Source: Gelidibacter sp. (GTDB lineage Bacteria; Bacteroidota; Bacteroidia; Flavobacteriales; Flavobacteriaceae). From it: a stretch of DNA of 46,267 bases. Positions 1 to 46,267 of the stretch are shown piece after piece (position 1 is the first letter of the stretch; the number at the start of each line of letters is the position of its first letter). The notes under the pieces were generated by a model. It worked only from the letters and a program-made list of their open reading frames with translations, searched no databases and was not told where the DNA came from. The translations under genes were made by a program, and so were the position numbers. The DNA is taken from NCBI GenBank assembly GCA_010906935.1, contig JAAFHC010000006.1, positions 1 to 46,267 on the forward strand, read 5' to 3'.

Positions 1-3
1 TCG

Positions 4-88
4 CAGAGAGGAAGGGATTCGAACCCTCGATACGTTGCCGTATACACGCTTTCCAAGCGTGCGCCATCGTCCACTCGGCCACCTCTCT
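4..88 (-). tRNA. tRNA-Ser (anticodon GGA)
   Basis: Reverse complement AGAGAGGTGGCCGAGTGG...CACGC-TTGGAAA-GCGTG...GAGGGTTCGAATCCCTTCCTCTCTG folds as a class II tRNA with long variable arm; 7-bp acceptor stem AGAGAGG/CCTCTCT; anticodon loop TTGGAAA. Confidence 0.96.
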
Positions 89-95
89 AAATTTG

Positions 96-626
96 TTAAT
101 TCCCCAAATACATTTCAATTAAACCTTTTGGGGTTTCAACGGTAATTTTTTTATGTTCTCTGTCCACTTTTTTGATAAAATGATCAATCATCGGAATAAA
201 AACTTCAGTTCCGTTTGAGTTTACTTCAAACAATGGTTGGGCTGTTGAATCATTAATACCTGTAATCACACCAACATAACCGTAATTCACATCTTCAATG
301 TCGAAATCTATAATTTCGTGAAAATAGAACTTATTTCCTGTCAGTTTTGGCAAAAACTCCATAGGCAAATACAATTCTGAACCTAAAATGGCATCAGCAT
401 CACCCTCGCTCTCCACATCTTCAAATCTCACGCGCAGTTGATTTCCCTTTTGCAAAATACTGTCAACAATAAAAAATGGAACCAGGTCATTGCCTAAAGC
501 AACAAAAACTGATTCCAAATCTTCGTATAGTTCAGGTTCATCTGTGTCTAATTTAACAACAACTTCCCCTTTAAAACTGTGTTTTCTAACGATTTTGCCT
601 AAATAAAAACAATCTTCTTTACGCAT
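96..626 (-). CDS. rimM: Ribosome maturation factor RimM
   Basis: 176 aa; N-terminal FYLGKIVRKHSFKGEVVVKLDTDEP and C-terminal PRC-barrel-like region; directly downstream of rpsP. Confidence 0.93.
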   Translation of the reverse strand: MRKEDCFYLGKIVRKHSFKGEVVVKLDTDEPELYEDLESVFVALGNDLVPFFIVDSILQKGNQLRVRFEDVESEGDADAILGSELYLPMEFLPKLTGNKFYFHEIIDFDIEDVNYGYVGVITGINDSTAQPLFEVNSNGTEVFIPMIDHFIKKVDREHKKITVETPKGLIEMYLGN

Positions 627-642
627 TATCGCTAAAAATTAA

Positions 643-1227
643 TTACTCGGTTTTTCCTTCTTCTGAAGCTGCAGTTTGTGCGTCATCAATTGTTTCAGGA
701 GCTACTTCTTCAACTACTTCTTTAGCAGCTTTTTCAGCATCTTTTTTATCCGCTTCAGCTTTAATTGCAGCATTCTGAATTTCATTTGCAGCAGCTTTAC
801 GCTCTTCGTTCACTTTTACTTCAGCTTCAAAAGCTTTAGCGATTGCGTCAGTTTCAGCTTTTGCCAAACCTACTTTTTTAGCATCAATTTTACCTGCTTT
901 TTCATCTATCCAAGCCTGAAATTTTGCTTCAGCCTGTTCTTCAGTTAAAGCTCCTTTTCTAACACCACCTGCTAAATGATTTTTTAGCATCACACCTTTA
1001 TAAGATAAAATTGCTTTTGCAGTGTCTGTTGGTTGTGCTCCGTTTTGCAACCATTTTACAGCGCCATTAACATCTAAGTCGATGGTTGCTGGATTTGTGT
1101 TTGGATTGTAAGTTCCAATTTTTTCTAAATACTTACCATCTCTTGTTGAGCGTACATCTGCAGCTACAATCCAATAAAATGGTTTTCCTTTTTTACCGTG
1201 TCTTTGTAATCTAATTTTTACTGGCAT
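643..1227 (-). CDS. rpsP: 30S ribosomal protein S16 with Lys/Glu/Ala-rich C-terminal extension
   Basis: MPVKIRLQRHGKKGKPFYWIVAADVRSTRDGKYLEKIGTYNPNTNP is S16; about 100 aa of extra low-complexity tail. Confidence 0.95.
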   Translation of the reverse strand: MPVKIRLQRHGKKGKPFYWIVAADVRSTRDGKYLEKIGTYNPNTNPATIDLDVNGAVKWLQNGAQPTDTAKAILSYKGVMLKNHLAGGVRKGALTEEQAEAKFQAWIDEKAGKIDAKKVGLAKAETDAIAKAFEAEVKVNEERKAAANEIQNAAIKAEADKKDAEKAAKEVVEEVAPETIDDAQTAASEEGKTE

Positions 1228-1275
1228 CTTTTTTAATTTTTAAGGTACGAAACCTTGGTTATTAATTTGAGTGTG

Positions 1276-1283
1276 CAAATATA
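1276..1283 (-). promoter_or_regulatory. Putative Bacteroidetes -7 element (TATATTTG) for rpsP-rimM
   Basis: Minus strand reads TATATTTGCAC about 50 nt upstream of rpsP; matches the TAnnTTTG consensus. Confidence 0.5.
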
Positions 1284-1542
1284 ATCAGATATTTTGAAAT
1301 AACACATTCTTATTCAGCATATTTTAAAGTAATTTGATAAAACCTGAAAATGCTTTATACAGTAGTCCGGCAATGCGTAATTAATGGGTTTTTCAACCCA
1401 TTTATACTCCTTTTATTGTTGATTTTTTTGATGTAAATTGCCTTTAATTATAGATTGTTAATAAAAAAACAAAAGTTTGGAAGTGAAAAATTTATTAAAT
1501 TATTACTTTTAAAAACTCATTTAAAGCAAAAAAATCAGCCAC

Positions 1543-4500
1543 ATGTTTTTAATTTTTGACACAGAAACCACCGGTTTACCTAAAAATTGGAATGCTCCTT
1601 TTACCGATATTGACAATTGGCCAAGGTGTGTTCAAATTGCATGGCAACTTCATGATAAGTATGGCGAATTAATTGAACAAAAAGATTTTCTGATCAAGCC
1701 CGAAGGTTATAATATTCCTTATGATGTTGAGCAAATTCACGGAATTTCAACACAATTGGCAGAAGAAAAAGGGGAAGATTTAGAAACTGTTTTGCGACTT
1801 TTTAATGAGGTTCTCGCCAAAACAACTTTTGTGGTTGGTCAAAATGTGAAGTTCGACCTCAATATTATGGGTTGTGAATTTCACAGAAAAGCAATGATTA
1901 CCAATTTAAATGATTTGCCGGTATTAGACACTTGTACTGAAACTACGGCAAACTTATGCGAACTAAAAGGCGGAAGAGGCGGTAAATTTAAATATCCGAC
2001 CTTAACCGAATTGCACCAATATTTATTTGGAGATTCTTTTGGCGAAGCGCACAACGCCACCGCCGATGTGGAAGCTACTACACGATGTTTTCTAGAATTA
2101 ATCAGGAAACGGGTTTTTACAACTGAAGAACTTAAAGTTTCTTTAGATTATTTTGAAACGTTTGAAGCCAAAAATCCGACCACTATTGATTTCATCGGAT
2201 TAAAACATATCGATTTAAAAAAAGAAAGTAAAAAATTAAAAATAAAATCGGAAGAAAATGCTGAAGACATCATTGTTGATAAAACAGCAACCAAAGTTCT
2301 TGAAAATGCAAATTTTGCACACTTGCACTGTCATTCGCAATTTTCCATATTACAGTCTACTTCCAGCGTTAGCAACCTACTTCAAACTGCCATCAAAGAA
2401 AAAATGCCGGCGGTTGCGTTGACAGATACGGGAAACATGATGGGTGCTTTTTACTTTATAAAAGAAGCCCTGGATTATAACAAATCCGTTGAAAGTTTTA
2501 ATAAAAAATTGACTGAAGGACAAGAAGCAAAATTTCCCATAAAACCCATTTTGGGCTGCGAATTTTATGTGTGTGAAAATCATACTGACAAATCGCAAAA
2601 AGACAACGGCTACCACATTGTTGTTTTGGCAAAAAACAAAATTGGCTATCATAATTTGGCCAAAATGTCGTCGATTTCCAATACCGATGGATTCTATTAT
2701 ATTCCGAGAATCGACAAAAATATTATTGAACAATACAAAGAAGGTTTAATGGTGCTTTCGGGAAATTTATTTGGTGAAATACCAAGCAAAATTTTAAATG
2801 TTGGTGAAAAACAAGCCGAAGAAGCCTTGCTTTGGTGGAAAGAACAATTTGGAGCCGATTTTTATTTGGAAGTGATGCGCCACGATCAGGAAAATGAAAA
2901 TCACGTAAATGACGTGCTTGTTGAATTTTCGAAAAAGCACCAAGTAAAACTAATCGCCACCAACAATACCTATTACACAAAGCAGGAAGAATCAACGGCG
3001 CACGATATTTTATTGTGCGTAAAAGATGGCGAAAAAATAGCTACACCCATTGGGAAAGGCAGGGGTTACCGTTACGGTTTGCCCAACAACGAATACTATT
3101 TTAAAACACAGGAACAAATGAAAAGTTTGTTCGCCGATTTGCCCGATGCCATCAGCAATATTCAGGAAATTGTAGACAAAGTTGAAATTTATACGTTGGC
3201 GCGTAACGTGCTGTTGCCAAAATTTGCCATTCCGCAGGAATTTATAAATCTGGAAGATAAAACAGATGGCGGCGTGAGAGGTGAAAATGCCTATTTGCGG
3301 CATTTGGCTTTTGAAGGCGCCAAAAAAAGATATGGTGAAATATTGGATGACGATATTATTGAACGGCTTGATTTTGAATTGTCGGTTATTGAAAATACAG
3401 GTTATCCGGGTTACTTTTTAATTGTTTGGGATTTTATTTTGGAAGCACGCAAAATGGATGTTGCGGTTGGACCTGGACGAGGTTCGGCAGCTGGTTCTGT
3501 AGTTGCCTATTGTTTGTGGATTACCAATATTGACCCGATTAAATACGACTTGCTTTTTGAACGTTTCTTAAATCCGGATCGTGTTTCACTTCCCGATATT
3601 GATATTGATTTTGATGATGAAGGAAGGCAAAAAGTCATTGATTTTGTGATTAAAAAATACGGTGCAAGCCAAGTGGCGCAAATTATTACTTATGGCACCA
3701 TGGCGGCAAAATCTTCCATCAGAGATACCGCGCGCGTGCTCGATTTGCCGTTGTTTGATGCCGACAGAATTGCAAAATTGATTCCGCTGGTTAAACTGAA
3801 AAACATTTTTGGGGAAGACGAAAAAAGCAAAGCCATCATTAAAGGTTTAAGGTCGGAAGATTTCGAAAATGTAAGCGAACTTAGACGAATTGCCGCTGGC
3901 GATGACTTGGCCGCCCAAACTATCAATCAGGCGCGCGCTTTGGAAGGTTCTTTAAGAAATACAGGAACCCACGCGTGCGGCGTTATCATTACGCCAGAAA
4001 ACATTACCAATTTAATTCCGATTGCCACCGCGAAAGATACCGATATGTATGTGACGCAATTCGACAACAATGTGGTGGAAAGTGCCGGTTTGTTAAAAAT
4101 GGACTTTTTAGGATTAAAAACCTTGTCCTTAATAAAAGACACGCTCAAAATTATAAAAGGAAAACACGGTATTCAATTGGTTCCCGACGATTTTCCTTTA
4201 GACGATCCCAAAACATACGAACTTTTTCAACGCGGAGAAACCATTGGTATCTTCCAATATGAATCTTTTGGAATGCAAAAGCATTTAAAAGCGTTGAAAC
4301 CAACACAGTTTGCCGATTTAATTGCCATGAACGCCCTTTACCGTCCGGGTCCGATGGAATACATTCCTTTGTTTATTATGCGTAAACACGGGGAAGAAGC
4401 CATTGAATACGATTTGCCGGTGATGGAAGAAATTCTAAAGGAAACTTATGGCGTGACCGTTTACCAAGAACAGGTGATGTTGCTGTCCCAAAAAATTGCT

Positions 4501-5919
4501 GGCTTTACAAGAGGTGAGGCTGATATGTTGCGTAAAGCGATGGGAAAAAAGATTTTGGAGTTGCTTGTGAAACTGAAACCTCAATTTATAACCGGTGGAA
4601 AAGCAAACAACCATCCAGAATCCGTTTTGGAAAAAATATGGAAAGATTGGGAAGCCTTCGCTGAATATGCTTTTAACAAATCGCATTCCACTTGTTACGC
4701 TTATATCGCCTATCAAACCGCTTATTTAAAGGCCAATTATCCTGCGGAATTTATGGCTGCGGTACTGTCGAACAATATGAGCGATATTAAGCAAATTTCA
4801 TTTTTTATGGAAGAATGCAAAAGAGCGGGCATCAAAGTTTTGGGGCCAGATATTAATGAATCATTTTACAAATTTGCGGTAAACAAGGAAGGCGCCATTC
4901 GTTTTGGTATGGGCGCTATTAAAGGTGTTGGCGCATCGGCAGTTGCCGCCATTGTTGAAGAACGCAAGAAAAATGGGAACTACACCTCTATTTTCGATTT
5001 AACCAAACGGATTGATTTGCGCGCTGCCACCAAAAAAGCTTTCGACGGATTGGCAATGGCGGGCGGATTTGATTCCTTTACCAATGTGCACCGAGCACAA
5101 TATTATCAACCGGACGAAAAAGGGGTTTCTTTTATAGAACGCGCCATTCGTTATGGCAGTAAGTTTCAGGAAAATAAAAACTCTGCCCAAGTGTCACTTT
5201 TTGGAGAAGCTTCTGAAATTCAATTTCCGGAACCAGAAATCCCTTCTGCCGACAAATGGGGAATGATGTATAAATTATCAAGAGAAAAAGAAATGGTCGG
5301 CATTTATATTTCCGGCCATCCGTTGGATGAATTTAGAAATGAAATCGATTATTTCTGCAATTCAACCGTGGCTGTTTTTAAAGAAGATCTTAACAAATAT
5401 ATAGGTTCCTCTATGACTTTTTCGGGAATTTTAACCGATGTGCAACATAAAACCTCCCAAAACGGAAATGAATGGGGTTCCTTTACGGTGGTAGATTACA
5501 GCGATAGTCACGAATTTAGAATTTTTAAGGATGATTATTTAAAATTTAAGCCTTATTTATTTGAAGATGCCTTTCGCCAAATCAGGGTTTCTGTCACTGC
5601 CGGATGGCGAAATAAAGACGGCAAACTTTCCGAGCCCAGGGTTAATTTTACCGACATTCAAATTTTACAGGATGTACTGGAAAAACAAACCAAAAAATTA
5701 ACCATTAGTTTAGATATCAATAAAATTGACAAACATAACGTTGAAGAAATTCATAAAATTCTGAAAGAAAATGAAGGCACTGTTCCGGTAGATTTTATAG
5801 TTTACGACTTGGGGGAAAACGTAAAATTAAATTTACACAGCAGATCGGTGAAAGTGAAGGTCAATAATGATTTTTTGAAAATCCTTAAAAATGAAGAAAT
5901 CCATTTTAAGTTGAATTAG
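1543..5919 (+). CDS. dnaE: DNA polymerase III subunit alpha with N-terminal DnaQ-like 3'-5' exonuclease domain
   Basis: N-terminus MFLIFDTETTGLP...GQNVKFDLNIMG...AHNATADVEATTR (DEDD exonuclease motifs); then PHP domain FAHLHCHSQFS; polymerase motifs VGPGRGSAAGSVVAYCL, PDIDIDFDDEGR, MNALYRPGPMEYIP. Confidence 0.96.
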   Translation: MFLIFDTETTGLPKNWNAPFTDIDNWPRCVQIAWQLHDKYGELIEQKDFLIKPEGYNIPYDVEQIHGISTQLAEEKGEDLETVLRLFNEVLAKTTFVVGQNVKFDLNIMGCEFHRKAMITNLNDLPVLDTCTETTANLCELKGGRGGKFKYPTLTELHQYLFGDSFGEAHNATADVEATTRCFLELIRKRVFTTEELKVSLDYFETFEAKNPTTIDFIGLKHIDLKKESKKLKIKSEENAEDIIVDKTATKVLENANFAHLHCHSQFSILQSTSSVSNLLQTAIKEKMPAVALTDTGNMMGAFYFIKEALDYNKSVESFNKKLTEGQEAKFPIKPILGCEFYVCENHTDKSQKDNGYHIVVLAKNKIGYHNLAKMSSISNTDGFYYIPRIDKNIIEQYKEGLMVLSGNLFGEIPSKILNVGEKQAEEALLWWKEQFGADFYLEVMRHDQENENHVNDVLVEFSKKHQVKLIATNNTYYTKQEESTAHDILLCVKDGEKIATPIGKGRGYRYGLPNNEYYFKTQEQMKSLFADLPDAISNIQEIVDKVEIYTLARNVLLPKFAIPQEFINLEDKTDGGVRGENAYLRHLAFEGAKKRYGEILDDDIIERLDFELSVIENTGYPGYFLIVWDFILEARKMDVAVGPGRGSAAGSVVAYCLWITNIDPIKYDLLFERFLNPDRVSLPDIDIDFDDEGRQKVIDFVIKKYGASQVAQIITYGTMAAKSSIRDTARVLDLPLFDADRIAKLIPLVKLKNIFGEDEKSKAIIKGLRSEDFENVSELRRIAAGDDLAAQTINQARALEGSLRNTGTHACGVIITPENITNLIPIATAKDTDMYVTQFDNNVVESAGLLKMDFLGLKTLSLIKDTLKIIKGKHGIQLVPDDFPLDDPKTYELFQRGETIGIFQYESFGMQKHLKALKPTQFADLIAMNALYRPGPMEYIPLFIMRKHGEEAIEYDLPVMEEILKETYGVTVYQEQVMLLSQKIAGFTRGEADMLRKAMGKKILELLVKLKPQFITGGKANNHPESVLEKIWKDWEAFAEYAFNKSHSTCYAYIAYQTAYLKANYPAEFMAAVLSNNMSDIKQISFFMEECKRAGIKVLGPDINESFYKFAVNKEGAIRFGMGAIKGVGASAVAAIVEERKKNGNYTSIFDLTKRIDLRAATKKAFDGLAMAGGFDSFTNVHRAQYYQPDEKGVSFIERAIRYGSKFQENKNSAQVSLFGEASEIQFPEPEIPSADKWGMMYKLSREKEMVGIYISGHPLDEFRNEIDYFCNSTVAVFKEDLNKYIGSSMTFSGILTDVQHKTSQNGNEWGSFTVVDYSDSHEFRIFKDDYLKFKPYLFEDAFRQIRVSVTAGWRNKDGKLSEPRVNFTDIQILQDVLEKQTKKLTISLDINKIDKHNVEEIHKILKENEGTVPVDFIVYDLGENVKLNLHSRSVKVKVNNDFLKILKNEEIHFKLN

Positions 5920-6060
5920 CGTTTGAGGCATCAAGTATTCAGGAATAAATAGCTAATGGTTTCAACCATCATTCTACCTCAAATTCCAAAAAAATAAATT
6001 CGTCGAAAAAAAATTCAATAAAAAGTATTAATTTAGGCAATGAATTATAACGGCTAGAAT

Positions 6061-6828
6061 TTGATGAAAAATAAATATGTTGACTTTATTACGGATGAAC
6101 ATTTACTAAACTGCATTGCTAACCTTCACAAAGCATATCTAAAATCAAAGAACAATATCACAAAAAAGAATTTTTACAGCAATAAAGTTGATACCATTAA
6201 ATTGACTTTTGACGCACAATTCAACGATATTAATCAGGAAAGTTTAATTCAATCCGAAATATTGCGCCAAATTGACAAATCCATAAACAATTCTATCGGA
6301 ACATTTCACGAACAAATTTTGGGAAGAATAAAAGGTTTTCAAATTGGGAATTCAAGTGGTTTTGACATAAAAGCAAACGATGATACTTTGTTTGCTGACA
6401 TCAAAAACAAACACAATACAATGAACAGCAGTTCGGCAGAAAGTTTATTTCAAAAATTAAAAACTTACGCCGACAATTATAAACAGGCAAAATGCTATTG
6501 GGTTCAAATTTTAGCAAAAGGAAGTTTTAATGATTTATGGAAAGGCGAAATAAACGGAAAAGAATATAGTCACAGCCGTGTGTATAAAATTTCAGGAGAC
6601 CAATTTTATGCTTTACTTACAGGAAAAGAAAATGCGCTTTTTCAACTTTACAAAGTATTGCCTAAAGCAATAAGTGATTATTTACATTCGATTGATAGGA
6701 TTGATGCTGTAAAAGAAAATTCAGCATTGGATGAAATAAAATCTGAAACTAAAATTACCGAAAGAACAATTTTAGACCAAATTACTTTTGAAAATTACAA
6801 TTATTATTTGGGTTTCGACAAGTTGTAA
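6061..6828 (+). CDS. Type II restriction endonuclease, Eco47II/Sau96I-like family
   Basis: 255 aa; GNSSGFDIKANDDTLFADIKNKHNTMNSSSAESLFQKL resembles the Eco47II family catalytic region; converges on a C5-cytosine methyltransferase. Confidence 0.8.
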   Translation: MMKNKYVDFITDEHLLNCIANLHKAYLKSKNNITKKNFYSNKVDTIKLTFDAQFNDINQESLIQSEILRQIDKSINNSIGTFHEQILGRIKGFQIGNSSGFDIKANDDTLFADIKNKHNTMNSSSAESLFQKLKTYADNYKQAKCYWVQILAKGSFNDLWKGEINGKEYSHSRVYKISGDQFYALLTGKENALFQLYKVLPKAISDYLHSIDRIDAVKENSALDEIKSETKITERTILDQITFENYNYYLGFDKL

Positions 6829-8042
6829 TAGGTATTTAAAAATTTCACAATTGAATAACCTACTTCTTTTCCTAGGTTTACAGGAACTGCATTCCCAATT
6901 TGCTTGTATTGTTGCGCAACAGATCCTTCAAATTTCCAAACATCAGGAAAAGTTTGAATTCTCGCATATTCTCGAACAGTAAAAGGTCTTGTTTCATCAG
7001 GATGACACCTTTCGGTTTGCTTTTGTGCTGGACTGCAAGTCAAAGTTAAACAAGGTTCGTCCCAGCCTATTCTTCGTGCAATCCCAGTTTTTCCGCCACC
7101 AAGATGAAAGCTTCCGCCCATAAATTCTTTTTGAATTTCTAATGGTAAATCTCGCCAATAGCCTTTTTGCGGCACTAAATCCAATACATCAATTTTACTT
7201 TTTGGGTATTTTGAACCTTCAGATTTTGGAACATTACATTCAAATAATTCGCCTTTTTTGAGTGCATCTTTTAAATTGTAGATTTTTCTGTACGGTTTTG
7301 GATATTCATATTTCAAATCAATATCTTTTCTGATTCCCACCAAAATCAATCGTTCTCTTTTTTGTGGAACATTAAAATTTATTGCTTTAAGCACTTGTAC
7401 AGGAACAACATTGTAACCAATTTCATCTAAAATCGAAATCATTCCTTGCAAAGTTTTTCCTTTTTCGTGGCTCAACAAACCGCGAACATTTTCACCAATA
7501 CAAATTGGGGGATTTACTTCTTTAACCACTCTGGCAAATTCGTAAAACAAAGTTCCGCGAGCATCTGCCAAACCAAGTTTTTTTCCGGCATAACTAAATG
7601 CTTGACAAGGAAATCCACCTGTTACAACATCAACTTTATTATGATATTCGGAAAAATCAAAAGATTTTACATCTCCTTCCAAGACATTCCAATTTGGACG
7701 ATTATTGCGTAAAGTTTGACAGGCCCATTTATCAATTTCATTTAATGCAACACATTTTAAACCTGATTTTTCCATTCCAAGCGCTAAACCGCCAGCACCG
7801 GCAAATAATTCTAAAACAGTATATTCATTGTGTGGTTCAACATAATTTGAAACAGTCTCTAGAATATCGCTATCCAAAAAACCGGCAAATAAAGTATCTA
7901 CCTCGGATTTTCTATAAACTCTATAATTGCTCATTGGCTCACGAACAGCGGAAAGTTTGCCCTCTTTATCCCAACGTCGTAAAGTTTCTTTGCTTTTACC
8001 AATGTATTCGGAAGTTTCCGATAACGTCATATATTCATTCAT
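6804..8042 (-). CDS. DNA (cytosine-5-)-methyltransferase with N-terminal MerR/excisionase-like HTH domain
   Basis: Motifs LELFAGAGGLALGMEKSG (I), GGFPCQAFSYAG (IV), ENVRGL (VI), QIGNAVPVNLG (X); N-terminus YMTLSETSEYIGKSKETLRRWDKEGKLSAVR...YRVYRKSEVD is HTH-like. First ATG at 8042; the ORF-track start at 8048 is TTG. Confidence 0.93.
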   Translation of the reverse strand: MNEYMTLSETSEYIGKSKETLRRWDKEGKLSAVREPMSNYRVYRKSEVDTLFAGFLDSDILETVSNYVEPHNEYTVLELFAGAGGLALGMEKSGLKCVALNEIDKWACQTLRNNRPNWNVLEGDVKSFDFSEYHNKVDVVTGGFPCQAFSYAGKKLGLADARGTLFYEFARVVKEVNPPICIGENVRGLLSHEKGKTLQGMISILDEIGYNVVPVQVLKAINFNVPQKRERLILVGIRKDIDLKYEYPKPYRKIYNLKDALKKGELFECNVPKSEGSKYPKSKIDVLDLVPQKGYWRDLPLEIQKEFMGGSFHLGGGKTGIARRIGWDEPCLTLTCSPAQKQTERCHPDETRPFTVREYARIQTFPDVWKFEGSVAQQYKQIGNAVPVNLGKEVGYSIVKFLNTYYNLSKPK

Positions 8043-8054
8043 AACCAACTTATT

Positions 8055-8073
8055 TAACCTTATACAATGGTTA
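8055..8073. promoter_or_regulatory. Putative operator: inverted repeat TAACC-N9-GGTTA, with a further TAACC at 8042-8046
   Basis: Seen directly; lies between the putative -7 element and the start codon of the HTH-methyltransferase gene. Confidence 0.35.
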
Positions 8074-8081
8074 CAAATTTA
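8074..8081 (-). promoter_or_regulatory. Putative -7 element TAAATTTG of the methyltransferase gene
   Basis: Minus-strand TAAATTTG matches TAnnTTTG, about 32 nt upstream of the ATG. Confidence 0.4.
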
Positions 8082-8145
8082 AAAGAAAAATTGGAATAAC
8101 CAAATAAATAAAGAGAAAAGAAAAATATTTAAAAACCCAATCTTT

Positions 8146-9041
8146 CTAAGCAGTTAATTCCCTGAACAACTTTTCTAAATTTTTGTTTTTGGCAGTCAAG
8201 TTCAAGGTTTTTAATCCGTTGTCATGGGCAAAATCAAAAACGGCCGGGCGCATATCTTTTTTGAGGTGTCAAATGTCAATTCCCAAATAGTGTCGTGCAC
8301 ATTATTGGCAGATTTTAAATGAGGTATATTTTCTAAAAACTGCTTTTCAATTTTTAAATCGAATTCAACTTCAATCAGCTGTTCCTGATTTCCCGTTAAT
8401 TCCTTTAAATTTTTATCGGCAATAATTTGTCCGTTGTGAATTAAGATAACCCGATCGCAAATTGCCTCCACTTCCTGCAAAATATGGGTCGAAAAAAGTA
8501 CGGTTTTGTCTTTTCCAACTTCTTTGATCAAGCTTCTGATTTCGGCCAATTGGTTTGGATCCAGTCCGGTGGTTGGCTCATCCAAAATCAACACTTCCGG
8601 ATTGTGCAACAAAGCCGCAGCCAAACCAACACGCTGGCGATATCCTTTTGAAAGCTGACTAATTTTTTTGTGTGCTTCTGGCGTCAACCCAACTTTAACG
8701 ATTACATTTTCAACTTCCTCCTTGGAAATTTTATGTATAGACGCGTTGAATTGCAAATATTCCCTCACATACATTTCCAAATACAAAGGATTGTTTTCAG
8801 GCAGATATCCAATGCATTTTTGCGCTTCAATTTTATGGGAAGAAATATCAAAATTATTGACCAAAACTTCGCCTTCGGAAGCATTTATATAACCTGTAAT
8901 TATTTTCATCATAGTCGATTTTCCAGCGCCATTCGGACCTAAAAAACCGACAATTTCTCCTTTTTCAATAGAAAAACTCACATTGTTCAATGCTTTTTGT
9001 TCTCCGTATAATTTGGTTATATTTTTTACTGCAATAGACAT
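8146..9041 (-). CDS. gldA: Gliding-motility-type ABC transporter ATP-binding protein GldA; frame interrupted at an A6G run (8257-8262)
   Basis: Walker A GPNGAGKS, LSKGYRQR signature, LILDEPTTGLDP Walker B. The annotated frame stops at 8211; a -1 shift at AAAAAAG continues as DMRPAVFDFAHDNGLKTLNLTAKNKNLEKLFRELTA* to 8146. Confidence 0.85.
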
Positions 9042-9230
9042 TTCAATGGAATTTCAACAAAAATACATTTTAATTGCAATTTACCCACAATTATAAAGGT
9101 TGTAAACCAAATTTATTTTTTAGACCTTTGAAAGCCCATAATGGGCATTTAAAAATTGAATTTATCAACACATAATATCTTAGTTTACCGAGTTGAATTA
9201 AGGCATTTTAATGATTAAAAACCAACCTAA

Positions 9231-9389
9231 ATGGGCATTTTCAGAGTTATTTTGTGCATTATTTTTCCACCTTTAGCGGTGGTTGATAAAGGTTGCGGCT
9301 CATTTATTATCGTTTTTATTTTAACTTGCTTAGGTTGGATACCTGGCGTTATTGCCGCTTTAATTATTAACAACAATCCCAATAGATGA
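9231..9389 (+). CDS. YqaE/Pmp3-family small membrane protein (52 aa)
   Basis: My translation: MGIFRVILCIIFPPLAVVDKGCGSFIIVFILTCLGWIPGVIAALIINNNPNR*. PPLAV...LGWIPGVIAA is typical of the UPF0057/Pmp3 family; below the ORF-track length cutoff. Confidence 0.9.
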   Translation: MGIFRVILCIIFPPLAVVDKGCGSFIIVFILTCLGWIPGVIAALIINNNPNR

Positions 9390-9436
9390 AACGAGCATCA
9401 CAAATTTTAATACACAAAAGAATGATTAATGGCGAA

Positions 9437-9456
9437 CCTGCCTGCCGGCAGGCAGG
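9437..9456. repeat. 20-bp perfect GC-rich palindrome CCTGCCTGCCGGCAGGCAGG
   Basis: Read directly in an AT-rich intergenic region. Confidence 0.85.
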
Positions 9457-9493
9457 CAGCAGCTGTTACCGCTAAAAAATAAAATTTAAACAG

Positions 9494-10189
9494 ATGAAAA
9501 AAATAAAGTTAATTGATTTAGGATTAAAAGATTACAAAGAAACCTGGGATTATCAGGAAGTGCTTTTTCAGGAAACCATTAACCTAAAAATTGACAACCG
9601 AAAAAACAATACCACCAATAAAACGCCAAATTATTTTCTGTTTGTAGAGCATCCTCACGTATACACTTTGGGAAAAAGCGGCGATATGAATAATTTGTTG
9701 CTCAACGAAACCCAACTTACCGAAAAAGGCGCCACATTTTATAAAATCAATCGTGGTGGCGATATCACCTATCACGGACCCGGACAATTGGTTGGCTATC
9801 CGATTCTGGACTTGGACAATTTTTTTACCGATATTCACAAATACCTTCGATTTTTAGAAGAAGTAATCATCTTAACACTTGATGAATACGGCATAAAAGC
9901 CGGACGTAGTGAAGGAGAAACAGGCGTTTGGCTTGGTGTGGGAACGCCATTTGCGCGTAAAATTTGCGCGTTGGGCGTGCGAACCAGCCGTTGGGTAACC
10001 ATGCACGGATTTGCACTAAATGTAAATACCAATTTGGGTTATTTCGACAACATTATTCCCTGTGGAATTAAAGGAAAAGCTGTGACTTCTTTGGAAGCCG
10101 AATTAAGCAGAAAAATTCCTTTGGAAGAAGTAAAAGAAAAAATTTTAAAGCACTTTTCTCAATTGTTTGAAGCAAATATTCAATATTAG
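9494..10189 (+). CDS. lipB: Lipoyl(octanoyl) transferase LipB
   Basis: FLFVEHPHVYTLGKSGD, RGGDITYHGPGQLVGYPILDL, CALGVRTSRWVTMHGFALNVNT. Confidence 0.96.
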   Translation: MKKIKLIDLGLKDYKETWDYQEVLFQETINLKIDNRKNNTTNKTPNYFLFVEHPHVYTLGKSGDMNNLLLNETQLTEKGATFYKINRGGDITYHGPGQLVGYPILDLDNFFTDIHKYLRFLEEVIILTLDEYGIKAGRSEGETGVWLGVGTPFARKICALGVRTSRWVTMHGFALNVNTNLGYFDNIIPCGIKGKAVTSLEAELSRKIPLEEVKEKILKHFSQLFEANIQY

Positions 10190-10195
10190 ATATAC

Positions 10196-10375
10196 AATAT
10201 TAGAAGTTAAATAATTTTTGATTTACGATTTACGATTGTTGATGTTTTTTAAACTTTTGCCTATTAAACTTTAGACTTCTAATATTTAATATTTAACTTC
10301 TAATATTTACTTTTAACTTCTAATATTTAATATTTAACTTTTGACTTCCGACTTCGGTCTTCGGACTTCTGACTT
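10196..10375. repeat. AT-rich intergenic repeat cluster based on ACTTCTAATATTTAATATTTAA with an inverted copy
   Basis: AATATTAGAAGTTAAAT (10196-10212) is the exact reverse complement of ATTTAACTTCTAATATT (10291-10307); further copies to about 10340. Confidence 0.75.
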
Positions 10376-10390
10376 TACTCCCTTCAAAGC

Positions 10391-11443
10391 CTAACTTTCC
10401 TCATTAAAATACACCTTGTAAAACATCATTTTTTTCTCTTCGTCATAGCCTTTTTCCAAATATTCGCTGGAAGCTTCTGGCGCATCAATATCCAGTTTTA
10501 TTAAAATGTTGGTGTCTAATTTAATTTCGGTTTTAATTTTTTGCTTTTGCTTTTTGAACACCGCTTCAGAAACTGTAAACTGATTTCTTACCAACACATC
10601 GTTCAGTGTTTCAAATTGCTTTTTGTATTCATCAAACTTCGATTTTTGCTCCTCATTTTCTTCAAAAATATTTTCCTTGAAATCGTCGATATTCACCAAC
10701 TCATTTGTTTTAAAAAAATCGACTGCTCTTGCCAAAAACGTGTTTTTTTCCTGAATTCCCATCTCTTCCTTAATGATTTCTTCAGAAAAATCTTTGCACA
10801 TTTCCAGGTAATTCTTGGTATGTTGGTTGTTGTCGTCGGCGTATTTTACATTCAAAAAATTCTGAATCCAGTAAAGCGAATCGTAATTATTAGTGTCAAC
10901 GCTCAAAACCACTTTCCCTTCAGAGTCAGTTGTATTGATAATTAAACAGCCTTTATCCAATTTTTTGGTGCTAATTCCCTTTTGCACATACACATCTAAA
11001 CTGTTATTTTCCATATGCGTTTGAAAGAAATCGAGTTTATTTTCAATCTTAAAAATCCCCAAAGCCTGCGTAATTACCTCCTTATATTCCACATCTTCAA
11101 AAAGCGCTACAATCACATCACCGGTTTTTATTTGTGCCGAATTCGATTGCTCATACAAATGATTTACAATATGCCTTGAAACTTCAATAAACGAACTTTC
11201 GTCCTTAAAAACCTGTGACGAATAGCTGTTAATTTCGTTTAATTCAATGTTTGCGTGGTGGTTAAAACGATAACTTTCCGTTACGGCACCAAAAGGTTTT
11301 AACAAAAAAGGTTTCATCAATTCATAACTTTCCTCATCAAAAGTGATGGTGCTTTCAGAAAAAATATTGGTGGCGCTGTTAAATTTATTCCCTACTTTAT
11401 GAATAATAAATTTTGAAATGCTGGCTCTGGTTCTTTTAATCAT
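10391..11443 (-). CDS. Nucleoid-associated protein, NdpA/YejK-like family
   Basis: MIKRTRASISKFIIHKVGNKFN...SSQVFKDESSFIEVSRHIVNHLYEQSNSAQIKTGDVIVALFED resembles the 37-kDa nucleoid-associated protein family. Confidence 0.8.
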   Translation of the reverse strand: MIKRTRASISKFIIHKVGNKFNSATNIFSESTITFDEESYELMKPFLLKPFGAVTESYRFNHHANIELNEINSYSSQVFKDESSFIEVSRHIVNHLYEQSNSAQIKTGDVIVALFEDVEYKEVITQALGIFKIENKLDFFQTHMENNSLDVYVQKGISTKKLDKGCLIINTTDSEGKVVLSVDTNNYDSLYWIQNFLNVKYADDNNQHTKNYLEMCKDFSEEIIKEEMGIQEKNTFLARAVDFFKTNELVNIDDFKENIFEENEEQKSKFDEYKKQFETLNDVLVRNQFTVSEAVFKKQKQKIKTEIKLDTNILIKLDIDAPEASSEYLEKGYDEEKKMMFYKVYFNEES

Positions 11444-11532
11444 TTGTTCGTTTTTAACAAGGGCAAATGTATCATTTTAATGGTAATTTCTTAGGGTATT
11501 TTCAAAAACAACTGTGTTAAAAATAGTCATTT

Positions 11533-11676
11533 GGGCGTTCCCCTGCGGGTCGGGCTTTTTGTTGCAAGTCCTCGTTACGCCCAAAAGCGCGACTGCGGGC
11601 TTTTCACTTCAAACAAGGTTCACTGAACACCAATACAAAATAATAAAAAGGTGAAGTACTCCCTAACGCGGGTTGG
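11533..11676. repeat. Interspersed GC-rich intergenic element (GGGCGTTCCCCTGCGGGTCGGGCTTTTT...CCCTAACGCGGGTTGG)
   Basis: Base composition departs sharply from the flanks; ends GGGCGTT/AACGCGG are near-complementary; resembles a sequence type I recall between genes in many Bacteroidetes genomes. Confidence 0.5.
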
Positions 11677-11895
11677 AATAATCAATAATTTTTGTCTTAA
11701 AATTACAAACCTAAAAGATTTTAAAAACGGGTTAAGTTTATAAAAATGCATATCAATTTCGTTTGGCAAGATAATTGTGTCTTCCCAACAAAGTTTTAAG
11801 CGCGTTTTACTTCAGCAAATAAATGCGCAAATATTAATATGTTGCCATTACTGAAATCTTTAGCTTAAATTCGCCATTATTATAGACTTTGATGT

Positions 11896-14043
11896 ATGCA
11901 GTTCCTGGAAAACCCTATTTTTAAAAAATACCTGAAATACTTTTTAATAGCAATTTCATCGCTCATTTTATTTAGCGTTCTGTTCTTTTTTGCCGTATAC
12001 GCAGGCATTTTTGGACCATTGCCTAACAAAGCAACATTGGCTGCCATCAGCAATCAGGAAGCAACACAAGTGATTTCTTCCGACAACGTGTTGATAGGGA
12101 AATATTTTGCGGAAAACCGCACCAATATCTCCTGGGACAAACTGCCAGATCATCTTAAAAACGCACTGATTGCCACAGAAGACAAGCGTTTCTTTACCCA
12201 CAAAGGCTACGACATTCAAAGTTATTTTCGTGTTTTTTTTAAAAGTGTTTTGATGGGCGACAATAAAGGCGGCGGAAGCACCTTGACCCAACAACTGGTT
12301 AAAAATTTATATGGCCGCAGTAATTTCAGCGTTTTGAGCTTGCCGGTTAATAAAATTAAGGAAATTATTATTGCGGCACGTATGGAGCATATGTTTAATA
12401 AAGAAGAGCTTTTATTGCTGTATTTGAATTCCGTGCCGTTTGGTGAAAATCTTTATGGGGTAGAAACTGCTTCCCAAAGGTATTTTAACAAATCGGCCAG
12501 CGATTTAAAGATAGAGGAATCGGCTGTTTTGGTGGGATTGTTAAAAGCAAACACCACTTTTAATCCGCGTTTGAATCCAAAAAATTCCATGGAACGCAGA
12601 AATATGGTGCTGGATTTAATGGGAAAACAAGAATATTTGACAGAAAAGGAGGCCGACAGTCTGCAAAAATTACCGTTAAAATTGAACTATGAAAACGTTG
12701 TTTTAAATGCGCCCGCCGGATACTTTGTACATCAGGTAAAGAAAAAAAGTTTGGCGTTGTTGGAAGATCTCAAAGATGAAAACGGCAAGCAATACAATCT
12801 TGAAACAGACGGACTTAAAATTTACACCACCCTAAATATGCAGGTTCAAAAAATGGCTACGGATGGTATCAAAAAACATATGGCCGAAATGCAAAAAGTG
12901 CTGGACAGAGAACTTGAAAATCGAAATTTTAAAAAAGAATGGTTCAAAAAACATGCAAATGCTTCTAAAAAAGACAAGGAAAAAAGAAGCATTGAAGTGT
13001 TCGACTGGAAAGGAGTAACCACAAAAAAAATGAGTAAGATAGACAGTTTGTGGCATTATTATAAAATGTTGAATGCTGCGGTGCTCATCACCAATCCAAA
13101 AAACGGTGCTATTATTACTTGGGTTGGCGGCAACGATTTTAGAAAACTTCCTTTTGATATGGTGCAGTCGCACCGACAAATTGCATCAGCTTTTAAACCC
13201 ATTTTATACGCCACGGCATTTGAAAACGATTTTGAACCCTGCAATTATTTGGAGAATAAGGAAAAAATATATTCAGAATACGATAATTGGGCACCCAAAA
13301 ATTTTGACCATAAATTCACGCAAGATAGCACTGTTGCCCTATGGTATTCGTTAACGCACTCTATGAACGTGCCAACGGTTGATTTGTACTTTAAGGTGGG
13401 CCGACAAAAACTTCTAAATACCTGCAACAAACTAAATTTTCCCAAAATAAAGGATGATGCCCCGTCAATGGCTTTGGGCACGCTCGATTTATCGTTGGTT
13501 GAAATTGTGAGCGCTTATGGTGCTTTCGCCAATAAGGGTCAAACAACAGAGCCGGTGATGATTGATAAAATAACCGACGCCAATGGAAAAATATTGTACA
13601 AAAGAGAAGCTGCCGAATTTGAAAAAGTTTTCAGCGTAAAAACCAGCCAAATGATTACCGCCATCTTAGAAAATGCCATAAATCAAGGAACGGGAACCAG
13701 AATTCGAAACCAATATGGCGTTAACGCAGCTATTGCCGGTAAAACTGGCACGGCACAAAATTACTCCGACGCTTGGTTTATTGCCTATACGCCCAATTTG
13801 GTAATAGGAACCTGGGTTGGCGCCAGCACGCCTGATGTTCATTTTTATAGCAGCCAGGGTTCTGGATCTGCATTGGCATTACCCATTGCGGGAAATGTAC
13901 TTCGAGGTATTGAAAAGGACGCCAAATTGAGAAAACAATTTCTCACTCCGTTTTCAATTCCGTATTATATTTATGATGATATGCAATGCGACCCTTACCA
14001 CCAAAAAGGTATTGGAGGCTTTTTTAGGCGGTTGTTTAATTGA
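11896..14043 (+). CDS. Penicillin-binding protein 1A-type transglycosylase/transpeptidase
   Basis: Glycosyltransferase motifs ATEDKRFFTHKGYD, GGGSTLTQQLVKNLY; transpeptidase motifs SHRQIASAFKPILY and KTGTAQNYSDAW. Confidence 0.94.
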   Translation: MQFLENPIFKKYLKYFLIAISSLILFSVLFFFAVYAGIFGPLPNKATLAAISNQEATQVISSDNVLIGKYFAENRTNISWDKLPDHLKNALIATEDKRFFTHKGYDIQSYFRVFFKSVLMGDNKGGGSTLTQQLVKNLYGRSNFSVLSLPVNKIKEIIIAARMEHMFNKEELLLLYLNSVPFGENLYGVETASQRYFNKSASDLKIEESAVLVGLLKANTTFNPRLNPKNSMERRNMVLDLMGKQEYLTEKEADSLQKLPLKLNYENVVLNAPAGYFVHQVKKKSLALLEDLKDENGKQYNLETDGLKIYTTLNMQVQKMATDGIKKHMAEMQKVLDRELENRNFKKEWFKKHANASKKDKEKRSIEVFDWKGVTTKKMSKIDSLWHYYKMLNAAVLITNPKNGAIITWVGGNDFRKLPFDMVQSHRQIASAFKPILYATAFENDFEPCNYLENKEKIYSEYDNWAPKNFDHKFTQDSTVALWYSLTHSMNVPTVDLYFKVGRQKLLNTCNKLNFPKIKDDAPSMALGTLDLSLVEIVSAYGAFANKGQTTEPVMIDKITDANGKILYKREAAEFEKVFSVKTSQMITAILENAINQGTGTRIRNQYGVNAAIAGKTGTAQNYSDAWFIAYTPNLVIGTWVGASTPDVHFYSSQGSGSALALPIAGNVLRGIEKDAKLRKQFLTPFSIPYYIYDDMQCDPYHQKGIGGFFRRLFN

Positions 14044-14283
14044 GGATAATAAATGGAGCTGCTTAATAGCATGTTTAAATTGTCAATTTATCAAAAATAA
14101 CATTCAAAAAAAGACCAGTATTGCTGAATTTGCAGTATTACGCCATTTTATGCTTGCACTAAATCTTTCCCTGCCGTAAGTGATTTTTATTAAGAATAAA
14201 TATCCATTCGTTGTGATTCATGAAATTTAATTACTTAATTTAGAGGTCGCTTTGAAACCCTCTATGGAAAAAATTGCAGTATT

Positions 14284-15318
14284 ATGAAAAAAAATAAAAA
14301 ACCTACAATGTACAAAATTTTAATAATTCTCCTATTTTCAATTTTGCTTATTTCCTGTGAAGAGAATCCAATAGATGGCCCAAGAGGGTATAAATACAAT
14401 GTAGGTGACCTTCCTGATTCTCCAGTAAATCTTGAAAATTTTAATACTATTTACGATGACTATAATTCTACCGGACCAAGCCTTGGCAGATTAATACCGT
14501 TCTGCTTTTCAACAAACAGGGATAGTCATGGAAATGAGTTTGATATAATTTATCAGCCTATGAATATTGATTTTGATAAAACGAGCGGTATTTTAAAAGT
14601 GACTAATAAATATACAAATTGGGATGTTTTTGTGGATGATTTTGAAGTAATTAAAAAAGGATTAAGTAAAATTAATACTACAGGAAATGAATTTGGTCCG
14701 TATTTAATAGTAAAATATGATTTCAATGATCTTTATTTCACGTTGCTGTATGCATCTGATATTACAGGTAATTTTGAAATAAATTATACCTCAAATAAAA
14801 GCAATCCAGATTTTTCAGCAATAAAACCAGTTGAATTTCTTAATTCGGAATTTGATGATTTATACCCAACTTTTAATTCAGATAAAAATAAAATATATTT
14901 TTGTTCAAATAGAGATAATGCAAATTTTGACATTTATTACACAAATATTTTGAATCCTGAAAATGAATTGGAATTGATACTGTCAGACACCAATGAGCAC
15001 AGTATTGTTAAAGACACCAACATTTCTAGCAGTGCCGATGACAAATGTCCTTTTGTGTATAATAACATCTTGGTTTTCACATCAAACAGAGAAGGCGGAT
15101 TTGGCGGATTTGATTTATATTACTGTAAATTTGAAAATAATAGTTGGGGGAATCCAATAAACTTTGGCGCTAAAATTAATAGTGAATTTGACGAGTATAG
15201 ACCCATTTTAATTGATGAAGAAGTAACATATAAAGAAACAATGATGGTATTTTCATCAAATAGAACTGGAGGAAAAGGAGGATTTGATTTATATTATGTT
15301 GGCGTGACAACTGAATAA
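14284..15318 (+). CDS. Lipoprotein with PD40/TolB-like beta-propeller repeats
   Basis: Lipobox LLISC; repeats NKIYFCSNRDNANFDIYY, VFTSNREGGFGGFDLYYC, VFSSNRTGGKGGFDLYYV. Confidence 0.85.
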   Translation: MKKNKKPTMYKILIILLFSILLISCEENPIDGPRGYKYNVGDLPDSPVNLENFNTIYDDYNSTGPSLGRLIPFCFSTNRDSHGNEFDIIYQPMNIDFDKTSGILKVTNKYTNWDVFVDDFEVIKKGLSKINTTGNEFGPYLIVKYDFNDLYFTLLYASDITGNFEINYTSNKSNPDFSAIKPVEFLNSEFDDLYPTFNSDKNKIYFCSNRDNANFDIYYTNILNPENELELILSDTNEHSIVKDTNISSSADDKCPFVYNNILVFTSNREGGFGGFDLYYCKFENNSWGNPINFGAKINSEFDEYRPILIDEEVTYKETMMVFSSNRTGGKGGFDLYYVGVTTE

Positions 15319-15434
15319 TTGCCAATATGAATACATAAAAAACAACACCAATTTTGAATCAGACAAACTGATGAACATTTCAACGAACGATTTATTCCAT
15401 TCGAATAATATGACTTAAAAACATCCCAATAGCT

Positions 15435-15953
15435 ATGAAAAAAAATTTTTATGGATTTATAATTATACTTTTTTTTAGTTGTTCAACTCAAAAAACAACT
15501 GAATCAATTTCAAAAGAGCCTTTAAAAAATTCCTTTGTTTTTGATTATGCTGGAAAACTTAATCAAAAACAATTTGACTTTATCAAAACCACTTATCAAT
15601 GGAATAACGAAAAAATTTTAATTATTAATTTTAGACAGCCAAAATCATTTTGTCACTTCGACCATTGTGAACATTACCTAAAAGGTAATAAATGGTGGCG
15701 CGATTTTTATTCAAAAGTTGCGTTAGAAAGCTGTCAGAATTTGTTTGTTTTTTCTGATAAATTTCGCCTAGACATAAACATTGATGATAAGAATAACTTT
15801 GAAGATAAAAATTCTTTCCTTTTGACTAATTTTTTTAAAAAGAAAAAGTCTTGTTTTGGAGTAATGGTTTTAAATGAAAGAGGCGGATATTTTCAATTTA
15901 ATGGAGATTATTCTCAAAAACAAGTTGCTTCATTCATTGAAAATTTAAAATAA
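15435..15953 (+). CDS. Hypothetical lipoprotein
   Basis: MKKNFYGFIIILFFSCSTQK has a lipoprotein signal; no confident family (vague TPM-like resemblance DYAGKLNQKQFDFI). Confidence 0.65.
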   Translation: MKKNFYGFIIILFFSCSTQKTTESISKEPLKNSFVFDYAGKLNQKQFDFIKTTYQWNNEKILIINFRQPKSFCHFDHCEHYLKGNKWWRDFYSKVALESCQNLFVFSDKFRLDINIDDKNNFEDKNSFLLTNFFKKKKSCFGVMVLNERGGYFQFNGDYSQKQVASFIENLK

Positions 15954-16077
15954 AAACTCGCCAAAGTACAACTTAGATTTTGGCTTAACTTTAGGGTAAC
16001 TGTGATCTGATTGCCGCATTAGAAAAGACTTTTTTTTGAGTCAAATTTTTAAAATAAAATCGCTGCCAACTTTTTAT

Positions 16078-16085
16078 TATATTTG
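16078..16085 (+). promoter_or_regulatory. Putative -7 element TATATTTG upstream of the GNAT gene
   Basis: TATATTTG 22 nt upstream of the ATG at 16108; matches TAnnTTTG. Confidence 0.4.
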
Positions 16086-16107
16086 AAAAACCTTCATACC
16101 AGAAACT

Positions 16108-16620
16108 ATGAATTTACCTCCTTATCAAGATTTTCCACTTATTTCTGATAATAAAATTAGGTTGCGACAAGTTATCACATCAGATATGAATGACCTTCTT
16201 GAAATTTCATACTATGACGCAAAACAAGCAAAAAATGTGGCAGAAGCAATTGAGATGCAGGCGAAAATAGACAAGGATTATGATGAAGGAAATTCTATTC
16301 ATTGGGGAATTGAAGCTATTTCAACAAATAAAATTGTGGGAACTTGCGGTTATTATCGCGGACTTGACAAAGGTGAAGGAGAATTGGGCTGTGTTTTGTT
16401 GCCTCAATTTAGAGGGCAAGGTTTTATGGTTAATGCGATGCAATTGGCAATTAACTTCGGATTGAAAAATATAGGTCTCAAACGCATTTGGGCCATTACA
16501 TCCAAACAAAATAACCAAGCCATTAAACTTCTTGAACGGCTCAACTTTATCAAATTAACCGACTTGCCAGATGATGAAATTGAATATGAATTAAAAAAAT
16601 CAAGGCGAAAGGATTTGTAA
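16108..16620 (+). CDS. GNAT family N-acetyltransferase (RimJ/RimL-like)
   Basis: IRLRQVITSDMNDLLEIS...GELGCVLLPQFRGQGFMVNAMQLAINFGLKNIGLKRIWAITSKQNNQAIKLLERLNF. Confidence 0.9.
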   Translation: MNLPPYQDFPLISDNKIRLRQVITSDMNDLLEISYYDAKQAKNVAEAIEMQAKIDKDYDEGNSIHWGIEAISTNKIVGTCGYYRGLDKGEGELGCVLLPQFRGQGFMVNAMQLAINFGLKNIGLKRIWAITSKQNNQAIKLLERLNFIKLTDLPDDEIEYELKKSRRKDL

Positions 16621-16635
16621 AAAAATCAAAGATGA

Positions 16636-16797
16636 AAAGCACTTGGTTTCAAGGCTCTTAAGCATCCGGTATTCAGTTATTTTATTGACCATCATTTCTC
16701 GTTTAATGCCCTTATGTTTGTTTTTGGATGTGTTGTTTTACTCATTATCGGTTTAAGTTTTAAACTTTTAGAAAAACGTCCAAAACTCCATGTCTAA
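16636..16797 (+). pseudogene. Possible membrane protein C-terminal remnant
   Basis: Open frame after TGA at 16633: KALGFKALKHPVFSYFIDHHFSFNALMFVFGCVVLLIIGLSFKLLEKRPKLHV*; one hydrophobic segment, no upstream ATG, first internal ATG mid-segment. Confidence 0.3.
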
Positions 16798-16923
16798 AAA
16801 TTTATTTACAGACTTGTTTTTCAATTTTGCAAAAATCACGGCCATTTCATTAATATTATGCCTATTTTTGAGTATTAACATTTGGTATTAATCAATTTTG
16901 TTGAACGCAAATCCACTAACAAT

Positions 16924-17400
16924 ATGAAAAGAATAGCAATTTTATTTTTAATTGGCTTTTTAGCCTTTTCCTGTAAAGATGACCTAAATAAACCTGAGAA
17001 TTTACCTGATATTAAGGAACAGTTGACCTTAAAAAATGACTCTTTAGAAAAAGAAATTGTAAACCTAAAAAGTTTAAACGACTCTTTATTGAAAATAGGT
17101 CATGTAACTGAAAATAAATGGTTTGATAAAGATTTTAATGGTTCTCATTTTACGCGGCAGGGAATTACCAATCCCGAAGAATTTGTTGAAAATGCCCTCC
17201 GAAAAAAAGCTGATTTAATTCCTTCAGAAGCCGTTTTGGGCGGAACTATGACTTATGGAAAAATTCAATTACTGGGAAATAGATGGGTCATTGCCGACTA
17301 TAATGACGGGCATATTCAGGGAAGGTCTATTTATGAATATCGGCTAAATAACAAGAAAGAACTTGTCTTTAAAATTCTGGCTTCAAATGATACAGAATAA
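16924..17400 (+). CDS. Hypothetical lipoprotein with short coiled-coil segment
   Basis: MKRIAILFLIGFLAFSCKDD lipobox; EQLTLKNDSLEKEIVNLKSLNDSL heptad-like; start revised from 16882 to the signal-peptide Met. Confidence 0.75.
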   Translation: MKRIAILFLIGFLAFSCKDDLNKPENLPDIKEQLTLKNDSLEKEIVNLKSLNDSLLKIGHVTENKWFDKDFNGSHFTRQGITNPEEFVENALRKKADLIPSEAVLGGTMTYGKIQLLGNRWVIADYNDGHIQGRSIYEYRLNNKKELVFKILASNDTE

Positions 17401-17571
17401 GTCTTGATTAAAAATTATTTAAGCTGGTTAACTTTTACAATTTCAGTATTTTTTAAAACGTGTATTGAACGTGTCATTTTAAATCTTAGATTTACAAAAC
17501 CGAAGCAAACCTTTGGAATGTTACCCTACATTTAGCGCAAAAATATTGATTGTTAAAGTAACTCTTTGTAA

Positions 17572-19065
17572 ATGAGAAAATTGAAATTTCCTAGCGCACA
17601 AACCATATTGCTGGTTATTGCCGCACTTGTTGCCATTTTAACCTGGGTTGTTCCTTCAGGAAAATATGACACCTTGGCTTTCAATGGCACCGACAATACT
17701 TTTATAAGGAAAAGCTTGGGGGAATCTTTCATTATTCCAGCCGAACAAGCCACTTTAGATCAACTTAACATCAAAATTCCTTTAAAAAAATTTACGGATG
17801 GCGCCATTACAAAACCCATTAGCATTCCAAATACCTACAAAAAAACAGCCTCAAATTCACAAGGTTTTTTTGAATTTGTACAGTCGCCGATAAAGGGAAT
17901 TATTGCGGCTTCAGACATCATATTTTTAGTGTTGATTATAGGTGGATTGATTGGCATTATGAATATGACAGGCGCTTTCGACGCCGGAATTTTTTGGTTG
18001 GTGAACAAATTAAAGGGCAAAGAATATATCTTAATTATACTTACAACTACTTTAGTGGCATTGGGTGGCACCACTTTTGGTTTTGCTGAAGAAACTTTGG
18101 CCTTCTTCCCTATTCTAATTCCGGTATTTATCGCGGCAAAATATGACGCCATGGTTGGTTTGGCCTGTATTTTTTTGGGTTCTTCCGTTGGTACGATGTG
18201 CTCAACCACAAATCCATTTTCAACCATCATTGCCTCTGATGCAGCCGGAATCAACTGGACAACCGGACTTTATGGAAGAATTTTGATGTTTAGCATTTGT
18301 GTAGCCATCAGTATTTTATATATTTTGCGTTATGCTAAAAAGATTAAAAATGACCCAACCAAATCCTTAATTTTCGATCAAACAGAAGCTATGGAAGCTC
18401 ATTTTGGCCATCTTTCCAAAGGGGAGATTGTTCCCTTAACTAACAAGCTTAAACTCATTTTGTTTTTATTTGCATCTTGTTTCATCATTATGATTATTGG
18501 CGTTGCGTTGCTCGACTGGTGGTTTATAGAAATGACTTCTGTATTTTTAGTTGGCGCTATTGCCATAGGTTTTATTGCCAAAATAAACGAGTCCGATTTT
18601 GTGAATGCGTTTTCAAAAGGTGCAGGCGAATTGTTGGGCGTTGCTTTTATTATTGGAATAGCCCGAGGCGTTTCCATATTGATGGACGACGGACTTATTA
18701 GTGACACCGTCCTTTATAACGCGAGTGCCCTTACAGAAGGCATGAATAAAGGCGTTTTTGTAAACGCACTATTTTTTATTTACAACGGATTGTCCTTTTT
18801 CATTCCTTCATCCTCAGGAATGGCGGTACTTACCATGCCCATTATTTCACCGTTGGCAGATACCGTTGGCATTGGCAGGGAAGTCATTGTAAATGCTTAC
18901 CAATACGGCATGGGTTTGTTTGCAATCATCAACCCAACCGGACTTATTTTAGCCTCGCTTGCCATCGTTAAAATAGGATTTGATAAATGGATAAAATTTG
19001 TAATGCCTTTGGTTATTGTCCTCATTTTGGTTTCTATGATGATGCTGACTGTTTCTGTTTATTAA
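17572..19065 (+). CDS. YfcC-like / C4-dicarboxylate anaerobic carrier family membrane transporter
   Basis: Polytopic protein; ILTWVVPSGKYDT N-terminus, FGFAEETLAFFPILIPVFIAAKYDAMVGLACIFLGSSVGTMCSTTNPF, NGLSFFIPSSSGMAVLTMPIISPLAD. Confidence 0.85.
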   Translation: MRKLKFPSAQTILLVIAALVAILTWVVPSGKYDTLAFNGTDNTFIRKSLGESFIIPAEQATLDQLNIKIPLKKFTDGAITKPISIPNTYKKTASNSQGFFEFVQSPIKGIIAASDIIFLVLIIGGLIGIMNMTGAFDAGIFWLVNKLKGKEYILIILTTTLVALGGTTFGFAEETLAFFPILIPVFIAAKYDAMVGLACIFLGSSVGTMCSTTNPFSTIIASDAAGINWTTGLYGRILMFSICVAISILYILRYAKKIKNDPTKSLIFDQTEAMEAHFGHLSKGEIVPLTNKLKLILFLFASCFIIMIIGVALLDWWFIEMTSVFLVGAIAIGFIAKINESDFVNAFSKGAGELLGVAFIIGIARGVSILMDDGLISDTVLYNASALTEGMNKGVFVNALFFIYNGLSFFIPSSSGMAVLTMPIISPLADTVGIGREVIVNAYQYGMGLFAIINPTGLILASLAIVKIGFDKWIKFVMPLVIVLILVSMMMLTVSVY

Positions 19066-19120
19066 TCGTTAAAAGTCGAAGTGAAACTAAAAAATAATAT
19101 TGTAACGTAATTTAAAAACA

Positions 19121-19489
19121 ATGAAAGGCATTTTAACCATTGTGTTATTGATATTGTCAAATACATTTATAACACTTACCTAGTATGGGCACCTTAAATT
19201 TTCTGAATGGAAGTGGTTTAACGAATTAGGACTTATTTCTATTGTTCTTACTAGTTGGGGAATTGCATTGTTTGAATATTTTTTTCAGGTGCCAGCAAAC
19301 AGGATTGTGTTTAAAGGGAACGGCGGACCATTTACTTTACTGCAATTAAAATTGATTCAGGAAGTAATTACCCTTGCAGTATTTGCCGCTTTTTCACTCA
19401 TTGCTTTCAAAAATGAGACTTTTAGATTGAACCACCTTATCGCATTTGTTTTTCTGATTCTTACCCTTTATTTTACGTTTAAAAAATAA
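19121..19489 (+). pseudogene. DUF486-type (DMT-like) small membrane protein with in-frame TAG at 19181-19183
   Basis: ATG at 19121 reads MKGILTIVLLILSNTFITLT*YGHLKFSEWKWFNELGLISIVLTSWGIALFEYFFQVPANRI...YFTFKK*; the frame is continuous apart from one TAG where Trp is expected. Confidence 0.85.
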
Positions 19490-19639
19490 GTCATCCGCTT
19501 TTTTCAACATTTCTTTAAAGCCAAGTAAGTCACATTGAGTTCTTCCATTTTTTCGTATTTTTGGATGATTAAAAAAGTAAGGATTTGGGGTTTTAAACTT
19601 TAATATGCTAAAAATCCTTTGTTCTTAACGATCAATAAA

Positions 19640-20410
19640 ATGATGAATAGATTATTTTTAGGACTCATAGTCACTTTTATTTTTGCAGGCTGTAATATTC
19701 AGGCACAAAAAGTTTCTGTTGCGGCAGCATCCGATTTAAAATTCGCTTTGGATTCCATCATCTCGGTTTATCAAAAACAACATCCAATAGAAGAAATTCA
19801 AGTAACTTATGGTTCCTCAGGAAAGTTTTTTGAGCAAATACAATATGATGCGCCATTTGATATTTATTTTTCTGCAGATGTCAACTATCCAAAAAAATTA
19901 AAAGAGCAAGGATTAACCATTTCTGAGGTGAAAACTTATGGCATTGGCAGCATTGTCATTTGGAGCAAAAAAATCGATCCAAACAAGGAAAAAATGAATT
20001 GTCTGCTCGATTCTAAGCTGAATAAAATAGCCATTGCAAACCCTGAGCATGCGCCGTATGGAGAAAAAGCCAAAGAAAGTATGCTTCATTATAAAATTTA
20101 CGATAAAGTAAAAAGCAAATTGGTGTATGGGGAAAATATTTCACAAACCGCACAGTTTGTCCAACTTGGGGCCGCCGATATAGGCATTGTAGCGTTGTCT
20201 TTGGCATTGTCACCAACTATGAAGAAAGCGGGTGGAAAATATTATGTAATCCCTCAAAAATCGCACAAACCACTGGAACAAGGTTATGTGATTTTGAAAC
20301 ACGCCAAAAACAACCAAAATGCTTTAAAATTCTACGATTTTATAGCAACACCAGAAGCGATAGCGATTTTAACACATTTCGGATTTACCCAAAAAACAAC
20401 CACCATTTAA
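19640..20410 (+). CDS. modA: Molybdate ABC transporter substrate-binding protein ModA
   Basis: VSVAAASDLKFALDSII...VTYGSSGKFFEQIQYDAPFDIYFSADVNYPKKL; first gene of the cluster. Confidence 0.94.
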   Translation: MMNRLFLGLIVTFIFAGCNIQAQKVSVAAASDLKFALDSIISVYQKQHPIEEIQVTYGSSGKFFEQIQYDAPFDIYFSADVNYPKKLKEQGLTISEVKTYGIGSIVIWSKKIDPNKEKMNCLLDSKLNKIAIANPEHAPYGEKAKESMLHYKIYDKVKSKLVYGENISQTAQFVQLGAADIGIVALSLALSPTMKKAGGKYYVIPQKSHKPLEQGYVILKHAKNNQNALKFYDFIATPEAIAILTHFGFTQKTTTI

Positions 20411-20814
20411 TGAATATTCTCTCAGGAAATATCACAAGCATTCAGGGAAGCGAATCGCTTTCATTGGTTAAAATTGCCGTTGGCAACACCATTTTTACCG
20501 CCATTATTATTGACACACCAGAATCTGAAGCTTATTTTAAAATCGGAAATACCGTTAATGTGTATTTTAAGGAAACAGAAGTGATCATAGCAAAAAATGA
20601 ACCGCTGAACATCAGCATTCAGAATAAAATTCTTTGTAAAATTGAATCTATGAGAAATGGAGAAATTTTAAGTGAATTGCATTTGAGTTTTGGGGAAATA
20701 ACTATTAATTCCATTATAACAACCAATGCAGTAAAAACATTAAATTTGAAAAATGGAGATGCTGTTTTAGCCTTAATAAAAACAAACGAAGTAAGTTTAT
20801 CGCCCAATGATTGA
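20410..20814 (+). CDS. TOBE-domain molybdopterin/molybdate-binding protein (Mop-like)
   Basis: NILSGNITSIQGSESLSLVKIAVGNTIFTAII...LKNGDAVLALIKTNEVSLS; overlaps modA stop and modB start. Confidence 0.87.
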   Translation: MNILSGNITSIQGSESLSLVKIAVGNTIFTAIIIDTPESEAYFKIGNTVNVYFKETEVIIAKNEPLNISIQNKILCKIESMRNGEILSELHLSFGEITINSIITTNAVKTLNLKNGDAVLALIKTNEVSLSPND

Positions 20815-21490
20815 TCTAGCGCCTTTATGGTTGACCGCAAAACTGGCCTTAATAACCACCATTATTTTGCTTGTGGTTTCAGTGCCGCTTTCTTATTGGC
20901 TGGCGTACACCAAATTTAAATTAAAATCGGTTGTGGAAGCTGTTGTAAGTCTGCCGTTGGTATTGCCGCCATCTGTTTTAGGATTTTATTTGCTGGTCGC
21001 TTTTAGTCCGCAAAATGCCTTTGGAGAATTTTTGAATCAGTATTTTGACATTCAGTTGGTTTTTACCTTTGAAGGATTAATTATTGCTTCGGTATTTTAC
21101 AGTTTGCCTTTTATGGTGCATCCCATTCAGGCCGGATTAAAAAATTTGCCTGTTTCACTTAAAGAAGCCTCATTTACCCTGGGGAAATCGAAATTTACAA
21201 CGCTTGTCAAAATTTTGCTTCCAAATATAAAAACCTCCATTTTAACAGGAATTGTGCTTACTTTTGCCCACACTGTTGGTGAGTTTGGCGTTGTATTAAT
21301 GATTGGCGGAAGCATTCCAGAAGAAACCAAGGTGGCTTCCATCGCTGTTTATGATGAAGTGCAAGCGATGAATTATGATGCCGCAAATCTGTATGCCGGA
21401 ATCCTTTTTGTTTTCACCTTTTCGGTCCTTTTGGGTGTTTACCTCATTAACAACTCCTTCAGCAAAGCAAATCCGCTAAACAATGATTAA
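20807..21490 (+). CDS. modB: Molybdate ABC transporter permease ModB
   Basis: LPLVLPPSVLGFYLLVAFSPQNAFGEFL; EFGVVLMIGGSIPEETKVASIAVYDEVQ. Confidence 0.95.
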   Translation: MIDLAPLWLTAKLALITTIILLVVSVPLSYWLAYTKFKLKSVVEAVVSLPLVLPPSVLGFYLLVAFSPQNAFGEFLNQYFDIQLVFTFEGLIIASVFYSLPFMVHPIQAGLKNLPVSLKEASFTLGKSKFTTLVKILLPNIKTSILTGIVLTFAHTVGEFGVVLMIGGSIPEETKVASIAVYDEVQAMNYDAANLYAGILFVFTFSVLLGVYLINNSFSKANPLNND

Positions 21491-22358
21491 ATTTTACGCC
21501 CATAAAACATTGCAAACAGCCGATGGAAAACTTCCTTTGGACGTGTCATTTTCTATTGAAAAAGGACAATTTATCACGATTTATGGAAATTCAGGTGCCG
21601 GAAAAACAACCATTCTCAGAATTTTAGCCGGACTTACAGATGCTGAGAAATCGTTGATTGAAGTCGGCGGAGAATGTTGGAACAATACCGAGAAAAAAAT
21701 TGTTTTGCCCATTCAAAAACGTTCGGTCGGATTTGTGTTTCAAGATTATGCGTTATTTCCTAATCTAACCGTTCGGGAAAATTTGGCCTTTGCCCTTCAA
21801 AAAGGAAATGATAAAAATATTGTAAATGAATTGCTGGAATTAATGGAATTGCAATCTTTGCAAAACAGCAAACCCCAAAATTTATCGGGCGGTCAAAAAC
21901 AGCGTGTCGCTTTGGCAAGAGCCATTGCGCGGAAACCAAAAATATTGTTGCTTGACGAACCACTTTCTGCACTTGACGACGAAATGCGTTTTAAATTGCA
22001 GGATTTTATTTTGAAAGCGCACCAACACTACAAACTTACCACCATTTTGGTAAGCCATCATTTACCAGAAATTTTTAAACTTTCCGACCACGTAATTTTG
22101 CTTGATAAAGGAAAAATCATCAAAGAAGGAACGCCATCTTTTGTTTTTTCTGAAGATAAAATAAGCAGTAAATTTAAACTTACTGGAGAAATTATAGCCA
22201 TTGAAAAAAGTGATGTGGTGTACATTATCAGTGTGCTTTCCGGATCAAACATCATCAAAGTAATTGCCACAGAAGGTGAAATAAACACCTTAAAAGTTGG
22301 GACAAAAGTGATGGTTGCTTCAAAAGCCTTCAACCCAATGATTCAGAAAATTTGTTGA
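21483..22358 (+). CDS. modC: Molybdate ABC transporter ATP-binding protein ModC
   Basis: Walker A GNSGAGKTT, LSGGQKQRVALARAIARKPKILLLDEPLSALDD; overlaps modB. Confidence 0.92.
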   Translation: MIKFYAHKTLQTADGKLPLDVSFSIEKGQFITIYGNSGAGKTTILRILAGLTDAEKSLIEVGGECWNNTEKKIVLPIQKRSVGFVFQDYALFPNLTVRENLAFALQKGNDKNIVNELLELMELQSLQNSKPQNLSGGQKQRVALARAIARKPKILLLDEPLSALDDEMRFKLQDFILKAHQHYKLTTILVSHHLPEIFKLSDHVILLDKGKIIKEGTPSFVFSEDKISSKFKLTGEIIAIEKSDVVYIISVLSGSNIIKVIATEGEINTLKVGTKVMVASKAFNPMIQKIC

Positions 22359-22489
22359 AAAATTTAATGTAACTTCAACAACCTTTATATACATATTTCG
22401 TGGATAAAAAGGAACTTCATAAGAATTTTTAGTGATTTTCAACATTCAATATATTTATCAGAATTAAATTTTATATTTGAAGAAAAAAA

Positions 22490-23566
22490 ATGACATTACT
22501 TTTAGTCTACTTATTTCTTGCATTAACCATCTCTTTTCTGTGTTCAATTATGGAATCGGTATTGCTTTCTACACCAGTTTCATTCTTAATTGTGAAAGAA
22601 GGAAAAGGCAATGCATGGGCAAAAGTATTTATTGACTTAAAAAGCAACATTGACAAACCTTTATCTGCAATTTTAACGCTTAACACTGTTGCGCATACCG
22701 TTGGCGCAGCAGGTGTTGGTGCACAAGCAGTCAAAATATTTGGAGAATCATCCTTCGGAATTGTTTCAGCCATTTTAACCATCTTAATACTGGTGCTTAC
22801 AGAAATTATTCCCAAAACTATAGGGGCGAATTATTGGAGAGGTTTGGCCAAGGTTTCATCAAAATTAATAAGAATTATGATTATTGTTACCTACCCTTTG
22901 GTTATTATGTCGGCCTATATTACAAGAGCTATTTCAGGAAATGAAAATGAGCAATCTACCAGCAGGGAAGAAATATCGGCCTTGGCGAGTATTGGTGCTG
23001 ACGAAGGTATTTTTTCAGAAAAAGAGCATAAGATTATTCAAAATTTACTTCGACTTAAGAATGTAAAAGTTACTGAAATTATGACGCCAAGAGTGGTGGT
23101 TGCTGTTGCCGATGAAAATTTAACATTAAATGATTTTTTAAGAAATAAAGATTACCTGAAATACTCACGGATTCCCATATATTCAGAAAGTACAGAAAAC
23201 ATAACAGGTTATGTGTTCAGACAATCGGTTTTTGAAAAACTTGCCGAGGGACAACTTGATTTAAAACTGAAGGATATTAAACGCGAAATTGTATTTGTAC
23301 AAGATTCGAAAGTGCTATTTAGCACTTGGGAAATTCTATTGGAGAAAAAGGAACATATTGCCGTAATTATTGATGAATATGGCGGTATGGATGGTATTGT
23401 AACCCTTGAAGATATTATTGAAACATTGCTTGGACTTGAAATAACTGACGAAAAAGATACCGTGACCAACATGCAAACATATGCACGTGATCGTTGGAAA
23501 ACCAGACAAGCAAAATACAACCTAATAGATAAGTTAAATCTCGAAAATAAAGAGGACAGCATATAA
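22490..23566 (+). CDS. CNNM/CorC (hemolysin C-like) family transporter with DUF21 and CBS domains
   Basis: LTEIIPKTIGANYWRGLAKVSS; VTEIMTPRVVVAVADENLTL; IAVIIDEYGGMDGIVTLEDIIETLLGLEI. Confidence 0.92.
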   Translation: MTLLLVYLFLALTISFLCSIMESVLLSTPVSFLIVKEGKGNAWAKVFIDLKSNIDKPLSAILTLNTVAHTVGAAGVGAQAVKIFGESSFGIVSAILTILILVLTEIIPKTIGANYWRGLAKVSSKLIRIMIIVTYPLVIMSAYITRAISGNENEQSTSREEISALASIGADEGIFSEKEHKIIQNLLRLKNVKVTEIMTPRVVVAVADENLTLNDFLRNKDYLKYSRIPIYSESTENITGYVFRQSVFEKLAEGQLDLKLKDIKREIVFVQDSKVLFSTWEILLEKKEHIAVIIDEYGGMDGIVTLEDIIETLLGLEITDEKDTVTNMQTYARDRWKTRQAKYNLIDKLNLENKEDSI

Positions 23567-23636
23567 AGCATCAATCGCTTTTCTTAAAAAATTTTGTCAA
23601 GTGGAAGTGAAAGATATCAAACAAAAAATAAGCATA

Positions 23637-23664
23637 AAAAAACCTGCCAATTGGCAGGTTTTTT
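23637..23664. terminator. Bidirectional rho-independent terminator
   Basis: 28-bp perfect palindrome AAAAAACCTGCCAATTGGCAGGTTTTTT between convergent genes. Confidence 0.95.
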
Positions 23665-23693
23665 GTTTTATCATTTAATCAATCTTTTAAGAA

Positions 23694-26105
23694 TCACTCT
23701 TGGGTTGTTGTATTAACTTCAACTTTAACATCCTTAAGATTTTGAATTTCAGCTTTTACTTCAGCTTCAGTTCCTTCAAAAACTTTTTCGTCAGTTGTAA
23801 CAGTTCCATTATCCGTTGTTGTTGTGGTTACTGTCGCTTTAACAGTTCCATCTTCATTTGTGTTCATCATCACTTGTACTTCTTTGGAAATTTCATGAGA
23901 AACCATTTCGGTTGGTGCATTTTCTCTTGCATATTCTGCAACCTCATCGGCAGAAAGCGCAATACTTGGCGCAATTACCAAAGCTACAACCGACATTAAT
24001 TTTAATAAAATATTCAATGATGGTCCTGAAGTATCTTTAAATGGATCACCAACGGTATCACCAACTACTGATGCTTTATGAGTATCGGTTCCCTTTAATC
24101 CTTTTTCTTCAATAGTTTTTTTCGCATTATCCCAAGCGCCACCGGCATTAGATTGGAAAATTGCCATTAAAACTCCACTAACGGTAACACCAGCCAATAA
24201 ACCTCCCAACATTTCAGGTCCACCAATACCAAACAATTTCTCCCCATAACCAACAATTACAGGTACTGCAATTGCCATTAAACCAGGCAATACCATTTCT
24301 CTTAATGATGCTTTTGTGGATATTTCAACACATTTTGCATAATCTGCAACACCATCTGCTTCATCAAATATTTTTCTGTCTTCCTCTGATGCTTTTGACA
24401 TATCAGAATCGTATTTTTTCATCACCACAAGTGCGGCTTTTAACTGAGGAATGTCTCTAAACTGACGACGAACCTCTTCAATCATTGCCATTGCAGCACG
24501 TCCAACAGCATTCATTGCCAAGGCTGAAAAAACAAATGGTAACATACCACCAATAAAAAGTCCTGCCATAATTTTAGGCTGAGAAACATCAATAGACGTT
24601 AAATTTGCAGTTTGCATAAAAGCGGCAAACAAAGCCAAAGCCGTTAATGCGGCAGAAGCGATGGCAAATCCTTTTCCAATAGCTGCGGTTGTATTTCCAA
24701 CGGCATCTAGTTTATCTGTGCGTTCACGCACTTCTTTTGGCAATTCAGCCATTTCAGCAATACCGCCTGCATTGTCAGAAATTGGACCGTAAGCATCAAC
24801 TGCCAACTGAATTCCTGTATTTGCCAACATACCAACGGCTGCAATAGCAATACCATATAAACCGGCATAATGATGTGATACTAAAATTGCTGCTGCAATT
24901 AACAAAATTGGAATGGCTGTTGACATCATTCCAACGCCCAAACCTGCAATAATATTTGTTGCTGCACCAGTTTCTGATTGTCTAACAATAGACATCACAG
25001 GTTTTTTACCAGTTGCTGTATAATATTCAGTCACTTTTCCTACCAACAAACCAGCCACTAAACCAGCGATTGTAGCAAAAAATACGCCATTTGAAGTATA
25101 TTCAATACCCTTAAACATCCAAGTTTCAGGAAGCATTTGATTGATGATAAAATAAGAAGCAACAACCATTAAGCCTGCCGAACCAAATTCTCCAATATTT
25201 AAAGCCGATTGTGGATCTCCACCATCCTTTACTTTTACGAAAAATGTTCCTATAATTGACATTACAATACCTACCGCCGCTAAAACCAACGGTAAATAAA
25301 TTGCGCCTAAACCATCAAATGAAGCTTGAAAAGCAGGTATGGTCACAAAAGCAGCGCCCAATACCATAGTTCCAATAATAGAACCTACATACGATTCAAA
25401 TAAATCGGCGCCCATACCGGCAACATCTCCAACATTGTCACCAACATTATCTGCAATAGTTGCAGGATTTAAAGGGTGATCTTCCGGAATTCCGGCTTCC
25501 ACTTTACCAACAAGGTCGGCTCCAACATCGGCCGCTTTGGTATAAATACCGCCGCCAACACGTGCAAATAAAGCTATTGATGACGCTCCCAATGAAAATC
25601 CTGAAAGCACATTCAACACTTCAGAAATAGCCCATCCTTGTCCGCTATAAAACATAAATAATGAACTCAATCCTAAAACACCAAGACCAACAACGCCCAA
25701 TCCCATAACTGCTCCACCTGCAAAAGCAACTTCTAACGCTTTTCCTAAAGATGCTCTAGCAGCTTGCGTGGTTCTTACGTTTGCTTTGGTGGCAACTTTC
25801 ATTCCAATAAAACCAGCCAATCCAGAACAAAATGCGCCTACAATAAAGGAAACTGCAACCATACCGTTCGATCCGGCTTCATAAGTTCCTTTAAAATAGA
25901 GTAAAATTGCTACAGCAATAACGAAAATTGAAAGTATTTTATATTCTGCTTTCAAAAATGACATAGCTCCATCGGCAATGTTTTTGGCAATTCTTGCCAT
26001 TTTTTCATTTCCTCCATCCTGTTTTGTAACCCAAGAATTTTTGAAAAACACAAATACAAGTGCCGCAATACCAAAAAGAGGTAAAAATTTTACGATTAAT
26101 TCCAT
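23694..26105 (-). CDS. hppA: Membrane-bound ion-translocating pyrophosphatase (K+-dependent type, likely Na+-pumping) with C-terminal extension
   Basis: [66 protein letters not shown]...[23 protein letters not shown]; plus about 70 aa hydrophilic tail. Confidence 0.95.
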
Positions 26106-26169
26106 TATTTAAATGTTTGTTATTAGTTAATTTTTTTGTGGAGGCTAAAATAAGTAAATTTAGACAGAT

Positions 26170-26202
26170 AAAAAAAACCATCTCTAATTTTTAAAGATGG
26201 TT
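26170..26202 (-). terminator. Rho-independent terminator downstream of ppa
   Basis: Minus strand: ACCATCTTTAAAAATTAGAGATGGT followed by a T run; stem ACCATCT/AGATGGT. Confidence 0.85.
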
Positions 26203-26228
26203 CAGTTTTAAGGTCTTTATTTTATCAA

Positions 26229-26756
26229 TTAAATGGTAAACGTCCTTTTTTTCTTATGTTCGCTCAAATTATAGCGCTCAATACATTGCGCAACAATTTC
26301 ATAGGCTTCTTTAACATCTCCCCAACCACCAACATCGACTTTCTTTTTTTCCAAATCTTTATAAACTTGAAAGAAGTGTTCAATTTCTTTTACCTGATGC
26401 GGATTCATATCTGAAATATCATTTAACACATTCCAGATTGGATCTGAAATTGGCACACAAATAATTTTTTCATCCGGCCCTTTTTCATCGGTCATATGAA
26501 AAACGCCAATGGGTTTAACTTCCATCACGCACATAGGGAAAGTTGGTTCACCGCCCAACACCAAAACATCCAGTGGATCTTTGTCCAAGGCCAATGTTTC
26601 AGGGATAAATCCGTAATCTCCAGGATACATCATAGAGGAAAACAACATTCTGTCGAATCTAATTTTATGCAACACAAAATCATACTCATACTTGTTTCTG
26701 CTTCCTTTTGGTATTTCAATTAACACGTCGAATGTCTTTTCGGTTTTATTGCTCAT
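26229..26756 (-). CDS. ppa: Soluble inorganic pyrophosphatase
   Basis: IEIPKGSRNKYEYDFVLHKIRFDRMLFSSMMYPGDYGFIPETLALDKDPLDVLVL. Confidence 0.96.
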   Translation of the reverse strand: MSNKTEKTFDVLIEIPKGSRNKYEYDFVLHKIRFDRMLFSSMMYPGDYGFIPETLALDKDPLDVLVLGGEPTFPMCVMEVKPIGVFHMTDEKGPDEKIICVPISDPIWNVLNDISDMNPHQVKEIEHFFQVYKDLEKKKVDVGGWGDVKEAYEIVAQCIERYNLSEHKKKRTFTI

Positions 26757-26786
26757 TTTCTATTAGTTAAATAGTTAAATTTTTTT

Positions 26787-26794
26787 CAAAAATA
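26787..26794 (-). promoter_or_regulatory. Putative -7 element TATTTTTG for ppa
   Basis: Minus strand TATTTTTG about 31 nt upstream of ppa; matches TAnnTTTG. Confidence 0.35.
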
Positions 26795-26834
26795 CAAAAA
26801 TCATATTCCAACAAATATCTATTTGTAGTAAATT

Positions 26835-29333
26835 TTAGAAATGAAATCCGAAGGCGCCTTTTATGGCAAAATTATTGGCATTTGGCACATCTCTATAATT
26901 TCCTCTCCAGCTAAAATCAATTCTAAAAACCTTAAAAATATTGCCTACACCAACGCTGTATTCATAATATACTTTTGAAGGTGCCAAATAATTTATATTT
27001 GAAGCGCTCAGCGCAATATTTTTATCGGAAATTTGTCCCCAAACTGCTTTTGCACCAACAATTTCGCGCAAGTTGAGTTTTCTGAATAATGGAATTCTTG
27101 AAAAGAATTTTCCGTTAAAATTGTGTTCCACATGAAGAGAGGCGTAAGTATCGGTCACAAATTCATAATAATCCAATAAGGAATAGGTGTTTTCAATAGT
27201 GAAATAAGACTGGTTTCCCGGAACAACATTTAGGAGTCCGAGTGGCACTTCACCAAATGTTTTCCCCGCTTCAAAGGTGGTGAACATTCTGCCCAAACCT
27301 CCAATTAATATGGGCTGACGGTAATAAAACTGGACTTTATGATAATCGAAATCGCTGTTAAATAAGCCTTTAATCCCTTTAGAATAATTCAAAAATAACG
27401 TTGAATAAGTATCGGTTACTTCATTGCGTTCAACGCCAAAGCCAATTGTTTTTCTGCTTGGTGTATAAGTCACTGTAAAATCGACTTCAGATTGTGCTAC
27501 TTCTGATTTTTTAATATTGTTTTCTTTATCAACCCAATAATCTAAATTAAAGGTTTGCGGCGATGCCGATTCCAAGGTTCTGTAGGAAGCGCCAATTTTA
27601 AAATTTAAATTATGTCGGGGTTCAATTGACATGAAAAAATTTGATAAATTGATAGAAGTCAGTTTGCTGTTATCTCCCGATGAAAATAAGGAAGATGAGG
27701 CAAAACTTCTGCCCATCACATCATTTGTTGTGGTTAAGCTTACGCCAATTTGTTCTACATCGCGCCTATTTCCCAATCCAACAGTGAATCTGCTTTTTGG
27801 ATTTAACATCCATTTTCCTGAAAAACCATACTTGAATTTATCGTCTTTAAATCCGTAAGCGGTATATCCCTGAAGTCGCCAAGGTTCATTTCCGCCCAAA
27901 TAGGTTCTTCCTCCAGCACGCAAACGCCATCCTTCAACATCATTTTTTCCGAAGGTTGAAAAAACATCACCAAAATCAAATTTGTTAAACTCTATGTAAC
28001 CGGAGCCCAAAATGGAAACCAAATTATATATGCGTTTAAATTTAGGAACGGTTGATAAAGTATCCAACAATTTATAGATTCCCAATTCATTTTCGTTTAG
28101 CTTTTCCTGTCGATTTTCGCTCCAATAATCATCGGTTTTCGCGTAAATATTTTTATCGTATGCGTTTATTTCCTCATTATAAAAAGCATCTTCCTTTTTT
28201 ATATTGAATTTGTAATCTTTAAACATGGTGGTTCTTTTTCCATATAAACCTTTTGATTTGTCCTTTTTATTCAAACTAAAATCGGACATCATGTAATCGC
28301 GTTGCAGTAAAAACACCGAATCATTTAAAACCTCAAAATCCTGCTCAATATAAATATCCTTTACCCAGTTAATATTGGCGCTTTTATTGGCCTGCATATT
28401 AATTTTTTTAATGGCAAAAGTGGTATCATTCACCCAAAAATTACCTTTAAAAGTGAGTTCCCCTTTTCTTCGCGGATAGTATAAAATATTAAAACACCAT
28501 TTATTATCGATAAAAGCGCTGTCGGCCAAAATATAATTATAGGTTGAAACGCCTGCGGCTTTTGAAATTGGGCTCACAAAACTTTTGTCGAAAATTTTAA
28601 TGTAGCTGTCATAAACATTATAGTCCACATATAAATCTTTGATAAATGCGATTACATTTTGATTGTTACTGAATCCCGAATTTTTATTGGCCACCAAATC
28701 TTCTTTTAGTTTTTTTCCTCCTTTATTTTTTCCAAAAGATTTGTAAACGGACTCGTTGATAAAAATTGGCAAGAATGCTTTTCCTGTCACATTTGAAGTG
28801 TCAATCCCTTCAAAAACAAACTCCATTCCTTTAAAAAGTTTGCTTTTAATTAAGGCGCTGTCAATATTATTCATATCAAACTCCAATTTCTCATACTTGT
28901 TGTATTGATATTGGTCAAATAAATAGATGCCATTTTCACGCTTTTTAGCCCAAATTTTTTCCAATATGGCGATGGCTGGATTTCCCTTTTTCTTAACTTT
29001 TCCGCTGTAGATAAAAACCTGCTCTAATTGTGCGGCAGCTTCTTTTAAAACAATAATTAAATTAAAATTCCTGCTTTTAATTGGAACAATTTTATTTTCA
29101 TAGCCCAAAAAAGAAACTTCTATTTTTGTATAGGTTTTAACGGATTCCAAATAAAATTTTCCGTTTTCATCGGAAACCGTTCCTGTTGAAGAACCCACAA
29201 AAACAATACTGGCAAAAGGAATCGATTGATTATTTTCGTCCTTCACAACGCCACTTATTTTCACTTGGGAATACCCTGATAAAAAAACAAGCGAAAACAT
29301 AAAACTTAAGAAAATATATTTTTTAGTCATCAT
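26835..29333 (-). CDS. DUF5686 / carboxypeptidase-like regulatory domain outer-membrane protein
   Basis: Signal peptide MMTKKYIFLSFMFSLVFLSGYSQ; VKISGVVKDENNQSIPFASIVFVGSSTGTVSDENGKFYL (CarboxypepD_reg-like); long beta-rich C-terminal region ending in GFHF. Confidence 0.85.
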   Translation of the reverse strand: MMTKKYIFLSFMFSLVFLSGYSQVKISGVVKDENNQSIPFASIVFVGSSTGTVSDENGKFYLESVKTYTKIEVSFLGYENKIVPIKSRNFNLIIVLKEAAAQLEQVFIYSGKVKKKGNPAIAILEKIWAKKRENGIYLFDQYQYNKYEKLEFDMNNIDSALIKSKLFKGMEFVFEGIDTSNVTGKAFLPIFINESVYKSFGKNKGGKKLKEDLVANKNSGFSNNQNVIAFIKDLYVDYNVYDSYIKIFDKSFVSPISKAAGVSTYNYILADSAFIDNKWCFNILYYPRRKGELTFKGNFWVNDTTFAIKKINMQANKSANINWVKDIYIEQDFEVLNDSVFLLQRDYMMSDFSLNKKDKSKGLYGKRTTMFKDYKFNIKKEDAFYNEEINAYDKNIYAKTDDYWSENRQEKLNENELGIYKLLDTLSTVPKFKRIYNLVSILGSGYIEFNKFDFGDVFSTFGKNDVEGWRLRAGGRTYLGGNEPWRLQGYTAYGFKDDKFKYGFSGKWMLNPKSRFTVGLGNRRDVEQIGVSLTTTNDVMGRSFASSSLFSSGDNSKLTSINLSNFFMSIEPRHNLNFKIGASYRTLESASPQTFNLDYWVDKENNIKKSEVAQSEVDFTVTYTPSRKTIGFGVERNEVTDTYSTLFLNYSKGIKGLFNSDFDYHKVQFYYRQPILIGGLGRMFTTFEAGKTFGEVPLGLLNVVPGNQSYFTIENTYSLLDYYEFVTDTYASLHVEHNFNGKFFSRIPLFRKLNLREIVGAKAVWGQISDKNIALSASNINYLAPSKVYYEYSVGVGNIFKVFRIDFSWRGNYRDVPNANNFAIKGAFGFHF

Positions 29334-29340
29334 AAAAAAA

Positions 29341-29363
29341 CCTTTCAAGATAATTTTGAAAGG
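29341..29363 (-). terminator. Hairpin plus T7 terminator-like element between pdhB and the DUF5686-type gene
   Basis: Minus strand CCTTTCAAAATTATCTTGAAAGG-TTTTTTT-ATGATG; 8-bp stem, U-tract abuts the start codon. Confidence 0.8.
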
Positions 29364-29387
29364 TAGTTGCAGGCAAATATTATGCCC

Positions 29388-30368
29388 TTATTTTTTATAC
29401 AGTACTTCTTTCACCGCTTTTACCACATCATTTGCATTTGGCAACCATTCTTCCAATAAAACAGGAGAATATGGCGCAGGCGTATCTGCAGTGGTGATTC
29501 TTCTTATAGGAGCGTCTAAATAATCGAATACATTTTCCTGAACTTGGAAAGTAATTTCAGACGAAACACTTCCAAAAGGCCAAGCTTCTTCCAAAATAAC
29601 CAAGCGATTTGTTTTTCTTACCGATTTAAAAATGGCTTCACTGTCCATTGGTCTAATGGTTCTCAAATCAATAATTTCAACCGAAATCCCTTCTTTTTCC
29701 AAAATTTCAGCAGCTTTATAAGCCTCTTTAATTATTTTTCCGAAAGAAACTATTGTTACATCTGTTCCTTCTCTTTTTATATCGGCAACACCAATTGGCA
29801 CAATATATTCACCATCTGGCACTTCACCTTTATCACCATACATTTGTTCAGATTCCATAAAAATAACTGGATCATCATCTCTAATCGCGGCTTTTAACAA
29901 TCCTTTTGCATCATATGGATTTGATGGCACCACCACTTTTAAACCAGGCGTGTTTGCAAACCAATTTTCAAATGCTTGTGAATGTGTAGCTCCCAATTGG
30001 CCTGCAGATCCTGTTGGCCCTCTAAATACAATAGGGCAATTTATTTGTCCGCCCGACATTTGTCTGATTTTCGCAGCGTTATTTATAATTTGGTCAATAC
30101 CAACCAAAGCAAAGTTAAAGGTCATATATTCCACAATTGGCCTATTTCCGTTCATGGCAGATCCAATTGCAATTCCGGTAAAACCCAATTCTGCAATGGG
30201 AGTGTCTATTACGCGTTTTGCGCCAAACTCATCCAACATTCCTTTTGAAGCTTTATAAGCTCCATTATATTCAGCAACTTCTTCGCCCATCAGGTAAATA
30301 GTTTCATCCCTTCGCATTTCTTCGCTCATTGCTTCACAAATGGCTTCTCTAAATTGTATAGTCCTCAT
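29388..30368 (-). CDS. pdhB: Pyruvate dehydrogenase E1 component subunit beta
   Basis: MRTIQFREAICEAMSEEMRRDETIYLMGEEVAEYNGAYKASKGMLDEFGAKRVIDTPIAELGFTGIAIGSAM; start revised to the internal Met. Confidence 0.92.
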   Translation of the reverse strand: MRTIQFREAICEAMSEEMRRDETIYLMGEEVAEYNGAYKASKGMLDEFGAKRVIDTPIAELGFTGIAIGSAMNGNRPIVEYMTFNFALVGIDQIINNAAKIRQMSGGQINCPIVFRGPTGSAGQLGATHSQAFENWFANTPGLKVVVPSNPYDAKGLLKAAIRDDDPVIFMESEQMYGDKGEVPDGEYIVPIGVADIKREGTDVTIVSFGKIIKEAYKAAEILEKEGISVEIIDLRTIRPMDSEAIFKSVRKTNRLVILEEAWPFGSVSSEITFQVQENVFDYLDAPIRRITTADTPAPYSPVLLEEWLPNANDVVKAVKEVLYKK

Positions 30369-30546
30369 CTTATTCAGTTTTTTAGGATTTGCAAAATTAA
30401 GCATTATAACAATTCAATCAAAAAATAATGTTTTAATAAAAAAATTACTATGCGTGCATAATATATTTAAAAAAAATACTATATTCGTAGCATAATAATT
30501 AGAAAGACGTGTAATTTTATACCAAATATCCAAAAACTTAGATTTC

Positions 30547-31293
30547 ATGAAAATATTAGTTTGTATCAGTCACGTGCCGGACACGACCTCAAAAATCAAT
30601 TTTACAGATAATAATGCAAAATTTGACAGCAATGGTGTGCAATTTGTAATAAATCCCTATGATGAATTTGCATTGACAAGAGCTATGTGGTTTAAAGAAA
30701 AACAAGGAGCCACAGTTACCGTTGCCACAGTTGGAAACGCCACAACAGAACCCACCTTGCGAAAAGCTTTGGCCATTGGCGCCGATGATGCCATTAGGGT
30801 AAATACAGAAGCTTTAGATGGTTTTACCGTTGCAAAAGAATTGGCCGAAGTGGTTAAAAATGGCGGCTACAATTTGGTGCTTGCCGGAAAAGAATCTATC
30901 GATTATAACGGTGGAATGGTGCCTGCAATGCTTGCTGCCTTTTTAGGCTATAATTTTGTAAATGCTTGTATCGGACTAGAAATTGAAGGTGATAAAGCCA
31001 CTATTTCACGTGAAATTGATGGCGGAAGAGAGCAACTTTCCTCAAATCTTCCTTTGATTATTGCCGGACAAAAAGGCTTGGTTGAAGAAAAAGATTTGCG
31101 AATTCCAAACATGCGCGGTATTATGATGGCGCGTCAAAAACCATTGACAATTGTTGAATCTTCCAATGGAGCTGCAACAACAGCTATCGTTTCTTTTGAA
31201 AAACAAGCAGCAAAATCGGCTTGTAAATTAGTGGATGCAGACAATGTGGGTGAACTCATAAATTTATTGCACAACGAAGCAAAAGTTATATAA
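30547..31293 (+). CDS. etfB: Electron transfer flavoprotein subunit beta
   Basis: MKILVCISHVPDTTSKINFTDN...VINPYDEFALTRAMWFKEK; VLAGKESIDYNGGMVPAMLAAFLG. Confidence 0.95.
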   Translation: MKILVCISHVPDTTSKINFTDNNAKFDSNGVQFVINPYDEFALTRAMWFKEKQGATVTVATVGNATTEPTLRKALAIGADDAIRVNTEALDGFTVAKELAEVVKNGGYNLVLAGKESIDYNGGMVPAMLAAFLGYNFVNACIGLEIEGDKATISREIDGGREQLSSNLPLIIAGQKGLVEEKDLRIPNMRGIMMARQKPLTIVESSNGAATTAIVSFEKQAAKSACKLVDADNVGELINLLHNEAKVI

Positions 31294-31428
31294 AATCATT
31301 GATTAAACGTTTATTTTTTTTATCGTTTAACCGTTCAACAAGAATTAAAAATATAAATTCATTTTAGTTTTAATTTTAGAAAAAACAAATCTAAAATCAA
31401 AAATTTAAAATCCAAAATCTAAATAATT

Positions 31429-32391
31429 ATGTCAGTATTAGTTTTTGCCGAATCATCGGAAGGAAAATTTAAAAAAACTGCTTTAGAAGTAACTTCCTAC
31501 GGGAAAAAAGTTGCTGAGCAAATGGGAACCAATTTAGTGGTATTGACGATAAATTCAAATGAAGTCACAATACTTTATAATTATGGTGCCGAAAAAGTTT
31601 TAACAGTTACAAATACCGCATTGAAACCTTTTAATGCGAAAGTATATGCCAATATTGTTAAACAAGCTGCTGAAAAAGAAAGTGCACAAGTTGTCATCAT
31701 CGATTCAAATGCGAACGGCTTGTACTTTGCTCCAATGGTTGCCGCCAATTTAAATGCAGGTTTTGCAAGCAATGTGATTGCATTGCCTAGTGCCACATCT
31801 CCATTTACTTTAAAAAGAAAAACATTTTCAAACAAAGCATTTAACAACACACAAATACTAACCGAAGTTAAAGTGATTGCACTTGCCAAAAATGCTTTCG
31901 GATTGTTTGAAAACAAAGTTTCTGGTACAAGCGAGGAATTTTCGCCTATTTTGGTTGAAAGCAATTTGGTTTCAACTTCTATTGAACAAACTTCCGGTAA
32001 AGTTACTATTGCCGATGCCGATATAGTAGTTTCAGGAGGAAGAGGGTTGAAAGGTCCGGAAAATTGGGGAATGATAGAAGAATTGGCCAGTGTTTTGGGT
32101 GCAGCAACCGCATGTTCAAAACCAGTATCAGATTTGGGTTGGAGACCTCATAGTGAACATGTTGGACAAACCGGAAAACCAGTATCTTCAAACCTTTACA
32201 TTGCCATTGGAATTTCTGGCGCCATCCAACATTTGGCCGGTGTAAACTCCTCAAAAGTTAAAGTGGTTATCAATACAGATCCCGAAGCACCTTTCTTTAA
32301 AGCGGCAGATTACGGCATTGTTGGCGATGCTTTTGAAGTAGTTCCAAAATTAATTGAAAAGTTAAAAGAATTTAAAGCAAATAACGCATAA
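31429..32391 (+). CDS. etfA: Electron transfer flavoprotein subunit alpha
   Basis: VVSGGRGLKGPENWGMIEELASVLGAATACSKPVSDLGWRPHSEHVGQTGKPVSSNLYIAIGISGAIQHLAGV. Confidence 0.96.
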   Translation: MSVLVFAESSEGKFKKTALEVTSYGKKVAEQMGTNLVVLTINSNEVTILYNYGAEKVLTVTNTALKPFNAKVYANIVKQAAEKESAQVVIIDSNANGLYFAPMVAANLNAGFASNVIALPSATSPFTLKRKTFSNKAFNNTQILTEVKVIALAKNAFGLFENKVSGTSEEFSPILVESNLVSTSIEQTSGKVTIADADIVVSGGRGLKGPENWGMIEELASVLGAATACSKPVSDLGWRPHSEHVGQTGKPVSSNLYIAIGISGAIQHLAGVNSSKVKVVINTDPEAPFFKAADYGIVGDAFEVVPKLIEKLKEFKANNA

Positions 32392-32417
32392 TTTTATTAA
32401 ATTGTGCCTCTAAATAA

Positions 32418-32465
32418 GGCTGCCTAATTATTGGGATAAATTCCTTTGATTAGACAGTCTTTTTT
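32418..32465 (+). terminator. Rho-independent terminator downstream of etfA
   Basis: GGCTGCCTAAT ... ATTAGACAGTC followed by TTTTTT; 11-position stem with one mismatch and one G-U. Confidence 0.75.
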
Positions 32466-32479
32466 GTTAATTTTAACTT

Positions 32480-33082
32480 ATGAGTTTAGTTCGCCTAAAT
32501 ATAAAAGGAATATCTTACAGTCAAACACAAAGCGGCGCTTACGCCTTGGTTTTGAGTGAAGTAGACGGATCCAGAACCTTACCAATTGTAATTGGGGCTT
32601 TTGAAGCACAGTCCATTGCCATTGCTTTGGAAAAAGAAATTAAACCTCCTCGTCCGCTTACGCACGACTTATTTAAGTCTTTTGCCGATAGATTTCACAT
32701 TGCAATTAAACAGGTTATCATTCATAAATTGGTTGATGGCGTGTTTTATTCAAGTTTAATTTGTGAGCGCGATAAAATTGAGGAAATTATTGATACCCGA
32801 ACTTCTGATGCCATTGCTTTGGCAACACGATTTAACGCACCAATTTATACCTATGAAAATATTTTGGACAAGGCGGGAATTTATTTAAAAGCCAAAGATG
32901 AATTATCGGACGAAAAAGGGACCTTAAGCATTGAAAAACTAATCGATGAACCTGAAAAGGAAAGTTCGTTTTCAAAAGATACACTGGAAGAATTAAATGA
33001 AAAATTAGACAAAGCTGTTCTAAATGAAGATTATGAATTGGCTGCAAAAATTCGTGATGAAATAACCAAACGCACTTCATAA
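32480..33082 (+). CDS. Bifunctional nuclease (DUF151) family protein with C-terminal UVR-like motif
   Basis: GAYALVLSEVDGSRTLPIVIGAFEAQSIAIALE...RPLTHDLF; tail LNEKLDKAVLNEDYELAAKIRDEI is UVR-like. Confidence 0.92.
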   Translation: MSLVRLNIKGISYSQTQSGAYALVLSEVDGSRTLPIVIGAFEAQSIAIALEKEIKPPRPLTHDLFKSFADRFHIAIKQVIIHKLVDGVFYSSLICERDKIEEIIDTRTSDAIALATRFNAPIYTYENILDKAGIYLKAKDELSDEKGTLSIEKLIDEPEKESSFSKDTLEELNEKLDKAVLNEDYELAAKIRDEITKRTS

Positions 33083-33093
33083 CAACCTACTTT

Positions 33094-34488
33094 ATGATAA
33101 AAAAAATAAGTTTAGCTACCCTAATCTTCTTTAGTATTTTTTCAGCAAACGCACAAGAAACCATCCAAAACACCATTATTGACAGCCAAGGATTCACAAC
33201 AACATCATTGTGGCGCGGGGTTTTGGGAATGGTATCATTGCTACTTATCGCCTATTTATTCAGCAATAACCGCAAAGCCATTAATTGGAAAACAGTTGGT
33301 GCAGGTTTAACCGCCCAATTGCTTATTGGTGTTGGTGTTTTAAAAGTGCCTTTTGTTCAACGCATATTCGAATTTGTTGGTGGAATTTTCACCAGTATAT
33401 TAGATTTTACCGCTGCCGGAAGTCAGTTTTTATTTGGAGGCTTAATGAATATTGAGTCCTATGGGTTTATATTTGTATTTCAAATTCTGCCCACCATCAT
33501 CTTCTTTTCCGCATTAACTTCCTTGTTATTTTATTTGGGTGTCATTCAAATTATTGTAAAAGGAATGGCGTTGTTTTTAACCAAATTATTAAAAATTTCA
33601 GGTGCCGAAAGTTTATCGGTTGCCGGAAATATTTTTTTAGGACAAACAGAAGCGCCATTATTGATAAAAGCCTATTTGGAACGCATGAACCGTTCAGAAA
33701 TATTGCTGGTGATGATTGGCGGAATGGCCACTGTTGCGGGAGGCGTTTTGGCAGCATACATAGGATTTTTAGGCGGAAACGATCCTGTTTTACGACTACA
33801 ATTTGCCAAACATTTATTGGCTGCCTCAGTAATGGCAGCACCTGGAGCTATTGTAATCTCAAAAATGCTATATCCGCAAACAGAGGAAATTAATACCGAC
33901 GTAAATGTTTCCCAAGAAAAAATAGGCTCAAATGTTTTAGATGCCATCGCAAACGGAACCACTGAAGGCTTAAAATTAGCCGCAAATGTTGCCGCTATGT
34001 TGTTGGTTTTTGTGGCTTTAATTGCCATGATAAATGGTATTTTGGGATGGGTTGGTTCTGTGACTTATTTAAACGACTGGATTGTCGCATATACGCCATA
34101 CCAACAATTTTCTTTGGAATCTATTTTAGGGATTATTTTTGCGCCTTTAATGTGGTTGATTGGGGTTGCAAGAGAAGATATGATGCTCATGGGGCAATTA
34201 TTAGGTGTGAAATTAGCCGCAAGTGAATTTGTGGGATATATTCAGTTGGCTGAATTAAAAAACATGGCCAATGTAACCCATCTTACCTACAGCAAATCGG
34301 TTATTATGGCCACTTATATGTTGTGCGGTTTTGCCAACTTCGCTTCTATTGGCATTCAAATTGGCGGCATTGGTTCCTTGGCGCCGGGACAAAGAAAAAC
34401 ATTGTCGGAATTCGGACTAAAGGCCGTAATAGGAGGTTCAATCGCCTCATTGTTATCAGCAACCATTGCGGGAATGATTATTGGGTAA
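33094..34488 (+). CDS. Concentrative nucleoside transporter (NupC/CNT family)
   Basis: FLGQTEAPLLIKAYLERMNRSEILLVMIGGMATVAGGVLAAYIGFLGG; LCGFANFASIGIQIGGIGSLAPGQR. Confidence 0.93.
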   Translation: MIKKISLATLIFFSIFSANAQETIQNTIIDSQGFTTTSLWRGVLGMVSLLLIAYLFSNNRKAINWKTVGAGLTAQLLIGVGVLKVPFVQRIFEFVGGIFTSILDFTAAGSQFLFGGLMNIESYGFIFVFQILPTIIFFSALTSLLFYLGVIQIIVKGMALFLTKLLKISGAESLSVAGNIFLGQTEAPLLIKAYLERMNRSEILLVMIGGMATVAGGVLAAYIGFLGGNDPVLRLQFAKHLLAASVMAAPGAIVISKMLYPQTEEINTDVNVSQEKIGSNVLDAIANGTTEGLKLAANVAAMLLVFVALIAMINGILGWVGSVTYLNDWIVAYTPYQQFSLESILGIIFAPLMWLIGVAREDMMLMGQLLGVKLAASEFVGYIQLAELKNMANVTHLTYSKSVIMATYMLCGFANFASIGIQIGGIGSLAPGQRKTLSEFGLKAVIGGSIASLLSATIAGMIIG

Positions 34489-34497
34489 GGCCCCTAG

Positions 34498-34510
34498 CCC
34501 CCGAAGGGGG
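34498..34510. repeat. Short GC-rich hairpin CCCCCGAAGGGGG
   Basis: GGCCCCTAGCCCCCGAAGGGGGAAT immediately after the nucleoside transporter stop codon. Confidence 0.7.
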
Positions 34511-34602
34511 AATATTAAATTTAATTAAAAATAAACTACTGAAAGTATTTGTTTTTTTGTGCACCTATTCACAAATAAACGCTTCAACAAATAAACAATG
34601 CA

Positions 34603-35427
34603 ATGAAACAATATCTAGACTTAATAAAATACGTTCAAGATAAAGGAACGCTAAAAGAAGACCGAACAGGAACCGGAACAAAAAGTGTGTTTGGTTACCA
34701 AATGCGGTTTGATTTAAGTGAAGGATTCCCTATGTTGACCACAAAAAAATTGCATTTGAAATCCATTATTTATGAATTGTTGTGGTTTTTAAAAGGCGAC
34801 ACCAATATTCAATATTTGAATGAAAACGGGGTGAAAATATGGGATGCTTGGGCAGATGAAGACGGAAATTTAGGACCCGTTTACGGGCATCAATGGCGGA
34901 ACTGGAACAGTGAAGGCATTGACCAGATTACAGAACTTATCCAAACCATAAAAACAAATCCCGACAGCAGGAGACTGATGGTTTCTGCCTGGAATCCAAG
35001 TGTTTTGCCAAATACTGCTGTTCCTTTTGCTGAAAACGTAGCCAATGGAAAAGCCGCTTTGCCTCCTTGTCACGCGTTTTTTCAATTTTATGTGGCCGAC
35101 GGAAAATTATCCTGTCAGCTATACCAACGCAGTGCCGATATATTTTTAGGCGTTCCTTTCAATATCGCTTCCTATGCTTTATTCGCCATGATGGTTGCGC
35201 AGGTTTGCGATTTAAAACCTGGAGACTTTATCCATACTTTTGGTGATGCACACATTTACAGCAATCATAGTGAACAAATTAAATTGCAATTATCAAGAAC
35301 GCCCAGAGAATTGCCCAAAATGGAAATAAATCCGAAAGTTAAAAACATCTTCGATTTTAAGTTTGAAGATTTTACCTTGATAAATTACGATCCACATCCA
35401 CATATTAAAGGAGACGTTTCTGTTTAA
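34603..35427 (+). CDS. thyA: Thymidylate synthase
   Basis: [92 protein letters not shown]. Confidence 0.97.
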
Positions 35428-35478
35428 TTTTAAAACAAACCTCAGCCGCCTAAAATTAGCTTGGCAACAAATCATCAA

Positions 35479-35507
35479 AAAGAATTATTAAAATTTAATA
35501 ATTCTTT
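35479..35507. terminator. AT-only-type inverted repeat downstream of thyA (possible terminator)
   Basis: AAAGAATTATTAAA-A-TTTAATAATTCTTT perfect 14-bp arms; weak U-tract. Confidence 0.5.
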
Positions 35508-35560
35508 AATAAACAATTTGTAAAACATTTAATATATTTAGGCTCCTTAAAAAAAGAAGC

Positions 35561-35773
35561 ATGGATGCACCTAAACTTAAAATCGCCATTATTAATAGAA
35601 TCATTGAGATTGATGATATTGAACTATTAAAATCCCTTGAAAGTCTTTTTAACACTTCCGATAAAAATATTTCAAAGTTTTTAGAATTGGCCAATGAAAA
35701 ATTGCAACAAGAAAACGAAAATGAAACGGAAGATTTTACGGCCTATATTAAAGAATGGGTTAAAAATATGTAA
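35561..35773 (+). CDS. Small acidic hypothetical protein (70 aa)
   Basis: MDAPKLKIAIINRIIEIDDIELLKSLESLFNTSDKN...; precedes the 2TM-domain gene in the same orientation with a 4-nt gap. Confidence 0.65.
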   Translation: MDAPKLKIAIINRIIEIDDIELLKSLESLFNTSDKNISKFLELANEKLQQENENETEDFTAYIKEWVKNM

Positions 35774-35777
35774 AAAT

Positions 35778-36203
35778 ATGGATACTATGAATGATCAACA
35801 CGAATTATACGAAAATGCACGAGCGCGCTCAAAACAAAAAAAGAGGCTGTACTATCATTTTATAGTGTTTTTAGTAGGCGCTGTTTTTTTAATACTGCTT
35901 AACAAATTTTTGAAAGTTGGCGAAAATGTTGTTGAAAATTGGTTTGTTTGGGCCATCATTTTATGGCTTTTCTTCTTTGTATTGCATTTTATAAATGTAT
36001 TTGTTACCCATCGTTTTATGGGAAAAGACTGGGAACGCATACAAACCGAAAAATTAGTGCGGGAGCAAGAATTGAAAATCGCCAAGTTAGAAAAAGAAAT
36101 GGCCGATGACTATGCATTAAAAGCTGAAAAATCACAAGAACTTTATAATTTTGAAAAAGAAAAAAGAAAAAGTGATTTAGACAACGCAACAGAAGAATGG
36201 TAA
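35778..36203 (+). CDS. 2TM-domain protein
   Basis: ENARARSKQKKRLYYHFIVFLVGAVFLILLNKF...WFVWAIILWLFFFVLHFINVF; start revised from 35694 to MDTMNDQHEL. Confidence 0.85.
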   Translation: MDTMNDQHELYENARARSKQKKRLYYHFIVFLVGAVFLILLNKFLKVGENVVENWFVWAIILWLFFFVLHFINVFVTHRFMGKDWERIQTEKLVREQELKIAKLEKEMADDYALKAEKSQELYNFEKEKRKSDLDNATEEW

Positions 36204-36682
36204 CAATTATGGCGGCCATCGCGGCGAATAACGCGTTAGGAAAAGACAATCAATTGATTTGGTATTTGCCTGCCGATTTAAAACGATTCAAAAAAACGAC
36301 CTTAAACCACGCTGTTATTATGGGTCGAAAAACTTATGAATCGTTAGGAAAACCGCTTGCAAACAGAACAAATATTCTCATTACGCGCGATAAAAATTAT
36401 AAAGCTGAAGACTGTGTGGTGGTAAATTCATTAAAAGAGTCTCTTAAAGTTGCCTTAAAAGTTGATGAAAATCCGTTTATTTTAGGAGGCGCAGAAATTT
36501 ACAAACTAGCAATGCCGTTTGCTGACAAACTTGACATCACTTTTGTTCACCATAAATTTGAGGCCGATGTTTTTTTTCCTGAAATTGATAAAACAATTTG
36601 GAAAGAAACATCACGAGAAGATTTTAAAGCAGATGATCATAACAAGTACGATTACAGCTTTGTGACCTTCGAGCGAATATAA
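36197..36682 (+). CDS. folA: Dihydrofolate reductase
   Basis: IMAAIAANNALGKDNQLIWYLPADLKRFKKTTLNHAVIMGRKTYESLGKPLANRTNILITRD; ILGGAEIYKLAMPFADKLDIT. Confidence 0.96.
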   Translation: MVTIMAAIAANNALGKDNQLIWYLPADLKRFKKTTLNHAVIMGRKTYESLGKPLANRTNILITRDKNYKAEDCVVVNSLKESLKVALKVDENPFILGGAEIYKLAMPFADKLDITFVHHKFEADVFFPEIDKTIWKETSREDFKADDHNKYDYSFVTFERI

Positions 36683-36691
36683 ATAACCATC

Positions 36692-38446
36692 TTATTTAAT
36701 TTCCAGCAAAAAAGGCATTCTTGCCTGTATTCCTTTTATTTCTGAAAATTGTTTAATGGTTTGGTATGTTTTATAATTTTCCAATCCCAAAGCTTCAATC
36801 ATGGCTTTTTCCTTTGTTTTCATAAAAGGAATACCACTCAATTTATCGCCTAAGTCTATTTTATAATCTGGATAATTGCGCACTTTATAATCAACAATTG
36901 CGGCCAATTCCGCAGCATACTTTACTGCATCATCCAAATTCCCCAACTCATCAACCAATCCATTTTGCAATGCATCAACTCCCGACCAAACGCGACCTTG
37001 TGCAATGCTGTCCACTGCCTGAATAGTCATATTTCTGCCTTCAGAAACCCTTGCAACAAACGTTGTGTAGATATCTTCAACACCTTCTGTAGTTACCGCT
37101 CTAAACTCATCGGAAATGGGTTCGAAAAGACTGTAATTTGGGCTTTTATTGGTACTCACCTGCTCTGCATTAATACCAATATCACCGGCTAATTTGCTCA
37201 TATTTGGCAAAGCTCCAAAAACACCGATTGACCCCGAAATAGTTGTTGGTTCCGCAAAAATTCTATCTGCATTACACGCAATATAGTATCCACCTGAAGC
37301 TGCGAGATCTCCCATAGAAACCACCAATGGAAGTTCCTTTTTGGTCAATTCCAATTCTCTCCAAATCAATTCTGAAGCCAAGGCGCTTCCACCCGGTGAA
37401 TTTATTCGCAACACAATGGCTTTTACATTTTTGTCTTTTCTGGCTTTACGTAGGGCTTCTATAATTAATTCCTGTCCAATTAAATCTTCATTTCCTTTCC
37501 CATAAATGATTTCTCCTTGTGCGTAAATTACGGCAATTTTATTGGTAGAAGTTGAAGTAACCCTGCCTTTTCCTAATGAAATATAATCTGAAAGCGTAAT
37601 TTTAGATAATTCATCATCAGCTAAAATACCTGAAGCCATTTTTAATTTGGTTTCATATTCATCCAAATAAACAGCGTCATCAACAATATTATTTTCTATG
37701 GCCAAGGTTGCGTTTCGTGCCCATAAATTATCGGCAATGGTGTTAAGTTCCTCAATTGATTTATTTCTGCTTTTAGAAATGTCCACTAACAATTCGCCCC
37801 AAATAGATTGTAAAAATGTGGTGATTTGTTCCCTATTTTCATCACTCATTTTATTATATAAAAATGGCTCAACAGCGCTTTTATATTTCCCATGTCTAAT
37901 CACCTCCAATTTCACGCCAGATTTATCTTGCAAATCTTTAAAAAATAACACTTCTGAAGACAAGCCCTTAAAATCAATTCCGCCTAAAGGATTCATAAAA
38001 ATTGAGTCGGCAACAGAACTTAGATAATATGATTTTTGATTGTAAACATCGGAATAAGCCATAATGAATTTGCCCGATTCCTTAAATTCTTCCAATTTAT
38101 TTCTGATGGCTTGAGTTTGCGCAACACCTGCATTTACATCAATGGTATTGATGCTTATTCCAACAATATTTTTGTCGTTCTTCGCATTTTCAATGGCATT
38201 GATAATTTCATTCAATCCCATTTTTTCATCAGCAAGAGCCAAAAATTCTTCAAGAAAATCGGTACCTTTTGGCGCATAATCTTTCACTATTACATCCAAT
38301 TTAATTTCCAAAATCGAATTGCCTTTAACTGCCACTTTTTCCGATTCACCAAATGCCATTGCAATCACAATAAACATTATAAATAATATGCCCAATGCAA
38401 TTAACGTCCCTAAAATTGACGCGATTAAATTTCTTAAAAATATCAT
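36692..38446 (-). CDS. sppA: Signal peptide peptidase SppA, long (67K) type
   Basis: Duplicated S49 domains; VKAIVLRINSPGGSALASELIWRELELTKKELPLVVSMGDLAASGGYYIACNADRIFAEPTTISGSIGVFG. Confidence 0.95.
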   Translation of the reverse strand: MIFLRNLIASILGTLIALGILFIMFIVIAMAFGESEKVAVKGNSILEIKLDVIVKDYAPKGTDFLEEFLALADEKMGLNEIINAIENAKNDKNIVGISINTIDVNAGVAQTQAIRNKLEEFKESGKFIMAYSDVYNQKSYYLSSVADSIFMNPLGGIDFKGLSSEVLFFKDLQDKSGVKLEVIRHGKYKSAVEPFLYNKMSDENREQITTFLQSIWGELLVDISKSRNKSIEELNTIADNLWARNATLAIENNIVDDAVYLDEYETKLKMASGILADDELSKITLSDYISLGKGRVTSTSTNKIAVIYAQGEIIYGKGNEDLIGQELIIEALRKARKDKNVKAIVLRINSPGGSALASELIWRELELTKKELPLVVSMGDLAASGGYYIACNADRIFAEPTTISGSIGVFGALPNMSKLAGDIGINAEQVSTNKSPNYSLFEPISDEFRAVTTEGVEDIYTTFVARVSEGRNMTIQAVDSIAQGRVWSGVDALQNGLVDELGNLDDAVKYAAELAAIVDYKVRNYPDYKIDLGDKLSGIPFMKTKEKAMIEALGLENYKTYQTIKQFSEIKGIQARMPFLLEIK

Positions 38447-38551
38447 AGTAACCTTGAATTTAAAATACGAAAAAAAGTTTATAAATGTTTATAAATTGAC
38501 GTGCAAAGATAGGTTTTTATCTGATACTTTTCTTTTCTTTGTATTCACTTT

Positions 38552-39676
38552 ATGCAAATTTTAAGACCTACATATTTATCTTTGGGAAGCAACCAAGGAA
38601 ACAAGCTTGTAAATTTACAACAGGCTATTGATTTAATTGCAGAAAAAATAGGTGCGGTTGTGAGGATTTCCTCAGTTTATGAAACGGAATCCTGGGGTTT
38701 TAAAAGCGACGATTTTTTAAATTGCTGTATCCAAATTTCCACAGGTTTAAACCCCGAAAATCTGCTAAAATCCATTCAAGAAATTGAACTTTTATTGGGC
38801 AGAGAAAGAACTTCTGAAACCAGTTATAAAGCGCGAATTATTGATATTGATGTATTGCTTTTTGATACGGAGATTATCATATCTAAAGAATTGATGGTGC
38901 CTCATAAAGATATGTTGAACAGAAAATTTGTAATGGTTCCTTTGGCTGAAATCGCACCCAATTTAATTCATCCCATCACCAAACAGCGCATACAAACTTG
39001 TTTGGAAAATTGCACTGACCTTAGCCAAATAGAAAAAACTTCCTTTACGCTTGAACGCCCGATTTCACTAGCCGAAAAATTCAATTATATCGCTATTGAA
39101 GGAAATATTGGCTCCGGTAAAACAACGCTTGCAACTATGATTGCAGAAGATTTTAACGCAAAAATTATATTGGAACGCTTTGCCGACAACCCGTTTTTGC
39201 CGAAATTTTATGAGGACAACGACCGCTATGCTTTTCCGCTGGAAATGAGTTTTTTAGCCGACAGATATTCTCAGCTTTCAGATGATTTGGCGCAGTTTGA
39301 TTTGTTTAAAAACTTTATTGTTTCGGATTATTACATTTTTAAGTCGCTTATTTTTGCACAAGTCACTTTGCAAAAAGATGAATTTTATTTGTACCGAAAG
39401 ATGTTCGACATTATGTACAAAGAAATTTCAAAACCCGATTTGTATATTTATCTTTATCAGGACACGCCTCAATTAATCAAAAATATTAAAAAAAGAGGCC
39501 GAGATTATGAACAAAATATCGCGCCTGAATATTTAGATAAAATTCACCAGGGCTATTCAAGTTTTATTAAAACCGAAGAAAATCTGAAAACCCTTATTAT
39601 TGATGTCTCCCAAAAAGATTTTTTGAACAATCCAGAGGAATACAACGAAATTATAGCGTTAATAAAAAGGCAATAA
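38552..39676 (+). CDS. folK: Fusion: HPPK (FolK) N-terminal domain and deoxynucleoside kinase C-terminal domain
   Basis: N-term TYLSLGSNQGNKLVNLQQAIDLI...ETESWGF...YKARIIDIDVLLF...VPHKDMLNRKFVMVPLAEIAP; C-term YIAIEGNIGSGKTTLATMIAEDF...ADNPFLPKFYEDNDRYAFPLEMSFLADRY. Confidence 0.94.
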   Translation: MQILRPTYLSLGSNQGNKLVNLQQAIDLIAEKIGAVVRISSVYETESWGFKSDDFLNCCIQISTGLNPENLLKSIQEIELLLGRERTSETSYKARIIDIDVLLFDTEIIISKELMVPHKDMLNRKFVMVPLAEIAPNLIHPITKQRIQTCLENCTDLSQIEKTSFTLERPISLAEKFNYIAIEGNIGSGKTTLATMIAEDFNAKIILERFADNPFLPKFYEDNDRYAFPLEMSFLADRYSQLSDDLAQFDLFKNFIVSDYYIFKSLIFAQVTLQKDEFYLYRKMFDIMYKEISKPDLYIYLYQDTPQLIKNIKKRGRDYEQNIAPEYLDKIHQGYSSFIKTEENLKTLIIDVSQKDFLNNPEEYNEIIALIKRQ

Positions 39677-39709
39677 GCATTGGGAAACAGGCAACAGTTT
39701 TTGGTTGTT

Positions 39710-39735
39710 ACCTTCAGCTACGCTCAGGATAAAGG
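39710..39735. repeat. Intergenic ACCTTCAGCTACGCTCAGGATAAAGGT motif
   Basis: Resembles the CTTCGACTACGCTCAGGGTGACA-like dispersed sequences I recall in Bacteroidetes intergenic DNA. Confidence 0.4.
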
Positions 39736-39767
39736 TTTTTCTTGAAAAAACTTGAAACTTTCGCCAT

Positions 39768-40106
39768 TTACTTCTTGTTCAACTCCAACTTTTCGGCAAA
39801 ATAATCACAAAAATCGAGCATGGTAGCGGTCATTTTATGGTCATTTGTTGCGCGGTCAAAGGAAGTTGCCATAGAAACCAATGTTTCATGAAAAAATTGT
39901 TTCATTTCATCTATAGGCATATCTTTTGTCCATAAATCCATGCGAAGCGTCTCTTTTTTTTCAGGATTCCAAACGGAAATCATCAATGCTTTCGACTTTT
40001 CATTTTCAATTTCGCCATCATCTGCCGTCCAGTTTATAGTTTCAGGCACTTTATTTTCGTCTAAACCTACAATAAATTCAATTTTTGATGTTTGTACTAC
40101 TGCCAT
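39768..40106 (-). CDS. gldC: Gliding motility protein GldC
   Basis: 112 aa; VQTSKIEFIVGLDENKVPETINWTADD...ALMISVWNPEKKETLRMDLWTKDMPIDEMKQFFHETL; adjacent to gldB. Confidence 0.93.
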   Translation of the reverse strand: MAVVQTSKIEFIVGLDENKVPETINWTADDGEIENEKSKALMISVWNPEKKETLRMDLWTKDMPIDEMKQFFHETLVSMATSFDRATNDHKMTATMLDFCDYFAEKLELNKK

Positions 40107-41062
40107 TATTTTTTTGGTTTATATTTTGATTTATTAAATATTTCTTCAGCATCGGTTTGCAAAAGTTGCTGCAAAGTTACTTCATTATTTTTCATATAGG
40201 ATTTTACAATTTGCCACCCCAACCAAACCCCTATTCTTCCTGGGGATTCTTTATCTATATCAATATAAAATTTCGAAAATGGCGCTTCCGCCATAAAGCG
40301 ATCAAACAATTTTGAATCGGTACTGTATAACAGCTTATTTTCAATAAAATACTTCCAAATTTGCGATTCATTGGCCATTGCCCAATCATATTCGGCATTG
40401 CTATATCCTATTTTTTTTGCATCAGAAATAGACGGCAAATAACTGTCAATCATATACATTTTTTTTCCAGCACCAACAACCAAATCTATAAACTGTCGGC
40501 CCTTATCGGCAGTAAAATAGCGATCGCTTATGGCGCTGGCGATATCAACAATCAATCGTGACCTGTCGAAATTTTGGGATAAATAAACAGGGAAATCCTG
40601 ATAAACTTCACTGTTTTTCCCCAAATACATATCCAAAGAAACAAACATCAAACTATCCGCATAAACAACTTTGTTTTGGTAATCCAAATTTGTGATAAGT
40701 GTAATTATTTTAGGAGTTTCAAAATTTGGATGGTCATATTTTACGTGTTTAAAAAGTTCTTTTATTTGCGCTTTTTCACTTTCAAAATCTCCAAAAACAA
40801 CTTGTGACTTGCTATACAATTCCTGTTCTTCTTTGTCTTTTATTTTATTCAACCAAATGCTGTCATTTTGAGCGGGAAATAAATAAGGAAATTCATTTTT
40901 TAATTGAGGCAACGAATTTTCATCCGCTATGTAAAATTTTTGTTCAAACCTAATTACAGAAACAGTGACCTTAATGTTTGACACATCAACTTTTTTTGCA
41001 ATTTCTTTTTTACAGGAAATTGACAAGAATAAAACAATCACAGTAATTAAAAGTCTGTTCAT
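40106..41062 (-). CDS. gldB: Gliding motility lipoprotein GldB
   Basis: MNRLLITVIVLFLSISCKKE lipobox; RFEQKFYIADENSLPQLKNEFPYLFP; start/stop shared with gldC. Confidence 0.93.
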   Translation of the reverse strand: MNRLLITVIVLFLSISCKKEIAKKVDVSNIKVTVSVIRFEQKFYIADENSLPQLKNEFPYLFPAQNDSIWLNKIKDKEEQELYSKSQVVFGDFESEKAQIKELFKHVKYDHPNFETPKIITLITNLDYQNKVVYADSLMFVSLDMYLGKNSEVYQDFPVYLSQNFDRSRLIVDIASAISDRYFTADKGRQFIDLVVGAGKKMYMIDSYLPSISDAKKIGYSNAEYDWAMANESQIWKYFIENKLLYSTDSKLFDRFMAEAPFSKFYIDIDKESPGRIGVWLGWQIVKSYMKNNEVTLQQLLQTDAEEIFNKSKYKPKK

Positions 41063-41121
41063 TAATTTCTATATTTACAATTCTTTATTTAAAAAGTCAA
41101 AATTACTAAATAAAATTAATT

Positions 41122-41916
41122 ATGAACGCTGAAAAAGTTGTAGAATATATTGTTTTCTGGTTAAAAGACTATGCCGAAAAATCGAGTGTGAATGGTTTTG
41201 TCATCGGAATTTCAGGCGGTATAGATTCTGCAGTAACCTCAGCACTTTGCGCAAAAACTGGCTTTCCTGTTTTATGTCTTGAAATGCCTATTCATCAAGC
41301 TGAAAATCAAGTCACAAGAGCTTATGACCATATTTCATGGTTACAAAAAAACTTTAAAAAAGTGACCTTAAAACAGGTAAATTTAACTCCGGTATTTGAC
41401 AGTTTGGTTGCTACTTTCCCCGCAGTTGAAAATGAAGAACAACGTTTTATGGCTTTGGCAAACACGCGCGCAAGGCTAAGAATGACTACTTTGTACTATT
41501 TTGCGGGAATAAAAGGTTATTTGGTTGCAGGAACGGGAAATAAAGTGGAAGATTTTGGCGTAGGTTTTTTTACCAAATATGGCGATGGCGGTGTTGATAT
41601 AAGTCCGATTGCCGATTTAATGAAATCCGAAGTTTATGAGATAGCGAAATATTTAGGCATTAATGAAGCAATTATTAAAGCTGCTCCAACCGATGGTTTA
41701 TGGGGCGATGACAAAACTGATGAAGATCAGATTGGCGCAGGTTATGACGAATTGGAATGGGCGATGAAACAAGTTGAGTTGGGTAAAAAAATTACCAATT
41801 TTGAGGGAAGAGAAAAAGAAGTGTTTGATATTTACATAAAAAGAAACCATGCAAACAAGCACAAGATGATTCCAATACCAATTTGTGAAATACCATTAGC
41901 ATTGAAAAAAGAATAG
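41122..41916 (+). CDS. nadE: NAD(+) synthase
   Basis: VNGFVIGISGGIDSAVTSALC; LVAGTGNKVEDFGVGFFTKYGDGGVDISPIADLMKSEVYEIAKYLG. Confidence 0.96.
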   Translation: MNAEKVVEYIVFWLKDYAEKSSVNGFVIGISGGIDSAVTSALCAKTGFPVLCLEMPIHQAENQVTRAYDHISWLQKNFKKVTLKQVNLTPVFDSLVATFPAVENEEQRFMALANTRARLRMTTLYYFAGIKGYLVAGTGNKVEDFGVGFFTKYGDGGVDISPIADLMKSEVYEIAKYLGINEAIIKAAPTDGLWGDDKTDEDQIGAGYDELEWAMKQVELGKKITNFEGREKEVFDIYIKRNHANKHKMIPIPICEIPLALKKE

Positions 41917-42007
41917 CGAAAAAATTTGGCAATATGCCAATTAAAAAAATATCAATTACCTGACTATAGATACTTGATACTTTGTAATACAAGTTGAAAA
42001 TTTTACG

Positions 42008-42838
42008 CTACAATTTAAATGTAACAACAGGCAATTTTGCATGATTTGCCAAATCTTCCCCAATGCTTCCGTTAAATAAATGCGACAAACCTCTTCTTCC
42101 GCTAGTGTTTAATAAGATAACATCCGCATCTATCACTTTAGAGAAATTTAAAATACCGGCTTCCACAGAAACATCGTTGTATATATTTAAGGTATAATCA
42201 CCCAAATCAAAATCATTGATAAAATTTCTTATTGCATCACTTGATTCTTTGGTCGTCTCGAAATTATGAATCGTATTTATTTTAAGTAAATGCAGTCGCG
42301 CATTAAAAAGTGACGCGAAATCCAATATTTTTTGGAAAGCATTTCTATGATCAACTTTAAAATTAGATGCAAAAACTATATTGTCAATTTTAAACTTATC
42401 AATCTCTCTTTTAATAACTAGCACGGGAACATTCGAATTTCTGACAACTTTTTCAGTATTAGAGCCCACCAACATTTCTTCAAGTCCGGAAGTTCCTTTT
42501 GAACCCATAACTATTAAATCGGCGTTTTGCTTATTACTTTCATCAATAATTCCATCAAAAGCTTTGTGAAACTGTACAGAATCTTCCACCTGTAAACCAT
42601 CCAAAAAAGGCAATCTTTTAAATTCCTCAAACTTTTCGTGCGCTCTTTTCAAAAACAACATCGCCGAAGGTGTATTATTAGTAGAACCGTAACCTGCAGG
42701 ATCTATAATTCCTGTGGGAAGTTCAAGCATGTGCAGCAAATATATTTTTGAATTTGTGAGTCTGGCAATATCAGACGCCACTTTTGCAGCATACTTTGCT
42801 TGTTCAGAAAAATCGATAGGGACCAGAATACTTTTCAT
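42008..42838 (-). CDS. Universal stress protein, tandem UspA domains
   Basis: MKSILVPIDFSEQAKYAAKVASDIA...ADLIVMGSKGTSGLEEMLVGSNTEKVVRNSNVPVLVIK; second domain ends DVILLNTSGRRGLSHLFNGSIGEDLANHAKLPVVTFKL. Confidence 0.93.
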   Translation of the reverse strand: MKSILVPIDFSEQAKYAAKVASDIARLTNSKIYLLHMLELPTGIIDPAGYGSTNNTPSAMLFLKRAHEKFEEFKRLPFLDGLQVEDSVQFHKAFDGIIDESNKQNADLIVMGSKGTSGLEEMLVGSNTEKVVRNSNVPVLVIKREIDKFKIDNIVFASNFKVDHRNAFQKILDFASLFNARLHLLKINTIHNFETTKESSDAIRNFINDFDLGDYTLNIYNDVSVEAGILNFSKVIDADVILLNTSGRRGLSHLFNGSIGEDLANHAKLPVVTFKL

Positions 42839-42931
42839 AAAAAATTGTTGTATAGTTTATTATCCTAATGCTAAGTTAATAATTTTAAATTAAAAATAAA
42901 CATGAATTTTTATCATTTAAAAAAATCTTAG

Positions 42932-42939
42932 TATATTTG
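42932..42939 (+). promoter_or_regulatory. Putative -7 element TATATTTG for the rimP-nusA-infB operon
   Basis: TATATTTGCAC, same 11-mer as upstream of rpsP; matches TAnnTTTG. Confidence 0.6.
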
Positions 42940-42967
42940 CACCGAATTAGAACAGATAAAGGACTAG

Positions 42968-42992
42968 GAGGGGACATAAGTCCCCTCTTTTT
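42968..42992 (+). promoter_or_regulatory. Terminator-like leader hairpin 5 nt upstream of rimP start (possible attenuator)
   Basis: GAGGGGAC-ATAA-GTCCCCTC-TTTTT; perfect 8-bp stem with U-tract, between promoter and ATG at 42998. Confidence 0.8.
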
Positions 42993-42997
42993 ATAGT

Positions 42998-43465
42998 ATG
43001 ATACAAAAAGAAAAAGTCATAAATTTGGTAAAAGAAGCTATCGAAGAAAACCCAGAGTTGTTTTTGATAGACTTGAAATTTTTGGCAGACAATAAAATTT
43101 CTGTTGAAGTTGATGGCGATCATGGCGTAACTTTAAAGGAATGTATTAGAATAAGTCGAGGAATTGAGCATAATTTAGATCGAGAAATAGAAGATTTTTC
43201 GCTTGAAGTAGCTTCTCCGGATATTGCAAATCCGTTAAAAGTTAATCGGCAGTATAAAAAAAATATCAATAGGGTTTTAACTTTAAAGTTAAAAGACAAA
43301 ACCAATGTTGAAGGTGTGCTTAAAAATGTTACTGACAATGAGATTGAATTGGAATGGAAAACCCGTGAACCAAAACCTTTAGGGAAAGGAAAAGTAACGG
43401 TCACTAAAAATTCAACAATCCCTTTCAGCAATATTTTAGAAGCAAAAGTGAAAATAATATTTTAA
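42998..43465 (+). CDS. rimP: Ribosome maturation factor RimP
   Basis: FLIDLKFLADNKISVEVDGDHGVTLKECIRISRGIEHNLDREIEDFSLEVASPDIANPLKVNRQYKKNINRVL; upstream of nusA. Confidence 0.95.
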   Translation: MIQKEKVINLVKEAIEENPELFLIDLKFLADNKISVEVDGDHGVTLKECIRISRGIEHNLDREIEDFSLEVASPDIANPLKVNRQYKKNINRVLTLKLKDKTNVEGVLKNVTDNEIELEWKTREPKPLGKGKVTVTKNSTIPFSNILEAKVKIIF

Positions 43466-43477
43466 TTAAGAGAGTGC

Positions 43478-44737
43478 ATGGAAAATTTAGCATTAATTGA
43501 GTCGTTTTCAGATTTCAAAGGAGATAAAAATATTGACAGAGTAACGCTTATGGCAATACTTGAAGAAGTTTTTAGAGCTGCTTTAAAAAGAAAATTCGGA
43601 TCTGATGATAATTTTGATATTATTATAAATCCGGATAAAGGCGATTTAGAAATTTGGAGAAATCGCATTGTGGTTGCTGATGGAATGTCAGAAGATGACA
43701 ATGAAGAAATTGAACTTTCGGAAGCCCGAAAAATTGAACCCGATTTTGAAATCGGAGAAGACGTATCGGAAGAAGTAAAGTTAATCGACCTTGGAAGGAG
43801 AGCCATTTTAGCCTTGCGCCAAAACCTGATTTCAAAAATACATGAACATGACAGCACAAATACTTTCAAGCAGTTTAAAGCGTTAGAAGGAGATATTTAC
43901 ACGGCTGAAGTTCACCATATTCGTCACAATGCGATTATATTGTTGGATGACGACGGCAACGAAATTATATTGCCAAAAAATGAACAAATACGTTCAGATT
44001 ACTTTAGAAAAGGAGACTCGGTTCGCGGAATTATTAAATCCGTAGAATTACGCGGCAACAAACCCGTAATTATTTTATCAAGAACGGCCCCTGAATTTTT
44101 AGTAAAATTATTTGAACAAGAAATTCCTGAAGTTTTTGACGGACTCATCACTATTGAAGGCGTTGCAAGAATTCCTGGCGAAAAAGCAAAAGTAGCCGTA
44201 GATTCGTACGATGACAGAATTGACCCGGTTGGTGCTTGTGTAGGGATGAAAGGATCTCGTATTCACGGTATTGTTCGTGAATTGGGGAATGAAAACATTG
44301 ATGTGATTAATTTCACAAAAAACACCCAACTATACATTGCAAGAGCATTGAGCCCAGCAAAAGTGGTTTCCATGAAAATTCATGAAGAAGAAGGCCGTGA
44401 AGATGGCAAAAAAGGCAGGGTTGACGTATACTTATTACCTGAAGAAGTATCAAAAGCAATTGGGAAAAATGGCGTAAACATTCGTTTAGCCTCACAACTA
44501 ACAGGCTATGAGCTTGATGTGCAACGTGAAGGCGTTGAAGCAGAAGATGATGTTGAATTGACTGAATTTTCTGATGAAATTGAAGCTTGGGTTATTCAAG
44601 AATTTAAAAATATTGGTTTAGACACCGCAAGAAGCGTCTTGGAAAAAGACATCAATGAACTTGTAAGCAGAACCGATTTAGAAGAAGAAACCATTTTAGA
44701 GGTTCAAAAAATATTAAGAGAAGAGTTTAAAGATTAA
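43478..44737 (+). CDS. nusA: Transcription termination/antitermination protein NusA
   Basis: [78 protein letters not shown]. Confidence 0.97.
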
Positions 44738-44778
44738 TCTTTAATTATTCAACACAAATTGGCAAAAATAAACATTGT

Positions 44779-46267
44779 ATGGCTGAAGACAAAACATTAA
44801 GACTGAACAAAGTATTACGAGAATTGAATATCTCGTTAGATAGAGCTGTTGAGCATTTAGCAACAAAGGGTTTTGAGATTGAAGCAAGACCTACAACAAA
44901 AATATCTGATGAAGAATATGAAATATTATTGGATGGTTTTCAGACAGACAGAAGTAAAAAAGCAGCTTCAAAAGAGGTAAGCGAAGAAAAAAGGAAAGAA
45001 AAAGAAACCTTAAGAATCGCTCATGAAGCAGAAGTTGAGAAACACCGCCTTGAGGAAGAAGCCAAAAAAGTGGTGATTAAAGCCAAAGCTGAAAAATTAG
45101 AGATTAAAACGGTCGGCAAAATTGATATTGAGCCAAAAGAGGCAGAAATTGAGAAAAAACCTGCTGTTGTTGAAGAAACACCAAAGATTATTGTTGAAGA
45201 AAAACCCAAAGTGATTCTTGAGCAACCAAAACCTGCTGAAGAAATTAAAGAAGAATCGCCAAAAGTTGAACCTAAGATTAAAGAAAAGGTTGTTGAAAAA
45301 CCTATAGAAACTCCAAAGGCTGAAGAACAAGAAGTTAAGGTTCATAAAAAGCCAATTCTTAAGAAAGCTGCGCAACCACAGGAAACTGAAAAACAAGAAG
45401 CTGAAATAATTGAAGAGAAAACAGCGCTTACAGAAGCTGAAATCTTAGAATCTCAGACCATAGAAACTGTGTATTCAAAATTAGAGGGTCCGAAAATTAT
45501 TGGCGAAAAAATTGATTTAAAACAGTTTGAACGTCCTAAAAAGAAAAAACCAGAACTGGCTGTTAAAAAAGAAGATAGCGACGCAAATAAGAAAAAAAGA
45601 AGAAGGATTGTAAAAAAAATGCCTATAACACCAATTACAGGCGTTAAAAAACAACCAATTCTTGCTCAAAACAAAGGAGCCAACAAATCTGCTCCAATTG
45701 TGCGCGGAAGAAAACCTTTGGTAAAAGAAGAGCCAACTGAAGCTGATGTTCAAAAACAAATTAGAGAAACTTTAGAAAAACTTCAAGGTAAATCTAAAAA
45801 AGGAAAAGGAGCAAAACACAGAAGAGACAAAAGAGATATACACCGTATACAAACTGAAAGAGACTTTGAGCAACAAGAAGCTGAAAGCAAAATTCTTAAA
45901 GTATCGGAATTTGTGACAGTAAGTGAAATTGCCACCATGATGGATATTCCTGTTACCAATGTTATTTCAGCCTGTATGTCGTTGGGATTAATGGTAACCA
46001 TGAATCAACGGTTGGATGCTGAAACACTTAGCATCGTCGCCGACGAATTTGACTATAGTTTGGACTTTGTTGGAGCGGAAGTTGAAGAAGCCATTCACGA
46101 ACAAGAAGATGACATTGAAGGTTTAAAACCAAGAGCACCAATTGTTACCGTAATGGGACACGTGGATCATGGAAAAACTTCCTTATTGGATTATATTCGT
46201 GAAGAAAATGTAATTGCAGGAGAATCCGGAGGAATAACGCAACACATTGGCGCTTATGGCGTAAATT
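44779..46267 (+). CDS. infB: Translation initiation factor IF-2 (truncated by window end)
   Basis: ATG at 44779: [38 protein letters not shown]...; G1 motif [41 protein letters not shown]. Absent from the ORF track because no stop lies in the window. Confidence 0.97.

Follow-up and report, generated by a model that had tools for sequence, protein, structure and literature searches.

The window, the whole stretch of DNA analysed here (46,267 nt), corresponds to contig C181 of a draft genome (G000) of 3.32 Mb, which comprises 296 contigs and is 95% complete. The closest named relatives of this draft genome are Lutibacter metagenome assemblies. The gldA gene lies on the minus strand of the window (9041–8146). 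Its codons 1–262 (9041–8256) are in the zero frame and encode an intact ABC ATPase domain: the 262 residues before the frame break score 409.2 bits against the GldA equivalog model TIGR03522 (cut-off, 402.6), PF00005 is matched at residues 18–158, and this part of the protein is 95% identical to GldA of G031. At the break, the gene reads GAC ACC TCA AAA AAG ATA TGC. The six A residues (8262–8257) and the following G (8256) form an A6G tract, read in phase as A_AAA_AAG. As the initial annotation had correctly described, the zero frame breaks at this heptamer and stops at 8211, and the conserved C-terminus is held in the −1 frame. The zero frame (9041–8211) encodes 276 aa and ends in DTSKKICARPFLILPMTTD; its out-of-frame tail, ICARPFLILPMTTD, together with the TAA stop (8213–8211), occupies 8255–8211, so that the frame terminates 14 residues past the break and lacks the conserved DMRP...FRELT C-terminus. 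The true C-terminal coding sequence (8256–8146) ends at TAG (8148–8146); codons 1–262 followed by a −1 step into it give DMRPAVFDFAHDNGLKTLNLTAKNKNLEKLFRELTA and a total of 298 aa. No second gldA copy or alternative contig was found, with only one GldA-level match genome-wide. Directly downstream of gldA, the window carries a gene for an Eco47II-family restriction endonuclease (PF09553), convergent with a gene for a C5 cytosine methylase that has an N-terminal MerR-like HTH (6061–8048).

The site was compared in 109 loci, 29 from Lutibacter and 80 from genome contigs, the two sets partly overlapping. The gldA frame runs uninterrupted across the site in all of them (29/29 and 80/80). GldA-related matches were present in 38/38 same-genus genomes, a few of which had partial or split ones. 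Where the contig was complete, the same-genus frames were ~297–324 aa long, and none of the gldA frames contained an internal stop. Close relatives read GAC ACY TCA AAA GAT ATG CGY CCG at the site, with a run of four A. Compared to these near relatives, gldA of the window has two added A (A4 to A6), a difference of +2 that no relative shares. The initial annotation had implied an unbroken run of seven A that lost one; this is contradicted by the A4 run, which also disfavours a deletion model from A7 to A6. Over the 36 codons past the break, the numbers of synonymous and non-synonymous differences were 5/0 compared to L003, 6/0 to L004, 8/0 to L006, and 10/0 to L011. Because the change after the break is synonymous only, gldA has not undergone pseudogene decay; it is either intact in reality or was broken only very recently.

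The A_AAA_AAG heptamer conforms to the dnaX-type X_XXY_YYZ pattern in the correct phase. The window's genome has 20 such in-phase heptamers in 166 orthologous ORFs (161 kb), and a sister genome has 14 in 169 ORFs. These counts indicate that the heptamer is ordinary in this A-rich coding sequence. Moreover, two A inserted into xxA AAA G always give xxA AAA AAG, so heptamer, phase, and direction are one fact and not three. Their exact match, previously put forward as a reason to suspect recoding, is an automatic by-product of the +2 A and carries no weight. The same caution applies more generally: a slippery heptamer is expected at the break whenever two A are added to (or one is lost from) a Lys-encoding A run, and thus heptamer, phase, and direction, even taken together, are not evidence for recoding.

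Other breaks in the same assembly were surveyed in ~0.57 Mb of G000 and ~1.44 Mb of the sister genome G032. Three of 172 orthologs were frame-broken in G000, all by short tandem duplications: gldA (+2), a DUF4136 gene (+5; TTGGC unit, L160 ~11650), and an S4/pseudouridine synthase gene (+11; CATCCAATTAC doubled, L121 ~2143–2165). The latter two duplications are not present in the sister genome, where, leaving aside the mirror of the +11 case, 0/166 orthologs were broken; taken alone, the difference between the two genomes falls short of significance (p = 0.13). At a 2-N scaffold join (L169, position 14454), the same 25 bases, CTCCGTAGCGATGCTATGCAGTTAA, stand on both sides (14430–14480). This repeat shows that a contig-end overlap was written twice, and thus that the assembly makes false tandem duplications. 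Exact tandem duplications with a unit of at least 10 bases were denser in G000 (20 in 0.57 Mb) than in the sister genome (16 in 1.07 Mb), although the G000 count is partly made up of intergenic repeats. The assembly therefore contains both non-triplet breaks outside gldA and false duplications, as an artefact would predict. An apparent break at L228/L152 was discounted, since it probably lies in a shadow or non-coding ORF. G000 also carries apparently intergenic 7-bp tandem arrays (L139 1695–2400, L147 2852–3233, L148 3101–3297, and L167 10299) with the units AAAGCTC, GTTAAAG, TAGGTTA, and GAAACCA; similar 7-bp arrays occur in the sister genome.

A second gliding gene, gldJ, is split over three frames in G000 (C215 ~7854–9525; loci L256–L258). 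One of its breaks is −1 (CCCGTT to CCTTT) and the other is +2 in a T run (T5 to T7). They lie near positions 9230 and 8370 of C215, at ~17% and ~68% of the gene, and the idea that all breaks cluster near 3′ ends was dropped. Among the matches listed for the other 37 Lutibacter genomes, no gldJ had internal stops, and the complete ones were in a single frame. Neither gldJ nor gldA showed decay beyond the indels. Two unlike breaks in an otherwise clean gldJ point to error. The nine other gliding/T9SS genes examined (gldB, gldC, gldF, gldG, sprA, gldK, gldH, gldD, and gldM) were intact.

We consider it most likely, judging from the sequence comparisons, that the gldA break is an assembly (or base-calling) artefact of a fragmented draft from a Lutibacter species. 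Two extra A would have been written into TCA AAAA GAT as a short spurious tandem duplication of the kind seen elsewhere in this assembly, and the true gldA probably encodes an ordinary GldA of 297 aa in one unbroken frame. We infer that the +2 A share their origin with duplications such as the overlap written twice at the scaffold join. Against an artefact, a 2-base error in an A4 run is unlike the usual short-read error, and the other breaks in the assembly could equally be genuine slipped-strand mutations. A recent, genuine 2-base slipped-strand insertion in the strain or population is the next most likely reading of the locus. GldA would then keep its whole ATPase domain and exchange its last 36 conserved residues for 14 unrelated ones. 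Gliding may be impaired. Since gldJ is broken as well, decay of the gliding machine may have begun, and genuine breaks in both genes would suggest loss of gliding in the lineage. Extension of a homopolymer is a known mode of replication slippage, and gldJ is broken too, in G000 alone; in Flavobacterium johnsoniae, GldA is needed for gliding and for the stability of GldJ and GldK (PMC9127263). Gliding genes were also broken more often than the other surveyed genes (2/11 vs 2/171, p = 0.019; p = 0.16 when gldA, the starting point, is left out). However, the other nine gliding/T9SS genes have escaped, the DUF4136 and S4/pseudouridine synthase genes, which are unrelated to gliding, are broken in similar fashion, the two gliding genes carry nothing worse than their indels, and the assembly demonstrably produces false duplications. 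It is also conceivable, but very doubtful, that the run acts as a switch in this Lutibacter population, slipping between A4 and A6 (or A4 and A7) in a lineage-specific manner, with the gldJ T5/T7 run as a second one. Gliding would then be controlled in a manner resembling phase variation, being turned down or on and off by replication slippage or by a low-level ribosomal −1 shift.

It is very unlikely that a real insertion is partly offset by −1 slippage of the ribosome or RNA polymerase on A6G, yielding a little 298-aa GldA. Phase and direction would allow this, and the −1 frame holds an intact C-terminus. Of the bacterial A runs, A_AAA_AAG slips most in E. coli (PMC5009743), and the genome has a Lys-UUU tRNA gene (L133). 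Yet without stimulators this heptamer shifts only ~0.3% in E. coli (PMC4066793), and no stimulator was detected at gldA. Downstream segments of 45, 70, 90, and 110 nt folded no better than their shuffles (z = +0.57 to +1.26; pseudoknot-free folds), and reading by eye revealed no SD-like or purine-rich stretch in ATTGACATTTGACACCTC just before the heptamer; SD sequences are, in any case, not recognised by Bacteroidia ribosomes (PMC9976891). For RNA polymerase, the tract of six A is below the ~9 A or T from which selection against transcriptional slippage becomes evident in many genomes (PMC1088944). Programmed, selected −1 frameshifting that yields two useful GldA forms is extremely improbable. 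The heptamer itself speaks for it, and nothing else does. The frame break occurs in no relative, no stimulators were detected, and ordinary genes of the genome often contain the heptamer. The product, which reads TSKKDMRP across the junction, has one Lys more than near relatives and is thus one residue above the usual same-genus length of 297 aa. Alignment with GldA of relatives, which the initial annotation had proposed as a check, gave a conserved break in 0/109 loci; this rules out conserved recoding of gldA. An outcome that the initial annotation had named as a refutation, an unbroken frame without the slippery heptamer in relatives, is thus what the comparison shows. Of the three explanations offered initially, error, there called the simplest, is best supported, and the dnaX-type slip that restores full-length GldA has not stood up.

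gldA shares the A_AAA_AAG heptamer, the phase, and the −1 direction with the programmed frameshift of E. coli dnaX, but lacks the upstream SD-like element, the downstream stem-loop, and the conservation; moreover, the frameshift product is the shorter form in dnaX, unlike in gldA. Poly(A)-disrupted genes that are rescued by transcriptional slippage (PMC1088944) resemble gldA in that the ORF is cut at an A run and one A in the RNA restores it; compared to them, gldA has six A, well under ~nine, and its disruption is not recurrent. The singleton frame transitions that GeneTack classes as arising from sequencing or assembly error or a recent indel (PMC3711429) differ from gldA in that their usual error is a single-base change in a homopolymer, whereas gldA has a 2-base insertion. 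In other respects gldA is like them: its break is validated by homologs and occurs in one genome only, and its sequence is otherwise intact. Such singleton, BLASTP-validated frameshifts are expected to be sequencing errors (PMC3711429).
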